Source: Roseovarius sp. (GTDB lineage Bacteria; Pseudomonadota; Alphaproteobacteria; Rhodobacterales; Rhodobacteraceae). From it: a stretch of 64,000 nucleotides of DNA. A program made the translations under genes and the position numbers. The stretch covers positions 62,001 through 126,000 of the forward strand of contig JACIYT010000001.1 of NCBI GenBank assembly GCA_014359765.1, in the 5' to 3' direction. Of the stretch, positions 1 through 64,000 are shown one piece after another; within the stretch, counting starts at the first letter, position 1; every line of letters begins with the position of its first letter. A model generated the notes under the pieces. It made no database searches and was not told the origin of the DNA. It saw only the letters and a program-made list of their open reading frames with translations.

Positions 1-348
1 GCCAGCGACCACATGCGCACGATCCTGCCGCGCAAGCGGGTGTATCCGGTCGCGGGCACGCGGCTGGCGCGGCTGGCGGGGGCCGCACCGATGAAGGTCA
101 ACGCGCTGCACAGCCAGGCGGTGGACCGGCTGGGCGAGGGGCTGCGCGTGGCCGCGCGCGATCAGGGCGGCATGGTCCAGGCGATCGAGCGCGTGGCCGA
201 GCCCTTTGCGCTGGGTGTGCAATGGCACCCCGAGCACCTCTTTTACGCGCGCCGCCAGATGCGGATCTTTCGCGCCCTCGTCGCCGCCGCCCGCGCCTGT
301 CATGAGAACCGGGCGCAACTGGCCGGGGTCGATGCCGAGGCGGGATGA
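1..348 (+). CDS. Class I glutamine amidotransferase (peptidase C26, gamma-Glu-GABA hydrolase-like), 3' end
   Basis: Only the last 115 codons are in the window; the reading frame is open from base 1. The segment VNALHSQAVDRLGEGL and, further on, GVQWHPE hold the His and Glu of the Cys-His-Glu triad of class I glutamine amidotransferases. The nucleophilic Cys lies upstream, outside the window. The spacing between the HSQ block and the HPE block fits the C26 family (PuuD-like gamma-glutamyl-gamma-aminobutyrate hydrolases), which cleave gamma-glutamyl amide bonds in the cytoplasm, for example in putrescine breakdown. The substrate is inferred from the family only, since no polyamine gene is visible here. 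Confidence 0.75.
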   Translation, partial: ASDHMRTILPRKRVYPVAGTRLARLAGAAPMKVNALHSQAVDRLGEGLRVAARDQGGMVQAIERVAEPFALGVQWHPEHLFYARRQMRIFRALVAAARACHENRAQLAGVDAEAG

Positions 349-433
349 GCGCGCGCCTGTCCTGTCCGGATCGGGCGCGCGGGCGCATGAATCCTTCGGG
401 GAATCGCATTCGTTATTTGCGATGCTGGATGTT

Positions 434-465
434 TATTCATATATTGGCGACTCATTGAATGAATA
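434..465. promoter_or_regulatory. AT-rich spacer with a TATTCAT/ATGAATA inverted repeat upstream of the Nudix gene
   Basis: The 153-base gap between the amidotransferase and the Nudix gene contains an AT-rich stretch unlike the surrounding DNA. Two 7-base arms, TATTCAT at 434-440 and ATGAATA at 459-465, form a perfect inverted repeat with an 18-base spacer, about 40-70 bases upstream of the Nudix start. It may mark the promoter or an operator. No -10/-35 pair could be assigned with confidence. Confidence 0.25.
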
Positions 466-501
466 CTCGCCGCATGGCCGCATAGACGGGCAGTCTCTCG
501 C

Positions 502-960
502 ATGGTCCAGATGTCTCCGATCCCCGCGCGCGCGGGCAAGGCGCCTCTTTACCCGCCCGACATGCAGGTCGCGGCGCTCTGCTGGCGCGTGGCCGGGGGC
601 AAGCGGGAGGTTCTGCTGGTGACCAGCCGCGACACCGGGCGCTGGATCGTGCCCAAGGGCTGGCCCATTGCCGGGCTCACGCCGGTCCAATCGGCGATGC
701 GCGAGGCCTGGGAAGAGGCGGGCGTGCGCGCCGAGGCGTCGCGCGCACGGCCCTGCGGCGAATATCGCTACGAGAAGATCCTCAAGGACGGCAGCAGCGT
801 TCTGCTGGTCACGCAGCTCTTCAAGGTGCGGCTGCGCGCCGGCGATCTGGCCGACAGCTACCCCGAGGCGGGCCAGCGTCGGCGCCTCTGGGTGCGCGCG
901 AAAAAGGCCGCGAAGATGGTCGCGGAGCCCGACCTTCAGGAGATCCTGCGCGCCCTCTGA
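502..960 (+). CDS. Nudix hydrolase with an altered Nudix box
   Basis: A 152-residue protein of single Nudix-domain size. The Nudix box spans residues 53-75: Gly53, Arg67, Glu68, Glu71, Glu72 and Gly74 match the consensus GX5EX7REUXEEXGU. The first acidic position is Leu59 instead of Glu. The metal-binding core REAWEEAGV is intact, so pyrophosphohydrolase activity on a nucleoside-diphosphate-linked substrate is still likely. The PKGWP lead-in recalls the diphosphoinositol polyphosphate/diadenosine hydrolase branch. The start at MVQMSP is the first Met in frame; the fourth codon (511) is an alternative. Substrate unknown. The next gene is convergent and ends 6 bases downstream. Confidence 0.8.
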   Translation: MVQMSPIPARAGKAPLYPPDMQVAALCWRVAGGKREVLLVTSRDTGRWIVPKGWPIAGLTPVQSAMREAWEEAGVRAEASRARPCGEYRYEKILKDGSSVLLVTQLFKVRLRAGDLADSYPEAGQRRRLWVRAKKAAKMVAEPDLQEILRAL

Positions 961-966
961 ACCCGC

Positions 967-2000
967 TCAGCGCGGGATCAGCGCCCAGTAATCGAGATCG
1001 AGCAGGACCTCGGGCAGGTATTTCCCATCCGCATCCCGCAGCGCGAAGGGCGCGCCGCCCTTCGTCGCCACCAGCCGCAGCCGGAGCGCGCCGACGCCGG
1101 GCGCCGGGGTCTCGGCCCGGTCGAGCACCTCCGACCACGCGCGCACCGTATCGCCGGTGAAACACGGGTTGGCATGGCTGCCGGCGTTGATCGCGACGAT
1201 CATCTGCGCATTGGCGAGGCCGTTGAAGGACAGTGCCCGCGCCATCGAGATGACATGCCCGCCATAGATGAGCCGCCGGCCATCCTCGCGCAGGCTGGCG
1301 TCGAAATGGGTTCGCGCGGTGTTCTGCCAGAGCCGCGTGGCGAGCATGTGCTCGGCCTCCTCGATGGTGACGCCGTCCACATGGTCGATCCGCTCGCCGA
1401 TCGCGTAATCGCCCCAGCGATGCGGCTCTCCGGCCAGGTCGAAATCGTAGCGCGTGAAATCGAGCCCCTCGGGGATTACCAGATCCGCCGCCGCCACCGA
1501 CGCTGCGAGATCGGGCACCACCGGCGCGGGGGCAGGGGCATCGAGATCCTTCTTGCGCACCATCACCCAGCGGACGAATTCCATCACCGGCAATCCGTGC
1601 TGGTTGAACCCGGTGGTGCGCACATGGACGACCCCGGTCTTGCCCGACGAGTTCTGCTTGAGCCCGATCACCTCGGATTGCGCGCGCAGCGTGTCGCCCG
1701 GCCAGACCGGGCGCAGCCAGCGCGCCTCGGCATAGCCGAGATTGGCCACGGCATTGCGCGAGATATCGGGCACCGACTTGCCAAAGACGATGTGAAACGC
1801 CGCCAGGTCGTCGATCGGGCTGTCGGGCAGGCCGCAGGCGCGGGCAAACGCGTCGGAGGAATGGAGCGCATGGCGCGCGGGATAGAGCGCGTGGTAGAGT
1901 GCCCGCTCGCCACCCGAGACGGTGCGCGGCACGGCATGGGCGATCACCTCGCCCAGCCGGTAATCCTCGAAGAAACGGCCCGGATTGGTCTTGGCCATGC

Positions 2001-2004
<4 letters not shown>
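967..2004 (-). CDS. mch: Mesaconyl-CoA hydratase (beta-methylmalyl-CoA dehydratase), double hot-dog MaoC type
   Basis: This 345-residue protein resembles Rhodobacter mesaconyl-CoA hydratase along its length: an N-terminal KTNPGRFFEDYRLG block, a central HIVFGKSVPDIS block, then IDHVDGVTIEEAEHM and a C-terminal GGHVISMARALSFNGLAN. The enzyme interconverts mesaconyl-C1-CoA and beta-methylmalyl-CoA in the cytoplasm, a late step of the ethylmalonyl-CoA pathway for acetyl-CoA assimilation. The start at 2004 overlaps the stop of the DUF1737 gene as ATGA, indicating translational coupling. A second Met at 1998 sits 8 bases from GGGAGAG and could also serve. The malyl-CoA lyase-like gene at 2761 in the same operon supports the role. 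Confidence 0.88.
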
Positions 2005-4788
<2,784 letters not shown>

Positions 4789-4810
4789 CGGATTGCCGGC
4801 AACATCGTGG

Positions 4811-4844
4811 TCGGGGCTGGCGCAGGGCCGGCCCCGATTCTTTT
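4811..4844 (+). terminator. Rho-independent terminator after mdh
   Basis: TCGGGGC at 4811-4817 pairs with GCCCCGA at 4831-4837 and is followed by TTCTTTT. It lies 23 bases past the mdh stop, so mdh is probably transcribed separately from the sucCDAB operon, or partly attenuated before it. Confidence 0.7.
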
Positions 4845-4873
4845 CAGGGTGCGGGAAACCGCCTGCGCATTGT

Positions 4874-4907
4874 TTGTGATCACACGAATATTTCCCGTGA
4901 TCACAAA
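4874..4907. promoter_or_regulatory. Paired GTGATCAC palindromes in the sucC leader (candidate operator)
   Basis: GTGATCAC occurs at 4876-4883 and again at 4897-4904, 21 bases apart centre to centre, which is two helical turns. The same pair with nearly the same flanks (CACACGA between the copies, CACAAA after them) lies upstream of sdhC at 17645-17672. Conservation of both sites and spacing in front of two functionally linked operons argues for a specific regulator. The two halves are about 110-135 bases upstream of the sucC start. Confidence 0.65.
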
Positions 4908-4980
4908 TCATGGAATTTCGGCGGAAATCCTCCGCTCCGACGAAAAATTCTTTAATTCCGCCGCCATTTCATGCCTATAC

Positions 4981-5008
4981 CTGTCCCGATCGCAGTAAAA
5001 CGGGACAG
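4981..5008 (+). promoter_or_regulatory. Leader hairpin immediately before the sucC start codon
   Basis: CTGTCCCG (4981-4988) and CGGGACAG (5001-5008) form a perfect 8-base-pair stem with a 12-base loop. The 3' arm ends 4 bases before the sucC ATG and contains the only purine-rich stretch (CGGGACAG) that could serve as a weak ribosome-binding site. Folding would hide it. Whether this is a translational switch, a protein site or an accident is not known. Confidence 0.45.
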
Positions 5009-5012
5009 TTTC

Positions 5013-6206
5013 ATGAACATCCACGAGTATCAGGCGAAGGCGCTGCTTCGCTCCTACGGCGCCCCGGTGTCGGATGGCCGCGTGGTCCTGCGCGCCGAAG
5101 AGGCCAAGACCGCCGCGGGCGCGCTCGACGGGCCGCTCTGGGTCGTCAAGGCACAGATCCACGCGGGCGGGCGGGGCAAGGGCCGCTTCAAGGAGGCCGG
5201 CGCCGGCGAGGCCGGTGGCGTGCGGCTTGCGCGTTCGGTCGAGGAGGCCGCCGAAGAGGCGCGCCGGATGCTCGGCCGCACCCTCGTGACCAAGCAGACC
5301 GGGCCCGCGGGCAAGCAGGTCAACCGCGTCTATATCGAGGACGGATCGGGCATCGAGCGCGAGCTTTACCTCGCGCTGCTGGTCGATCGCGGCACCTCGC
5401 GCATCAGCTTCGTCGCCTCCACCGAGGGCGGCATGGATATCGAGGACGTGGCCGAGCGGACGCCCGAGAAGATCCTCAGCTTCTCCGTCGATCCGGCCAC
5501 CGGCTATCAGCCCTTTCATGGCCGCCGCATCGCCTTTGGCCTTGGCCTCACCGGCGCGCAGGTCAAGCAATGCGTGGCGCTGATGGGCACGCTCTACAAG
5601 CTCTTCGTCGAGAAGGACGTGGAGATGCTCGAGATCAACCCGCTGATCGTCACCGACAAGGGCGATCTGAAATGCCTCGACGCGAAGATGGGCTTTGACG
5701 GCAACGCGATCTATCGCCACCCCGACATTGCCGAGCTGCGCGACACCACCGAAGAGGACCCCAAGGAACTCGAAGCGTCGAAATACGACCTGAACTATAT
5801 CGCGCTGGACGGCGAGATCGGCTGCATGGTCAACGGCGCGGGTCTGGCGATGGCGACGATGGACATCATCAAGCTCTACGGCGCCGAACCTGCCAACTTC
5901 CTCGACGTGGGCGGCGGCGCGACCAAGGAAAAGGTCACCGAGGCGTTCAAGATCATCACGTCGGATCCCAACGTGAAGGGCATCCTCGTCAACATCTTCG
6001 GCGGCATCATGCGCTGCGACGTGATCGCCGAGGGCGTGGTGGCGGCGGTCAGGGAGGTGGGCCTCAAGGTGCCGCTCGTGGTGCGGCTCGAAGGCACCAA
6101 TGTGGAGAAGGGCAAGGAGATCATCAACAGCTCCGGCCTCGACGTGATCGCTGCCGACGACCTCAAGGACGGCGCGCAGAAAATTGTCAAAGCGGTGAAA
6201 GGCTGA
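5013..6206 (+). CDS. sucC: Succinate-CoA ligase (ADP-forming), beta subunit
   Basis: A 397-residue protein starting [18 protein letters not shown], the standard SucC N-terminus. The ATP-grasp fold covers about residues 1-240 ([24 protein letters not shown]). The C-terminal ligase domain carries GGGATKEKV and [15 protein letters not shown], which contact CoA and the phosphohistidine loop of the alpha subunit. With SucD it converts succinyl-CoA to succinate with nucleotide triphosphate formation in the TCA cycle. It is the first gene of a sucC-sucD-sucA-sucB run. No strong ribosome-binding site is free; see the leader hairpin. The upstream in-frame Met at 4971 lies within that leader and is unlikely. 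Confidence 0.96.
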
Positions 6207-6210
6207 TCAG

Positions 6211-7092
6211 ATGGCGGTTCTTGTCAACGAAAACACCCGTGTGATCTGTCAGGGCCTCACCGGCTCGCAGGGCACGTTCCATTCCGAGCAGGCCATCGCC
6301 TATGGCACGAAGATGGTCGGCGGCGTGACGCCGGGCAAGGGCGGCACGACGCATCTCGACCTGCCGGTGTTCAACTCGGTGCACGAGGCGAAACATGAGA
6401 CGCAGGCCAATGCCTCCGTCATCTATGTGCCGCCGCCCTTTGCCGCCGACAGTATCCTCGAGGCGATCGACGCGGAAATGGAGCTGATCGTCTGCATCAC
6501 CGAGGGCATTCCCGTGCTCGACATGATGCGCGTCAAGCGCGCGCTCGAAGGCAGCAAAAGCCGGCTCATCGGCCCCAACTGCCCCGGCATCATCACGCCC
6601 GACGCCTGCAAGATCGGCATCATGCCCGGCCATATCCACCGGCGCGGCAGCGTCGGCGTGGTTTCGCGCTCGGGCACGCTCACCTATGAGGCGGTGAAGC
6701 AGACGACGGATGTGGGCCTTGGCCAGTCCACCTGCGTGGGCATCGGCGGCGATCCGATCAAGGGCACCGAGCATATCGACGTGCTCGAATGGTTCCTCGC
6801 CGATGACGAGACCCAGTCGATCATCATGATCGGCGAGATCGGCGGCTCGGCCGAGGAAGAGGCCGCGCAATTCCTGAAAGACGAGGCCAAGCGCGGCCGA
6901 AGCAAGCCCGTCGCAGGCTTCATCGCGGGGCGCACCGCCCCTCCGGGCCGCCGCATGGGCCATGCGGGCGCCATCGTCGCCGGTGGCAAGGGCGATGCCG
7001 AATCGAAGATCGAGGCGATGAAATCCGCCGGGATCACGGTGGCCGAGAGCCCCGCGGGCCTCGGCGAGGCCGTGCTCAAGGCGATCGGCTGA
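6211..7092 (+). CDS. sucD: Succinate-CoA ligase, alpha subunit
   Basis: A 293-residue protein, the usual SucD length. The CoA-binding N-terminal domain contains [12 protein letters not shown], and [11 protein letters not shown] and [10 protein letters not shown] follow. The phosphorylated active-site His is in [10 protein letters not shown] near the C-terminus. It pairs with SucC, whose stop is only 4 bases upstream. A strong GC hairpin follows the stop codon before sucA. Confidence 0.97.
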
Positions 7093-7098
7093 CATGCG

Positions 7099-7123
7099 CG
7101 GGGGCGGGCCGGCCCCGCCCCCG
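7099..7123 (+). terminator. GC-rich hairpin between sucD and sucA (attenuator or processing site)
   Basis: A perfect 10-base-pair stem (7099-7108 with 7114-7123) with a 5-base loop is followed by TTTC. The T run is short, so full termination is doubtful. It may lower sucA expression relative to sucCD or protect the upstream mRNA. The sucA start is 46 bases downstream. Confidence 0.5.
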
Positions 7124-7168
7124 TTTCACAAGGGCGGGGCCGCGCGCCCTCGCGGGAGGACAGCAGAG

Positions 7169-10129
7169 ATGACCGACCAATCCCCCAACGACCTCTTCCA
7201 CGCATCCTCCTTCATGCAGGGGGCCAATGCCGAATATCTCGAACAGCTTCACGCCCGCTACGCCAATGACCCGAACGCGGTCGATGAGGCATGGCGCGCC
7301 TTTTTCGACCAGCTGGGCGACGGGCAGGAGGATGTTCGGCGCGAGGCGCAAGGACCCTCCTGGGCGCGGTCCGACTGGCCGCCGGTTCCCGATGACGACC
7401 TGACCGCCGCGCTCACCGGCGAATGGCCGGTCGAGGTGGAGATGAAGGAGGCGGGCCGCAAGATCGCCGCCAAGGCCGCCGAAAAGGGCATCGAGGTCGC
7501 CGATGAGCAGGTCAAGCGCGCGGTGCTCGATTCGGTGCGCGCGCTGATGCTGATCCGCGCCTATCGTATCCGCGGCCATCTCATCGCCGATCTCGATCCG
7601 CTCGGCCTGCGCGAGCAGACCTACCAGCCCGAGCTCGACCCGAAATCCTACGGCTTCACCGAGGCCGACATGGACCGGCCGATCTTCATCGACAACGTGC
7701 TCGGCCTCCAGGTGGCGAGCCTGCGCGAGATCCTCGCGCTTGTGCGGCGCACCTATTGCGGCACCTTCGCGCTGCAATACATGCATATCTCGGATCCCGA
7801 ACAGGCCGCCTGGCTCAAGGAGCGGATCGAGGGCTACGACAAGGAAATCAGCTTTACCCGGCGGGGCCGCAAGGCGATCCTCAACAAACTGGTGGAGGCC
7901 GAGGGCTTCGAGAAGTTTCTCCATGTCAAATACATGGGCACCAAGCGTTTTGGCCTCGACGGCGGCGAGAGCCTCATTCCGGCGATGGAGCAGATCATCA
8001 AGCGCGGCGGCCAGCTTGGCGTGCAGGAAATCGTCATCGGGATGCCCCACAGGGGCCGCCTCTCGGTGCTGGCCAATGTCATGGGCAAGCCCTATCGCGC
8101 GATTTTCAACGAATTCCAGGGCGGCAGCTTCAAGCCCGACGAGGTCGATGGTTCGGGCGACGTGAAATATCACCTCGGCGCCTCCTCGGACCGCGAATTC
8201 GACGGCAACAAGGTTCACCTGTCGCTCACCGCCAACCCCAGCCATCTCGAGGCGGTGAACCCTGTCGTGCTCGGCAAGGTGCGCGCCAAGCAGGACCAGC
8301 TGAACGACACCGAGCGGACCAAGGTCCTGCCGCTGCTCTTGCATGGCGATGCGGCCTTTGCCGGTCAGGGCGTGGTGGCGGAATGTTTCGGCCTCTCGGG
8401 CCTCAAGGGGCATCGCACCGGCGGCACCGTGCATATCGTGGTGAACAACCAGATCGGCTTTACCACGGCGCCGCATTTCTCGCGCTCCTCGCCCTATCCG
8501 ACCGATATCGCGCTGATGGTCGAGGCGCCGATCTTTCACGTCAACGGCGACGATCCCGAGGCGGTGGTCCATGCCGCGCGCGTGGCGATCGAGTTCCGCC
8601 AGAAATTCCACAAGGACGTGGTCATCGACGTCTTCTGCTACCGCCGCTTCGGCCATAACGAGGGGGATGAGCCGATGTTCACCAACCCCTTGATGTACAA
8701 GCAGATCAAGCAGCACAAGACGACGCTCGCCCTCTATACCGACCGGCTGGTGCAGGACGGCCTCATCCCCGAGGGCGAGGTCGAGGACATGAAGGCCGCG
8801 TTCCAGGCCTTTCTTTCCGAGGAGTTCGAGGCCGGCAAGGAATATCGCCCGAACAAGGCCGACTGGCTCGATGGCAAATGGGCCGATCTCAACCCCCACA
8901 GGGGCAAGTATGAGCGTGGCGAGACCTCGATCGCGCCCGAAACCCTCCGTGAGGTCGGCGCGGCGCTGACCCGCGTGCCCGAGGGGCTGAACATCCACAA
9001 GACCCTCCAGCGCCTGCTCGAGGCCAAGGCCCGGATGTTCGAGACCGGCGAGGGCTTCGACTGGGCGACTGCCGAGGCGCTCGCCTTCGGCTCGTTGCTG
9101 ACCGAGGGCTACCGCGTGCGCCTCTCCGGCCAGGACAGCACCCGCGGCACCTTCAGCCAGCGCCATTCGGCCTTCATCGACCAGGAAACCGAAGAACGCT
9201 ACTACCCGCTCGACAATATCCGCGAGGGGCAGGCGCATTACGAGGTCATCGATTCGATGCTGTCGGAATATGCCGTGCTCGGGTTCGAATATGGCTACAG
9301 CCTCGCCGAGCCCAAGGCGCTGACCCTCTGGGAGGCGCAGTTCGGCGATTTCGCCAACGGTGCGCAGATCATGTTCGATCAGTTCATCTCTTCGGGCGAA
9401 TCGAAATGGCTGCGCATGTCGGGCCTCGTCTGCCTGCTGCCGCATGGCTACGAGGGGCAGGGGCCGGAACATTCCTCGGCGCGGCTGGAACGCTTCCTGA
9501 CGATGTGCGGAGCCGATAACTGGATCGTGGCCAATTGCACCACCCCGGCGAACTATTTCCACATCCTGCGCCGCCAGCTCTATCGCACCTTCCGCAAGCC
9601 GTTGATCCTGATGACGCCGAAATCGCTTCTGCGTCACAAGATGGCAGTGTCGAAGGCCGAGGATTTCACCACCGGTTCGTCCTTTCACCGGCTGCTGCGC
9701 GACGATGCGGAAGGGGGCCAGTCGGGCACGAAGCTCGTGGCCGACAAGAAGATCCGCCGCGTCGTCATGTGCTCGGGCAAGGTCTATTACGACCTGCTGG
9801 AAGAACGCGACAAGCGCGGCATCGACGATGTCTATCTCCTGCGCGTCGAGCAGTTCTATCCCTTCCCGGCCATGTCCATGGTCAAGGAGCTCGAACGCTT
9901 CAAGGGCGCGGAAATGGTCTGGTGCCAGGAAGAGCCCAAGAACCAGGGCGCGTGGTCCTTCATCGAGCCCAATATCGAATGGGTGCTGACCCGCATCGAC
10001 GCCCGGCACAAGCGCCCGGTCTATGCCGGCCGCCCCGCCGCCGCCTCGCCCGCCACGGGTCTCGCGCGGCAGCACAAGGAACAACAAGAGGCGCTGGTCG
10101 ATGCCGCGCTGACCATCGAAGGGAACTGA
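7169..10129 (+). CDS. sucA: 2-oxoglutarate dehydrogenase E1 component
   Basis: A 986-residue thiamine-diphosphate enzyme that decarboxylates 2-oxoglutarate and transfers the succinyl group to the lipoyl arm of E2. The N-terminal E2-contact segment (SFMQGANAEYLEQLHARY) is present. The ThDP/Mg region includes GMPHRGRLSVLANVMGKP, HGDAAFAGQGVVAE and VNNQIGFTT. The C-terminal half holds the transketolase-like pyrimidine domain with RGTFSQRHS and GYEGQGPEHSSARLERFL. The ATG at 7169 follows GGGAGGACAG. The stop is 3 bases before the sucB ATG, so the subunits are translated together. Confidence 0.97.
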   Translation: MTDQSPNDLFHASSFMQGANAEYLEQLHARYANDPNAVDEAWRAFFDQLGDGQEDVRREAQGPSWARSDWPPVPDDDLTAALTGEWPVEVEMKEAGRKIAAKAAEKGIEVADEQVKRAVLDSVRALMLIRAYRIRGHLIADLDPLGLREQTYQPELDPKSYGFTEADMDRPIFIDNVLGLQVASLREILALVRRTYCGTFALQYMHISDPEQAAWLKERIEGYDKEISFTRRGRKAILNKLVEAEGFEKFLHVKYMGTKRFGLDGGESLIPAMEQIIKRGGQLGVQEIVIGMPHRGRLSVLANVMGKPYRAIFNEFQGGSFKPDEVDGSGDVKYHLGASSDREFDGNKVHLSLTANPSHLEAVNPVVLGKVRAKQDQLNDTERTKVLPLLLHGDAAFAGQGVVAECFGLSGLKGHRTGGTVHIVVNNQIGFTTAPHFSRSSPYPTDIALMVEAPIFHVNGDDPEAVVHAARVAIEFRQKFHKDVVIDVFCYRRFGHNEGDEPMFTNPLMYKQIKQHKTTLALYTDRLVQDGLIPEGEVEDMKAAFQAFLSEEFEAGKEYRPNKADWLDGKWADLNPHRGKYERGETSIAPETLREVGAALTRVPEGLNIHKTLQRLLEAKARMFETGEGFDWATAEALAFGSLLTEGYRVRLSGQDSTRGTFSQRHSAFIDQETEERYYPLDNIREGQAHYEVIDSMLSEYAVLGFEYGYSLAEPKALTLWEAQFGDFANGAQIMFDQFISSGESKWLRMSGLVCLLPHGYEGQGPEHSSARLERFLTMCGADNWIVANCTTPANYFHILRRQLYRTFRKPLILMTPKSLLRHKMAVSKAEDFTTGSSFHRLLRDDAEGGQSGTKLVADKKIRRVVMCSGKVYYDLLEERDKRGIDDVYLLRVEQFYPFPAMSMVKELERFKGAEMVWCQEEPKNQGAWSFIEPNIEWVLTRIDARHKRPVYAGRPAAASPATGLARQHKEQQEALVDAALTIEGN

Positions 10130-10132
10130 GTG

Positions 10133-11671
10133 ATGAGCACCGAAGTCCGCGTCCCCGCCCTTGGCGAATCCGTCACCGAGGCCACCGTCGCCACCTGGTT
10201 CAAGAAACCCGGCGATGCGGTGGCCGCCGACGAGATGCTGTGCGAACTGGAAACCGACAAGGTGACGGTCGAGGTCCCCTCGCCCGCCGCCGGCACCCTT
10301 GGCGAGATCGTGGCCCAGGAGGGCGAGACCGTCGGCGTCGATGCGCTGCTGGCCACCATCACCGAGGCCGACGCCGACGGCGAAGACAAACCCGCCCCCG
10401 CCCCGCAGGAAGAAAGACCCGAGGCCAGCGCCGCCGCCACCGACGGCGATGACGGCGATGACGCGGTCGAGACGATCGACGTCATGGTGCCCGCCCTCGG
10501 CGAGAGCGTGACCGAGGCCACCGTCGCCACCTGGTTCAGGAAGGTGGGCGATACCGTCGCCGCCGACGAGATGCTCTGCGAGCTTGAGACCGACAAGGTC
10601 TCGGTCGAGGTGCCCGCGCCCGCCTCGGGCACGCTGGTCGAGATCCTCGCAGGCGAGGGTGAGACGGTGCAGGCTGGCGGCAGGCTCGCGCGCCTCGCCT
10701 CGGGCGAGGGGGCCGCCGCCGCCGCCGCCAGCTCCACCGACGCCCCGGCAGCGAAGGCCGCGCCCGGATCCGGCAAGGATGTCGAGGACGCGCCCTCGGC
10801 GAAAAAGGCCATGGCCGAGGCGGGCATTTCCCGCGATCAGGTCACCGGCTCGGGCCGCGATGGCCGGGTGATGAAGGACGACGTGGCCCGCGCCGCCGCC
10901 GCTGCCGCGCACGCCTCCGCCCCCGCCGCCCCCGCACAGGCCCCCCGCGCGCCCTCCCCGGCCGAGGATGCCGCCCGCGAAGAGCGCGTCAGGATGACCC
11001 GCCTGCGCCAGACCATCGCCCGCCGCCTCAAGGACGCGCAGAACACCGCCGCCATGCTCACCACCTATAACGAGGTGGACATGACCGAGGTCATGGCGCT
11101 GCGCAACGAATACAAGGACGCGTTCTTCAAGAAACACGGCGTGCGCCTCGGCTTCATGTCCTTCTTCACCAAGGCGTGCTGCCACGCCCTCAAGGAAGTG
11201 CCCGAGGTCAATGCCGAGATCGACGGCACCGACATCGTTTACAAGAACTACGTCCACATGGGCATCGCGACGGGCACGCCCACGGGCCTTGTCGTGCCGG
11301 TGATCCGCGACGCCGACGCGCTCAGCTTTGCCGAGATCGAAAAGGCCATCGCCGAAAAAGGCGCCCGCGCCCGCGACGGCAAGCTCTCGATGGCCGAGAT
11401 GCAGGGCGGCACCTTCACCATCTCCAATGGCGGCGTCTATGGCTCGCTCATGTCCTCGCCGATCCTCAACCCCCCGCAATCGGGCATTCTGGGCATGCAC
11501 AAGATCCAGGATCGCCCGATGGCGATCAACGGTCAGGTGGTGATCCGCCCGATGATGTATCTGGCATTGAGCTACGATCACCGCATCGTGGACGGCAAGG
11601 GCGCGGTCACCTTCCTCGTGCGGGTCAAGGAGGCGCTCGAGGATCCCCGGCGGTTGCTGATGGATCTGTGA
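10133..11671 (+). CDS. sucB: Dihydrolipoyl succinyltransferase (E2) with two lipoyl domains
   Basis: A 512-residue E2. Two near-identical lipoyl domains occupy about residues 2-78 and 115-192; each has the lipoylated Lys in CELETDKV. A third domain, the E1/E3-binding domain ([14 protein letters not shown], about 217-253), follows an Ala/Pro-rich linker, and then the catalytic core with [16 protein letters not shown] carrying the His and Asp of the active site. Many SucB proteins (for example in E. coli) have a single lipoyl domain, so the duplication is worth noting. A GTG 3 bases upstream is an alternative start. The last codons overlap the brnT start. Confidence 0.96.
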
Positions 11672-11928
11672 GCGACCCGGATTACGAGTGGGACGCCGAC
11701 AAGGCCGCACAGAACATGGCCAAACACGGCGTCCCGTTCGAGGCTGTCACCGGGTTCGATTGGCGCACGGCAATCGAGGCGGAGGATACGCGCTATGACT
11801 ATGGCGAGACACGAATGCAGGCCCTTGGCAAGATCGACGGCAGGTACCACGTTCTTGTCTACGCCTGGCGTGGCACCCGCATCCGCGTAATCTCGCTGCG
11901 CAAGGCCAACCGGAGGGAAGTCCCATGA
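11668..11928 (+). CDS. brnT: BrnT family ribonuclease toxin
   Basis: An 86-residue protein with the BrnT pattern: [20 protein letters not shown] at the N-terminus, [13 protein letters not shown] in the middle and [22 protein letters not shown] at the C-terminus. BrnT toxins are RelE-like ribonucleases neutralised by BrnA. The GTG start overlaps the sucB stop as GTGA, so translation would be coupled to the E2 gene, which is unusual for a toxin. Its own stop overlaps the next start as ATGA. No toxin activity can be judged from sequence, but the basic and aromatic positions of the family are present. Confidence 0.8.
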
Positions 11929-12137
11929 CCATACGCCCCAAGCCGCCCGAAGGCTTTGACGAAAACCCGCCGCTCGACGCGGATTTCTTCACCCGCGCCC
12001 GCCCCGCCGCCCCCGGCGAAGCCGCCCGCCTGCGCGCGGTGCTGGAACGGATCGTGAAGGCGCACGAAGAGGGCCGCCCCGTGGATGACGCGATTGCGCA
12101 GGCGCGTAAAACTCTATCGGACGCGAACTGGAATTAA
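11925..12137 (+). CDS. BrnA-like antitoxin, short form without an evident ribbon-helix-helix
   Basis: A 70-residue protein coupled to brnT by an ATGA overlap. The N-terminal half (PEGFDENPPLDADFFTRARPA) matches the toxin-wrapping segment of BrnA antitoxins. The usual C-terminal ribbon-helix-helix DNA-binding part (RLDxDVL pattern) is absent. Instead there is a helical segment ending in ARKTLSDANWN. It may neutralise BrnT without autoregulating the operon, consistent with the pair lying inside a housekeeping operon rather than behind its own promoter. Confidence 0.65.
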   Translation: MTIRPKPPEGFDENPPLDADFFTRARPAAPGEAARLRAVLERIVKAHEEGRPVDDAIAQARKTLSDANWN

Positions 12138-12175
12138 CGTCATATTTCTATTTTAGGTCGCTGAGGGTTACGTGA

Positions 12176-12559
12176 ATGACCTCTAAAGATTCTGAAGTGT
12201 CGAGGTTGGGGAGAGCCGATGCACTTGGCTTGGCTTTTGTGCGCACGACGATAATACTTAACTCGGGGGCCATTCTCGCCATTCTGACTTTTGCAGGGAA
12301 CGCTGATGCATCGCGCATGATCTGGTTTGAGTTTGAAAGCATCAAATGCGCGATGTGGTCGTTCTTGGTTGGCATTGCTTCTATTCTTTTGGCGCTGATC
12401 ATCTCTTACTCATACATGGCAACAGCGCCTCAGTATTGTTGGCATAGCTTTTGGGACAATTGGATTATCCCATTTAATGTCGTTCTAGGAATCTTGTCTG
12501 TCGGAGCCTTCCTTTTCGGTGTCGGCGTTCTCATTTCAGGAAGTGTGTCCACGCAATGA
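12176..12559 (+). CDS. Small membrane protein of unknown function, low GC
   Basis: A 127-residue protein with three clear hydrophobic helices (about residues 27-41, 59-80 and 96-120) and a charged N-terminus. The family is not recognised. The DNA from about 12138 to 12560 is markedly AT-richer than the flanking genes and uses A/T-ending codons, which suggests recent acquisition together with the brnTA pair. GAGGG lies 10 bases before the ATG. The stop overlaps the start of the MAPEG gene. Confidence 0.6.
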   Translation: MTSKDSEVSRLGRADALGLAFVRTTIILNSGAILAILTFAGNADASRMIWFEFESIKCAMWSFLVGIASILLALIISYSYMATAPQYCWHSFWDNWIIPFNVVLGILSVGAFLFGVGVLISGSVSTQ

Positions 12560-12951
12560 CCCCCGAACTCACCGCCCTCACCCTCGCCGCGCTCCTGCAA
12601 GCCGTGCAATTCATCCTCTACGCGGTCCCGGCCAATCGCGAGCTTGGCCCCGGCTACACCATGTCCGCCCGCGACCGCGAGCCGTCCCGCCAGCTCTCGC
12701 CCGGAACCGCCCGCCTGGGCCGCGCGCTCACCAACCATTTCGAGGGGCTGATCCTCTTCACCATCGCCTGCGTCACCATCACGCTCAGCGATCAATCCAC
12801 CCAATTCACCGCCGCCTGCGCCTTCACCTATCTCGGCGCGCGCGTGCTCTACATCCCGGCCTATGCCTTCGGGCTCTGCCCCTGGCGCTCGCTGATCTGG
12901 GCCGTGGGCTTCGCGGCCACGCTCCTCATGCTGCTGGCGGCGCTCTTGTGA
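12556..12951 (+). CDS. MAPEG family membrane protein
   Basis: A 131-residue inner-membrane protein with four hydrophobic segments and the pattern of bacterial MAPEG proteins: ANRELGPGYTMSARD near the start, then GRALTNHFEGLILFTIAC and YLGARVLYIPAYAFG. The family contains glutathione-dependent transferases and peroxidases and homologs of unknown role. Composition is back to the GC-rich style of the host. Start and upstream stop overlap as ATGA, so it is translated with the low-GC membrane gene. Confidence 0.8.
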   Translation: MTPELTALTLAALLQAVQFILYAVPANRELGPGYTMSARDREPSRQLSPGTARLGRALTNHFEGLILFTIACVTITLSDQSTQFTAACAFTYLGARVLYIPAYAFGLCPWRSLIWAVGFAATLLMLLAALL

Positions 12952-12956
12952 TGCTT

Positions 12957-13014
12957 CATCTTTCTGCAAATACTCCGGGGGAGTCGCCCGAAGGGCGACG
13001 GGGGCAGCGCCCCC
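12957..13014 (+). repeat. Repetitive extragenic element with two hairpins between MAPEG gene and lpd
   Basis: The segment contains CTGCAAATACTCCGGGGGAG, then GTCGCCC-GAA-GGGCGAC (12983-12999) and GGGGGC-AGC-GCCCCC (13000-13014). It resembles an element I recall between genes in many Rhodobacteraceae genomes. It may terminate transcription from the brnTA/MAPEG insert or be an inert repeat. No second copy was seen in the window. Confidence 0.5.
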
Positions 13015-13041
13015 ACCCCTCCTCTGACGAAAGGAAATTCC

Positions 13042-14430
13042 ATGGCCTCCTATGACGTGATCATCATCGGCGCCGGCCCCGGCGGCTATGTCTGTGCCAT
13101 CCGCTGCGCGCAGCTTGGCCTGAAAACCGCCGTGGTCGAGGGGCGCGAGACGCTTGGCGGCACCTGCCTCAACGTGGGCTGCATCCCGTCGAAGGCGCTC
13201 CTGCACGCCTCGCACCAGCTCCACGAGGCGGAACACAATTTCGAAAAGATGGGCCTCAAGGGCAAGGCGCCTTCGGTGGACTGGAAACAGATGCTCGCCT
13301 ACAAGGACGAGGTGATCGGCCAGAACACCAAGGGTATCGAATTCCTCTTCAAGAAGAACAAGGTGGACTGGATCAAGGGCTGGGGTTCCATCCCCGAGGC
13401 GGGCCGCGTCAAGGTCGGCGACGAGATCCACGAGGCGAAGAATATCGTCATTGCCACTGGCTCCGAGCCCTCCTCCCTGCCCGGTGTCGAGGTCGATGAA
13501 AAGGTGGTGGTCACCTCCACCGGCGCGCTCGATCTGCCGAAGATCCCGAAAACCATGGCCGTCATCGGCGGCGGCGTCATCGGGCTGGAGCTGGGCTCGG
13601 TCTATGCCCGGCTCGGGGCGCAGGTGACGGTGATCGAATATCTCGACGCGATCACGCCCGGCATGGATGGCGAGGTGCAGAAGACCTTTCAGCGCATCCT
13701 CAAGAAACAGGGGCTTGATTTCATCATGGGCGCCGCCGTCCAGTCGGTCGAGGCGCTCAAGACCAAGGCCAGGGTTGATTACAAGCTGCGCAAGGATGAC
13801 AGCGAACACCAGATCGAGGCCGATGTGGTCCTCGTCGCCACGGGCCGCAAGCCCTTTACCGACGGGCTCGGCCTCGACGGGCTCGGCGTCGAGCTGACAA
13901 AGCGCGGCCAGATCAGGACCGACGATCACTGGCAGACCTCGGTCAAGGGCATCTACGCCATCGGCGACGCCATCGAGGGCCCCATGCTCGCCCACAAGGC
14001 CGAGGATGAGGGCATGGCCGTGGCCGAGGTGCTCGCGGGCAAGCATGGCCATGTGAATTACGGCGTCATCCCCGGCGTGATCTACACCCATCCTGAGGTC
14101 GCCAATGTGGGCGAAACCGAGGAGAGCCTGAAGGAACAGGGCCGCGCCTACAAGGTCGGCAAGTTCTCCTTCATGGGCAATGGCCGCGCCAAGGCGGTGT
14201 TCGCGGGGGAGGGCTTTGTCAAGATCCTCGCCGACAAGGAGACCGATCGCATCCTCGGCGCCCATGTCATCGGGCCGGCGGCCGGCGAGCTCATCCACGA
14301 GGTCTGCGTGGCGATGGAATTCGGCGCCGCGGCCGAGGATCTCGCGCTCACCTGCCATGCGCACCCGACCTTTTCCGAGGCGGTGCGCGAGGCCGCGCTC
14401 GCCTGCGGCGACGGGGCGATTCACGCCTGA
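13042..14430 (+). CDS. lpd: Dihydrolipoyl dehydrogenase (E3)
   Basis: A 462-residue flavoprotein disulfide reductase that reoxidises the lipoyl groups of the 2-oxoglutarate dehydrogenase complex. The FAD-binding [17 protein letters not shown] lies at the N-terminus. The redox-active pair is in [16 protein letters not shown]. The NAD site is [19 protein letters not shown], and the C-terminal catalytic His-Glu pair is in [16 protein letters not shown]. The start follows GAAAGGAAATTCC. It is separated from sucB by the toxin/membrane-gene insert but keeps the same direction. Confidence 0.97.
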
Positions 14431-14468
14431 TCGGGCGGCGTCTCCTTCCGGCGTCCGGTCAGGGGCGG

Positions 14469-14486
14469 CGGGCGGGATCCCGCCCG
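14469..14486. terminator. 18-base perfect palindrome between convergent lpd and pgeF
   Basis: CGGGCGGGA and TCCCGCCCG abut at 14469-14486 between the two convergent stops. It could work as a bidirectional terminator. No strong T run is present on either side. Confidence 0.4.
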
Positions 14487-14487
14487 T

Positions 14488-15243
14488 TCACAGCCGGATC
14501 GCCGAGATGAGCCGCCCGTAATCGGCCTCGCCGGCATGGGTGCTGCGGCGGTAGGAATAGAAGCGTTCGGCATCGCCATAGGTGCAATGGCGGGTCCATT
14601 CGGCATGGCCCACGCCCGCGCGGCGCAGGCGGTGGAGGCCGTATCCTGGCAGGTCGAACAGGTAGCGGTCGCCGTGGCCATTGGCGAAGAACCGGCCGCT
14701 CTCGGGATCCTCGGCGAGGAAATCCTCGAAGAGCTCGGGGCCGACCTCATAGGCCGCCTGGCTGATCGTCGGGCCGATCACCGCGGTGATCCGCGCGCGC
14801 GCCGCGCCAAGCGCCTCCATCGCGTCGAGCGTGGCCTCGAGCACCCCATCGCGCGCCCCGCGCCAGCCGGCATGGGCCGCCCCGATCACCCCTGCGGCGG
14901 GGTCGGCCAGCAGCACCGGCTGGCAATCGGCGGTCAGCACGGCGAGCGCGATCCCCGGCGTGGCGCTGACCATGGCATCGGCGCGCGGGCGTTCGGTGAG
15001 CGGGCCGGTGACAGGCAGGACATCGGCGGAATGGACCTGGTGCACCGTGATCAGGTGATCGGGCGCGACCTGCATCGCCTCGGCCACGCGGGCGCGGTTG
15101 ATGGTCACGATCTCGGCCTGGTCCGAGGAGCCGGGGCCGCAATTGAGCCCTGAAAACACCCCCGAGGACGCCCCGCCGCGCCGGGTAAAGAACCCGTGGC
15201 GCAGGGGGGACAGCGCGTCGGCGGTGATGATTTCGAGCGTCAT
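14488..15243 (-). CDS. pgeF: Peptidoglycan editing factor PgeF (laccase-domain/YfiH family)
   Basis: A 251-residue protein with the family's zinc-ligand motifs: VHQVHSADV, VLTADCQPVLL and GAAHAGWRGARDGV. YfiH/PgeF proteins remove wrongly incorporated amino acids from peptidoglycan precursors; some members act on purine nucleosides or oxidise phenols. The start overlaps the stop of the methyltransferase gene (ATGA), placing it third in an lgt-methyltransferase-pgeF operon. Confidence 0.9.
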   Translation of the reverse strand: MTLEIITADALSPLRHGFFTRRGGASSGVFSGLNCGPGSSDQAEIVTINRARVAEAMQVAPDHLITVHQVHSADVLPVTGPLTERPRADAMVSATPGIALAVLTADCQPVLLADPAAGVIGAAHAGWRGARDGVLEATLDAMEALGAARARITAVIGPTISQAAYEVGPELFEDFLAEDPESGRFFANGHGDRYLFDLPGYGLHRLRRAGVGHAEWTRHCTYGDAERFYSYRRSTHAGEADYGRLISAIRL

Positions 15244-16304
15244 GGCTCCAGTCCCGGTGGCGGCGGGGTGCCGGGCGGGTAGAGCCCCAGCACCTTGAAG
15301 AGCGTCCCCATTTCCTGCGCGCGGGTCAAGCGCCGATATGCGGCCATGTGGCTTTCGAGCGCGGCACCGCTGAGGCCGCGCGCCAGCGTCTCGGCGCGTG
15401 CGGCGATGCCGAGCCGTTCGAGGAAGACCCCCTGCGGCGTGAGGCGGGTATGGGCGGCGGGGGCGCTGGCGCGGGCGAGCGCCTCGAAATCCACATGCGC
15501 GGTGAGATCGGCGGCGCCCGGTGCGGCAAGGGGATCGGTGGTGGTATGGCCCGCCACCGCCTGAAACGTATCCCCGAGCGCGCGCCAGTCGCCGTAGTCG
15601 ATGATGAGCGCCGCGCCGCCATGCTCGGCGATGCGCGCGCCGATATGTGCGGCGATGGCCGCCCCCGGCGCGCAGGTCTCGACGATGTCTCCGGGCTGCG
15701 TATCGCCGAGGCGGTGCGCGAGCTCGTCCAGCGCGGTCTCGGGGCCGAGACCGAGGGTCAGGCGGTCGTCCGTGAGCCCCACAACCCGCTCGCGCCAGCC
15801 GCTTTGCCCGCGCTGGAACTGGCGCACCGGCAGCGCGTCAAAGAATTCGTTGGCGATCAGGAAGAGCGGCGCTTCGGGCAGGTCCTCCACCCGGTCGCAC
15901 CAGGTCACGTCGCCCTGCCCGAGCGTCGCGGCCTGCACCTCGCGCAGGGTGGGGGAGGTTTCGACCAGGTGCAGGCGCATCGCGGTGTGAAAGCCGGGAA
16001 CGCGGCGCGTTGCGCGCAAGAGGTCCGCCATGAGCGTGCCGCGACCGGGGCCAGGCTCGGCCAGGACAAAGGGCGTGGGCGCGCCCTGATCCATCCAGGC
16101 CTGCGCGAGGCAAAGGCCCACAAGCTCGCCGAACATCTGGCTGATTTCCGGCGCGGTGATGAAATCGCCCCCCCGCCCGAAGGGATCGCGCGTGGCATAA
16201 TAGCCGTGGCGCGGGTCCATCAGGCAGGCCGCCATGTAATCGGCGAGGCTCATCGGCCCCGTGGCACGGATGCGCGCGGCAAGCGCCTCGGCCAGCGCCG
16301 TCAT
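15240..16304 (-). CDS. MidA/NDUFAF7-type SAM-dependent methyltransferase
   Basis: A 354-residue class I methyltransferase. Early motifs are [21 protein letters not shown] and [16 protein letters not shown], typical of the MidA/NDUFAF7 family. The SAM loop is [17 protein letters not shown], and [14 protein letters not shown] follows. The eukaryotic member dimethylates an arginine of a complex I subunit. The bacterial role is presumed similar, in complex I assembly, which fits the neighbouring ubiK and sdh genes. The start overlaps the lgt stop as ATGA. Confidence 0.85.
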
Positions 16305-17194
16305 GCGGGCCGCGCCCGCCGCGACCAGAGCACCATGCCGATCCCGAGGGCGATCATCGGCAGCGACAGCATCTGCCCCATGGTGAGGCCATAGCCCCCG
16401 ACATGCCAGGCCAGCCCGAGCGGATTGCCCGGCGCGACGAATTGCGCGTCGGGCTGGCGCACGAACTCCACCAGGAACCGTGCGATCCCGTAGCCTGCAA
16501 AGAACACCCCCGTGAGCATCCCGGGCCGGCGCAGCGCCCCGCGCCGCCAGCCCAGCCACAGAAGCACCGCGCCGAGGATCAGCCCCTCGAGCGCCGCCTC
16601 GTAGAGCTGCGAGGGATGACGCGCGCAGAGCCCCGCCACCACGCCCGCGCAATCCTGTGCCGCCGAGCCGGGAAAGATCACGCCCCAGGGCAGGTCCGTG
16701 GGCCGCCCCCAGAGCTCGGCATTGATGAAATTGGCGATCCGCCCGAGCAAGAGACCCGCCGGCGTCACCATGCAGAGCGCATCGGCGACCGACACCCAGT
16801 TGATGCCGCGCCGTCGCGCGAACAGCAGCACCGCCAGCACCACCCCCAGAAGGCCGCCGTGAAAGGCCATGCCCCCCTCCCAGACCTGCAATATCTGCGC
16901 GGGATTCGAGAGGTAATAGCCCGGCTGATAGAAGAGCACATAGCCAAGCCGCCCGCCCAGGATCACCCCGAGGATCACCCAGGTGAGCAGGTCTTCGACA
17001 TCCGCCGCCGTCATCGGCGCCGCGCCGCCCGGCCAGAGCGCGGGCCGCCGCACCGTGGCCACCACGATCCGCCAGCCGATGACGATGCCGACGATATAGG
17101 CCAGCGCATACCAGCGCAGGGCGAATTCCATTCCGAACAGCGGGATGGAGAAGATCTCGGGCGAGATGTCGGGAAAGGGGATGGCGGCCTGCAT
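16301..17194 (-). CDS. lgt: Prolipoprotein diacylglyceryl transferase
   Basis: A 297-residue inner-membrane enzyme with about seven helices. It transfers diacylglycerol from phosphatidylglycerol to the lipobox Cys of prolipoproteins. The Lgt signature [17 protein letters not shown] is present, with the conserved [14 protein letters not shown] further on and [13 protein letters not shown] upstream of the signature. It is the first gene of the minus operon and diverges from ubiK across about 95 bases. Confidence 0.95.
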
Positions 17195-17290
17195 ATGCGT
17201 CTCAATGCCTCTGGCGCGCCGGGAAAGTCAACCTTGTGATCGCGGCGCGCCCGACCATATAAGGGGCATATGTAACGCCGGAGGCACGCC

Positions 17291-17536
17291 ATGCAGACGC
17301 GAAACAAGGTGCTCGACGATCTGAGCCAGTTGATGACCAATGCCATGGGCGTGGCGCAGGGCGCGCGCGCCGAGGCCGAGACGGCGATGAAATCGCTGAT
17401 CGACCGCTGGCTGGCGGATCGCGATTTCGTCACCCGCGAGGAATTCGACGCCGTGCGCGCCATGGCGCAGAAGGCGCGCGAGGAGAACGCGGCGCTCGCG
17501 GCGCGGATCGCGGCGCTGGAGAAGCGCGCGAACTGA
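17291..17536 (+). CDS. ubiK: Ubiquinone biosynthesis accessory factor UbiK (BMFP/YqiC family)
   Basis: An 81-residue protein. An amphipathic N-terminal segment (LDDLSQLMTNAMGVAQGARAE) is followed by a coiled coil ending in EENAALAARIAALEKRAN. This is the BMFP/UbiK architecture; UbiK helps the UbiJ-organised complex in ubiquinone synthesis, and some homologs are described as membrane fusogenic. GGAGG precedes the ATG. It directly precedes the sdh operon, whose product reduces ubiquinone. Confidence 0.85.
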   Translation: MQTRNKVLDDLSQLMTNAMGVAQGARAEAETAMKSLIDRWLADRDFVTREEFDAVRAMAQKAREENAALAARIAALEKRAN

Positions 17537-17545
17537 GCGCATTCC

Positions 17546-17672
17546 GTGATCACATTCCCGGGGCCAGCTCCATATGCGGGAATCCCTGGTCCGGTGCCCC
17601 TGATTCCGCGCTGTGGCGTGGGGGTGGGAGATTTTCGCGTGGGTGTGATCACACGATTATTTTCGTGATCAC
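17546..17672. promoter_or_regulatory. Three GTGATCAC palindromes upstream of sdhC
   Basis: GTGATCAC occurs at 17546-17553, 17645-17652 and 17665-17672. The last two are 20 bases apart and copy the sucC-leader pair including the intervening CACACGA and trailing CACAAA. They lie 140-170 bases before the sdhC start. The single upstream copy about 95 bases further might allow looping. No other feature was seen in the 276-base gap between ubiK and sdhC. Confidence 0.65.
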
Positions 17673-17812
17673 AAAGCCTGGCCTTTTGCGGCGAATTGTC
17701 CGGTTGGACGGCATTTTTTCACTCTTGGACGTGACAGGAGCGGCAAAAGGCGCCAGAACATACGCAGCCCGCGCGGCACATGCCGCCGCCGACCACCCCA
17801 AGGAGGTTCCCC

Positions 17813-18196
17813 ATGGCACGGACCAAGGAGGTTGAGCGCCCGCTCTCCCCGCATCTGCAGATCTACCGCCCGCAACTCACGTCGATCACCTCGATTCTCA
17901 CGCGCATCACCGGCAACGCGCTCATCGTTGCGGCGCTGCTGATCGTGTGGTGGCTGCTCGCGGCCTCGACATCGGATGCGTATTTCGCGGTGGCCAATGC
18001 CGTGCTCACCTCGTGGTTCGGCGATCTGGTGCTGACGCTCTCGCTCTGGGCGCTGTGGTATCATTACCTCGCGGGGCTGCGGCATTTCTATTTCGACGCC
18101 GGCAAGGGCCTCGATATCCCCACCGCCGAGAAGCTCGGCTGGGGCTGCATCATCGGCTCGGTCGTGCTGACCGTTCTGACCCTGCTTCTGGTCTGA
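17813..18196 (+). CDS. sdhC: Succinate dehydrogenase cytochrome b556 subunit
   Basis: A 127-residue membrane anchor with three hydrophobic helices. The family signature RPLSPHLQIYRPQLTSITSILTRITG is at the N-terminus, and the heme-ligand region HYLAGLRHFYFDAG sits between helices two and three. With SdhD it anchors SdhAB and binds heme b and ubiquinone. A strong AAGGAGG is 6 bases before the ATG at 17813; an earlier Met at 17780 has none. Confidence 0.95.
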   Translation: MARTKEVERPLSPHLQIYRPQLTSITSILTRITGNALIVAALLIVWWLLAASTSDAYFAVANAVLTSWFGDLVLTLSLWALWYHYLAGLRHFYFDAGKGLDIPTAEKLGWGCIIGSVVLTVLTLLLV

Positions 18197-18206
18197 GGAG
18201 GCTGAC

Positions 18207-18578
18207 ATGCGTTATCTGACCGCACGCAAGCGCGCCGAAGGGATGGGCGCCTCGGGCACGGGCACCGAGCATTTCTGGTACATGAAGCTCTCGGGCGTCG
18301 GCCTTGCGCTCATCGTGCCGGCATTCCTCGTGGCCTTCGGGCGTATTCTGGGGGGCGACCGGGCCGAGGTTCTCGACGGCCTCTCCCATCCCGCGATGGC
18401 GATCCTCACGGGGCTGGTGCTGTTCTTCGGGCTGCGCCATTTCGCCGCCGGGGCGCAAACCATGATCGAGGATTACAGCCAGGGCGTGACGCGCCGGGTG
18501 CTGATCATCTTCGTCACCATCCTGAGCTACGGGACGATCGCCACCGGGCTGTTCGCCCTTGCCAAGATCGCGCTGTGA
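18207..18578 (+). CDS. sdhD: Succinate dehydrogenase hydrophobic membrane anchor
   Basis: A 123-residue protein with three hydrophobic segments and the SdhD pattern of alphaproteobacteria: RAEGMGASGTGTEHFWYMKLSG at the N-terminus and FFGLRHFAAGAQTMIEDY in the middle. It lies 10 bases after sdhC with GAGGAGG before the ATG. Confidence 0.92.
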   Translation: MRYLTARKRAEGMGASGTGTEHFWYMKLSGVGLALIVPAFLVAFGRILGGDRAEVLDGLSHPAMAILTGLVLFFGLRHFAAGAQTMIEDYSQGVTRRVLIIFVTILSYGTIATGLFALAKIAL

Positions 18579-18590
18579 GGACCTGAAGAC

Positions 18591-20393
18591 ATGGCTGCAT
18601 ACGAATACGAGACGCATGATTACGATGTCGTGGTCGTGGGGGCGGGCGGTGCGGGGCTTCGCGCCACGCTCGGCATGGCCGAACAGGGGCTGCGCACGGC
18701 CTGCGTGACCAAGGTGTTCCCGACGCGGAGCCACACCGTGGCCGCACAGGGCGGCATCGCGGCATCCCTTGGCAACATGGGCCCCGACAGCTGGCAGTGG
18801 CACATGTATGACACGGTCAAGGGCAGCGACTGGCTCGGCGATACCGACGCGATGGAATATCTCGCGCGCGAGGCGCCCAAGGCGGTCTATGAGCTGGAAC
18901 ATTACGGCGTGCCGTTCTCGCGCACCGAAGAGGGCAAGATCTACCAGCGTCCCTTTGGCGGCCACACCACCGAGTTCGGCGAAGGCCCCCCGGTGCAGCG
19001 CACCTGCGCCGCCGCCGACCGCACCGGCCACGCGATCCTGCACACGCTCTATGGTCAGAGCCTCAAGCAGAAGGCCGAGTTCTACATCGAGTATTTCGCC
19101 ATTGATCTGGTGATGACCGACGGCGCCTGCACCGGCGTCGTCTGCTGGAAGCTCGACGATGGCACGATCCATGTCTTCAACGCCAAGATGGTGGTTCTGG
19201 CCACCGGCGGCTATGGCCGCGCCTATTTCAGCGCGACCTCGGCCCATACCTGCACCGGCGACGGCAATGGCATGGTGGCGCGCGCGGGGCTGCCGCTTCA
19301 GGATATGGAATTCGTGCAGTTCCATCCCACCGGCATCTATGGCGCGGGCTGTCTCATCACCGAGGGCGCGCGCGGCGAGGGCGGCTATCTCACCAATTCC
19401 GAGGGCGAGCGGTTCATGGAACGCTATGCGCCCAACTACAAGGACCTCGCGCCGCGCGACTATGTCAGCCGCTGCATGACCATGGAAATCCGCGAGGGGC
19501 GCGGCGTGGGTCCGAACAAGGACCATATCCACCTCAACCTCAGCCACCTGCCGCCCGAGGCGCTCAAGCTGCGCCTGCCGGGGATCTCGGAGAGCGCGCG
19601 CATCTTCGCCGGCGTCGATGTGACCAAGGAGCCGATCCCGGTGCTGCCCACGGTGCATTACAACATGGGCGGGATCCCCACGAATTACTGGGGCGAGGTT
19701 CTCAACCCGACCGAGGAGGATCCCAATGCCGTCGTGCCCGGCCTGATGGCCGTGGGCGAGGCGGCCTGTGCGAGCGTGCATGGCGCGAACCGGCTCGGTT
19801 CCAACTCGCTCATCGACCTGGTGGTGTTCGGCCGCGCGGCGGCGATTCGCGCGGGCAAGGTGGTCGATCCCGAAAGCGCGGTGCCCGCCACGAACAAGGC
19901 CGGGGTCGAGAAGGCGCTCGATCGTTTCGACGGGCTGCGCCATGCTGACGGCGCGGTGCCGACCGCCGATCTGCGCCTCGAGATGCAGCGCACGATGCAG
20001 GCCGATGCCGCGGTGTTCCGCACCGACAAGACCCTCGCCGAAGGGGTCGAGAAGATGGATGCGGTTGCCAGCAGAATGGATGATCTGCGCGTCACCGACC
20101 GCTCGCTGATCTGGAACAGCGACCTGATGGAGACGCTGGAGCTGACCAATCTCATGCCCTGCGCGCTCACCACCATCAACGGCGCCGAGGCCCGCAAGGA
20201 GAGCCGGGGCGCCCATGCCTCGGAGGACCATCCCGAGCGCGACGATGCGAACTGGCGCGTGCACACCATCGCGCGGGTCGCGGGGCGCAAGGTCACGCTC
20301 AGCTATCGCCCGGTGATCGAGACGCCGCTGACCCCCGAGGATCAGGGCGGCATCAGCCTCGCGAAGATCGCGCCCCGCAAGCGCACGTTCTAA
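18591..20393 (+). CDS. sdhA: Succinate dehydrogenase flavoprotein subunit
   Basis: A 600-residue flavoprotein oxidising succinate to fumarate. The FAD-binding [19 protein letters not shown] is at the N-terminus. The His in [11 protein letters not shown] carries the covalent [24 protein letters not shown] and [18 protein letters not shown] hold substrate and flavin contacts. Length and motif order are normal. It is third in sdhCDAB. Confidence 0.97.
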
Positions 20394-20404
20394 GGAGACC
20401 GATC

Positions 20405-21184
20405 ATGGTTCAACTGACACTCCCCAGGAATTCGCGCCTCGTCACCGGCAAGACATGGCCCCGCCCCGAGACCGGCGGCACGCTGCGCAAGTTCCAGATC
20501 TATCGCTGGAACCCCGATGACGGGAAAAACCCGCGCGTGGATACCTATTTCGTCGATCTCGACGATTGCGGGCCGATGGTTCTCGATGCGCTCATCTATA
20601 TCAAGAACAAGATCGACCCGACGCTGACCTTCCGCCGGTCCTGCCGCGAGGGAATCTGCGGATCCTGCGCGATGAATATCGACGGGATCAACACGCTGGC
20701 CTGCATCTACGGCATGGACGAGATCAAGGGCGACGTGAAGATCTACCCGCTGCCGCATATGCCCGTGGTCAAGGACCTGATCCCCGACCTCACGCATTTC
20801 TACGCGCAGCACGCCAGCATCATGCCCTGGCTCGAGACCAGGACCAACGCCCCGGCGAAGGAATGGCGGCAGAGCATCGAGGACCGCGAAAAGCTCGACG
20901 GTCTCTACGAATGCGTGATGTGCGCATCCTGTTCGACCGCCTGCCCGTCCTACTGGTGGAATGGCGACAAGTATCTCGGCCCCGCCGCGCTGCTCCACGC
21001 CTATCGCTGGATCATCGACTCGCGCGACGAGGCCACCGGCGAGCGGCTCGACGATCTGGAAGATCCGTTCAAGCTCTATCGCTGCCACACGATCATGAAC
21101 TGCACCAAGACCTGCCCCAAGGGCCTCAACCCCGCCAAGGCGATCGCGGAAATCAAGAAGATGATGGTGGAACGGCGCGTTTGA
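20405..21184 (+). CDS. sdhB: Succinate dehydrogenase iron-sulfur subunit
   Basis: A 259-residue protein with all three cluster motifs: [13 protein letters not shown] for the [2Fe-2S] centre, [16 protein letters not shown] for the [4Fe-4S] centre, and [20 protein letters not shown] for the [3Fe-4S] centre. It passes electrons from SdhA to quinone. It is last in the operon; a short hairpin follows at 21358. Confidence 0.97.
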
Positions 21185-21406
21185 GAGATGTCAGGGGCGA
21201 TCTGAACATGAGGTCCCGAAACCGGCATATGGTCGTTGTTGCTCCTGACGGCTCTCGGTTGCGGTCGTCGGGGGGCGGATATGCCTCCCACGGGCCGTGG
21301 CGGGACACGTCATTCACATGTCGATATGGCCGCGAGGCGGTTTGCCTTCCGATCTATCCGGGATGATCCCGGTCTCATCCACCCATCTGTCTGATTACGG
21401 CCAGGC
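21185..21406. other. Spacer after sdhB, with a short hairpin and a doubtful small reading frame
   Basis: The 222 bases between sdhB and the convergent sugar-nucleotide gene hold CCGGGA-TGA-TCCCGG at 21358-21372, a possible weak terminator without a T run. A 52-codon plus frame (21208-21366) is open, but has no clear ribosome-binding site and no recognised similarity, so it is not called a gene. Confidence 0.4.
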
Positions 21407-22855
21407 TCAGCCCCTTGCCCCCTCGCCGCGGGCATAGAGATCCTCGTAGCGGATGATGTCGTCCTCGCCGAGATAGGCCCCGGTCTGCACCTCGATCAGC
21501 ACCACCGGCACCTTGCCGGGGTTTTCCATCCGGTGCAGCGCGCCGAGGGGAATATAGACGGACTGGTTCTCGGTCACGAGCTGCTCGTGGCCGTCGATCA
21601 CGACCCGGGCGGTGCCCTCGACCACGATCCAGTGTTCCGAGCGGTGGTGATGGCTCTGGAGGCTGAGCGCGGCGCCGGGGTTGACGTGGATGCGCTTGAC
21701 CTGGAAACGCCCGCCGGTGGCGAGGCTCTCGAACCAGCCCCAGGGGCGGTAGTCGCGCGGCAGCGTCTCGGCCTGTGGCGCGCCCGCGGCCCTGAGCGCG
21801 GATACCGCCCGTTTCACATCCTGCGCGCGATCACGATGGGCGACGAGCACGGCGTCGGGCATGGCCACGGCGATGATGTCGCGCAGGCCGATCCCGACGA
21901 GCGCCTGCTGCCCGTCCTCGGCGCGCAGCAGGCTGCCGGCGCAGTCGATCGCGGTGGCGGGGCCTGCGGTCACGGTGCCCGAGGCGTCCGGGCCGCTCGC
22001 GCGCCAGACCGCCTCCCAGCCGCCGAGGTCGGACCACCCGCCGCCATAGGGCACGACAGTGAGATTGGCGGCCTTTTCCATCACCGCATAGTCGATGGAG
22101 ATATCGGCGCAGTCGCGCCAGGCATCGGGTGCAAGGCGCAGGAAATGGAGATCCTGCGCGGCCTCTTCGAGCGCGCGGGCGACGGCGCCGACGAGGGCGG
22201 GCTGATGCGCCTCGAAGGCGCTCAGGATGGCGGTCGTGGTAAAGAGGAAGATCCCCGCGTTCCACAGGTGCATCCCCCCCGCCAGAAGCCGCGCCGCCGT
22301 ATCGGCGTCGGGCTTTTCGACAAAGCCGCGCAGCGGCTGCGGCACGGGGGCAAAACGCGCATCGGGCGGCGCATCGAGGGCGAGCCAGCCATAGCCCGTC
22401 TCGGCGCGGGTGGCGCGGATGCCAAAGGTCACGAGTTGCCCCGCCTCTGCCGCGGGCACCGCTGCCGTGACCGCCGCGCGAAAGGCGGGCGCGTCGGAAA
22501 TGACGTGATCGGAGGGCGCGACCAGCATCAGCGCGCCGGGCGCGCGCGCGTGCAGCGCCAGCGCGGCGGCCAGAATGGCCGGGCCGGTATTGCGCCCCTC
22601 GGGCTCGATCAGCGTCGCCGCGGCGGCGATCTCGACCCCGGCGAGCTGCTCGGTCACGACAAATCGGTAATCCGCTCCGGTGACCACGATGGGCGCGGCA
22701 AAGCCCTCCCCCGAGAGCCGCCGCGCGGCGGCCTGAAAGAGGCTCTCCTCGCCGGTGAGGCGGGTGAACTGCTTGGGGTAGCTCTTGCGCGAGAGCGGCC
22801 AGAGCCGCGTGCCCGCGCCACCGCAGAGAAGAACCGGGTGAACATCCTGTGCCAT
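21407..22855 (-). CDS. manC: Mannose-1-phosphate guanylyltransferase / mannose-6-phosphate isomerase
   Basis: A 482-residue bifunctional type II enzyme (CpsB/XanB/AlgA type). The N-terminal nucleotidyltransferase has LLCGGAGTRLWPLSRKSYPK and FVEKPDADTA. The C-terminal cupin isomerase has the metal-binding block LQSHHHRSEHWIVVEGTA and the PRDYRPWGWFE boundary. It makes GDP-mannose from fructose-6-phosphate-derived mannose phosphates for capsule, exopolysaccharide or LPS. It is monocistronic here and divergent from the RTX gene. A perfect 8-bp hairpin (22878-22896) sits in its leader about 23 bases before the start. Confidence 0.93.
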   Translation of the reverse strand: MAQDVHPVLLCGGAGTRLWPLSRKSYPKQFTRLTGEESLFQAAARRLSGEGFAAPIVVTGADYRFVVTEQLAGVEIAAAATLIEPEGRNTGPAILAAALALHARAPGALMLVAPSDHVISDAPAFRAAVTAAVPAAEAGQLVTFGIRATRAETGYGWLALDAPPDARFAPVPQPLRGFVEKPDADTAARLLAGGMHLWNAGIFLFTTTAILSAFEAHQPALVGAVARALEEAAQDLHFLRLAPDAWRDCADISIDYAVMEKAANLTVVPYGGGWSDLGGWEAVWRASGPDASGTVTAGPATAIDCAGSLLRAEDGQQALVGIGLRDIIAVAMPDAVLVAHRDRAQDVKRAVSALRAAGAPQAETLPRDYRPWGWFESLATGGRFQVKRIHVNPGAALSLQSHHHRSEHWIVVEGTARVVIDGHEQLVTENQSVYIPLGALHRMENPGKVPVVLIEVQTGAYLGEDDIIRYEDLYARGEGARG

Positions 22856-23215
22856 GGGCTGCTCCTCATCGCGCCACTGCCGCGCAAGGCGCGGCAAGGT
22901 CCCTTTCCCTCGGGACATCCGCCAGATCGCGGCGGTCCTGCCCGCGTATATGCGGCCGTTCCGGATCAGCGATAGCACATTCCGGGGCCGGGGGAATGGC
23001 CACAAGGGGGCCATGTGCCCCGGGGGCGAGGACTGTTGCCGAAAGGCCGGGGGCAGGCCGTCATGCCAGGGGACGGTTGGCCGCCAAGCCGGGGGCGAAA
23101 TCATCAAACTTGTCTCAAGTGCCGGGCAAAAGCCGTTGTTCTGCCAGAATTTCGCGCGGCTGCCTCCGACCTTTGCCGTCATACCGGTCTTGGGTGTGAG
23201 TGGTGAGGAAAGGTG
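22856..23215. promoter_or_regulatory. Divergent intergenic region between manC and the RTX gene
   Basis: These 360 bases carry no gene. TGCCGCGC-AAG-GCGCGGCA (22878-22896) forms a hairpin in the manC leader. ACTTG-TCT-CAAGT (23108-23120) is a perfect inverted repeat about 95 bases upstream of the RTX gene and could be an operator. Shared control of GDP-mannose supply and of a surface/secreted RTX protein would make sense in biofilm formation, but is only inferred. Confidence 0.4.
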
Positions 23216-25645
23216 ATGAACCTGCAGTTCGTCGCGCATCTCCGGCTGTCCGATCCGATGCTCGATCAGGACCTGCGCGATTTCGGGCTGGTGGCCTTGC
23301 CATCGGGCCTGCATCTCGTTGCCGGCACCGGGCCACAGGGCGGGCTCGTCTCCTATCGGCTCGACGCGGGTGGCGCGGCGCAGCTTGTCGATACGCGCCA
23401 TTTCACCGGCGCCGCCGCGAGCGGGCAGACCGGGCTTGTGACCCCTGTCGCGGGGGAGGGGGATATCACGCTGGCCTTTGGCAGCGCGCCCGATGGGGCC
23501 GGGCAGGCGATTCTCGGGCTGGAACTGGATGAGGCGGGGGGGTTTGGCGAAACCGTCATCCTCGGCACCCTGCCGCAGGGAGGGGGTGATCTGTCGGCGC
23601 TGGTCGCGGTGCGGGTCGGGGGTGTGGACACGCTCTTTGCCGCCGATGGCCAGAGCGGCCGGCTGCTGGTCTTTCGGTCGGAGGCGGTCGAGACGGGGTC
23701 AGCCCCCACGGGGCAGGCGCAGGATGGGGCGATCACGCTGGCCGGCCCGGCGCTCCTGTCGCTGGCCGGGGCGGTTGGGGCGGGGGGGCATCTTCTGGCG
23801 CTCGATCAGGGGCGCGGCGCGCTCCACAGCCTCGACGTCGATCCTGCCACGGGCGCGCTCACGGCGCGCGATATGCTCGATGCAGAGGACGGGCTGGCCA
23901 TTGCCGATGCCACCGCGCTCGAGGTCGTGGCGGCCCATGGCGCGCATTTCGCGATCATCGCCGCGGCGGGGTCGCAGTCGCTCAGCGTGGTGCGCGTGCA
24001 GGACGATGGCACGATGGTGCTGGTCGATCACCTGCTCGACACCCGGGCCACCCGGTTCGGCGGGGCGCAGGGGCTGAGCGTGGCGCAGGTCGGTGATCAT
24101 GTCCTGGTGGTGGCCGGCGGCGCCGATGACGGGCTGAGCCTGTTTCGCCTGCTGCCGGACGGGCGGTTGCTGCATATCGGCAGCCTGGCGCATGATATCG
24201 GCCTGGGGCTCGAGAATGTCGGTCAGATCGGCGCCGCCGTCGTGGGCACGGAGATGCAGATCTTCGTGGCGGGCGATCCGCGCGGGGGGATCAGCCAGTT
24301 CGCGCTCGATCTCTCGGGGCTTGGCCTCGTCGCGCAGACCGAAGGGACCGCCGCGCTGCTGAGCGGAACGGCAGGGGACGATCTGCTGGTGGCGCGCGGC
24401 CATGGCGCGGACACGCTCGAAGGCGGGGCGGGCGACGATATTCTCGTGGCCGGTCCGGGCGAGACCGAGCTGCGCGGCGGCCCGGGGCGCGACATCCATG
24501 TCGTGTCGGCGCAGTCGCGCCTCGTGCGGATCACCGATTTTACCCCCGGCCTGGATCGGATCGACCTCTCGGCGCTGCCGTTCCTGCGCAATCCAGGGCA
24601 GCTCGTCGTCGAGGCGGGGCTGGGCTTTGCCCGGCTCGTTTTCCGTGACACGGTGGTGGAGATCACCGCGACCGTGCCTGTCTGGCTCGATGCGGCGCAG
24701 CTCCTTGGTCCGGCCTTCGACTGGCCCGACCGCCTGCCGATCATCACCAGCGCCACGGCCCCGCCCGCCACCGGCAGCGCCGGCGCGGACGTTCTCTCTG
24801 GCACGGCGGGGGCGGATTCGATCGACGGGCTGGGGGGGGACGACCGGATTTACGGCATGGGTGGCGACGACACCCTGCGCGGCGGCGAGGGGAATGATCT
24901 CCTCCGGGGTGGTTCGGGCGACGACAGCCTGTTCGGGGGCGGGGGCGATGACACGCTGCGCGGCGGCATGGGCGATGACACGCTCGAGGGCGGGGCAGGC
25001 GACGATCTGCTCTTCGGCGGGCCGGGGCATGACCTGCTGCTCGGCGGCGATGGCCATGACACGCTGGCCGCCGGCTTCGGGGAGGATGTGATCCATGGCG
25101 GGGCGGGCGATGATCTGATCCTGGCGGCCTTCGGCGATGATATGGTGAGCGGCGGCAGCGGCAATGACACGATCAGCCTCTCCTTCGGGGATGACCTCGC
25201 CGATGGGGGGGCAGGCGACGATCTGATCCTCGGGGGGCTGGGGCGCGACACGCTGTTCGGCGGGGAGGGGAATGATGTGCTGCTCGGCGGTTGGGGCGAT
25301 GATCTGCTCGATGGCGGGGCGGGGCGTGACATGCTCCGGGGCGGGACGGGGCGCGACACGCTGATCGGCGGGGCGGGCGATGACGTGCTCACGGGCGGAT
25401 GGGGGGCGGATGTTTTCGTCTTTGCGGACGGGCATGGCCGCGACACGATCACCGATTTCGACCCTTTCGATCCGCTCGAGCGGATCGACCTGCGCGCTGT
25501 CGGCGCGCTCGGGTCGCTCGCCGATGTCCGGGCGGCCACGACCGTGCTGGGGGAGGATCTGTGGATCGACACCGGCGGCGGCGATGCGATCGTGCTGCGC
25601 GGGGTGACTGCGGGCGATCTCGGGGCCGATGATTTCCTGTTCTGA
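23216..25645 (+). CDS. RTX calcium-binding repeat protein with N-terminal beta-propeller-like domain
   Basis: An 809-residue protein, probably exported by a type I system: no N-terminal signal peptide, and a C-terminus ending DDFLF. Residues about 1-370 contain repeated short beta-rich units (LVAGTG, LFAADGQSG, LVVAGGADDGLS, IFVAGDPRGGIS) like a propeller. A first block of two RTX nonapeptides is at about 381-420, and the main block of some twenty GGxGxDxL units runs from about 520 to 736. The segment FADGHGRDTITDFDP resembles the region after RTX repeats in serralysin-type proteins. No protease or lipase motif was seen, and no type I secretion genes are adjacent. GAGGAAAGG precedes the ATG; a GTG one codon earlier is possible. 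Confidence 0.85.
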   Translation: MNLQFVAHLRLSDPMLDQDLRDFGLVALPSGLHLVAGTGPQGGLVSYRLDAGGAAQLVDTRHFTGAAASGQTGLVTPVAGEGDITLAFGSAPDGAGQAILGLELDEAGGFGETVILGTLPQGGGDLSALVAVRVGGVDTLFAADGQSGRLLVFRSEAVETGSAPTGQAQDGAITLAGPALLSLAGAVGAGGHLLALDQGRGALHSLDVDPATGALTARDMLDAEDGLAIADATALEVVAAHGAHFAIIAAAGSQSLSVVRVQDDGTMVLVDHLLDTRATRFGGAQGLSVAQVGDHVLVVAGGADDGLSLFRLLPDGRLLHIGSLAHDIGLGLENVGQIGAAVVGTEMQIFVAGDPRGGISQFALDLSGLGLVAQTEGTAALLSGTAGDDLLVARGHGADTLEGGAGDDILVAGPGETELRGGPGRDIHVVSAQSRLVRITDFTPGLDRIDLSALPFLRNPGQLVVEAGLGFARLVFRDTVVEITATVPVWLDAAQLLGPAFDWPDRLPIITSATAPPATGSAGADVLSGTAGADSIDGLGGDDRIYGMGGDDTLRGGEGNDLLRGGSGDDSLFGGGGDDTLRGGMGDDTLEGGAGDDLLFGGPGHDLLLGGDGHDTLAAGFGEDVIHGGAGDDLILAAFGDDMVSGGSGNDTISLSFGDDLADGGAGDDLILGGLGRDTLFGGEGNDVLLGGWGDDLLDGGAGRDMLRGGTGRDTLIGGAGDDVLTGGWGADVFVFADGHGRDTITDFDPFDPLERIDLRAVGALGSLADVRAATTVLGEDLWIDTGGGDAIVLRGVTAGDLGADDFLF

Positions 25646-25705
25646 GCGGCCTCGTCCGATACGGCATGGCGATTGACGCCACCGGGCAGGCTGCTACCAA
25701 GTGCC

Positions 25706-26638
25706 ATGCTCGGCGTTTTCTTTCAGACCCTTCCCTTCTTTCTGATCATCGGCCTCGGATACCAGGCGGGGCGCAGCGGGTTCTTCTCGCAGGAGGGTGC
25801 GGCGTGGCTGACGAAATTCGTCTTCTACTTCGCGCTTTCGGCGATGCTGTTCCGGTTCTCGGCCAACCTGTCGCTCGGTGAGGTGCTCGACTGGCAGGTG
25901 GTGCTGGCCTATCTGGCGGCGACGACGGTGGTCTATGTGCTGGCGAGCGCGGTGGCGATGCTGCGGGGGCTTCGCGTCGAGGAGGTGGCGATCGAGGCGC
26001 AATGCGCGGTGATCGGCAACGTGGGCTTTCTCGGGATCCCGATGCTGGCGATGCTGATGGGCGAGGCGGCGATCGGGCCGGTGGTGCTGGTGCTGGCGGT
26101 CGATCTGCTGGTTTTCGGCTCGCTCGTGGTGATCCTCATCACCGGCGCGCGCGACGGGCGCATGTCGGTGCGCATCCTCGGCAGTATCGTGCGCGGCCTC
26201 GTGCGCAATCCGATGATCGTGGCGATTGCGGCGGGCTTTGCCTGGTCGGCGCTGCGGCTGCCGGTCCCCGAGCCGATGAACGCCTTTCTGGCGATCCTGG
26301 GGGGCGCGGCCACGCCTGGCGCGCTCTTTGCCATCGGGGCATCGCTGGCGGCGAAATCCGCCGAGCGCGCGCATGTGGCCGTCTGGCTCAGCCTGTGCAA
26401 GCTGGTGCTGCATCCGGCGGCGGTGGCGGTCTCGGTGCTCTGGCTGTTTGATGTGCCGCCCTATACGGCGGCGGTGGTGATCGCGGCGGCGGCGCTGCCG
26501 GTGGCGGGCAATGTCTTCATCATCGCGCAGAGCTATGGCGTCGCGCCGCGCCGCGTCTCCACGGCGATCCTGATCTCGACGCTGCTGGCGGTGCTGAGCG
26601 TGGCGCTGGTGATCGGCTGGACGGCGCCGCTCTACTGA
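25706..26638 (+). CDS. AEC family transporter (auxin efflux carrier type)
   Basis: A 310-residue membrane protein with about ten helices and family features: [16 protein letters not shown] at the start, [15 protein letters not shown] in the middle and [19 protein letters not shown] near the end. AEC proteins in bacteria export or exchange small organic acids and other solutes; the substrate is not predictable. The ATG at 25706 was chosen over an upstream TTG at 25673. Its 3' end overlaps the uvrC 3' end by 7 bases (convergent). Confidence 0.88.
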
Positions 26639-28509
26639 CGGTCTGCGCCGCGGTCGTGAAAGAAATCGTGGATCTTCTGCGCCAGCGCGTCCGAGATCCC
26701 CTCGACCGCCTTCAGATCGGCGAGATTGGCGCGGCTCACCGCCTTGGCGCTGCCGAAATGCGCGAGCAGCGCGCGCTTGCGCGCGGCGCCGACGCCGGGC
26801 ACCTCGTCGAGCGGGGTGGCAGAGATCGCCTTGGCGCGTTTCGCGCGATGCGTGCCGATGGCAAAGCGGTGCGCCTCGTCGCGCAGGCGCTGGACGAAAT
26901 AGAGCACCGGATCGCCCCTGCGCAGCGCCATGGGCGGCTTGCCGATGCGGTGAAATTCCTCCTTGCCGTGGTTGCGGTCCACGCCCTTGGCCACGCCGAC
27001 CATCGGGATATCCGCGACCCCCATCTCGCGCAGGATCGCGGCGGCCGCGCTCACCTGGCCGGCGCCGCCGTCGATCAGCAGCAGGTCGGGCCAGAGGCCC
27101 TCGCTGCGGTCCGGGTCCTCCTTCAGGAGGCGCTTGAAGCGGCGGGCGAGCACCTCCCGCATCATGCCGAAATCGTCGCCGGGGCTGAGATCCGCGCCGC
27201 GGATGTTGAACTTGCGATACTGCGCCTTCTCGAATCCCTCGGGCCCGGCGACGATCATCGCGCCGACGGCGTCGCTGCCCTGGATATGGCTGTTGTCATA
27301 GACCTCGATACGCCGCGGCGGCGCAGGCAGATCGAAGGCCGCGGCGAGCCCGCCGAGCAACTGGGCCTGGGTCGCGGTCTCGGCCATCTTGCGCGCGAGG
27401 CTCTCGCGGGCATTGCGCCGTGCGCCCGCAACCAGCTCGGCCTTTTCGCCGCGTTGCGGCACAAGGAGCCTGACCGCGCGCCCGCGTTTCTGGCCGAGCG
27501 CCGCCGCCATCAGATCGGGATTCTCGAGCGCGTGCGAGAGGATCACGGTGCGCGGCGGCTCCCGGTTGTCGTAGAACTGGCCGAGGAACGCCTCGAGCAC
27601 CTCGGCCTCGGCCACGTCCGGGCCGACGCGGGGATAGAAATCGCGGTTTCCCCAGCTCTGCCCGGCGCGGATGAAGAACACCTGCACGCAGGCCTGCCCC
27701 CGGTCGAGATGGAGCGCGACGATATCGGCCTCGGTCACGGTGCGCGGGTTGATGCCCTGCGCGGTCTGCACCTGCGTGAGGGCCTTGATCCGGTCGCGCA
27801 GGGCGGCGGCGCGCTCGAATTCCATCGCCTCGGAGGCCTGCGCCATTTCCGCGGCGAGGCGCGCCTGAATCTCGGTGGAGCGCCCCGAGAGGTAGCGTTC
27901 CGCGTCGCGCACCAGCGCGGCATAGTCGGCGCGGCTGATCCTGCCCACGCAGGGCGCGGTGCAGCGCTTGATCTGGTATTCGAGACAGGGGCGGGTGCGG
28001 TTCTCGAACACGGTATCGGAGCAGCTGCGCAGCTGAAAGGCGCGCTGCAACTGGGCCAGCGTCCGGTTCACGGCGCCGGCGCTGGCAAATGGGCCGAAAT
28101 AGCGCCCCTTGTCGCGCCGCGCGCCGCGGTGCTTGCGGATCATCGGAAAGTCATGCGCCGTGACGATGATATCGGGAAAGCTCTTGTCGTCGCGCAGGAG
28201 CACGTTGTAGCGGGGCTTGAGGTGCTTGATGAGGTTCTGTTCGAGCAGCAGCGCCTCGGTCTCGGTCGCTGTGGTCAGGAACATCATCGAGGCGGTCTCG
28301 CGGATCATCCGGGCGATGCGCGGGCTGTGCCCGGTCGGGCGGGCATAGTTCGAGACCCGCGCGCGCAGATTGCGCGCCTTGCCCACATAGAGCACCTGCG
28401 AGGAGGCATCGAGCATCCGATAGACGCCCGGCGAGGCGTCGAGCGTGCGCAGGTAATCGCGGATCACCTCATGCCCCTGGCGGGCGGGGGGGGGATCGGT
28501 TTCGGTCAT
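26632..28509 (-). CDS. uvrC: Excinuclease ABC subunit C
   Basis: A 625-residue UvrC. The GIY-YIG nuclease domain for the 3' incision is at the N-terminus ([22 protein letters not shown]). The Cys-rich linker [18 protein letters not shown] and the UVR motif ([14 protein letters not shown]) for UvrB binding follow. The RNase H-like domain for the 5' incision has [17 protein letters not shown] and [13 protein letters not shown]. Helix-hairpin-helix motifs ([20 protein letters not shown]) close the protein. Start MTETDPPP at 28509. The 295-base upstream gap is AT-rich. Confidence 0.95.
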
Positions 28510-28804
28510 GTGCTCAAAGGTATGATTCCCGCGCCTTGCTGCAACGCCCCGACGCAAAGAGCAAGCGCCAAGCTATCCACGATTCCTGTGGATAAGTCTG
28601 GAGACAAATTCCCGACAGCCGGAAATTCCTGTTGCAGGGGGGCGGGTTCGTTGACTTGCACAATTTTCAGGCAAATATGCAAGCCGTTGATATTGAACGA
28701 TATTTAATTGTGAGCGGCGCAGTCGATTGAAACCATTGGGAATTTCATGACGCTTGCGTAACGAAAAGGTGAAAGGTGCACAACCTGTCGATGCGGCCCG
28801 TTGT
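28510..28804. promoter_or_regulatory. AT-rich intergenic region between uvrC and the SDR gene
   Basis: This 295-base region is AT-rich around 28590-28760 and holds no recognisable protein gene or tRNA. On the plus strand TTGACT (28651-28656) followed 17 bases later by AATATG could be a promoter for a small RNA. On the minus strand it must contain the uvrC promoter. Nothing more could be assigned. Confidence 0.35.
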
Positions 28805-29584
28805 TCACTCCACCCCGAGCACGTCCGGGGTCTGCCAGCCGAGGTGCTGGCCGCCATCCACGCAGATCAGTTGCCCGGTCACGCCGGGCGCGTGGAGCAG
28901 GTAGCCAAGCGTGGCGCAGACCTCGTCGGGACTACCGCCCCGGCCGAGGACGGTGGCGCGGCGCTGCGCGGCGAAATGCGCGGGGCTCTGGCGGTGGCCC
29001 TGCATGGTCGGGCCGGGGCCGATGGCGTTGACGCGGACACGCGGGGCGAGCGCCTGCGCGCCCGTGCGCGTGAGCGCCCAGAGCCCGGCCTTGGCGAGGG
29101 TGTAGCTCATGAATTCGGGCGTGAGCTTGCGCACGCGCTGGTCGATCATGTTGACGACCAGGCCACGCGCGCGCGGCTCGCCATTCCTGTCGGTCGCGGG
29201 CTCGGGCACGCCGCGGGCCATTTCCTGCATGAGAACGAAAGGCGCGCGCAGGTTGCTTTCCATGTGGCGGTCCCAGCTTTGCCGGGTGGCGGTGGCGATG
29301 GTGTCATGCTCGAAGATCGAGGCATTGTTGACCAGCGTCAGGATCGGCCCGCCGAGCGCCTCCGCCGCGCGCGCGACGAGCGGCGTGACCTGCGCCTCGT
29401 CGAGCAGATCGGCGCACAGCGTCACCGCCTTTTGCCCCAGGGCGCGGATCGCGTGCGCGACCTCCTCGGCATCCGCGGCGGAGGTGGCGTAATGCACCGC
29501 CACGTCATGCCCCTGCCGGGCCAGCTCGATCGCCATGGCGCGCCCCAGCCGCCTGCCTGCCCCCGTCACCAATGCCCGCGTCAT
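28805..29584 (-). CDS. Short-chain dehydrogenase/reductase (FolM-like)
   Basis: A 259-residue classical SDR. The cofactor motif TGAGRRLGRAMA with its RR pair favours NADP(H). Further features are the LVNNASIF block and the catalytic YTLAK preceded by NMIDQRV. The N-terminus resembles pteridine reductase/dihydromonapterin reductase (FolM) types, so a folate or pterin substrate is possible but not proven. It lies 13 bases after the antiporter gene in a four-gene minus operon beginning with the S49 peptidase. Confidence 0.82.
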   Translation of the reverse strand: MTRALVTGAGRRLGRAMAIELARQGHDVAVHYATSAADAEEVAHAIRALGQKAVTLCADLLDEAQVTPLVARAAEALGGPILTLVNNASIFEHDTIATATRQSWDRHMESNLRAPFVLMQEMARGVPEPATDRNGEPRARGLVVNMIDQRVRKLTPEFMSYTLAKAGLWALTRTGAQALAPRVRVNAIGPGPTMQGHRQSPAHFAAQRRATVLGRGGSPDEVCATLGYLLHAPGVTGQLICVDGGQHLGWQTPDVLGVE

Positions 29585-29597
29585 GCCCGGCCTCCGC

Positions 29598-30560
29598 TCA
29601 ATTCAGCACGGTCAGCACATAGCCCGCATAGCCCGCCGTCAAGCCGATCCCCCAGATCCGCCCGATATCGCGCCCGAGGAACACGAACGGAATGAGGATC
29701 AGCGACGCCGCCAGCATCACCCAGAGATCGAAGCTCAGGAATTCGGCATTCACCGGCACGCGCCCGACCATTGCCGTCACCCCGATGATCGCCAGCAGGT
29801 TGAACATGTTCGATCCGATCACGTTGCCGAGCGCGACATCGGCCTGGCTGCGCAGCGCCGCCATGATGGTTGTCGCCAGTTCCGGCAGCGAGGTGCCGAC
29901 CGCGACCAGCGTCAGCCCGATCACCGCCTCGCTCACCCCGTAGCGCAGCGCAAGGATCGAGGCATTGTCCACCAGGATATCCGCCCCGAGCGGAAGGCCG
30001 ATGAGACCCAGCACAAGGAAGGTGACGATCTGCCACCAGGGCATGTCGGGATCGGCGCCCTCGACCTCTTCTTCCTCCGTCGCGAGGAGCCTTGCCGCGG
30101 CCACGTCGCGACGATGAAGGAGCGAGCGGTGAAAGGCATCGGCCAGCATCAGCGCCAGCGCCCCCAGCAGCACCAGCCCCGCGATCCGGTCGAACGACCC
30201 GCGAAAGGCCAGCGCGATGAACAGCACGCTGGCCGCCAGCATCTGAAGATAGGAACGACGACAATCGCAGCGGCTCGTATGCGTGACCGCGAGGACCGCC
30301 GGCAATCCCAGCACCAGCAGCACGTTGGCGATGTTGGAGCCGACGACATTGCCGAGGCCGAGGGCCGGCTTGTCCACCAGCACGGCGTTGACCGACACCA
30401 GAAGCTCCGGCGCCGAGGTGCCGAAGGCCACCACCGTCAGGCTCACGATCAGCGCCGGGATGCCGATCCGCAGGCTGAGATTGACCGCGCCCTTCACCAG
30501 CGCATCACCCGCCAGCAGCAGGATCAAGAGGCCGAGCGCGACCATCAGCCACGGCATCAT
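29598..30560 (-). CDS. CaCA family calcium/sodium antiporter (YrbG type)
   Basis: A 320-residue inner-membrane protein with two inverted halves of about five helices. The alpha-repeat motifs are VAFGTSAPELLVSVNAVL with GNVVGSNIANVLLVLG, and VAVGTSLPELATTI with GNVIGSNMFNLLAIIG. An acidic loop (EEEEVEGADPD) separates the halves. It exchanges Ca2+ for Na+ or H+. The start ATGATG overlaps the stop of the zinc-ribbon gene. Confidence 0.9.
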   Translation of the reverse strand: MMPWLMVALGLLILLLAGDALVKGAVNLSLRIGIPALIVSLTVVAFGTSAPELLVSVNAVLVDKPALGLGNVVGSNIANVLLVLGLPAVLAVTHTSRCDCRRSYLQMLAASVLFIALAFRGSFDRIAGLVLLGALALMLADAFHRSLLHRRDVAAARLLATEEEEVEGADPDMPWWQIVTFLVLGLIGLPLGADILVDNASILALRYGVSEAVIGLTLVAVGTSLPELATTIMAALRSQADVALGNVIGSNMFNLLAIIGVTAMVGRVPVNAEFLSFDLWVMLAASLILIPFVFLGRDIGRIWGIGLTAGYAGYVLTVLN

Positions 30561-30727
30561 CGGCGCGGATCCTTCTCGCAATCGCAGGGCCCCTTGCCGA
30601 TCCGGTAGCGCCCGCAGCGTCTGCATTTCGCATCAACAAGGCGTTTCTGCCCCGGAAAGCGCAGACGCCCGAACATCGCCAGAACGGCCATGGCGACGAG
30701 GAAGAGGAGAACGATCTTCACCAGCAT
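30557..30727 (-). CDS. 56-residue membrane-anchored zinc-ribbon protein
   Basis: A small gene fitted exactly between its neighbours: it starts 1 base after the S49 peptidase stop, and its stop overlaps the antiporter start. The product has one N-terminal hydrophobic helix (VKIVLLFLVAMAVLAMFG) and a C-terminal CRRCGRYRIGKGPCDC segment with four Cys arranged as a zinc ribbon. No function is known to me. The tight packing, good codon use and paired Cys motifs support a real protein. It might help the peptidase or the antiporter in the membrane. Confidence 0.75.
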   Translation of the reverse strand: MLVKIVLLFLVAMAVLAMFGRLRFPGQKRLVDAKCRRCGRYRIGKGPCDCEKDPRR

Positions 30728-30728
30728 G

Positions 30729-31526
30729 TCAGAGACCGAAACGCGCGAATTGCGCGCGCTCCTCGATTGTGCCGAGCGCGTCGCCCAGGATCCGCGCGCC
30801 CAGCCGCGATAACAGCCCGCGCCGCCGCCCGTAGCGAATGAGGCGCACCTTGTCGCCGTAAAGCGCCTTCAGGCGCGGCTCGAGATGGCCGATGCCGTCG
30901 GCCAGCCCGAGCGCGATCGCCCGCTTGCCGGGCCAGAATTCTCCCGAAAAGATCGCCGGATCGTCGGCCAGCCGGTCGCCCCGGCGATCCTTCACATGGG
31001 CGATGAAGGTGGTGTGGATCTCTTCGAGCAGGACCTTGAGCCGCGCCACGTCCTCGGGTCTTTCGGGGAGGAAGGGATCGAGCATGCTCTTGTGATCGCC
31101 GGCGGTATGGACGCGCCGCTCCAGCCCGTGCCGCCTGAGGAACGCATCCGCGCCGAACCCCGCCGAGATCACCCCGATCGAGCCCAGGATCGAGGCGGGA
31201 TCGACATGGATATCGTCGGCAGCCACCGCCAGCCAGTAGCCGCCCGAGGCGGCCACATCCTCGACGAATGCGTGAACGGGGATTTTCCTCTCATCTGCCA
31301 GTCGCCGGATGCGCGCGGCGATGAGCGCGCTCTGCACCGGCGAGCCGCCCGGCGAATTGATCACCAGCGCCACGGCGCCCGGCTTGCCGCGGCGAAACGC
31401 CTTCTCGATCACCGGGCCGAGCGCCTCGTCGGTCAGCCCGCCGCGCGGCCCCCCGCCGATCATGCCCGCGAGACGGATGACGGCCACGCGGGGCGGTTGC
31501 CTGAGGAAGGGGAGGAGATGTCTCAT
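30729..31526 (-). CDS. S49 family peptidase (SppA/SohB-like)
   Basis: A 265-residue single-domain S49 peptidase. The substrate-groove block LVINSPGGSPVQSALIAARI is followed by the nucleophilic Ser in DVAASGGYWLAVAAD, and a catalytic Lys is likely in GDHKSMLDPF. Family members degrade signal peptides or membrane proteins. A short hydrophobic segment near residues 10-25 could attach it to the membrane. It is the first gene of the operon that includes the zinc-ribbon protein, the antiporter and the SDR. Confidence 0.88.
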   Translation of the reverse strand: MRHLLPFLRQPPRVAVIRLAGMIGGGPRGGLTDEALGPVIEKAFRRGKPGAVALVINSPGGSPVQSALIAARIRRLADERKIPVHAFVEDVAASGGYWLAVAADDIHVDPASILGSIGVISAGFGADAFLRRHGLERRVHTAGDHKSMLDPFLPERPEDVARLKVLLEEIHTTFIAHVKDRRGDRLADDPAIFSGEFWPGKRAIALGLADGIGHLEPRLKALYGDKVRLIRYGRRRGLLSRLGARILGDALGTIEERAQFARFGL

Positions 31527-31703
31527 GCGGCCCGATGTAGAGTGCGCCCGCGCGCCAGACAAGGCCGCGCGCCGCCAGGCATGGAAAAGGGTGTCAACGC
31601 GTGAAATCGGTCACGCCGCCATGCGCGCGCTCTTGGCGCGGTTCGTGGCGGGACCGGGCGATGGCCCCTTGCCTTGGCCACGGCGCTGCGCCATTTTCGC
31701 CCC

Positions 31704-33578
31704 ATGACCAGGCCCGCAGACAACCCCGCCGATCCGTTCAAGAAGGCGCTCGCCAACGCCACCAGAGTGATGGCCGATGACAGCGATCTGACGATTTCCT
31801 ACTCGGTCGATCCCAGCGGCCTCTCGGGGGAGGCGATGCGCCTGCCGCAGGTGAGCCGCCGGATGACGCGCGAGGAGGTGCTGCTGGCGCGCGGCACGGC
31901 GGATGCGCTGGCGCTGCGCCACAAGTTCCACGATGACGCCGTGCACGCGCGCTATGCCCCCCCCGGCGAGATGGCGCGCGATCTCTACGAGGCGATGGAG
32001 ACCGCCCGCTGCGAGGCGGTCGGCGCGCGCGACATGCCCGGCACCGCCACCAATATCGACGCCCGGATCGCGCAGGAGGCCGCGCGCCTCGGCTATGACC
32101 GGATCACCTCGACCGCCGATGCGCCGCTGCCGGCGGCGGCGGGCTATCTCATCCGCCATCTCGCCACCGGGCGCGACATGCCCGCCGGCGCGCAGAACGT
32201 GATGGATCTCTGGCGTGGCTTCATCGAGGAGCAGGCGGGCGGCACACTGAAGAATCTTCAGGACATCCTCGCCGACCAGGCCGCTTTCGCGCGGCTGGCG
32301 CGACGGGTGATCGAGGATCTGGGCTATGGCGATCAGTTGGGCGAGGATCCCGACGCCGCCGACGACAGCGAGCAGGAAGAGGCCGAGGAACAGGGCGAGG
32401 AGGAGCAGCCCGACAGCACCGGCGAGGAGCAGGCCGACGAGAACGAGGCCGAGGCCGATCCCGAGCGCGGCCAGGACGAGCAGCAAGATGCGAGCGAGGC
32501 GCAGGTGAGCCTTGACGAGATGGCCGACGAGGACGTGGACGAGGAGGCCGAATTGCCCGAGGGCGAGGCCCCGCTCGAGCCGCCGCCGCCGGCCCCCGCC
32601 TCGGAGGCCGATCCGGATTATGCGGTCTTCGCGGCGGAATTCGACGAGGAGATCCGCGCCGAGGAGCTGGCCGATCCGGTCGAGCTCGAGCGGCTGCGCG
32701 CCTATCTCGATCAGCAGCTGGAGCCGCTCAAGGGCGCGGTCGCGCGGCTCGCCAACAAGCTCCAGCGCCGGCTTCAGGCGCAGCAGAGCCGGTCGTGGGA
32801 GTTCGACTGCGAGGAAGGGATCCTCGATGCGGGACGCCTCGCGCGTGTCGTGGCCAATCCCACCACGCCGCTCAGCTTCAAGATCGAGAAGGATACCGAG
32901 TTTCGCGACACGGTGGTGACGCTGCTTCTGGACAATTCCGGCTCGATGCGCGGGCGGCCGATCTCGATCGCCGCGATCTGTGCCGATGTTCTGGCGCGCA
33001 CACTGGAGCGGTGCTCGGTCAAGGTGGAGATCCTCGGATTTACCACCCGCGCCTGGAAGGGTGGGCAGAGCCGCGAGAAATGGCTTGCCGAGGGGCGCCC
33101 GCACCTGCCCGGTCGCCTCAATGACCTGCGCCACATCATCTACAAGGCCGCCGATATGCCGATGCGGCGCACGCGCAACAACCTCGGGCTGATGATGAAG
33201 GAGGGGCTCCTCAAGGAGAATATCGACGGTGAGGCGCTGGAATGGGCGCATCGGCGCACCGTGGCCCGCAGGGAAGCGCGCAAGATCCTGATGGTGATCT
33301 CGGACGGGGCGCCGGTCGATGACAGCACGCTCTCGGTCAACCCGGCCAATTACCTCGAAAAGCACCTGCGCGACGTGATCGCCATGATCGAGCGGCGCAA
33401 ACAGGTGGAATTGCTGGCCATCGGTATCGGCCATGATGTGACGCGCTATTACAACCGCGCGGTGACGATCACCGATGCGGAGCAGCTTGCCGGCGCGATG
33501 ACCGAGCAGCTTGCCGCGCTGTTCGACAATGACCCGCGCGCGCGGGCGCGGGTGATGGGGATACGCCGGGCTTCGTGA
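31704..33578 (+). CDS. cobT: Aerobic cobaltochelatase subunit CobT
   Basis: A 624-residue CobT. Features are an N-terminal [17 protein letters not shown], a long acidic Glu/Asp-rich linker at about 210-290, and a C-terminal von Willebrand A domain with the MIDAS motif [15 protein letters not shown]. With CobN and the AAA+ subunit CobS it inserts Co2+ into hydrogenobyrinic acid a,c-diamide in vitamin B12 synthesis. No cobS is adjacent here. The start MTRPADNP is at 31704. Confidence 0.94.
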
Positions 33579-33581
33579 GGC

Positions 33582-34544
33582 TCACACCAGCCGGTCGCGC
33601 GGTTCCCGGCCCGCGAAGAACGCATCGAGATTGTCGAGCGCGCGCGCGCCCATGGCATCGCGCGTGGCGCGGGTGGCGCTGCCGATATGGGGCAGCATGA
33701 AGATGTTCTCATGGCCCGCGAAGGCCGGGTTGCCGCCCGGTTCCACCTTGAAGCAATCGAGCCCGGCAGCGGCGACATGGCCGCGCTCGATCGCGGCAAG
33801 CAGCGCCGCCTCGTCGATGAGCGCACCGCGCGCGGTATTGACCACCACCGCCCCCGCAGGCAGCCGCGCGAGGCGCTCGGCATTGAGCAGGTCCACCGTC
33901 TCGGGCGTGGCGGGGCAGTGCAGCGAGAGGAAATCGGCCACCTCCAGAAGGCTGTCGATCCCGTCGTGAAAGACCGCGCCCTGTTCCTCATCGGGGGCGA
34001 GGCGCGACCGGTTGTGGTAATGGATTTCCATGCCGAAGCCGCGCGCCTTTTGCGCGAATGCCCGGCCCACGCGCCCCATGCCGACGATGCCGAGCCGCGC
34101 GCCGGTCACCTGCTTGCCCACCATGAAGGAGGGCGACCAGCTATCCCATTCCCCCTGCCGCACGATCCTGTCGCCGCGCACCGCGTGGCGCGCAGCCCCC
34201 AGCATCAGCAGCATGGCAATCTCGGCGGTGGCGTCCGACAGCACATCGGGCGTGTTCGTGACCACGATGCCGCGCGATTTCAGCGCGGCCAGGTCGCAAT
34301 GATCGACGCCCACCGAATGATTGGCCACGATCCTGAGCCGCGGATCGAGCCGCGCCACGACATCGGCGGTGAAATGCTCCGAATGGCAGGGGATCATCCC
34401 GTCCACCCGCGCGCTCATGGCGACGATCTCTTCGGCGGTGCCGGGCGTGTCGGCCTCGTTCAGGATCACCTCGTAGTCGCGTCGCGCGCGCGCGATGGTG
34501 GCCTCCGACAGGCGGCGCGGGATCCAGATCACGGGTTTCGCCAT
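33582..34544 (-). CDS. D-isomer specific 2-hydroxyacid dehydrogenase (glyoxylate/hydroxypyruvate reductase-like)
   Basis: A 320-residue enzyme. The NAD(P)-binding motif is LGIVGMGRVGRAFAQKARGFG, with HYHNRSR after it: the Arg favours NADPH. Catalytic residues are the Arg in VNTARGALIDE, the Glu in FKVEPGGNP and the His in PHIGSATRATRDAMG. It likely reduces glyoxylate, hydroxypyruvate or another 2-oxo acid. It is the last gene of the TRAP-amidase operon, 3 bases after a small membrane gene, so its substrate may be what the transporter imports or what the amidase releases. Confidence 0.87.
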   Translation of the reverse strand: MAKPVIWIPRRLSEATIARARRDYEVILNEADTPGTAEEIVAMSARVDGMIPCHSEHFTADVVARLDPRLRIVANHSVGVDHCDLAALKSRGIVVTNTPDVLSDATAEIAMLLMLGAARHAVRGDRIVRQGEWDSWSPSFMVGKQVTGARLGIVGMGRVGRAFAQKARGFGMEIHYHNRSRLAPDEEQGAVFHDGIDSLLEVADFLSLHCPATPETVDLLNAERLARLPAGAVVVNTARGALIDEAALLAAIERGHVAAAGLDCFKVEPGGNPAFAGHENIFMLPHIGSATRATRDAMGARALDNLDAFFAGREPRDRLV

Positions 34545-34547
34545 GGC

Positions 34548-34706
34548 CTAGCTCCTGTCGCCGCTCGAGGTCAGGAAATCACAGGCGGCGAGCGCCGCGG
34601 CAAGGCCGGTCAGCAACCACAGATCGAGCGAGCCGATCTTTCTGGCAAGGATGTAGAGAAACGCCGCCAGCACGGCGAAGGCGAAAAGCGCCAGTATCCG
34701 GTTCAT
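34548..34706 (-). CDS. 52-residue two-helix membrane protein
   Basis: A small gene between the amidase (stop 15 bases upstream) and the dehydrogenase (start 3 bases downstream). AAAGGAT is 8 bases before the ATG. The product MNRILALFAFAVLAAFLYIL... has two hydrophobic helices separated by ARKIGSLD, and ends TSSGDRS. No family recognised. The spacing and ribosome-binding site support expression. Confidence 0.65.
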   Translation of the reverse strand: MNRILALFAFAVLAAFLYILARKIGSLDLWLLTGLAAALAACDFLTSSGDRS

Positions 34707-34721
34707 ATGCTCATCCTTTCG

Positions 34722-36056
34722 TCATCCGCCAGCCTCGGACAGCCAGCCGTGAAACCAGTTCGCCGTGCGCAAAAGGCGCGCATCGCCGCCGCGCGGCCCG
34801 ACAAGCTGCACCCCCATCGGCAGCCCGTTGGAGGCGGTAAAGGCGGGGATCGTGACGGCGGGGGTGCCCATCAGGGTCCAGAGCCCGTTGAAGATCGAAT
34901 CACCGGTGGATTCGAGCCCCTCGGGCGCGGGGCCGGGCGCCGCGGGGCACAGGATCGCATCGCAGCGCGCGCATATCTCCTCGATGCCGGCATAAAGCAC
35001 ATCCGCCCAGTCGAGCGCCGCCAGATAGTCGCGCGCAAGGATCGCCTCGCCCTCCTCGATGGCGGCGCGGGTGCGCTCCCCAAGTGCTGCGCGGTTCCTG
35101 GCATAGCGGTGATAACAGCGCGCCATTTCCGCGTGGTTGATGCGCGCGCGCACCTCGGCGGCCTGATCGAAGGCATTGGGCAGCGGCACCTCGAAGACCT
35201 GATCACCAAGCGCCTCGGCAAGTTCGCCAAAAGCGGCGTGCAGGTCGGGATGCGCCTGGTCCCAGCCCGGCGGACGCACGAAGGCCAGCACCGGCGCGAC
35301 CGGCGGGGCCGTGCGCGCGACCTCCAGAAGATGCGGCACAGGCGCGGGCGTGGTGGCCGGATCGCCCGCATCATGGCCCATCAGCACCTCGGCGAGCATC
35401 GCCGCATCGAGCGGCGAGGCCGCGAAAACCCCCATCGTGTCGAGCGTGGGCGACTGCATCAGAACGCCCGTGCGCCCGATCGCGCCAAAGCTGGGCTTGT
35501 AGCCCGTCACGCCGCAGAACGAGGCGGGCCGGATCACCGAGCCGCCGGTCTGCGTGCCGATGGCGAGCGGCACCATCCCGTCCGCCACCGCCGCGGCAGA
35601 GCCCGAGGAGGACCCCCCGGGTGTATGGGCGGGGTTGTGCGGGTTGCGCGTCGGGCCGGGCTGGAGATAGGCCAGTTCGGTCGTGACGGTCTTGCCCATG
35701 ATGATCGCGCCCGCCTGTTTGAGGCGGGTGACGAGGGCTGCGTCCTTGACCGGCACGCGGCCCGCATCGAGCGCGCAGCCGTTTTCCGTCGGGATCTTCG
35801 CGGTGTCGATGACATCCTTGAGCGCAACCGGCAGGCCATGCAGCGGCCCGATGGGCCGCCCGCCGAGGCGATGCGCGTCGAGTGCACGCGCCTGCTGGCG
35901 CACGAATTCGGCGTCGAACCAGGCAAAGGCGCGGATTTCGGGCTCGCGCGCCTCGATCCGCGCGATCAGCGCCTCGGCCAGGTCAAGGGCGCGCAGCGCC
36001 CCGGAGGCCAGCCTGTCGCGCAACACATGCGCCTCGGGGGAGGTGTCAGCGGCCAT
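34722..36056 (-). CDS. Amidase (amidase signature family)
   Basis: A 444-residue cytoplasmic hydrolase with the Ser-cisSer-Lys triad. The Lys is in LPVALKDVIDTA, the Gly/Ser-rich signature is PGGSSSGSAAAVADG, and the nucleophile region is GTQTGGSVIRPASFCG. It hydrolyses a carboxamide to acid and ammonia; the substrate is unknown. The gene overlaps the TRAP large-permease gene by 11 bases, so it likely acts on the imported compound. It lacks the pairing seen for GatA, so tRNA amidation is unlikely. Confidence 0.87.
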   Translation of the reverse strand: MAADTSPEAHVLRDRLASGALRALDLAEALIARIEAREPEIRAFAWFDAEFVRQQARALDAHRLGGRPIGPLHGLPVALKDVIDTAKIPTENGCALDAGRVPVKDAALVTRLKQAGAIIMGKTVTTELAYLQPGPTRNPHNPAHTPGGSSSGSAAAVADGMVPLAIGTQTGGSVIRPASFCGVTGYKPSFGAIGRTGVLMQSPTLDTMGVFAASPLDAAMLAEVLMGHDAGDPATTPAPVPHLLEVARTAPPVAPVLAFVRPPGWDQAHPDLHAAFGELAEALGDQVFEVPLPNAFDQAAEVRARINHAEMARCYHRYARNRAALGERTRAAIEEGEAILARDYLAALDWADVLYAGIEEICARCDAILCPAAPGPAPEGLESTGDSIFNGLWTLMGTPAVTIPAFTASNGLPMGVQLVGPRGGDARLLRTANWFHGWLSEAGG

Positions 36057-37464
36057 AGATCAGCTCCGGCAGGTAGAACACGATCTGCGGATAGACATAC
36101 ATCAGCGCCATGGAGATGAAGACGCAGAACAGGAACGGCATGACACCGGCAAAGATCTGCGTCAGCTTGATCTCGGGCGGGGCGATCCCCTTGAGGTAAT
36201 AGGCCGACATCGCCATCGGCGGTGTCAGGAAGCTGGTTTGCAGGTTGAGCGCCACGAGGATGCCGAAGAACAGCGGATCGACCTCGAAGAACTGCAACAG
36301 CGGCAGGAAGATCGGCACGAAGATGATGATGATCTCGGACCATTCCAGCGGCCAGCCGAGCAGGAAGATGATGAGCTGCGCCAGCAGCAGGAACATCAGC
36401 GGGCTGAGGTTCAGCCCCTGCACGAAATCGGAGATGATATGCTCGCCCCCGAGATAGGAGAACACCGCCGAGAAGGTGTAGGAGCCGACGAAGAGCCAGC
36501 AGACCATCGCCGTTGTGCGCACCGTGAGATAGACGCTCTCGCGCATCCGCTGCCAGGTCATCGCGCGATAGGCGAAGGCGAGCAGGATGCCGCCCAGGGC
36601 GCCGATCGCGGCGGCCTCGGTCGGGGTGGCCAGCCCGAAGAGGATCGAGCCGAGCACCGCGAGGATCAGGAAGGCCAGCGGCACGAAGGATGAGAAGATC
36701 ATCAACATGAGCTGTGACACGGGAATGTCGGGCACCTCCTCCCTGGAGGGCCTCGGCGCCACCGAAGGCTGGATGATCGAGCGCCCGATCACATAGACGA
36801 GGTAGAGCCCCACCAGCGTCAGCCCCGGCAGCAGCGCCGCCGCATAAAGCCGCACGATCGACACGTTCGACGCCGCCGCATAGACGATCAGCATGATCGA
36901 CGGCGGAATGAGAATGCCCAGCGTGCCGCCCGCGCAGATGATGCCGCTGGCAAAGGACGGGTTGTAGCGCGCCTTGAGCATCGCGGGCAGCGCCAGCAGC
37001 CCCATCAGCGTCACCACCGCGCCGACGATGCCCGTGGCCGTGGCAAAGAGCGCGCAGGTAATGAGCGCCGCCACCCCCATCGAGCCGGGCATGTTGCGCG
37101 CTGCGATGTTGAGCGTGGAAAACAGCCGGTCCACGATATTCGCGCGCTCGACGATATAGCCCATGAAGAGAAACAGCGGCACGGCGGTCAGAACCTCGTT
37201 CGACATCACCGTGAATGTCTGGTTCACGAAGAGATCGAATATCCGGTTGTTGAAGAACCCCTCGAACCAGAGGGACCATTGATCCCATGTGCCTGCATCC
37301 TCGCCCAGCCGGTCGAAGGCCCGCCACATCCGCCGCGCATCGAAATAGGCATAATAGCCAAAGCCGATGCCCATGGCCATCAGCGTGAAGGCGATGGGAA
37401 ACCCGAGGAAAACGAAGACGATGAACAGCCCCAGCATCATCAGGGCGACTTGGGGATCGGTCAT
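36046..37464 (-). CDS. dctM: TRAP transporter large permease (DctM/SiaM type)
   Basis: A 472-residue inner-membrane protein with about twelve to thirteen helices. TRAP features include VPLFLFMGYIVERANI, GTLGILIPPSIMLIVYA, GLATPTEAAAIGALGG and the C-terminal PPMAMSAYYLKGIAP. It couples the Na+ gradient to solute import. It starts inside the stop of the small permease (ATGA) and ends inside the amidase start. Confidence 0.93.
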   Translation of the reverse strand: MTDPQVALMMLGLFIVFVFLGFPIAFTLMAMGIGFGYYAYFDARRMWRAFDRLGEDAGTWDQWSLWFEGFFNNRIFDLFVNQTFTVMSNEVLTAVPLFLFMGYIVERANIVDRLFSTLNIAARNMPGSMGVAALITCALFATATGIVGAVVTLMGLLALPAMLKARYNPSFASGIICAGGTLGILIPPSIMLIVYAAASNVSIVRLYAAALLPGLTLVGLYLVYVIGRSIIQPSVAPRPSREEVPDIPVSQLMLMIFSSFVPLAFLILAVLGSILFGLATPTEAAAIGALGGILLAFAYRAMTWQRMRESVYLTVRTTAMVCWLFVGSYTFSAVFSYLGGEHIISDFVQGLNLSPLMFLLLAQLIIFLLGWPLEWSEIIIIFVPIFLPLLQFFEVDPLFFGILVALNLQTSFLTPPMAMSAYYLKGIAPPEIKLTQIFAGVMPFLFCVFISMALMYVYPQIVFYLPELIYGR

Positions 37465-38045
37465 GGATGTGCGTCCTTCTCGGCCTCGGCGGCCTTTTGC
37501 ATCAGCAGGTCCTCGGTCTCGAACACGTCCTCGTCGGCGGCGAGCCATTCATTGGTGCGCATCGCCAGGATGCAGCGGCAGACCTGCGCCATGCCCTGGA
37601 TGAAGAGCAGGATTCCGGCTGCCACGATCACCGTCTTGAACTGGTAGATCGGCACGCCCGCCGGGCTGTTGACTGACACCTCGCCATAGGACCAGGAACG
37701 CGCGGCGTATTTCCACCCCGCGAATATCAGCGCGGTCACGCCGGGAAAGAAGAACAGGATATAGAGCACCAGGTCCACCCTGGCCTGATTGCGCGGTTCC
37801 CAGAGGCGATAGATGAAATCGCCCCGCACATGCCCGCCCCGCGACAGCGTATAGGCCCCGCCCATCATGAAGAGCGTGCCATACATGATGAAGGACACAT
37901 CGAGCGCCCAGGCCGTCGGGCTGTTGAAGATGTAGCGCATGACCACCTCATAGCCGGTGCCCACCGACATCAGCACGATGAGCCAGGCAAAGGCCTTGCC
38001 GAACCAGGCCGACAGGTTGTCGGCGAAGCGAATGAAGCCGACCAC
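37461..38045 (-). CDS. dctQ: TRAP transporter small permease (DctQ type)
   Basis: A 194-residue membrane protein with four hydrophobic helices and the DctQ block VVMRYIFNSPTAWALDVSFIMYG followed by LSRGGHVRGDFIYR. It has a GTG start with AAGGGGGG about 9 bases in front. It joins the binding protein and large permease. A strong hairpin lies between it and dctP. Confidence 0.9.
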   Translation of the reverse strand: MVGFIRFADNLSAWFGKAFAWLIVLMSVGTGYEVVMRYIFNSPTAWALDVSFIMYGTLFMMGGAYTLSRGGHVRGDFIYRLWEPRNQARVDLVLYILFFFPGVTALIFAGWKYAARSWSYGEVSVNSPAGVPIYQFKTVIVAAGILLFIQGMAQVCRCILAMRTNEWLAADEDVFETEDLLMQKAAEAEKDAHP

Positions 38046-38076
38046 GCGGGCGCCCCCCCTTGCTATCTTGAAAAGC

Positions 38077-38102
38077 GGCCCCGGCGGGATCGCGCCGGGG
38101 CC
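38077..38102 (-). terminator. Attenuator hairpin between dctP and dctQM
   Basis: GGCCCCGGCG (38077-38086) and CGCCGGGGCC (38093-38102) form a perfect 10-bp stem with a 6-base loop, followed on the minus strand by GCTTTTC. Read in the direction of transcription it comes after dctP and before dctQ. Partial termination would give more binding protein than permease, as is common in TRAP operons. Confidence 0.6.
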
Positions 38103-38127
38103 AGCATGTCAGCATTGCGAACCGCGA

Positions 38128-39258
38128 TCAGAGCTTGAGGCGACCGGGGAAGTAGTGGTCGTAGGCCAGTTCCAGATCGGGCGCGTTCATCAGCTCATAG
38201 TAGGTGACCTGCTCCACCCAGGCGCGCTGGCTGTCGAGACACTTCTTCATGAACGGATCGGCCTCGAGATCGGGGATCAGCTTGTCCCAGGCGTCGAGCT
38301 GTGCGGCCAGGATGTCCTTCGACGTGCGGTGCACGGTCACACCCGCCTCTTCCTGGAGCCACTTCAGATCGGCCGAATAGCGCCGCATCGCCTTGGCGGT
38401 GTTGGCGGTCGAGGCCGCCTCGACCGCGTGCACGAGGATCGCGCGCAGATCGGGATCGAGGTCTTCCATGGTGAGCTTGTTGAACAGGAATTCAAAGCTC
38501 TCCGAGGCCTGGTGGTAGGAGGACAGGTAGTAGTTCTTCGCCACGTCATGCGCGCCGAAATCCTTGTCCGAGGAGGGGTTGTTGAATTCGAACGCGTCGA
38601 TCACGCCACGCTCCATCGCCGGCACGATCTCGCCGCCCGGAAGCTGCGCCACCGACATGCCCATGCTCTGGAGCAGATCGGCCGCAAGCCCCACGGTGCG
38701 ATACTTGAAGCCCTGAAGATCGGCGGCGGTGTTGACCTCGCCCTTGAACCAGCCGAAGGGCTGCGCAGGCATCGGAAAGCCCATATAGCCATCGACCTCC
38801 ATGCCGAGGATGTCGTTCACCAGCTCGTCATAGAGCGCCTTGCCGCCACCCTCGTAGAACCAGCTCAGCATCGTGGTGGCCGAGCCGCCAAAGACCGGGC
38901 CGGTGCCGAAGAGCGAGGCGCCCTTGTGCTTGCCATACCAGTAGACCGGCACGGAATGCGCGGCATCGAGCACACCGTCATTCACGGCATCGAGCACCTG
39001 GAACGCGCCCACGACGGCGCCTGCGGGCATCACGTCGATCTTGAGCCGGCCGCCGGACATGGCCTCGACCCGGTCGGCGTAATCCTGGGCGAATTCCTGC
39101 CAGATATTGCCCGCGCCCCAGGAGGTCTGCATCTTGAGAACCATCGGCGCCTGTGCCAGCACCGCCGGCGCCGCGAGGCCGCCGGCCACTGCTGCGGGCG
39201 CGCCGATGGCGGCGCGGCGCAGGAACGCGCGCCGGTCGAGTTTGGTCTTGTCCGTCAT
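38128..39258 (-). CDS. dctP: TRAP transporter substrate-binding protein, Tat-exported (TakP-like)
   Basis: A 376-residue periplasmic binding protein. The N-terminus RRAFLRRAAIGAPAAVAGGLAAP is a Tat signal, as in 2-oxo-acid-binding TakP relatives. The conserved ligand-carboxylate Arg lies in LQGFKYRTVGLAADLL, and the DAFEFNNPSSDKDFG region lines the pocket. Size and Tat signal suggest the TakP/FcbT1 branch, so a 2-oxo or hydroxy acid is a fair guess. GGGAGGATATC precedes the ATG. It is the first gene of the operon. Confidence 0.9.
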   Translation of the reverse strand: MTDKTKLDRRAFLRRAAIGAPAAVAGGLAAPAVLAQAPMVLKMQTSWGAGNIWQEFAQDYADRVEAMSGGRLKIDVMPAGAVVGAFQVLDAVNDGVLDAAHSVPVYWYGKHKGASLFGTGPVFGGSATTMLSWFYEGGGKALYDELVNDILGMEVDGYMGFPMPAQPFGWFKGEVNTAADLQGFKYRTVGLAADLLQSMGMSVAQLPGGEIVPAMERGVIDAFEFNNPSSDKDFGAHDVAKNYYLSSYHQASESFEFLFNKLTMEDLDPDLRAILVHAVEAASTANTAKAMRRYSADLKWLQEEAGVTVHRTSKDILAAQLDAWDKLIPDLEADPFMKKCLDSQRAWVEQVTYYELMNAPDLELAYDHYFPGRLKL

Positions 39259-39396
39259 GATATCCTCCCTGATTTCTCGCGTCGCGTGGTCCGGACGACC
39301 GCCAAAGGCCCGCGCTCCGGGCGATTCGGGCCGAACGTCTCGCGCGCTGGTGCTATCGTATCGTGAAGTCGCGTGAAAACAAGCATTTCGGCGCGG

Positions 39397-39753
39397 TCAT
39401 CTACAGGATCTGTCTGCCCGTGGGAGCGGCTTTGCGCGGGCGCGCCCGGCGCGCGCGCCGAGCAGGGCGCCGGCGAGCGCGCCGATTCCGTCGGCCAGCA
39501 GATCGCCCCATTCGGCGCTGCGCCCGGTAAAGGGCTGCACCCACTCGATCGCCCCGCCATAGGCGAGCCCGGCCAGCGCCACCGCCCCCCAGGAGCGGGG
39601 ATAGCGCCAGGCGAGCGGCGCGGCGACCGCGGCAAAGGCCACGACATGCGCCACCTTGTCGAAATGGGCCATCCCCCCGGGCGCCGGGGTCGCCGGTCCG
39701 AGGGTCAGGACCGCCACGGCGAGAGCGATGAGAAGGCTTGCGACGATGGCCAT
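39397..39753 (-). CDS. VanZ-like membrane protein
   Basis: A 118-residue protein with three to four hydrophobic segments and VanZ family features: DKVAHVVAFAAVAAPLAW and GGAIEWVQPFTGRSAEWGDLLADGIGALAGALLG. The biochemical role of VanZ-like proteins is unclear; one member lowers teicoplanin sensitivity. It stands alone, with a basic C-terminal tail. Confidence 0.8.
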   Translation of the reverse strand: MAIVASLLIALAVAVLTLGPATPAPGGMAHFDKVAHVVAFAAVAAPLAWRYPRSWGAVALAGLAYGGAIEWVQPFTGRSAEWGDLLADGIGALAGALLGARAGRARAKPLPRADRSCR

Positions 39754-39802
39754 GCCCCCCGATAGGCGTTGCGGGGGCAGGGTTCAACCGGTCATGCGCC
39801 GC

Positions 39803-40210
39803 TCAGCGGATCACATGCACGGCGCATTGCGCGTGGCGCACAACCTTGGCGGCGGTGGAGCCGAGCAGCAGATCCTGCATTCCGGGCCTGTGGCTGGCGA
39901 TCACGATGCAGTCGGCCTTGTGCTGATCGGCCCAGTCGAGGATCGTGCGCGCCGAATGGCCCGAGACGACATGGGCGCTGCCATCGGGGAGATCGGCGGC
40001 GAGCTTCGCCAGGTCGGCCTCGAGCGCCTTGCGCGCCTCGGTCTGGAAATCCGCCGGCAGATGCGAGGCGGCATAGGCCGGCACATGCTCGATCACATGC
40101 AGGAGGCTGATATGGCCATCATCGCCGGCCAGAAGCCGGGCAACGGCCAGCGCACCGGCGCTGTCGCGGTCGGTGTCGAAGGAGATGGGAACGAGAACGT
40201 GCTTGTACAT
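39803..40210 (-). CDS. Universal stress protein (UspA family)
   Basis: A 135-residue single Usp domain. It starts MYKHVLVPISFDTDRDS, has LLHVIEHVPAY in the second strand and ends with SHRPGMQDLLLGSTAAKVVRHAQCAVHVI, which keeps the G-x-GS-type ATP-binding loop. AAAGGATGACCC precedes the ATG. It is probably a cytoplasmic stress or energy-state protein. Confidence 0.88.
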   Translation of the reverse strand: MYKHVLVPISFDTDRDSAGALAVARLLAGDDGHISLLHVIEHVPAYAASHLPADFQTEARKALEADLAKLAADLPDGSAHVVSGHSARTILDWADQHKADCIVIASHRPGMQDLLLGSTAAKVVRHAQCAVHVIR

Positions 40211-40277
40211 CGGGTCATCCTTTCCTGTTCGCTCAGGGGAGCATGGCGCGCGGCGCGGACACCCGCCTTGATCTGGA

Positions 40278-40562
40278 TCATTCCTGCACGGCGCGCATTT
40301 CCTCGGCGATCCGGGCCGCCCATTCGCCGATGATGGGCAGGAATTCGATCTGGCTCAGGGACCAGACGATCACCGACAGGAGCACCGTCGCCCCCAGCAC
40401 CGTGCCCAGCCCCACAGCCAGCCCGCGCGCGAAATTGAACGCCAGAAGCCGCATCGGGTGGTTGTGGATCCGCACGAAGCGATGCGCGTTGAGCCGCGCC
40501 ACCTCGGTGCGCAGCGCGCGCACCTCCTCGGCCAGCGCGTCGGTCCGGGGCGTCTCGGGCAT
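40278..40562 (-). CDS. DUF5665 membrane protein
   Basis: A 94-residue protein: an N-terminal coiled-coil (LAEEVRALRTEVARLNAHRF) followed by a hydrophobic helix (GLAVGLGTVLGATVLLSVIVW) and an amphipathic end. The arrangement matches the DUF5665 family, whose function is unknown. Its start overlaps the stop of the monooxygenase-domain gene. Confidence 0.75.
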   Translation of the reverse strand: MPETPRTDALAEEVRALRTEVARLNAHRFVRIHNHPMRLLAFNFARGLAVGLGTVLGATVLLSVIVWSLSQIEFLPIIGEWAARIAEEMRAVQE

Positions 40563-40879
40563 CAGAACACCGCCACCACGTCATACATCACCGGCTCGAA
40601 ACTCTTGCACAGGGCGTTGATCTCGCGGTTGCGGCGGCGCATTTCCGGGCTGCGCAGCATCGCCTGGAAATCGCCGCGCGCGCGCCATTGCGAGTAATTG
40701 GCAACGCGCGTCTGGGCGTCGTTCACATGCAGCCCGGCAGCGATGAAGCCGGGCTGTCTGGAGATCACCTCGCGATAGGCGTCGGTGAGCAGGTCGAGCA
40801 CGTCCTGACAGGTGCCGGGCGTGACCTCGAAGGTGGTCAGAACGGTCTGGTGGCTGGTGTCCTGGCTGATGTGGGGCAT
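40562..40879 (-). CDS. Antibiotic biosynthesis monooxygenase (ABM) domain protein
   Basis: A 105-residue ferredoxin-like ABM domain: TFEVTPGTCQDVLDLLTDAYREVISRQPGF, then GLHVNDAQTRVANYSQWR. Family members include quinol monooxygenases and heme-degrading enzymes, but many are unassigned. The start MPHISQD follows a GACAGGAGGA sequence. It is coupled to the DUF5665 gene. Confidence 0.8.
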   Translation of the reverse strand: MPHISQDTSHQTVLTTFEVTPGTCQDVLDLLTDAYREVISRQPGFIAAGLHVNDAQTRVANYSQWRARGDFQAMLRSPEMRRRNREINALCKSFEPVMYDVVAVF

Positions 40880-40989
40880 GGTGGTGTCCTCCTGTCCCCT
40901 TGATAGCAGCGCCACGCGCGGCGGTAAATTCCGCGCGGCCATTAACCTTCGGTTTACCTGTCTTAACCAAGGTCGGGGCGGAGGTAACC

Positions 40990-41643
40990 ATGTTGGCACG
41001 CCTGTGGCTCGCCCTTGTCCTGCTGCCCTGGCTCGCGGCCATGGCCGAATCCGGCGCCTGGCCGCGCGAGAAGGGGCAGGTTTTTGCCGTGCTCTCGTAT
41101 CAGATCGACGAGCGCGACGAAAACGGCGTGCAGAAGCAGGATTACGGGTTCTATGGCGAATATGGCGCCACGGAGCGGCTCACGCTCGGGCTGGATGCGA
41201 ACGGCAACGCGCTCCAGAGGTCCAAGACCCTCGCCTTTGCCCGGCTGGCGCTCGACCGGGGGGACCGCCCGCTGAAACTGGCACTGGAACTGGGCGCCGG
41301 CACCGTGGAGGAGGAGACCGCGCTGCGACCGGGGGTCTCGATCGGCCGGGGCTTTGCCCTCGGGGCGCGGCACGGCTGGCTCAACGGCGATCTGCGCGCG
41401 ATCCTCACCGGCGATGCGGATTTCGAGAGCGATCTGACCGCCGGCCTCGCCATCACGCCGCGCACCCTCGTTTTCGTGCAGCTTCAGGCCGGGCTGGCCG
41501 ACGGGGGGCAGGACTATCTGCGTCTTGCCCCCGCGCTGGTCCACGAGATCCGCCCCGGCGCGCAGATCAAACTGGGTCTGATCCAGCCGCTTTCGGGCCG
41601 CGACCTGCGCGGCCTGAAGCTCGGGTTCTGGCGCCGGTTCTGA
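40990..41643 (+). CDS. Exported beta-rich protein, probably outer-membrane associated
   Basis: A 217-residue protein with a signal peptide (MLARLWLALVLLPWLAAMAES). The mature part alternates short polar and aromatic/hydrophobic strands (QDYGFYGEYGATERLTLGLDANG; KLALELGAGTV; PRTLVFVQLQAGLA) and ends in GFWRRF with a terminal Phe, as in small outer-membrane barrels. No family name recognised. GGAGG precedes the ATG. It is single, divergent from the ABM gene and convergent with the beta-helix gene. Confidence 0.65.
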   Translation: MLARLWLALVLLPWLAAMAESGAWPREKGQVFAVLSYQIDERDENGVQKQDYGFYGEYGATERLTLGLDANGNALQRSKTLAFARLALDRGDRPLKLALELGAGTVEEETALRPGVSIGRGFALGARHGWLNGDLRAILTGDADFESDLTAGLAITPRTLVFVQLQAGLADGGQDYLRLAPALVHEIRPGAQIKLGLIQPLSGRDLRGLKLGFWRRF

Positions 41644-41647
41644 TGCC

Positions 41648-43939
41648 TCAGCGCGAATTGTCGATGCGCACCCGCAGGACCAGCCTGCCCCTGACCGCCG
41701 AGGGCCAGACGACATGCACCTGGTCCTTGCCGGAGCCCTGATTGGTCAGCACATAGGGGCTCTCATGCTGTGGCGTGCCCGCCGCATCGCGCAACGGCCC
41801 CTCCGCCACCAGCGCCTCGACCGTCTGCGCCCAGGCCCCGAACGGCAGGCGCGGGGCCGGCGAGATCACCCAGGTCGCGGCCGCCGTGCCCTGATCATGC
41901 GCCAGCACGAGCGGGCTCTCGGAGGGCACGGTGATGTTGTGAAAGCTGTTTTCGGCAAAGGTGATGTTGCCCACGCGGTTGTAATCGAGATCGGCAAGGC
42001 TCGTATCCACGCTCTCCACCCGGTCGATCGTGCCGATGGCGCGAAATGTGTTGCCGGTGACGATCAGCCCGTCGAGGAAATGCCCCGGCCCGTGCGGCTT
42101 GACCGCAAGAAAGGTGAACCACGGCGCCATGTCGCTCGCCAGAAAGACGTTGCCGGTCACGCTCAGCGCGCTGAAGGAGAACTCGCTGGCGAAATCGGGG
42201 GCGGCGTCATGCTCGTTGCCCCATTCGATGAAGCAGTTGTCGATGTAGTTGCCGGTGATCGTGCCGCGATTGTTGGTCCGCGTCATCACGAACCCCGCGC
42301 TGCGCAGCCCGCCGCTCGCCGAATCGCCCTGAAAGACGTGATTGCCGGTGATGAGCGAACTCGATCCCGCCAGCACCGCGAAATGCCGGAAGAATGTCCC
42401 GCGATTGTCGCGGATCTTGAGATCGTTGGCATTGGCATTGAGCGCGATGCTCTGGCGCTCGCTCACCAGCAGCGCGCTCTCGTTCGAGAGGAACTGGCAG
42501 CGATCCACCATCATGCCCTGATCGCCCTCGCCATGGCTGGTGATGCCGCGATCCTTTGGCCGGGTAAAGAAACAGTCGCGGAAATGGTTGGCCGAGCCCT
42601 GCGGCGGCAGCAGCACCGCGCTGCAATTGCCCCCGCACTGGAAATCCACCTCCGAGATCACCATGCGCGACACGTCCTGGAAGCCGCTGAAATCGAGCAT
42701 GTATCTGAACCGCCGAAAGGTAAAGACCTGCGTCCCGGCGGCATCGAAGAGCGGCTGGCTCAGCGTCAGCCGTCCGGCGGCGATGTTGCGATCCGTGACA
42801 TAGACCTCGCGCCCCACGCCATTGCCCTCGACCAGCGATCCCACCGGGATATTGGCCACGTTGGCGACATTCACGAGCCGGCGCATGTCGCTCTCGGGCG
42901 CATAGGTGGCCTGCGAGGTGACGACGGTGGTCTCCCATGCCGGGGTCGGAAAGACCGAGAACTGCCCGTTCTGGATCACGTGCCGCTGGTTATAGGTGCT
43001 GCGATTGCCGACGGCGGCGGCCATGTCGATGGGCGCGCGCAGCGCCACCTTGCGCCCGGCCAGGTCGAGCGTGACATGATCGGGATTGTTCAGAAGCGCC
43101 TGATAGGCCTTCTTGAACGCAAGTTCGCTGTCGCCGAAGGCGTCGATATAGGCGGGCAGGTCATAGTTCCTGGTCAGCGCCAGGATCGCCGCGTCGGGCA
43201 TCGCCACCGTCCCCTCGAAACGGATGCGGCTCTGGATCGTGGTGCTCTGGCCGAGGAAATAGGTGCCTGCGGGCACGATGATCTCGCGGCCCTGCGCCGC
43301 CGTGTCGGCGGCCTCGAAGGCGGCATGGTCATCCGTCACCCCGTCGCCGATGGCGCCGAAATCGCGCACATCCACAGTGGCGATCACGTCGCGCAGGAAA
43401 AACCGGCTCACATCCTCGATCTCGATATCGTCGATGCGCACCACGCCCCCCGACGGCCCCGTGAGGTCGAGCCCGAAATGCCCGAACACCGCCTGCGGCC
43501 CCCAGACCATGTCCACGCCGCCGCGCTGCCCGGTGCCGACGATGGCGCTCACCTCCACCACCTCGCCATAGGTGGTGAGCGTCACGGCCGGCCCGCTCAC
43601 CGTCACCCCCGGCAGGGCCACGCCCCCCGCGCCCCCGGCAAAAGCCGCGATGCGCACATTGGGCAGGTTGCCCGCCACCGCCTTGATCCGGGCGCGGATC
43701 TGAAGGTAACAGCCCGGCAGGATCGGCGTCTCGCCCATGAAGCGCAGGCGCTGCACCGTCTCGACCTTCTGCAATTCGAGCGCCCCGCCGAAATCCTGAT
43801 CGGCCGGCACGAAGGCGGCGTTCGCGGCATTCTCATAGGTGTCCGAGCCGGGCCGCCCGTCGCCGCTCGACCATTGACCGAGCCCCGCCGCAAAGGGCTG
43901 GGGCATGAAGGTGATGCCTTGGGTGATTGCCTTGTTCAT
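41648..43939 (-). CDS. Right-handed beta-helix protein, glycosyl hydrolase family 28-related / pectate-lyase-3-like
   Basis: A 763-residue protein. The segment VRDFGAIGDGVTDDHAAFEAADTAA is the typical start of the pectate lyase 3/GH28-related domain. It is followed by many repeated strand turns rich in N and G (ITGNHVFQG, ITGNYIDNC, VTGNVFLASD, VTGNTFRAIG), which indicate a parallel beta-helix. The first ~190 residues form a separate domain beginning MNKAITQGITFMPQPFAAG. No signal peptide is seen. Polysaccharide lyase or hydrolase activity, perhaps linked to exopolysaccharide, is likely but unproven. Confidence 0.75.
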   Translation of the reverse strand: MNKAITQGITFMPQPFAAGLGQWSSGDGRPGSDTYENAANAAFVPADQDFGGALELQKVETVQRLRFMGETPILPGCYLQIRARIKAVAGNLPNVRIAAFAGGAGGVALPGVTVSGPAVTLTTYGEVVEVSAIVGTGQRGGVDMVWGPQAVFGHFGLDLTGPSGGVVRIDDIEIEDVSRFFLRDVIATVDVRDFGAIGDGVTDDHAAFEAADTAAQGREIIVPAGTYFLGQSTTIQSRIRFEGTVAMPDAAILALTRNYDLPAYIDAFGDSELAFKKAYQALLNNPDHVTLDLAGRKVALRAPIDMAAAVGNRSTYNQRHVIQNGQFSVFPTPAWETTVVTSQATYAPESDMRRLVNVANVANIPVGSLVEGNGVGREVYVTDRNIAAGRLTLSQPLFDAAGTQVFTFRRFRYMLDFSGFQDVSRMVISEVDFQCGGNCSAVLLPPQGSANHFRDCFFTRPKDRGITSHGEGDQGMMVDRCQFLSNESALLVSERQSIALNANANDLKIRDNRGTFFRHFAVLAGSSSLITGNHVFQGDSASGGLRSAGFVMTRTNNRGTITGNYIDNCFIEWGNEHDAAPDFASEFSFSALSVTGNVFLASDMAPWFTFLAVKPHGPGHFLDGLIVTGNTFRAIGTIDRVESVDTSLADLDYNRVGNITFAENSFHNITVPSESPLVLAHDQGTAAATWVISPAPRLPFGAWAQTVEALVAEGPLRDAAGTPQHESPYVLTNQGSGKDQVHVVWPSAVRGRLVLRVRIDNSR

Positions 43940-44036
43940 GGGATCCCTTTCCATCTGCCGCTTGGGGCGCATTCCGGGAAAGGGAAGTATCAACGCTTTG
44001 TTAACGGGGCCTCAGGGCACCGTCACGGTGGTTCTC

Positions 44037-44420
44037 TCACCGCTGGATCGCCTCCAGCCAGGCCACCAGATCGGCCATCGGCTGCGTGCTGCGGATGGTC
44101 TCGCCGGTTTCGCTACGGATCACGAGGTCGCCCCCGGCAAACAGATCGCCATAGACCGGCATTTCGTTCCCATGGGCGAGCAGCGGATCCCGCCCGTCGA
44201 TCCGCCAGATGACGCGGGCGGTCGGGAACACCCCGCCATTCCTCTCCGCCAGACGGGTGAGGTCCGGCGGATCGAGCGTCAGCACGCGCCGCATCGGGCC
44301 GCTGCCGGTGCCATCAGCCCCGTGGCAGGACACGCAATAGCGCGCAAAGATCTCGCCGCCCGCCTCCTGCGCGCCCGCAGCCGTGGCCAGCAGCAAGCAG
44401 AGGATCGCCGCCCGGATCAT
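44037..44420 (-). CDS. Small class I c-type cytochrome
   Basis: A 127-residue exported protein: a signal peptide ([18 protein letters not shown]), heme motif CVSCHG at about residues 29-34, and a likely axial Met in [10 protein letters not shown]. It is a single-heme periplasmic electron carrier. Its start overlaps the lolD stop as ATGA, which is unusual, because lolCD have no obvious redox role. Partner unknown. Confidence 0.85.
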
Positions 44421-45097
44421 TCCACCACCCGCCCCTGATCGAGCCGCACCACCCGGTCCATGCGCGCCGCCAGATCGAGGTTATGGGTGGCGATGAGCGC
44501 GGCCAGCCCCTCGCCGCGCACCAGCCGCTCCAGCGCGCCGAACACCCGATCGGAGGTGCCGGGATCAAGGTTGCCCGTGGGCTCGTCCGCCAGCAGCAGC
44601 CCCGGACGATTGGCCAGCGCCCGGCAGAAGGCCACGCGCTGCTGCTCGCCGCCCGACATGGCGGCGGGGCGATGATCGGCGCGCGCGGCGACACCCACCT
44701 CCTCGAGCAGGGCGCGCGCGCGTTTTGCCGCCTCGGGGCGCGCGACACCATCGGCCAGTTGCGGCAGCACCACGTTTTCCAGCGCGGTGAATTCCGGCAG
44801 CAGGTGGTGGAACTGATAGACAAAGCCCACCTCGCGCCGCCGCAGCACCGTGCGCCGCCGGTCGCCGAGCCCGGTCACATCCCTGCCGCCGATCGCGATG
44901 CTGCCTGCATCGGCGGTATCGAGCATCCCCGCGATGTGTAACAGCGTCGATTTCCCCGCACCCGAGGGCGCCACCAGCGCCACCATCTCGCCGCGCCGCA
45001 CCTCCAGATCGACCCCCGCAAGCACCCGGATCTCGCTCACGCGCCCGCGGTTATAGCTCTTTTCGACCCCGGCAAGGCGCAGCATCGGCTCATTCAT
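44417..45097 (-). CDS. lolD: Lipoprotein-releasing ABC transporter ATP-binding protein
   Basis: A 226-residue ABC ATPase of the MacB/LolD type. Walker A is [11 protein letters not shown], the signature [15 protein letters not shown], Walker [13 protein letters not shown], and the H-loop His is in [11 protein letters not shown]. With LolC/E it releases lipoproteins from the inner membrane to LolA. It overlaps the permease gene by 8 bases. Confidence 0.92.
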
Positions 45098-46379
45098 AGC
45101 GCAGCGCCTCCACCGGGTTCATCCGCGCCGCGCGCCGCGCCGGAAAGAGCGTGACCACGAAGCTGAGGCCAAGCGAGAGCGCCACGGCGGTCAGCACATC
45201 GCCCGCCTGCAATTTCGCCGGCAGGTGATAGATGCCGCGAATCGACGGATCCCAGACCTGCCCGCCCATCATCACGTTCACGAGGGAAAAGATCGGGTCG
45301 ATATAGATGGCGAAGAGACAGCCCAGGACCACCCCCGCCGCCGTCCCGATGAGCCCGGTCACTGCGCCGCAGATGAAGAACACCCGCAGCACCGAGCCCT
45401 CGCTGAGGCCCATGGTGCGCAGGATGCCGATGTCGCGGCCCTTGTTCTTGACCAGCATCACGAGGCCCGAGGTGATGTTGAGCGTGGCGATGAGCACGAG
45501 GATCGACAGGATCACGAACATCACGTTGTCCTCGACCTCGAGCGCGCGCAGGAATGCCCCGCTCGCATCCTTCCAGCTCCAGACCAGCGCCCGGTCCCCG
45601 GCCGCCTCCAGCAGCGCGGGGATCAACGCCTCGACGTGCTCGGGATCGCGCACCATGACCTCGATTTCGTCGGCGCGCCCGTCGCGGTTGAAATAGCGCT
45701 GCGCCTCGGCAAAGGGCAGATAGACGCGCACCCGGTCGATGTCATGACGCCCCGCGGAGAAGATATGGACCACCTCATAGGCGTTGATGCGCGGGCTGGT
45801 GCCGAGCGGTGTCCTCACCCCGTCGGGCGAAATCAGGCGGATGCGGTCGCCCACCGAGAGGCCCAGCTCCTGCGCAACGCCCATGCCGATGGAGATGCCC
45901 GCGTCGAACCGCGCGATATCGCCGCGCCCGGTCTCGGGATCGGCGACGCGCGGGATGGTCCGCAGATCGGCGGCGCTGATGCCGAACACCTCCACACCGG
46001 CATTGCGCCCGTTCGCCGTCGCCATGACCTGTCCCTTGACCAGCGGCGCCGCCCGCGTCACCCCGGGAACCGCGCGCAGCCGCCCGGCCATGGCCTCATA
46101 TTCCGCGATGGTCCGATCGACGCGCCCTGTCACCGGGTCCATCTGCCCGGCCCGATAGACCGTGACATGGGCATTCGCGCCGAGGATCGTATCGACGAAT
46201 TCCGCCCGAAACCCCGAGCGCACCGCCAGCGTGGCGATCAGCGCAAAGACCGCCAGGGTGATGCCCACGAGGCTGATCCAGGTCATCACGCTCACGCCGC
46301 CCTCGGCGCGGCTGGCGCGCAGATAGCGCCAGGCGATCATCCATTCGAACGGGGCGAAAGGGGGCGGCGTTGCGGCCAT
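45090..46379 (-). CDS. lolC: Lipoprotein-releasing ABC transporter permease (LolC/LolE)
   Basis: A 429-residue permease with one N-terminal helix, a large periplasmic domain and three C-terminal helices. Family blocks are [45 protein letters not shown] and a C-terminal [18 protein letters not shown]. Alphaproteobacteria usually have one permease acting as a homodimer in place of the LolC-LolE pair. It is the first gene of a lolC-lolD-cytochrome operon. Confidence 0.92.
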
Positions 46380-46446
46380 TGCGGCTCCTCGGGGCGGATC
46401 GCGCGGACCTTGGGCATTTCGCCTGCTGGCGTCAAGGGCGGGGTGT

Positions 46447-47664
46447 TCAGCCCTTCATGAGCGCGGGCAGATCACCCGTCAGCCCTGCCGCCTCGCGGAT
46501 CAGGCCCCGGCGCAGCGCGGGCAGGCGGCCGATTGCCCCCATGCCGAGGTCGCGCGCCGCGCGCAGGAGCGGGTTGTCGTTGGAAAACAGACGGTTGGTC
46601 AGATCGGTGGCCAGCGCCAGCGTCGCCGTGTCGAAGCGCCGCCATTGCTGATAACGTGCCAGCACATCGGGCGCGCCGATCTCCTCGCCGCGTTGCCGCG
46701 CCTCGCCCAGCACCTGCGCGAGTGCCGCCACGTCGCGCAGCCCGGCATTGAGGCCCTGCCCCGCGATGGGATGCATCCCGTGAGCGGCATCGCCGATCAG
46801 CGCCAGCCGCTCGGCCACGAAGCTGTTGGCGACGGTGAGGTTGAGCGGATAGGTGAACCGCTTGCCGCGCAGCGCGATCTCGCCCAGGAAATCGCCAAAG
46901 CGCGGGCGCAGCACCTCCATGAAGGCGTCATCGGGCAGCGCGGCAAAGCGCGCGGCGGTCGCGTCCGTCTCGGACCAGACGATCGAGCTGACATTGCCCG
47001 GCAGCGGCAGGATGGCGAGCGGACCGGGCGGCATGAAGAACTGATGCGCGATGCCGTGATGGGGCAGGTCATGCGCAATGGCGGCGACCAGCGCGGTCTG
47101 GCCATATCCCCAGCCGGTGCGCCCGATCCCCGCCCGCCGCGCCGTGCCCGAGCCGCGCCCGTCCGCGCCGATCAGCACCCGGCCCTTGAGCCTGCGCCCC
47201 GAGGCGAGGGTCAGCGTCACGCCCTGCGCGTCCGGCGCCTGCGCCACCACCTCTTCACCCGAAATCTGGGTGATTTCAGGGGCCGTCTCCATCGCGTCGA
47301 TCAGCGCGCGGCGCAGAAAGCGATCCTCGAGCATGTGGCCCATCGGCCCTTCCTCGATCTCGGCATGGTCGAAATGCAGGAAAAAGGGCGCCGGCCCCTC
47401 GCCCGCGCGCCCGTCGGAAACCTTGATTTCCAGCATCGGCTGCGCGTGCGCGGCCACCCGCTCCCACACGCCCAGATTGCGCAGGAGCCGCACGGATGAG
47501 AGCGCCAGCGCATAGGCGCGCCCGTCGAAATCCGCAGCCGTGCGGGCGGGCGCGGGCAGCGCGTCGATCACGGTGCTGCTCAGCCCGGCGCGGGCGGCGG
47601 CAAGCGCGAGCGCCGGGCCGTTGAGCCCGCCGCCGACAATCAGAAGATCGCTGTCATGCTCCAT
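46447..47664 (-). CDS. UbiH/UbiF/Coq6-type FAD-dependent hydroxylase
   Basis: A 405-residue flavoprotein monooxygenase. The FAD motif LLIVGGGLNGPALALAAARAG, the DG motif VLIGADGRGSGTARRAG and the second FAD motif LALIGDAAHGMHPIAGQGLNAGLRD are all present. UbiH-family enzymes hydroxylate the ubiquinone ring at C1, C5 or C6; alphaproteobacterial versions (UbiL, UbiM types) differ in position, so the exact step is left open. The start MEHDSDLL is at 47664. Confidence 0.9.
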   Translation of the reverse strand: MEHDSDLLIVGGGLNGPALALAAARAGLSSTVIDALPAPARTAADFDGRAYALALSSVRLLRNLGVWERVAAHAQPMLEIKVSDGRAGEGPAPFFLHFDHAEIEEGPMGHMLEDRFLRRALIDAMETAPEITQISGEEVVAQAPDAQGVTLTLASGRRLKGRVLIGADGRGSGTARRAGIGRTGWGYGQTALVAAIAHDLPHHGIAHQFFMPPGPLAILPLPGNVSSIVWSETDATAARFAALPDDAFMEVLRPRFGDFLGEIALRGKRFTYPLNLTVANSFVAERLALIGDAAHGMHPIAGQGLNAGLRDVAALAQVLGEARQRGEEIGAPDVLARYQQWRRFDTATLALATDLTNRLFSNDNPLLRAARDLGMGAIGRLPALRRGLIREAAGLTGDLPALMKG

Positions 47665-48017
47665 GGCCCTCAATATGTCGGCGCGGGCGGGATTGTCCAT
47701 GCGCCCGCGTGCTGCTGGTGTTCGACATCTGGCGGGGGCTGTCCGATGACGCCGCCCAGGCCGCGGTGCGCGAGGCGTTGTGATTGGTCCGCGCGAGCGT
47801 TCCGATCTTGCTCCAAATGCGCGGAATCAAGGTGCCGAAAGGCACCGCCGCGCAGCGCCCGACCGCCCGGACGGGCGGGCGCTCCGGCAACGATCAGAAC
47901 CGCCCGAGCGTTACAGTATCTTGCGCCATAAAGTAATGACCACACAGGTTTGAGCGCCCACCCGCGGGCGGGCGCTGCACGGCTCATCGCCGCCACCGCA
48001 GTGCGATCCGTCGGGGC
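47665..48017. repeat. Intergenic region with repeated hairpin elements
   Basis: The 353 bases hold no intact gene. Structure is dense: GGTGCC-GAAA-GGCACC (47831-47846) is a perfect stem with a GNRA-type loop; CGCCCGACC...GGGCGGGCG around 47855-47882 and CGCCCACCC...GGGCGGGCG around 47953-47974 are two versions of one imperfect hairpin. Such GCGCAGCGCCCG/GGGCGGGCGC units recur, as I recall, between genes in Rhodobacteraceae. They may be mobile-derived repeats or transcript 3' ends of the downstream minus-strand hydratase gene. Confidence 0.45.
47700..47783 (+). pseudogene. Possible C-terminal remnant of a dioxygenase-like gene
   Basis: A plus-strand frame reads ARVLLVFDIWRGLSDDAAQA and ends VREAL before a stop at 47781-47783. 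The RVLLVFDIW pattern resembles the end of aspartyl/asparaginyl beta-hydroxylase or 2OG-Fe(II) oxygenase proteins. No start or upstream domain exists, because the frame runs into the ubiH-type gene. Probably a relic left by a deletion; the family guess is weak. Confidence 0.25.
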
Positions 48018-48461
48018 TCAGTCGAACTTGCGCGAGGGTGCGAGCACGGTGGCCTCGCCGATCAGCACCTTCCTGCCATCGACGAGGCAGCGGCAATCGA
48101 GCTGCACCCGGCGTTTGGCATGGTCGATGCCGACCACCTCGACCTCTGCATGAACCATGTCGCCGGGGCGCACGGGGGCGAGGAATTTCAGCGTCTGGCC
48201 CATATATACCGTGCCGTGACCGGGAAGCTGCTCGCCGATCACCGCCGAGATGAGCCCGGCGGTCAGCATCCCGTGGGCGATGCGCCCCTCGAAGATCGTG
48301 TCGCGCGCGTAATCGTCGTCGAGATGCACCGGGTTGCGGTCGGTCGAGACCTCGGCGAACATCTCGATATCGCGGTCGGTGACGACCTTTCGCAGATGGC
48401 GCACCATGCCCATCTCGATATCCTCGATGCAGATCGTTCCGCGCGGCATATTGTCCAACAT
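48018..48461 (-). CDS. MaoC-type (R)-hydratase
   Basis: A 147-residue single hot-dog enoyl-CoA hydratase. The hydratase-2 motif STDRNPVHLDDDYA holds the Asp-His pair, and GRIAHGMLTAGLISAVIG and LKFLAPVRPGD follow. It adds water to a trans-2-enoyl-CoA. GGAGGGG lies just before the ATG at 48461. It is the last gene of the minus catabolic cluster but has its own 163-base AT-rich leader, so it may also be expressed alone. Confidence 0.85.
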   Translation of the reverse strand: MLDNMPRGTICIEDIEMGMVRHLRKVVTDRDIEMFAEVSTDRNPVHLDDDYARDTIFEGRIAHGMLTAGLISAVIGEQLPGHGTVYMGQTLKFLAPVRPGDMVHAEVEVVGIDHAKRRVQLDCRCLVDGRKVLIGEATVLAPSRKFD

Positions 48462-48556
48462 TCGCCCCTCCGATTTGACCGGTGCGTAAGATTGAGGCGA
48501 ATTTTGCGCCTGTGTTGGAATTTTATTACTTTGCGACCGCAGAAAAATCAAGGGGA

Positions 48557-48574
48557 GACCGACGCAAATCGGTC
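48557..48574 (-). terminator. Hairpin after the CoA-transferase gene
   Basis: GACCGA (48557-48562) and TCGGTC (48569-48574) form a 6-bp stem with a 6-base loop. On the minus strand it is followed within 20 bases by TTGATTTTT. It could end the transcript that includes the CoA-transferase and separate the downstream hydratase gene. Confidence 0.35.
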
Positions 48575-48624
48575 ATTTGATGACAACCCGGATGATTCAT
48601 GACGTCCGTTTCATGGGCAGCCTC

Positions 48625-49824
48625 TCATGCCCCCGCCGCCACGGCGCCCGATGTGACGAGCGCCTCGGCCTCCGCCTCGGCAAAGCCGAGCACGGCCAGA
48701 ACCGCGCGGCTGTCGGCGCCTGTGTCAGGTGCCGGCCGCCGGATCGCCGGCGCGCGCCCGTCCGCCTTCGCCGGAAAGCACGCGAGCGCGTGGCCTCCGA
48801 CATCCTCCACCAGGCCGCGCGCGCGGACATGGGAGGTCTCGACCGCCTCGGCAGGGAACAGGCAGAGGCTCGCAGGGACATCGGAGGCCTGGAAACGGGC
48901 GATCCATTCGGCCGCCGGGCGCCGGGCGATGGCCCGGGTCAGCGCCGCGTGGAGATCGTCGCCATGCGCGCGCCGCCCGGCATCGGTGTCAAAGCGCGGC
49001 TCCAGGATCATCGGCAGGTCCGTGGCCATCGCGGCGCGGAAATTGTCCCACAGATGGTCCTCCGAACCCACCCCGAGCGCGATCTCGCGGTCGTCGGCGG
49101 TGGTGAAGAGGTCGTTCGTCGGATAGGGTGAATCGGGCACCCAGCGGTCGCGCTCGAGCCCGTGGCGGATCGAGACGCCAAACAGCACCGCCTCCATCAG
49201 CGACACATCGAGCGCCCTCCCCTGCCCGCTGCGCGCCCGCTCGTGGAGCGCGGCAAGGATGGCGATCACCGCGTTGCCCGTGCCGAGCAGGTCGGCAACC
49301 GGCAGGCCCGAGCGCCGGGGCCGGCCCGTCCAGTGCCCGGAAAAGGCAAAGGCCCCACCCGCCGCCAGGAAATTGAGATCGTGGCCCGGGAGGTCGCGCC
49401 ACGGCCCGGTCTGGCCATAGCCCGAGACCGAGCAGGTGATGATCCGACCGTTCACCGCCGCGAGCGCGGCGTGGTCGATGCCCAGCCGGGCGGCCACCCC
49501 GGGGCGAAAGCTCTCGAGCGCGATATCGGCCCAGCGGGCGAGCGCGGCCACCACCTCGCCCGCGCGCGGATGTTTGAGGTCGAGCGCGAGGCTCGCCTTG
49601 CCGCGGTTGGCACCGCGCAGGATCGGTCCGAGCACCTCGCGGTGACGCGCGCCCTCGCCTGCCTTCGGCTCGATCTTGACAACCTCGGCCCCGAGATCGG
49701 CCAGGATCGCGCCCGCCGCCGGTCCCGGCAGAAGCGCCGAGAAATCGGCCACCCGAATCCCGGCGAGCGGCTGCCAGGGGCCGGCGGTATCGGCGCCGGG
49801 CGGGGTCGGGTCGGGATCGGTCAT
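48625..49824 (-). CDS. CaiB/BaiF family III CoA-transferase
   Basis: A 399-residue family III CoA-transferase. Features are LAGIRVADFSALLPGPAAGAILADLGAEVVKIEP at the N-terminus, SVSGYGQTGPWRDLPGHDLNFLAAGG with the catalytic Asp in GHDLNF, and GQGRALDVSLMEAVL. It moves CoA between an acyl-CoA donor (often succinyl-CoA) and a carboxylic acid. In this cluster it should activate the acid imported by the adjacent TRAP system. Start MTDPDPTP at 49824. Confidence 0.9.
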   Translation of the reverse strand: MTDPDPTPPGADTAGPWQPLAGIRVADFSALLPGPAAGAILADLGAEVVKIEPKAGEGARHREVLGPILRGANRGKASLALDLKHPRAGEVVAALARWADIALESFRPGVAARLGIDHAALAAVNGRIITCSVSGYGQTGPWRDLPGHDLNFLAAGGAFAFSGHWTGRPRRSGLPVADLLGTGNAVIAILAALHERARSGQGRALDVSLMEAVLFGVSIRHGLERDRWVPDSPYPTNDLFTTADDREIALGVGSEDHLWDNFRAAMATDLPMILEPRFDTDAGRRAHGDDLHAALTRAIARRPAAEWIARFQASDVPASLCLFPAEAVETSHVRARGLVEDVGGHALACFPAKADGRAPAIRRPAPDTGADSRAVLAVLGFAEAEAEALVTSGAVAAGA

Positions 49825-49861
49825 GGATCGCGGGTCCTTTGTGTCGTGCCCGTGCACGGCA

Positions 49862-51151
49862 TCAGTTGCTCATTCGTCCGGGGAGCCAGAGGATGATCTC
49901 GGGCACCAGCCCCAGGATCACGATCAGCGTCAGAAGGATGCAGAAGAAGGGCATGATCCCGGCAAAGATCTCATGGACCGAGCGGCCGGTATAGCGCGCC
50001 ACGACGAACACGTTGAGCCCCATTGGCGGGGTGATCATCCCGATCTCGGCGGCCATGACCACCAGCACTCCGAACCAGATCGGATCGAAGCCGAGCCCGG
50101 TCACGATCGGCAGGATCACCGGCACGGTGAGGATCAGGATCGCCACCTGATCGAGGAAACAGCCAAGGATGAGGTAGATGATCAGGATCACCAGCATCAC
50201 CACATAGGGATGGATGTCCAGCCCGCCGACCCAGGCGACAACCGTGTTGGTGGCCTGGGTCAGCGTGAAGAAATAGCCGAAGATATGCGCCCCCAGGATG
50301 ATGAATGCGATCATGCAGCTGATCCGGGCCGCGTTCACCAGAGCCTGCGCGACGCCGCGCAATGTGAGCCTGCGCTGCACGGAGGCCAGGATCATCGCCG
50401 CCAGCGCACCCACGGCGGCAGCTTCGGTGGGGGTGGCGATCCCGGCGTAGAGCACCCCGGTCACCGCGCCGAACAGGATCAGCATGGGCAGGGTCACCTT
50501 CAGCACCGCGATCTTCTCGCCCCAGCGCCGCGGTCGCCCGGGGGGCATCCTGTCCGGTCGATACAGCGACATGCCCACCACGATCATGCAGAGCACACCC
50601 GCTACCAGAAGGCCGGGGATCACGCCGGCGATGAGCAGCTTGCCGATACTGACATCGGCGACAATGCCATAGATCACCAGTGCGATGGACGGCGGCACCA
50701 GGATCGCCAGCGTTCCGGTGATCGCCACCAGCGCTCCGGCGGTGCGCAGTGAATAGCCTTGCCGCATCATCGCCGGCAGCGAGGTCGAGGACAGTGTCGC
50801 GGCCGAGGCCGTGGACGAGCCCGAAATCGCCCCGAACATCGCGCCGGCCAGCACTGTCGCCACGCCAAGCCCGCCGGGTGTCCTGCCGACCCAGACCGCG
50901 GTCGCGTCGAACAGTTCGTCGGCGATGCGCGCGATGATGATGAACTCGGCCATCAGGATGAACATCGGGATGGTGATGAGCTCATAGGAGCTGACCGAGG
51001 AGAGGGTGGAGGATCTGACCATCCCCATGACCAGGTCGAGCCCGCCCACGGCATAGAGCCCCGCCACGCCCGATACCGCCATGGCAAGGGCGACGGGCAT
51101 TCCGGCGGCCAGCAACAGAACCAGCAGCAGGCTTCCAAGGATCGCGATCAC
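49862..51151 (-). CDS. dctM: TRAP transporter large permease, second system
   Basis: A 429-residue permease with about twelve helices and TRAP blocks TIPMFILMAEFIIIARIAD, GTLAILVPPSIALVIYGI, GIATPTEAAAVGALAAM and EIGMITPPMGLNVFVVA. The GTG start overlaps the small-permease stop as GTGA; this fixes the start, as upstream Met codons lie inside the partner gene. It imports a solute with Na+. Confidence 0.92.
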   Translation of the reverse strand: MIAILGSLLLVLLLAAGMPVALAMAVSGVAGLYAVGGLDLVMGMVRSSTLSSVSSYELITIPMFILMAEFIIIARIADELFDATAVWVGRTPGGLGVATVLAGAMFGAISGSSTASAATLSSTSLPAMMRQGYSLRTAGALVAITGTLAILVPPSIALVIYGIVADVSIGKLLIAGVIPGLLVAGVLCMIVVGMSLYRPDRMPPGRPRRWGEKIAVLKVTLPMLILFGAVTGVLYAGIATPTEAAAVGALAAMILASVQRRLTLRGVAQALVNAARISCMIAFIILGAHIFGYFFTLTQATNTVVAWVGGLDIHPYVVMLVILIIYLILGCFLDQVAILILTVPVILPIVTGLGFDPIWFGVLVVMAAEIGMITPPMGLNVFVVARYTGRSVHEIFAGIMPFFCILLTLIVILGLVPEIILWLPGRMSN

Positions 51152-51726
51152 TGCACCCCACCCCCCTGGGGCGGGGCTGGCTTGTCCGCGGGCTCGGCAG
51201 GGAGATGTCCGGCCGTTTCGGGCACATGGCCGTCGCCGCCGCGCGCGAGGTCGAGGAAATGCGCCACGACCCGCAGCAGCAGCAGCCCGATGCCGAGCGG
51301 GACGAAAACATGGCTCGCCCAGACCGGCCAGGTCACGATCCCGGGGATCACCTCGCCGCGCTCGAAGGCCCGCGTGGTGGCGTTCCACCCGGTGACGATC
51401 ATCGCCAGCAGCACCGGCATCACCAGCAGCGCGCTGAGCGCATCGAGCCGGCGCCGCAGTCCGGGACGAAGCATGTTGCGGAAGAGATCCACCGCGACAT
51501 GCCCGCCACGGCGAAAGGTCTCGGACACAGCGAGGAAAAACGCGCCCACCATCAGGTAGTTGGAGACGAGATCATAGACCCAGCCGAGCGGTTGGTTGAA
51601 GAAGTAGCGCATCACCACATCCGCCGAGACGACCAGCATCGTGACCAGGACACAGAGCGCGGCCCCCGCGATCGCCAGCGTTTCGATCCCGTCGATGCCG
51701 CGGGTCAGGATCCTCAGCCACGCCAT
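51148..51726 (-). CDS. dctQ: TRAP transporter small permease, second system
   Basis: A 192-residue protein with four hydrophobic helices and the DctQ block DVVMRYFFNQPLGWVYDLVSNYLM followed by FRRGGHVAVDLFRNM. The C-terminal tail is polar and Pro-rich. Coupled to dctM. Confidence 0.9.
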   Translation of the reverse strand: MAWLRILTRGIDGIETLAIAGAALCVLVTMLVVSADVVMRYFFNQPLGWVYDLVSNYLMVGAFFLAVSETFRRGGHVAVDLFRNMLRPGLRRRLDALSALLVMPVLLAMIVTGWNATTRAFERGEVIPGIVTWPVWASHVFVPLGIGLLLLRVVAHFLDLARGGDGHVPETAGHLPAEPADKPAPPQGGGVQ

Positions 51727-51748
51727 GAATCTGCCCTCCCCCGGTCCG

Positions 51749-52234
51749 CTACGTCGTCGCGTCGCGCGGGGCGGCGGGGCGCTTCATCATCAGGCCCACG
51801 CGCGCGACCTTGACCACCATCTCGTCGCGCTGGTTGAAGCCGCGCGTCTCGAAATGGACGATGCCCGTGTTGGGGTTCTTCCTCGATTCGCGGCGGTCGG
51901 TGATCTCGGTCTCGGCGCGCAGCGTGTCGCCGATGAATACCGGTTTGGGAAAGGTGATCTCTCCAAACCCGAGATTGCCCAGCGTCGTGCCCAGCGTCAG
52001 GTCGCCCACGCCGACGCCCACCACCAGGCCCAGCGTGAAGATGCTGTTGACCAGCCGCTTGCCATAGGGGGTGGTCTTGCAGAATTCGTCGTCGAGATGC
52101 AGCGGCTGCGCGTTGTAGGTCAGCGCCGAGAACAGCAGGTTGTCGGTCTCCGTCACCGTGCGGGTGATGGCGTGGTGATAGACCTGCCCTGGCACGAGCT
52201 CTTCGTAATATTTCCCCGATACGGTTGCGGTCAT
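51749..52234 (-). CDS. MaoC family dehydratase (FkbR2-like subgroup)
   Basis: A 161-residue hot-dog protein. The active-site region reads LTYNAQPLHLDDEFC: in the canonical motif the positions read D-x-N-P-x-H, while here they are N-x-Q-P-x-H. This NxQPLH form is typical of the FkbR2-like subgroup, which includes proteins paired with CitE lyases in C5-CoA catabolism. FETRGFNQRDE near the C-terminus resembles the same region in mesaconyl-CoA hydratase (HVRTTGFNQ at the left end of this window). Likely a mesaconyl- or itaconyl-CoA hydratase, by context. Confidence 0.8.
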   Translation of the reverse strand: MTATVSGKYYEELVPGQVYHHAITRTVTETDNLLFSALTYNAQPLHLDDEFCKTTPYGKRLVNSIFTLGLVVGVGVGDLTLGTTLGNLGFGEITFPKPVFIGDTLRAETEITDRRESRKNPNTGIVHFETRGFNQRDEMVVKVARVGLMMKRPAAPRDATT

Positions 52235-52268
52235 CGCGGGTTCCTCCCTGCTGGCGATGGTGGCGGGC

Positions 52269-53171
52269 TCAGGCCGCGCCTGCGGCCTCGGCCAGGGCAA
52301 TGGCCTGGCGCGCGGTCTGGACATGGGCGAGGTCGATATGGTCGCCCTCGTAGATCACCGCGCCGATGCCGCGCGCGGTCGCCTCGTCATAGGCGGCGAT
52401 CATGCCGCGATAGTAGCGCAGTTCGGCCTCGCTCGGGGTATAGGCGCGGTTCACCACCGCGACGTTCGAGGGATGCAGGATCATCTCGCCGGTGAAGCCA
52501 TGGGCGCGGTTGCGCCGGGCATAGGCCGCGAGCCCCTCGAGATCGTGAACGTCCTGCCACAGCCCGCCGACCGGCAGCTTGCCGGCCGCGCGCGCCGCCA
52601 TCACCGTGCGCTGCCACATGTAGAGCGTTTCGGTCCCTTCGGCGCTCCAGTCGATGCCGAGCGCGCGGGCGGAATCGCCGTTCCTGGCGCTCGCGCCGCA
52701 GATGAGGTTGACGCGGGGGTGACGCGCGATGTCCCAGCAGAGCTGCATCGACCGCGCGGTCTCGAGCGTCGGTGCGAGGGCGATCGAGCCAAGGGGCAGG
52801 CCGTTGCGCAGCTCGGCCTCGCCGGCGATGGCCGCGGCCACATCCATGTCCTCGGGTCCGATCGGCTTGGACAGGACCAGCCCCTCGAGCCCGGGGCGGG
52901 CGACGGCCAGCACATCCTCGAAGTCATACATCGCGGGCGAGCGGTTGATGCGCACATAGACGCGCTGGCCGTTGGCGGCAAGATCCTCGATCCGGCTGGA
53001 AACCAGAGCCCGCGCCGCGGCCTTGTGGTCGGGGGGAACGCTGTCCTCGAGGTCGAGGATCACCGCGTCGGCCCCGTGCGAGGCTGCGCGCGTCACCCAG
53101 GATTCGCGGTGCCCCGGAACGAACAGGAAGGAACGGATCGGGCGCATTGCGGTTGCGGGAAGGGTCGTCAT
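52269..53171 (-). CDS. HpcH/HpaI (CitE-like) CoA-ester lyase
   Basis: A 300-residue lyase. Motifs: RSFLFVPGHRESWVTRAASH, DAVILDLEDSVPPDHK with the metal ligands, YVRINRSP, LSKPIGPEDMD, and PTLETARSM with the conserved Glu. Family members split 3-hydroxyacyl-CoA such as citramalyl-CoA, malyl-CoA or methylmalyl-CoA into acyl-CoA and a 2-oxo acid. It lies between the MaoC gene and a TRAP binding protein, and fits the cleavage step of a C5-dicarboxylate route. It is a distinct paralog of the mcl2 product at the left end. Confidence 0.87.
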   Translation of the reverse strand: MTTLPATAMRPIRSFLFVPGHRESWVTRAASHGADAVILDLEDSVPPDHKAAARALVSSRIEDLAANGQRVYVRINRSPAMYDFEDVLAVARPGLEGLVLSKPIGPEDMDVAAAIAGEAELRNGLPLGSIALAPTLETARSMQLCWDIARHPRVNLICGASARNGDSARALGIDWSAEGTETLYMWQRTVMAARAAGKLPVGGLWQDVHDLEGLAAYARRNRAHGFTGEMILHPSNVAVVNRAYTPSEAELRYYRGMIAAYDEATARGIGAVIYEGDHIDLAHVQTARQAIALAEAAGAA

Positions 53172-53270
53172 GTCGGAACTCCGGGATCGGGGCAAGGGCA
53201 AGGGCGGACGTCGGCGCCTTTCGGTGACAGGCAGGGACGCGGGGGGAACGGGCCCGCCGCGTCCGTCGGT

Positions 53271-54320
53271 TCAGTCGGCCAGCCGGCCGAGTTCCGCGCG
53301 ATAGGCGTCGATCGCCTCCTGCGCCGGCTTTCCCTGTCCGCCGAGCGCCTGCGCCCATTCGGCGGCCACCGCGGCGGTGCGCTCGGTCCAGCGGGCCACC
53401 TCCTCGGGCGAGAGCGTGGTCACCACCAGCCCGTCCTCCGCCACCATCCTGTCGCGCGTGATCAATTCGTTCTCGGCCATCCAGCGGCAGTTGTTCTCGG
53501 ACGCGGTCACCCCGTGGCGCAGGAATGCCTCCTGCACGTCGTCAGGCAGCGCGTCGAACCTTTCCGCGTTCATCAGGAGAACGAGATGGGTCGAGCCCAT
53601 GCTGACGCCTTCGGTGCTGTGCCTGAAGATCGTCTGCAGGTCATAGGGCGGCATTCCGTTATAGAGAAAGAGCGCCCCGTCCACCGTGCCACGCTGCGCC
53701 GCCTGGAACAGTTCGGCCGACGGCATCCGCACCCCCACGGCGCCAAGCGCGCGGGCGGTCATGTCCATCGCCGCGCCCGTGGTCCGCAGCTTCAGCCCGG
53801 CGACATCCTCGAGCCTTTCGACCTTCTTCGTGCGGGTCACCAGATTATAGACCGGCAGGCTGACATCGTAGAGCGCGCGCACCTCGTTGGGAGCAAAGTC
53901 CACGGTATCGAACAGCGCACCCTTCGCGGACAGCGCCATCGAGGCGCGGCTCGCGGCGCAGATGTCGGTGAACATGCCCGGCAGTTCGGCCACCCCCGAA
54001 ACGGTGAACTGCGCCGGGTGGTAGGAGGTCGCGGTCAGCACGAGATCCGCGACCCCGCTTGACGCGAGGTCCAGCATATCCGCCGCCTTGCCGAGCTGCT
54101 GCGCCGGGTAGAGCGTGATGTCGATGCGTTCGCCCAGATCCCGCTCCACTTCGGCCACCCAGACATCGAGGCCCTCGGCGACCAGATAGTGCGTTTCCGG
54201 GAAGGGATGGGCGATCTTGAGTTCGATCGTTTCCTGCGCCCCGGCGGGAGCCGTGGCCAGCCCCGTGACCAGGGCCAGCGCGGCTGCGGTGGATCTTGCG
54301 GATTTACATGCGAAATTCAT
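53271..54320 (-). CDS. dctP: TRAP transporter substrate-binding protein, second system
   Basis: A 349-residue periplasmic protein with a Sec signal peptide (STAAALALVTGLATAPAGAQ). It has the DctP-family pocket blocks IAHPFPETHYLVAEGLDVW, LEDVAGLKLRTTG with the carboxylate-binding Arg, and MPSAELFQAAQRGTVDGALF. GGAGAGGAGAG precedes the ATG. It is separated from its permease genes by the lyase and MaoC genes, an interleaved order that ties transport to catabolism. Confidence 0.9.
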   Translation of the reverse strand: MNFACKSARSTAAALALVTGLATAPAGAQETIELKIAHPFPETHYLVAEGLDVWVAEVERDLGERIDITLYPAQQLGKAADMLDLASSGVADLVLTATSYHPAQFTVSGVAELPGMFTDICAASRASMALSAKGALFDTVDFAPNEVRALYDVSLPVYNLVTRTKKVERLEDVAGLKLRTTGAAMDMTARALGAVGVRMPSAELFQAAQRGTVDGALFLYNGMPPYDLQTIFRHSTEGVSMGSTHLVLLMNAERFDALPDDVQEAFLRHGVTASENNCRWMAENELITRDRMVAEDGLVVTTLSPEEVARWTERTAAVAAEWAQALGGQGKPAQEAIDAYRAELGRLAD

Positions 54321-54439
54321 CGGGTCTCTCCTCTCCGGCGGGATTGCGGCCCCGCAGACCTTTGTGATCGTCTTTCCTCCGGGCAGTTTCCCCCGGGCCG
54401 CCACCTTCCTCCCAAAGGGCCGCGACGCGGGCATCGACG

Positions 54440-55606
54440 TCAGTATGACCTTGGCAGGCCAAGCTGTTTCTCGGCGACATTGCTCAGGATCAGCTCGGTC
54501 GAGACGGGGGCGATGCGCAGGATCATCACCTCGCGCAACAGCCGCTCCACGTCGAATTCCTTGGCATAGCCAAAGCCGCCATGGGTCAGGATCGCGCGCT
54601 CGCAGGCAAAGAAGGCCGCCTCCGAGGCCAGCAGCTTGGCCGAGTTGGCCTCGATCCCGCAGGGTTCCTTGCGGTCGTATTGGGTGGCGGCCTGGAACAT
54701 CATGTGGTTGGCCGCCTCGAGCTGCATCCAGGCGCGGGCCAGCGGGTGCTGGATGCCCTGGTTCTGGCCGATGGGGCGGTCAAAGACCACTCGCTCGTTG
54801 GCGTATGCCGCCGCGCGCTGGACCGCGTACCGCCCGATCCCCACGCATTCGGCCGAGACCAGCACCCGCTCGGCGTTCATCCCGAAGAGGATATGACGAA
54901 AGCCCTTCCCCTCCTCGCCGATCAGGTCGGCGGCGGGAACCGGCAGGTTCTCGATGAAGAGCTCGTTGGAGTCGATCGCCTTGCGGCCCATCTTGTCGAT
55001 CTCGCGGATCTGCACATGGTCGCGGTCGAGCCGGGTGTAGAACAGGCTCAGCCCGTCGGTCGGATTGCGGCACTCTTCCTCGGGGGTGGTGCGGGCGATG
55101 ATCAGCATGTGATCGGCGACCTGCGCGGTCGAGATCCAGACCTTCTGGCCACTGATGTAATACGTGTCGCCCTTGCGCACGGCGCGGGTCTTGAGTTTGG
55201 TCGTGTTGAGCCCGGTGGTGGGCTCGGTCACCGCGAAACAGGCCTTGGTCTCGCCCCGGATCAGCGGGGTCAGCATCCGCCGCTTCTGTTCCTGAGTGCC
55301 AAAGGCCACCACTGGCGACAGGCCGAAGATGTTCATGTGGATCGCCGAGCAGGCGCTGAGCCCGCCACCGCATTCGCCGATCGCCTGCATCATCACGGCG
55401 GCTTCGGTGATGCCCAGCCCCGAGCCGCCGAACTCCTGCGGCATGGCGATGCCCAGCCAGCCGCCTTCGGCGACGGCGCGATAGAAATCCTCGGGAAAAC
55501 CGCCCCTGGCATCCCGCTCGCGCCAATAGGAGGGCGGGAACTTCTGGCACAATTCCATGATTGCCGCGCGGATCGCGCGCTGGTCATCCGTCATCCGGTA
55601 GTCCAT
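54440..55606 (-). CDS. Acyl-CoA dehydrogenase with IVD/LCAD-type catalytic Glu placement
   Basis: A 388-residue flavoprotein. FAD/substrate blocks CFAVTEPTTGLNTTKL and YYISGQKVWISTAQVADH are present. The usual C-terminal base position (Glu376 of medium-chain enzyme) appears to be Pro367 in RIAPVSTELIL. Glu246 in FGMNAERVL matches the alternative base of isovaleryl- and long-chain dehydrogenases (LDLER pattern). This placement suits a branched substrate. Strong GGAGGAGGAG before the ATG at 55606. It is the first gene of the cluster and would introduce the double bond that the MaoC enzymes hydrate. Confidence 0.88.
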   Translation of the reverse strand: MDYRMTDDQRAIRAAIMELCQKFPPSYWRERDARGGFPEDFYRAVAEGGWLGIAMPQEFGGSGLGITEAAVMMQAIGECGGGLSACSAIHMNIFGLSPVVAFGTQEQKRRMLTPLIRGETKACFAVTEPTTGLNTTKLKTRAVRKGDTYYISGQKVWISTAQVADHMLIIARTTPEEECRNPTDGLSLFYTRLDRDHVQIREIDKMGRKAIDSNELFIENLPVPAADLIGEEGKGFRHILFGMNAERVLVSAECVGIGRYAVQRAAAYANERVVFDRPIGQNQGIQHPLARAWMQLEAANHMMFQAATQYDRKEPCGIEANSAKLLASEAAFFACERAILTHGGFGYAKEFDVERLLREVMILRIAPVSTELILSNVAEKQLGLPRSY

Positions 55607-55656
55607 CCGCTTCTCCTCCTCCGAGCGCAGCCATGCAGCCGTCAACAAGGCACCGA

Positions 55657-55674
55657 AGTTCGGTAATCCGAACT
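55657..55674. promoter_or_regulatory. Perfect inverted repeat upstream of the catabolic cluster (candidate operator)
   Basis: AGTTCGG-TAAT-CCGAACT has 7-base arms and a 4-base spacer, 51-68 bases before the first gene. It resembles GTTCG-type sites bound by IclR-family regulators of aromatic and organic-acid pathways. No regulator gene lies in the cluster, so the protein would be encoded elsewhere. Confidence 0.5.
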
Positions 55675-55936
55675 GTGTTTCAACTTGCGCACAAAGTGAT
55701 TCCACCTTTCGCCCCGGCTGTCAACGCAAATCCAGGGCCCGCCAGCCGCCGGCCAGCGACCGGAGTCCGACATGATGGCTGCGCGTTTCGCGTGGTCCGA
55801 TCCGCCCGCAACCGGGCATCCTGGCGAGGGCTGCAACCGCCGCCATGAAGCGGTCCCCTTCGTCGCCGGCGAGACCGGGTTCGGATTTCACGAGTTCACC
55901 GCGAGTCTCGCGTCGAGCCACGATCGCCGGGCCAAC

Positions 55937-56044
55937 CGCGATTTCGTTCGCCTCGCGGATCTGATCGCGCATCGCGCCGTGGAGCACCTTGTCGCGATAT
56001 TTCGTGCCCCACATGACGTGGAAACCGTGGTGGAAACACATATG
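55937..56044 (-). pseudogene. IS200/IS605-type transposase (TnpA) fragment
   Basis: A minus-strand stretch of about 36 codons reads HMCFHHGFHVMWGTKYRDKVL then HGAMRDQIREANEIA, which matches the N-terminal strand-helix region of IS200 TnpA (consensus YHxVWxTKYRxKVLxGxxxxxLRE). The HUH and catalytic Tyr parts are missing, so it is a truncated relic. Confidence 0.6.
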
Positions 56045-56153
56045 CGCGGATGGCGAGCACCGCATGACGCCGGAGGCCGGAGGAGAGATTATCAACAGAC
56101 ATGCCGAAGCGGGCCGGCTGGGAGCCGGTGGTTTTCATGCTACGAACGATCGA

Positions 56154-56299
56154 TGGAGGCTCACATGGCCAGGGAAGCGATGATCCTGCGCCCGGTCATG
56201 CGCGCAGGCGGCGGCGGGCCAACGCGGCTTGACAAGCTGGCCGGGCCTGTCGCGCTGGAGAACGACCTGCTCTTTCCTCGGTTCGGGTCTGCGCGATGA
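56154..56299 (+). pseudogene. Possible IS3-type OrfA C-terminal scrap
   Basis: A short plus frame contains RLDKLAGPVALENDLLF, resembling the LALENDFL leucine-zipper region of IS3-family OrfA proteins. It is too short and diverged for certainty. Its stop overlaps the 5-FCL start (ATGA). Confidence 0.25.
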
Positions 56300-56979
56300 C
56301 CGGGGACGGGACATATGCCTCGCCGCCGTGCATGGCGGCCGAAGTCGATCCCGCGTATTTCGATCCGCTGGGCGTCGATCCCGGACAGGCGCGCGATGTG
56401 GCGCGCTGGCGCCGGGCGGAACGGATGCGGTTGGCCGGGCTGAGGGAGGGCCTGGGTCAGGCCGGGCGCGCGCGGGTCTCGGACAGGATATCGGGGTATC
56501 TGGGGAGGGCGCTGCGCGACCGCGGGTTGGCTCCTGGATGCGTCCTCTCCTGCTACTGGCCGATCAGGGGGGAACCCGACCTGCGCCCGGCCTTGGCCGG
56601 TCTGCACCGCGCGGGCGTGACCATCTCGCTTCCGGTGGTCGAGACGCGCGCGGCTCCGCTCGTGTTTCGCCGTTGGACGCCCGAGACCAAGCTGGTGCAC
56701 GGCGAGTGGAATATCCCGGTGCCGCCGCCCGAGGCCGAGGTGCTGACGCCCGATATCGCGCTCGCGCCCTGCATCGGATGGGATGATGCCTGTTTCCGGC
56801 TGGGCTGGGGCGGGGGCTGTTTCGACCGGACGCTGGCCGCCTTGACGCCGCGCCCTGTGACCATCGGCATCGCGCTTTCTGCCGCGCGTCTGCCGACGAT
56901 CTTTCCGCAACCCCATGACATCCCGCTCGACCTGATCCTGACCGAGGACGGCATCGCGGCGGCAAGGACAGACCGATGA
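56296..56979 (+). CDS. 5-formyltetrahydrofolate cyclo-ligase
   Basis: A 227-residue protein of the 5-FCL/MTHFS family, which converts 5-formyl-THF to 5,10-methenyl-THF with ATP. The substrate region PVVETRAAPLVFRRW and HGEWNIPVPP are visible. The ATP/Mg loop reads RLGWGGGCFDRTLA, with Cys-Phe where most members have Tyr-Tyr or Phe-Tyr. The extended N-terminus with YASPPC is typical of rhodobacterial homologs as I recall them, so the ATG at 56296 is kept. It overlaps NnrS by 4 bases. Confidence 0.85.
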   Translation: MTGDGTYASPPCMAAEVDPAYFDPLGVDPGQARDVARWRRAERMRLAGLREGLGQAGRARVSDRISGYLGRALRDRGLAPGCVLSCYWPIRGEPDLRPALAGLHRAGVTISLPVVETRAAPLVFRRWTPETKLVHGEWNIPVPPPEAEVLTPDIALAPCIGWDDACFRLGWGGGCFDRTLAALTPRPVTIGIALSAARLPTIFPQPHDIPLDLILTEDGIAAARTDR

Positions 56980-58211
56980 CCACCACCAGACAGATGCGCG
57001 ACTGGACCGGGCCTGCGATCCTGACCTACGGGTTCCGCCCGTTCTTTTTCGGTGCGGCGGTCTGGGCGGTGCTGGCGATGGCGCTCTGGCTGGCGATGCT
57101 GTCGGGGCACCTGCTGCCGCCCGCCGGGTTTGACCCCGTGTCATGGCATGCGCATGAATTCCTCTTCGGCTATCTGGGTGCCGTCGTCGCGGGGTTCCTG
57201 CTGACCGCGGTGCCGAACTGGACGGGGCGCCTTCCCATCGTGGGCTGGCGGTTGGGACTGCTTGCAGGTCTGTGGCTGATGGGGCGGCTTGCCGTCATCC
57301 TGTCCGGTGACCTCCCGGCCTTGCCCTTCGCTCTGGCCGACCTCGCGTTTCCGGTTGTCCTCGCGCTGTTGATCGCGCGCGAGATCGTGGCGGGCAGGAA
57401 TTGGCGAAACCTGATCGTGCTGGCGATGCTCGGCGTCTTCATTCTCGGCAACGCGCTGTTTCACTGGGAGGCCGCAAGGGGCGGTCATGCGGCTCAGGGC
57501 TACGGCCTGCGGCTGGGCCTCGGCGCGGGCATCATGATGGTCGCCGTGATCGGCGGTCGCGTGGTGCCGTCCTTCACCCGGAACTGGCTGGTCAAACGGC
57601 GCAGCGCCGTCTTGCCCGTCGCGCCAATGCAGTCCTTTGACAAGGCGGCGTTGCTGGTCCTCGTGATCGCGCTTCTTTTGTGGGTCGTTCTGCCTCTCGG
57701 GGCGCTGACCGGGCTGGCCCTCGCGCTGGCAGGCGTCATGCACACCCTGCGCCTGGCCCGTTGGGCCGGGCACAGGACATTTGCAGAGCCGCTGGTGACG
57801 GTCCTGCATGCAGGCTATGCATTCGTGCCGCTGGGGGCCTTGGCCCTGGCTGCGGAAATCCTGGCTCCGGGCCTTTTCGGGATGGCGGGCGCACAGCATT
57901 TCTGGATGGCGGGCGCAATCGGTTTGATGACCCTCGCGGTGATGACTCGCGCCACGCTAGGCCATACCGGGCAGGACCTGAGGGCGGGGGCGGGGACGGT
58001 CGCGATTTATCTGGCCCTGACGCTGTCCGTGTTCGCACGGGTCGTGGGCGGCGTCTGGCCCGAGGTTTCCGGTCCGTTGCACATGGCGGCGGGACTGTTC
58101 TGGATCGTGGCCTTTGGCGGTTTCGCTGTCATTTACGGTGCGCTTTTGTGGCACCGCAAGCATCCGCCGAGGGCTGTCCGCGCTGATCGCGAGAATGGTC
58201 GCAAGGCTTGA
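56976..58211 (+). CDS. nnrS: NnrS family heme-copper membrane protein
   Basis: A 411-residue protein with about twelve hydrophobic helices. NnrS features are FRPFFFGAAVWAVLAM at the start, SWHAHEFLFGYLGAVVAGFLLTAVPNWTGR with the paired His, and GHTGQDLRAG later. NnrS proteins protect against nitrosative stress and bind heme and copper. The ATGA overlap with 5-FCL suggests co-translation. Confidence 0.9.
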   Translation: MTTTRQMRDWTGPAILTYGFRPFFFGAAVWAVLAMALWLAMLSGHLLPPAGFDPVSWHAHEFLFGYLGAVVAGFLLTAVPNWTGRLPIVGWRLGLLAGLWLMGRLAVILSGDLPALPFALADLAFPVVLALLIAREIVAGRNWRNLIVLAMLGVFILGNALFHWEAARGGHAAQGYGLRLGLGAGIMMVAVIGGRVVPSFTRNWLVKRRSAVLPVAPMQSFDKAALLVLVIALLLWVVLPLGALTGLALALAGVMHTLRLARWAGHRTFAEPLVTVLHAGYAFVPLGALALAAEILAPGLFGMAGAQHFWMAGAIGLMTLAVMTRATLGHTGQDLRAGAGTVAIYLALTLSVFARVVGGVWPEVSGPLHMAAGLFWIVAFGGFAVIYGALLWHRKHPPRAVRADRENGRKA

Positions 58212-58540
58212 CCTTGTGTCATGCTCTTGCGTTTTCATCCCGATCACCCCATGGCTGCCGGTCTCTGAATCGAGGCGGGCCGGATCGTCGCGACCCATTC
58301 CCGCAGCTTCGGCCCTGGTCCCGCCGAGGGGGTGCGGGTCGAGTCATGTGATCCGACCTGTGACGGCGATTGCGCGCTCACCGTGCCGGTGACGCTGCCC
58401 CGGGGGTGCGCTGGCGCGGCTCGCCACCGGCAGAAGGCCGGGGGGCCTTGCGCGGGCGCTCACGGTGCCGGAGGTCGGCGCGGGGCGATCATCGCCGCGC
58501 TGGCGCTGCATCTCATGCGCGCCACGCTCTGAGCCGCGGA
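58212..58540. other. GC-rich stretch without a recognisable gene
   Basis: 329 bases after nnrS. Plus-strand frames are open in places (for example 58332-58532, Cys- and Gly-rich), but show no recognisable family, no ribosome-binding site and odd composition. Probably decayed sequence; the end of nnrS transcription may lie here. Confidence 0.35.
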
Positions 58541-58945
58541 TCATTCCCACCAGCGGTCGATGGCGGCGATGTCCCTGTCCGACCAGCCGAAGTGATGGGC
58601 GAATTCGTGCACCACCACATGCGCAATCAACGCATCGAGCGGGATATCGCCCCGGTCGCGCCATTCCGCGAGGATCGGCTCACGAAAGAGCCAGACCGTA
58701 TCGGGGCCGAGCGGCTGATCGAATTGCGATTTCTCGGTGAGCGGGATGCCCTCGTAAAGCCCGGTCAGCTCGAAGGGATCGTCGATCTCCATCTCGGCGA
58801 GGATATGCGCGGGTGGCCAGTCCTCGATCAGCAGCACCACGTCGGAGGCGGGCTTGCGAAAGGCAGGTGGCAGCGCGTCGATGGCGGTCAGCGCGAGGCG
58901 CTCGAACTCGGCGAGGGAAGGGGCGCGGGTATCCATGCGCGCCAT
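58541..58945 (-). CDS. Zincin-like metallopeptidase family protein (DUF1025 type)
   Basis: A 134-residue protein with the HExxH motif in HVVVHEFAHHFGWSD, followed by a distal Asp. The length and the acidic N-terminal domain match the small cytoplasmic metallopeptidase family often next to recombination or redox genes. Substrate unknown. Start could also be the Met at 58936. Confidence 0.82.
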   Translation of the reverse strand: MARMDTRAPSLAEFERLALTAIDALPPAFRKPASDVVLLIEDWPPAHILAEMEIDDPFELTGLYEGIPLTEKSQFDQPLGPDTVWLFREPILAEWRDRGDIPLDALIAHVVVHEFAHHFGWSDRDIAAIDRWWE

Positions 58946-58993
58946 ATGGGGCGGGGGGGCGGGATTGTAAATCCGCCCCCCCCCCGCGCGGCG

Positions 58994-59911
58994 TCAGAGC
59001 ATGAGCTGATAGCTCGCCGGAACGTAGCGGAATCCGTCGCCCGCCGCCTCGACATAGCCCAGGCCCGGCCAGGGCATGTGATAGCCGACAAAGGGGATGC
59101 GGTCTGCGGCGAGCATCCCGAGAATGCGGCGGCGCGTGGCGGCGGCGGTGGGTTTGTCCATGTCGAACAGCACCTCCCAGTCGGGATGGGCGAGCGACCA
59201 GACATAGTGATTGGCGAAATCGGCGGCGACCAGCAGCGACTTGCCGTCGCTCTCGATCACATAGGCGGTGTGGCCGGGGGTATGGCCGGGGGCGGCCATG
59301 GCGGTGATTCCCGCCGCGACACTTGTGCCGTCGCCGATCATCGTCGTCTGCTCTGCCAGCGGGCGCATGTTGCGCTCGAAGAGATCATTGCCCGCGCCGG
59401 CCCAATGGTCGAACTCGGCGCTCGCGGTGACGTAGCGGGCATTGGCGAAGGTGGGCGCGCCATCACGCATCAGCCCGCCGATATGATCGCCATGCATATG
59501 GGTGATCACCACCACATCCACCTGGTCGGGCGTATATCCGGCCTCATCGAGCGCGCCCACGATACCGTCGGGATTGAGCCCGGTGTCGAAGAGCACAAGC
59601 TCGGCCCCGGTATTGACCACGGTGGGGGTAAAGAAGAACTGCGCCTGATCGGTGGGCAGGTTGGCGGCCTGCGAGACGGCGGCGAACTCCTCCGCGCTCA
59701 CGTTGAGGCCGAAGATCGTGTGCGGATCGGGGCGCGGCGTGGTGGCGGCCAGAAGCGTCGTCACCTCGAACGCGCCGAGCGTGACGCGGTTGAACCGTGT
59801 GGTGCCGGTGCCCATCATCGGGGCGGCGGCGCGGGCGGGGGCCGCCGCAGCAAGCGGCAGGGCGGCGGTGGCGGCGATGAGGCCGCGGCGGGTGATCTGT
59901 CCTTGGGTCAT
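58994..59911 (-). CDS. Tat-exported MBL-fold hydrolase (lactonase/OPH-like)
   Basis: A 305-residue protein. A twin-arginine signal (ITRRGLIAATAALPLAAAAPARA) directs it to the periplasm. Metal ligands are in THMHGDHIGG, APGHTPGHTAY and AADFANHY, with a final His in VGYHMPWPG. It is closest in feel to the OPHC2/methyl parathion hydrolase-like branch, which also includes acyl-homoserine lactone lactonases. A role in quorum quenching or detoxification is possible. GAGGAG precedes the ATG at 59911. Confidence 0.85.
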   Translation of the reverse strand: MTQGQITRRGLIAATAALPLAAAAPARAAAPMMGTGTTRFNRVTLGAFEVTTLLAATTPRPDPHTIFGLNVSAEEFAAVSQAANLPTDQAQFFFTPTVVNTGAELVLFDTGLNPDGIVGALDEAGYTPDQVDVVVITHMHGDHIGGLMRDGAPTFANARYVTASAEFDHWAGAGNDLFERNMRPLAEQTTMIGDGTSVAAGITAMAAPGHTPGHTAYVIESDGKSLLVAADFANHYVWSLAHPDWEVLFDMDKPTAAATRRRILGMLAADRIPFVGYHMPWPGLGYVEAAGDGFRYVPASYQLML

Positions 59912-60032
59912 CGAAAACTCCTCGTTCGTTGACATGCGCGCGCGAGCCTGGCGCGGAAGTGACGCGCGGCGGTCACACTCACGGCAAGTTGATCGCGCTT
60001 GCCGGGGCCCGCCTGAGGGGTAACATGGCGCG

Positions 60033-61259
60033 ATGCTGAGCATTCTCAAGAACCGCGATTTCGCCCGCCTCTTCGCCGCGCAGGTGGTGGCGCTCCTGGG
60101 CACGGGGCTGTTGACCGTCGGCCTCGGCTTGCTGGCCTATGATCTGGCGGGGGCGCAGGCCGGGCTGGTGCTGGGCATCGCGTTCACCGTCAAGATGGTG
60201 GCCTATGTCTGCCTCTCGCCGGTGGCGCAGGCGCTGGTGCAGCGCAGCCCGCGCAAGGCGGTGCTGATCGGCGCGGACCTCCTGCGCGCGGGCGTGGCGC
60301 TCTGCCTGCCCTTCGTCACCGATCTGTGGCAGGTCTACACGCTCATCTTCGTGCTTCAGGCGGCCTCGGCCACGTTCACGCCCGCGTTTCAGGCGGTCAT
60401 TCCCGACATCCTGACCGATGAGGGCGATTATACCCGCGCGCTGTCGCTGTCGCGGCTGGCCTATGATCTGGAAAACCTGCTCAGTCCCGCGCTGGCGGGG
60501 GTGCTGCTGCTGGTGCTGAGCTATCACTGGCTGTTTCTCGGCACGGTCGCGGGGTTTCTGGTCTCGGGCTGGCTGGTCTGGCGGGCGACGGTGCCGCCGG
60601 TCGCGGGCGGCGCGGCGCGGCCCTTTCGCGAGCGGCTGACGCGCGGGGCGCGCATCTATCTGGCGACACCGCGGCTGCGGGGGCTCTTGGCGCTCAACCT
60701 TGCGGCATCGTCGGTGGGGGCCTTCGTGCTGGTCAACACCGTGGTGCTGGTGCGGGTGGATTACGGCGGGGGCGAGAGCGCGCTGGCGGTCGCCATGGCG
60801 GCCTTTGGCGCGGGGTCGATGGCGGCGGCGCTGATGCTGCCGCGCGCGCTGGAATGGACCGGCGACCGGCCGGTGATGCTGACAGGCGCGGGGGCGCTGG
60901 TGGTGCTGGCGCTGGGGCTGGGCGGCGCGCTCTGGGCCGGGCGGGGGCCGGGCTGGGAGGCGTTTCTCGGGCTCTGGGCGCTGATCGGCCTGGGCTATGC
61001 GGCGATCCTCACGCCGTCGGGGCGGCTCTTGCGGCGCTCGGCCGATGCCGCGGACCGGCCCGCGCTCTTTGCCGCGCAATTCGCGCTGAGCCATGCCTGC
61101 TGGCTGGTGAGCTATCCGATGGCGGGGGTGGCGGGGCGGTGGCTGGGGATGGGGCCGGCGCTGATGCTCGCGGGGCTGGTGGCGGGGCTCGGCCTGTGGG
61201 GGGCCTTGCGGCTCTGGCCCGGCGCCGGGCATCTTGTCCCGCATGGGGGCCAACCCTGA
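60033..61259 (+). CDS. MFS transporter
   Basis: A 408-residue protein with twelve hydrophobic segments. The N-terminus LKNRDFARLFAAQVVALLGTGL is typical of the MFS drug/siderophore-export-like group, and ALVQRSPRKAVLIGADLLRAG is the loop 2-3 motif. Substrate unknown. It is divergent from the MBL gene and 62 bases before gltX. Confidence 0.87.
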   Translation: MLSILKNRDFARLFAAQVVALLGTGLLTVGLGLLAYDLAGAQAGLVLGIAFTVKMVAYVCLSPVAQALVQRSPRKAVLIGADLLRAGVALCLPFVTDLWQVYTLIFVLQAASATFTPAFQAVIPDILTDEGDYTRALSLSRLAYDLENLLSPALAGVLLLVLSYHWLFLGTVAGFLVSGWLVWRATVPPVAGGAARPFRERLTRGARIYLATPRLRGLLALNLAASSVGAFVLVNTVVLVRVDYGGGESALAVAMAAFGAGSMAAALMLPRALEWTGDRPVMLTGAGALVVLALGLGGALWAGRGPGWEAFLGLWALIGLGYAAILTPSGRLLRRSADAADRPALFAAQFALSHACWLVSYPMAGVAGRWLGMGPALMLAGLVAGLGLWGALRLWPGAGHLVPHGGQP

Positions 61260-61321
61260 GCGCCATTCTGGACAAAAGCCCGCGCCTGTGACAAAGCCCC
61301 GCCCATTGTCAGGAGAGCCCC

Positions 61322-62647
61322 ATGACCACGACCCGCTTTGCCCCCTCGCCCACGGGATATATCCATGTCGGCAACCTGCGCACCGCGCTGATGAACTGGC
61401 TCATTGCGCGCAAGGCGGGCGGCACGTTCATCCTGCGCATCGACGATACCGACCCGGAACGCTCCAGGGAAGAGTATGTGGACGCGATCAAGGAGGATCT
61501 CGACTGGCTCGGCCTGCACTGGGACCGGGTGGAGCGGCAATCGCTGCGGCTTGAGCGTTACGGCGAGGCGGCGGAGCGGCTGCGGGGCATGGGACGCCTC
61601 TACGAGGCGTTCGAGACCCCGACGGAGCTGGATCTGAAGCGCAAGAAACAGCTCAACATGGGCCGCCCGCCGGTCTATGACCGCGCGGCGCTGGCGCTGT
61701 CGGAGGAGGAGCGCGCGCGGCTGCGCGCCGAGCGGGGCGCGGGCGTCTGGCGCTTCCTGCTCGATCATCAGCGCATTGAATGGCGCGACGGGATCCTCGG
61801 GCCGATCTCCATCGACGCGGCGAGCGTGTCGGACCCGGTGCTGATCCGCACCGACGGGCAGGTGCTCTATACCTTCGCCTCGGTGGTCGATGATATCGAG
61901 ATGGGCGTCACCGACATCGTGCGCGGTGCCGATCACGTCACCAACACCGCCACGCAGATCCAGATCATCGAGGCGCTGGGCGGCGTGGTGCCGCGCTTTG
62001 CCCATCATTCGCTGCTCACCGGGCCGCAGGGCGAGGCGCTCTCGAAGCGGCTCGGCGCGCTCTCCTTGCGCGACCTGCGCGCGCGCGGGGTGGAGCCGAT
62101 GGCGCTCCTGTCGCTGATGGCGCGGCTCGGATCAAGCGATCCGGTGGAGTTGCGCAGCGACATGGCGGAGCTGATCGAGGGGTTCGACATCGAACGCTTT
62201 GGCGCGGCACCGACGAAATTCGACGAGGCCGATCTCGTGCCGCTGAGCGCGCGCGTGCTCGCCGCGCGTCCCTTCGAGGCGGTGGCGGACACGATCCTGG
62301 CGCTCGGCGTGCCCGAGGAGATCGCCCCTGACTTCTGGGAGGCCACGCGCGAGAATATCACCACGCTGCACGATCTCGAGGGCTGGTGGCGGATTTTTCG
62401 CGACGGCGCCGAGCCGGTGATCGCGGATGAGGACCGGGCGTTTGTCGCCGAGGCGCTGGCGTTGCTGCCCGAGGGGCCGCATGACCGCGAGACCTGGGAC
62501 AAGTGGACCGCCGTCGTCAGGGAGGCCACCGGGCGCAAGGGCAAGGCGCTGTTCATGCCGCTGCGCAAGGCGCTGACCGGCCGGGCGCAGGGCCCGGACA
62601 TGGCGCGCGTCCTCCCCCTCCTCCAGGTGATCCGCGCGAAGGCATAG
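61322..62647 (+). CDS. gltX: Glutamate-tRNA ligase (short type)
   Basis: A 441-residue class I aminoacyl-tRNA synthetase. The HIGH-type motif is FAPSPTGYIHVGNLRTAL and the KMSKS-type motif is GEALSKRLGAL. Alphaproteobacteria often carry two GluRS genes with different tRNA specificity; this one, short and without an obvious zinc site, could be either. A hairpin and palindromes follow the stop. Confidence 0.93.
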   Translation: MTTTRFAPSPTGYIHVGNLRTALMNWLIARKAGGTFILRIDDTDPERSREEYVDAIKEDLDWLGLHWDRVERQSLRLERYGEAAERLRGMGRLYEAFETPTELDLKRKKQLNMGRPPVYDRAALALSEEERARLRAERGAGVWRFLLDHQRIEWRDGILGPISIDAASVSDPVLIRTDGQVLYTFASVVDDIEMGVTDIVRGADHVTNTATQIQIIEALGGVVPRFAHHSLLTGPQGEALSKRLGALSLRDLRARGVEPMALLSLMARLGSSDPVELRSDMAELIEGFDIERFGAAPTKFDEADLVPLSARVLAARPFEAVADTILALGVPEEIAPDFWEATRENITTLHDLEGWWRIFRDGAEPVIADEDRAFVAEALALLPEGPHDRETWDKWTAVVREATGRKGKALFMPLRKALTGRAQGPDMARVLPLLQVIRAKA

Positions 62648-62670
62648 CGCGCCCCGCACGGCCGGGCGCG

Positions 62671-62695
62671 GAAATTTTTCCTCCGAAAAAATTTC
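62671..62695 (+). terminator. AT-rich hairpin after gltX
   Basis: GAAATTTTT (62671-62679) pairs with AAAAATTTC (62687-62695) over a 7-base loop, 23 bases past the stop. The run of T in the 5' arm and of A in the 3' arm gives a weak terminator in this direction; on the opposite strand it would read A then T equally. Confidence 0.45.
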
Positions 62696-62696
62696 A

Positions 62697-62726
62697 CCCC
62701 GAGAAAATTCGCGAATTTTCTCGGGG
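62697..62726. repeat. 30-base perfect palindrome between gltX and the Rrf2 gene
   Basis: CCCCGAGAAAATTCG at 62697-62711 is followed directly by its exact reverse complement at 62712-62726. The AT-rich core inside GC-rich ends recalls repetitive GAAAATTTTC elements between genes in Rhodobacteraceae. It can act as a terminator stem or protein site. Confidence 0.6.
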
Positions 62727-62738
62727 TCGCGTGGCGTA

Positions 62739-62786
62739 AAATGCATTTCGGGCCGAGCTTTTCCTTCCTGACTTGACCTGCATCAA
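62739..62786 (+). promoter_or_regulatory. AAATGCATTT palindrome and Fnr/Dnr-type box upstream of the Rrf2 regulator
   Basis: AAATGCATTT (62739-62748) equals the half-site recognised by NsrR in enterobacteria. TTGAC-CTGC-ATCAA (62773-62786) fits the Fnr/Dnr/NnrR consensus TTGAY-N4-RTCAA. The box centre is 62 bases before the regulator start, a good place for activation. Together they suggest control by low oxygen or NO, perhaps with autoregulation. Confidence 0.6.
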
Positions 62787-62841
62787 GGCCCGTGCGCGCG
62801 ACTGGTCCAGAATTGACGGGTTTCCAGCGCGAGCGAGCCCC

Positions 62842-63294
62842 ATGCGGATCACCAAGAGAACCAATATCGCCATCCGGTTGCTGATGTTCTGCGCGATCAA
62901 CCGCGATCGGCTCGTGACCAAGTCCGAGATTGCCGAGCGCTGCAATGCCTCCGAGAGCCACCTGGCGCAGATCATCAACCGGCTGGGGCAGCTGGGATTT
63001 CTGCGCACGCAGCGCGGGCGCACCGGCGGCGTGACGCTGGGCCGGCCGATGGCCGATATCTCGGTGGGCGAGGTCTTCCGCAAGCTGGAGGAGAACGTGC
63101 CGGTGGCGGAATGTTTCGCCGATGTGGACAATACCTGTCCGCTGACCGCCGGCTGCCGGTTGCGCGCGGCGCTCTCGGATGCGGTCGAGGCGTTCTATGC
63201 GCGGCTCGACGATGTCACGCTCGATTCCCTGGTCTGCGAGAACGAGACGCTGGTCGCGCTCTTTTCCGCGCCGCCCTGCCTCAAACGGGCTTGA
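62842..63294 (+). CDS. nsrR: Rrf2 family regulator, NsrR-like
   Basis: A 150-residue winged-helix regulator. The recognition region SEIAERCNASESHLAQIINRLGQLGFLRTQRGRTGG is typical of Rrf2. Three Cys at positions 91, 99 and 105 (AECFADVDNTCPLTAGCRL) match the cluster ligands of NsrR, which loses repression when NO attacks its iron-sulfur cluster. NnrS, a nitrosative-stress protein, is encoded elsewhere in the window at 56976. The exact targets are unknown. Start at 62842 (MRITKRTN). Confidence 0.82.
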   Translation: MRITKRTNIAIRLLMFCAINRDRLVTKSEIAERCNASESHLAQIINRLGQLGFLRTQRGRTGGVTLGRPMADISVGEVFRKLEENVPVAECFADVDNTCPLTAGCRLRAALSDAVEAFYARLDDVTLDSLVCENETLVALFSAPPCLKRA

Positions 63295-63324
63295 TCACGG
63301 GCGCGGGGCATATTAGCGTCTGGA

Positions 63325-63481
63325 CCAATCGGACAGGGAGAACCGGCTGCGTGCCGGTGCCGAAGGAGCAACCGCCCCGGAAACTCTCAGGCGCAAGGAC
63401 CTGCCGGTCAAGACACTCTGGAGAGACCCCGCACGCGGGGCGCCGACGGGATAACGATCTCAGGCCAAGGGACAGAGGGGG
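63325..63481 (+). ncRNA. Tandem glycine riboswitch upstream of gcvT
   Basis: Two glycine aptamers in a row. The first has GGACAGGGAGA at 63331-63341, then GCCGAAGGAGCAACCGCC, AAACTCTCAGGC and AAGGACC. The second has CGCCGACGGGATAACG, ATCTCAGGCCAAGGGACAG at 63458-63476. These are the core blocks of the glycine riboswitch, and the position before glycine-cleavage genes is standard. Binding of glycine normally turns expression of gcv genes on. Confidence 0.93.
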
Positions 63482-63568
63482 CATCGTGGCGCGGGCCGTG
63501 CGGGCCTGTGCGGAATCGGTGCCGGTGCGATCGTGACACGGTCCGGCCCGGGGAATGGGGAGGGTCCG

Positions 63569-64000
63569 TTGACCGACTTGAACGTAACACCGCTCAATGC
63601 GCTGCACCGTGAGCTCGGGGCGAGAATGGTGCCCTTCGCGGGCTATGACATGCCGGTGCAATATCCCATGGGGGTGCTCAAGGAGCACCTGCATTGCCGC
63701 GAGAAGGCCGGGCTTTTCGATGTGAGCCATATGGGCCAGGTGATCCTGCGCGCGCCGGGCGGCTACCGCGCGGTGGCGCAGGCGATGGAGGCGCTCGTGC
63801 CGGTCGATCTGCTGGGGCTGGGCGAGGGGCGGCAGCGCTACGGGGTCTTCACGAATGAGGCGGGCGGCATCCTCGATGACCTGATGCTTGCCAATTACGG
63901 CGATCACATGTTCGTGGTGGTCAACGCCGCCTGCAAGTCCGGGGACATCGCGCATATGCGCGCGGGGCTGCCCGGTGTCACGGTCGAGGAGATCACCGAC
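63569..64000 (+). CDS. gcvT: Aminomethyltransferase (glycine cleavage T protein), 5' part
   Basis: The first 144 codons are present; the gene continues past the window. Segments ALHRELGARMVPFAGYDMPVQ, AGLFDVSHMGQV and GGILDDLMLANYGDHMFVVVNAACK are typical of GcvT, which transfers the aminomethyl carbon to tetrahydrofolate. The start is TTG at 63569, preceded by GGGGAGGG; an in-frame GTG at 63533 is the alternative. No ATG is suitably placed. It is controlled by the riboswitch just upstream. Confidence 0.92.
   Translation, partial: MTDLNVTPLNALHRELGARMVPFAGYDMPVQYPMGVLKEHLHCREKAGLFDVSHMGQVILRAPGGYRAVAQAMEALVPVDLLGLGEGRQRYGVFTNEAGGILDDLMLANYGDHMFVVVNAACKSGDIAHMRAGLPGVTVEEITD

Follow-up and report, generated by a model that had tools for sequence, protein, structure and literature searches.

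Two TCA-cycle operons, each preceded by a closely spaced pair of the palindromic octamer GTGATCAC, lie in the 64,000-nucleotide stretch of Roseovarius sp. DNA that was analyzed here (hereafter, the window), raising the question of which regulator reads these pairs and to what effect. The first operon, sucC, sucD, sucA and sucB (5013..11671, plus strand), and the second, sdhC, sdhD, sdhA and sdhB (17813..21184, plus strand), were delineated from open reading frames (ORFs) and their translations; sucC, sdhC and sdhD were recognized by Pfam matches, sdhA and sdhB were named by eye, and so were sucD, sucA and sucB, which were also matched in relatives. The start codon of sucC is the ATG at 5013, and that of sdhC is most likely the ATG at 17813. 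Downstream of suc lies lpd, encoding dihydrolipoamide dehydrogenase (13042..14430, plus strand; named by eye), which adjoins suc in relatives. In the window, the interval between sucB and lpd contains genes for a BrnT-type toxin (Pfam BrnT_toxin; 11659-11928, plus strand) and a MAPEG-family membrane protein (12556-12951, plus strand), the latter preceded by a 127-aa ORF (12176-12559) with no Pfam match.

The octamer occurs six times in the window (at 4876, 4897, 17546, 17645, 17665 and 59502), compared with 1.02 copies expected, and none of 100 shuffled sequences reached six; the first five positions are those listed in the initial annotation, to which we add the sixth. The whole genome (2,646,184 bases in 41 contigs) contains 126 copies, the window's included, and because the octamer is thus not rare, lone copies carry little meaning. 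Genome-wide, no pairs with gaps of 2-30 bases are present other than the two that the initial annotation had placed before sucC and sdhC, so the pair is not scattered across the genome; about 0.012 pairs with gaps of 12-13 would be expected by chance. The sucC pair consists of a distal box, an exact palindrome at 4876..4883, and a proximal box at 4897..4904, separated by 13 bases and ending 108 bases before the sucC ATG. In the sdhC pair, the distal box, likewise an exact palindrome (17645..17652), and the proximal box (17665..17672) are 12 bases apart, and 140 bases separate the latter from the ATG at 17813. The decamer TGTGATCACA is found only twice in the genome, each time as the left box of a pair. 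The flanks, previously described as the same for both pairs, are so only in part: the right outer flank (AAA) is common, but the left outer flank differs (TTT vs GGT), and the inner flanks, similar in the window (ACGAATATTTCCC and ACGATTATTTTC), are kept in relatives only as an A beside box 1 and an A/T-rich middle.

The lone copy at 17546..17553, which precedes the sdhC pair by 99 bases, is not generally conserved. Only 2 of 36 sdhC leaders have an additional exact box in the 200 bases before the pair, so this copy is no more than a possible member of the sdhC operator. One of the relatives (locus L309) has an exact lone box 106 bases upstream of its pair, comparable to that in the window. 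When up to one mismatch is allowed over the same 200 bases, 10 boxes are found in 36 sdhC leaders vs 2 in 40 sucC leaders. Two sdhC leaders (L110 and L105) and one sucC leader (L100) carry a third box, with one mismatch, that prolongs the array in register at a distance of 21-22 bases upstream.

At least one exact pair (gaps 2-30) was detected in 175 of the 198 genomes of our family sample; by hand count, 120 genomes carry exactly two pairs, 33 carry one, and 22 carry three or more, with the maximum of six in G135. Among the 75 pairs listed, which come from 36 genomes, the gap is 13 in 62 and 12 in 6, and all these 68 pairs precede TCA genes: 35 are located before sucC, 31 before sdhC, and one each before sucA (G177) and fumC (G042). 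In the latter genome, the pair is the third one (L311 1994-2022, gap 13) and is located behind sspB, so that fumarase is also preceded by the pair. The 7 listed pairs with other gaps include one (gap 5) in the promoter of the candidate regulator gene of G187 (akgR, see below) and 6 within ORFs of 150 aa or more, although one of these, the gap-23 pair of G042 (L312), may be intergenic, its enclosing ORF having only 151 aa. In a class-level sample of 385 genomes, all 5 members of the same family have two gap 12-13 pairs, vs 2 of the 380 genomes outside the family, with one pair each: in G344, the pair lies directly before a GntR/FCD gene, and in G399 (L221), it is located within ORFs of 266 and 185 aa. 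The possibility that the similarity of the two pairs reflects chance or an unselected repeat, for which the frequency of the octamer (126 copies) could be invoked, is refuted by this family-wide conservation, with two gap 12-13 pairs found vs 0.012 expected, both before TCA operons.

A candidate reader of these pairs is AkgR of Rhodobacter sphaeroides, which the initial annotation offered as a guess. AkgR reportedly corresponds to RSP_0981 (Imam 2015). In the available passages of PMC6365646, AkgR is termed a transcriptional activator, and GTGATCAC is identified among its binding sites; in those of PMC4344238, RSP_0981, a GntR family protein, is predicted to control succinyl-CoA synthetase, succinate dehydrogenase and 2-oxoglutarate dehydrogenase. 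The passages available from PMC11323563 and PMC4419725 only cite the Imam 2015 work. Within these excerpts, the AkgR regulon shares with the system described here the GTGATCAC sites, the predicted suc, sdh and 2-oxoglutarate dehydrogenase targets, and the GntR family; thus, the boxes before the suc/2-oxoglutarate dehydrogenase and sdh genes match this regulon in both motif and location, which supports the earlier guess. The layout with a 12-13-base gap, the single akgR box and the helical phasing described below do not appear in the excerpted AkgR literature; the primary AkgR paper may contain them. A more distant comparison is offered by PS417_07240, the GntR protein of the Pseudomonas simiae deoxyribonate cluster, which is 32% identical to AkgR: as here, GTGATCAC lies close to the start of the regulator gene itself (-47 to -40), but, unlike here, a single palindrome is named and the pathway is different (PMC6365646, available passages).

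The window's genome itself encodes a cognate GntR family regulator that co-occurs with the motif. There are eight GntR matches in this genome; six of the proteins were scanned, and four contain the FCD domain (L019, L020, L021 and L023). L021 (GntR plus FCD, 215 aa; G000:C16:24852-25496, minus strand) has its nearest named records, among the best 80 relatives, mostly in Roseovarius, at no more than 93% protein identity, and it was detected at E <= 1e-52 in 177 of the 198 family genomes; 20 of the 21 negative genomes were named individually, and G195 was counted among them by elimination. The gene and the exact pair occur together in 172 genomes, and 18 genomes have neither, with 5 containing the gene only and 3 the pair only (Fisher p 2.7e-18). 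Some of the genomes with neither had unreadable leaders: those of G172 and, in G021, the main ones of sucC and sdhC. Among the gene-only genomes, both leaders of G040 contain pairs with one mismatch where the pair normally stands; G122, G147 and G166 yielded no sdhA and either no sucC or only a paralog of about 53% identity; and G155 yielded neither sucC nor a readable sdhC leader. No L021 match at E <= 1e-52 was found in the pair-bearing genomes G019, G096 and G114; the last of these, rated 100% complete, has pairs in both leaders and no detected L021 orthologue.

The genomes being related, we also mapped both characters onto a tree of SucC and SdhA from 60 genomes, with G040 scored as pair-bearing and G155 left unscored. 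The tree requires akgR to change 9 times and the pair 8 times. All branches together give 9 contrasts; the well-supported branches, given the relatedness of the genomes, give only 5 independent ones, of which a mean of 4.7 are concordant and 0.3 show no difference, with 0 discordant (p 0.0625 by a sign test). Among the near neighbors of the window's genome in this tree, G047 and G151 have the pair, and G109 and G195 do not. Most relatives in the family keep the pair before suc and sdh, contrary to the refuting outcome named in the initial annotation, and G109 and G195, which lack it, also lack an intact L021. In G109, the L021 gene is interrupted by a stop, a one-mismatch right box persists 107 bases before sucC, and there is no sdhC pair; in G157, L021 contains several stops, and a four-mismatch relic pair with a gap of 13 is located 109 bases before sucC; in both genomes, the relic boxes occupy the conserved position. 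In the other L021-less genomes with readable leaders, no pair stood clearly above shuffled sequences, except for three-mismatch matches in G017 (sucC) and G101 (sdhC).

Two other GntR proteins of this genome, L019 and L023, were profiled against the pair as controls. L019, the best GntR match at first (contig C3), was rejected as AkgR, being present in only 82 of the 198 genomes; it occurs in 77 of the 175 pair-positive and 5 of the 23 pair-negative genomes, a weak association (p 0.045). Orthologues of L023 (at least 45% identity) were found in only 10 of the 29 pair-positive and 3 of the 23 pair-negative genomes surveyed and, accordingly, L023 was rejected as well; these 52 genomes, also surveyed for broken L021 genes, were hand-picked and comprise all 23 pair-less and 29 of the 175 pair-bearing genomes.

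Collectively, the co-occurrence of L021 with the pair and the available passages of PMC6365646 and PMC4344238 support the initial suggestion of one dedicated regulator, which is likely to be AkgR, represented here by L021. The orthology of L021 with the R. sphaeroides protein is suggested by family, motif, targets and gene neighborhood. In G051, the L021 orthologue is located about 750 bases beyond sdhB, an arrangement at which the RSP numbering also hints.

The upstream region of akgR itself contains a single box. We collected 133 loci of L021 relatives, 80 of them the closest relatives from the best-80 set, with 124 distinct upstream sequences; an exact GTGATCAC is present in 113 of the 124, in most cases 8-10 bases ahead of the probable start codon, and 103 of these 113 share the fixed frame TTGACN-N12-box. 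The akgR of the window's genome matches this frame with one mismatch (GCGATCAC). The 11 upstream sequences without an exact box include that of the broken G109 gene, and in several of them (G051, G010, G063 and G001), akgR lies beside suc or sdh. The usual spacer between -35 and -10 is 17-18 bases; therefore, the -10 would overlap the akgR box, and transcription would start near the ATG, so that the akgR mRNA probably lacks a leader and repression is the probable effect of the box. Placed between the predicted -35 and -10, this single box probably makes akgR a self-repressor.

It is very improbable that another regulator, such as CceR, a CRP/FNR relative or another GntR protein, owns the pair while L021 merely co-occurs with it. 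The CRP/FNR operator is TGTGA-N6-TCACA, with a six-base center. No match to it was found on the plus strand of either whole leader (4789-5012 and 17537-17812), and TGTGA and TCACA abut there without a spacer. CceR (RSP_1663), a LacI family protein, is also predicted to act on mdh and sdh in the available passages of PMC4344238, but its consensus given there, [AGT]GTT-N6-8-AAC[ACT], likewise has no match on the plus strand of 4789-5012 or 17537-17812. The weak association of L019 with the pair could be taken to favor another GntR protein; however, L019 is missing from most of the 175 pair-positive genomes and L023 from most of the 29 surveyed for it, the box is present in L021's own promoter, and one of the two pairs outside the family, that of G344, is located just before a GntR/FCD gene whose product is 31% identical to L021.

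The effect of binding on suc and sdh is best judged from the position of the pair relative to the promoters, which we surveyed in 78 leaders (41 of sucC and 37 of sdhC, the window's own included), with distances counted from box 2. In the window, a matrix scan predicts a sucC promoter at 4952..4981 (plus strand) that consists of TTAATT (4952-4957), an 18-base spacer and TATACC (4976-4981); its offsets of 46-48 and 71-72 recur in relatives, with TT[GTA]A at 46-48 in 23 of the 27 matches within 40-56 and TATA at 71-72 in 10 of the 41 leaders. The blind matrix scan agrees only weakly for sucC, its top-ranked position falling at 46-48 in 10 of the 41 leaders. The putative sdhC -35 in the window is GTGACA (17731..17736, plus strand), 58 bases after box 2; the blind scan ranked another site of this leader higher, and no clear -10 was found behind the element. 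Among the 37 sdhC leaders, [GT]TGAC is located 57-60 bases after box 2 in 27 and at 48, 48, 69, 78 and 80 in five, with none within 40-100 in another five; the blind scan placed the best site at 57-60 in 24 leaders, the window's own not among these. Relative to the common distance, the five exceptions are shifted by nearly whole helical turns (10.5 bases each; mean cosine 0.906 and, vs uniform offsets of 40-100, p 0.0002), in a phase test that involves only these five and is not blind because the sdhC -35 element was first noticed by eye. In sucC leaders, the predicted promoter elements are about one turn closer to the pair than in sdhC leaders. Overall, the predicted -35 mostly follows the pair at a distance of 46-60 bases, a geometry that favors activation from a fixed DNA face over occlusion; the shifts of predicted promoter distance by about whole helical turns also point to activation from one face.

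Repression of suc and sdh by pair-bound AkgR, for example, via a roadblock or a loop, with relief by a metabolite, is the strongest alternative, albeit an unlikely one. Regulators of the GntR/FCD family are mostly repressors, the akgR box falls inside its predicted core promoter, and some sdhC pairs have extra boxes upstream. However, the suc and sdh pairs mostly lie 46-60 bases upstream of the predicted -35 rather than over the promoter, the sdhC distance varies by about whole turns, and AkgR is termed an activator in the available part of PMC6365646.

We therefore favor, with a probability of roughly 0.85, the reading that the paired GTGATCAC boxes are AkgR operators, bound as two neighboring dimers and activating sucCDAB and sdhCDAB from upstream. 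This reading builds on what is directly visible in the sequences, namely the geometry, place and conservation of the pair, its co-occurrence and co-decay with L021, and the single box upstream of the L021 start. Each pair would bind two adjacent AkgR dimers two helical turns apart, and the dimers may cooperate; a dimer-of-dimers assembly is consistent with the 20-21-base distance between box centers. From there, AkgR would activate suc and sdh, the pair lying upstream of the promoters and, for sdhC, at a distance in helical register, and the same protein at the single akgR box would repress its own gene. In the class I activation by Escherichia coli CRP, the activator binds an upstream site whose distance from the promoter changes in whole helical turns. 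The system described here resembles it in the upstream site and the whole-turn shifts but differs in protein family, in having two boxes, and in their position further upstream. A broader, family-wide code, to which we would give an even chance, could be envisaged: a single GntR regulator would repress itself through one box lodged between the -35 and -10 elements of its gene, whose transcript is probably leaderless, and would activate three consecutive TCA steps via a dimer of dimers at two boxes, two turns apart and whole turns from the promoter.

The pair is genuine and strongly conserved, and it is very probably the operator of a known regulator, whose identity and targets were already known or predicted; what is added here, the strict pair geometry, the single- vs double-box layout and the whole-turn promoter distances, may already be in print. 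In this family, the central part of the TCA cycle would be tied to one regulator with a compact operator design, the two operons covering three consecutive steps of the Krebs cycle, and a member of a mostly repressor-type protein family apparently serves as an activator. In several lineages, the joint absence and joint decay of the regulator and its operator capture a regulon in the process of being dismantled.
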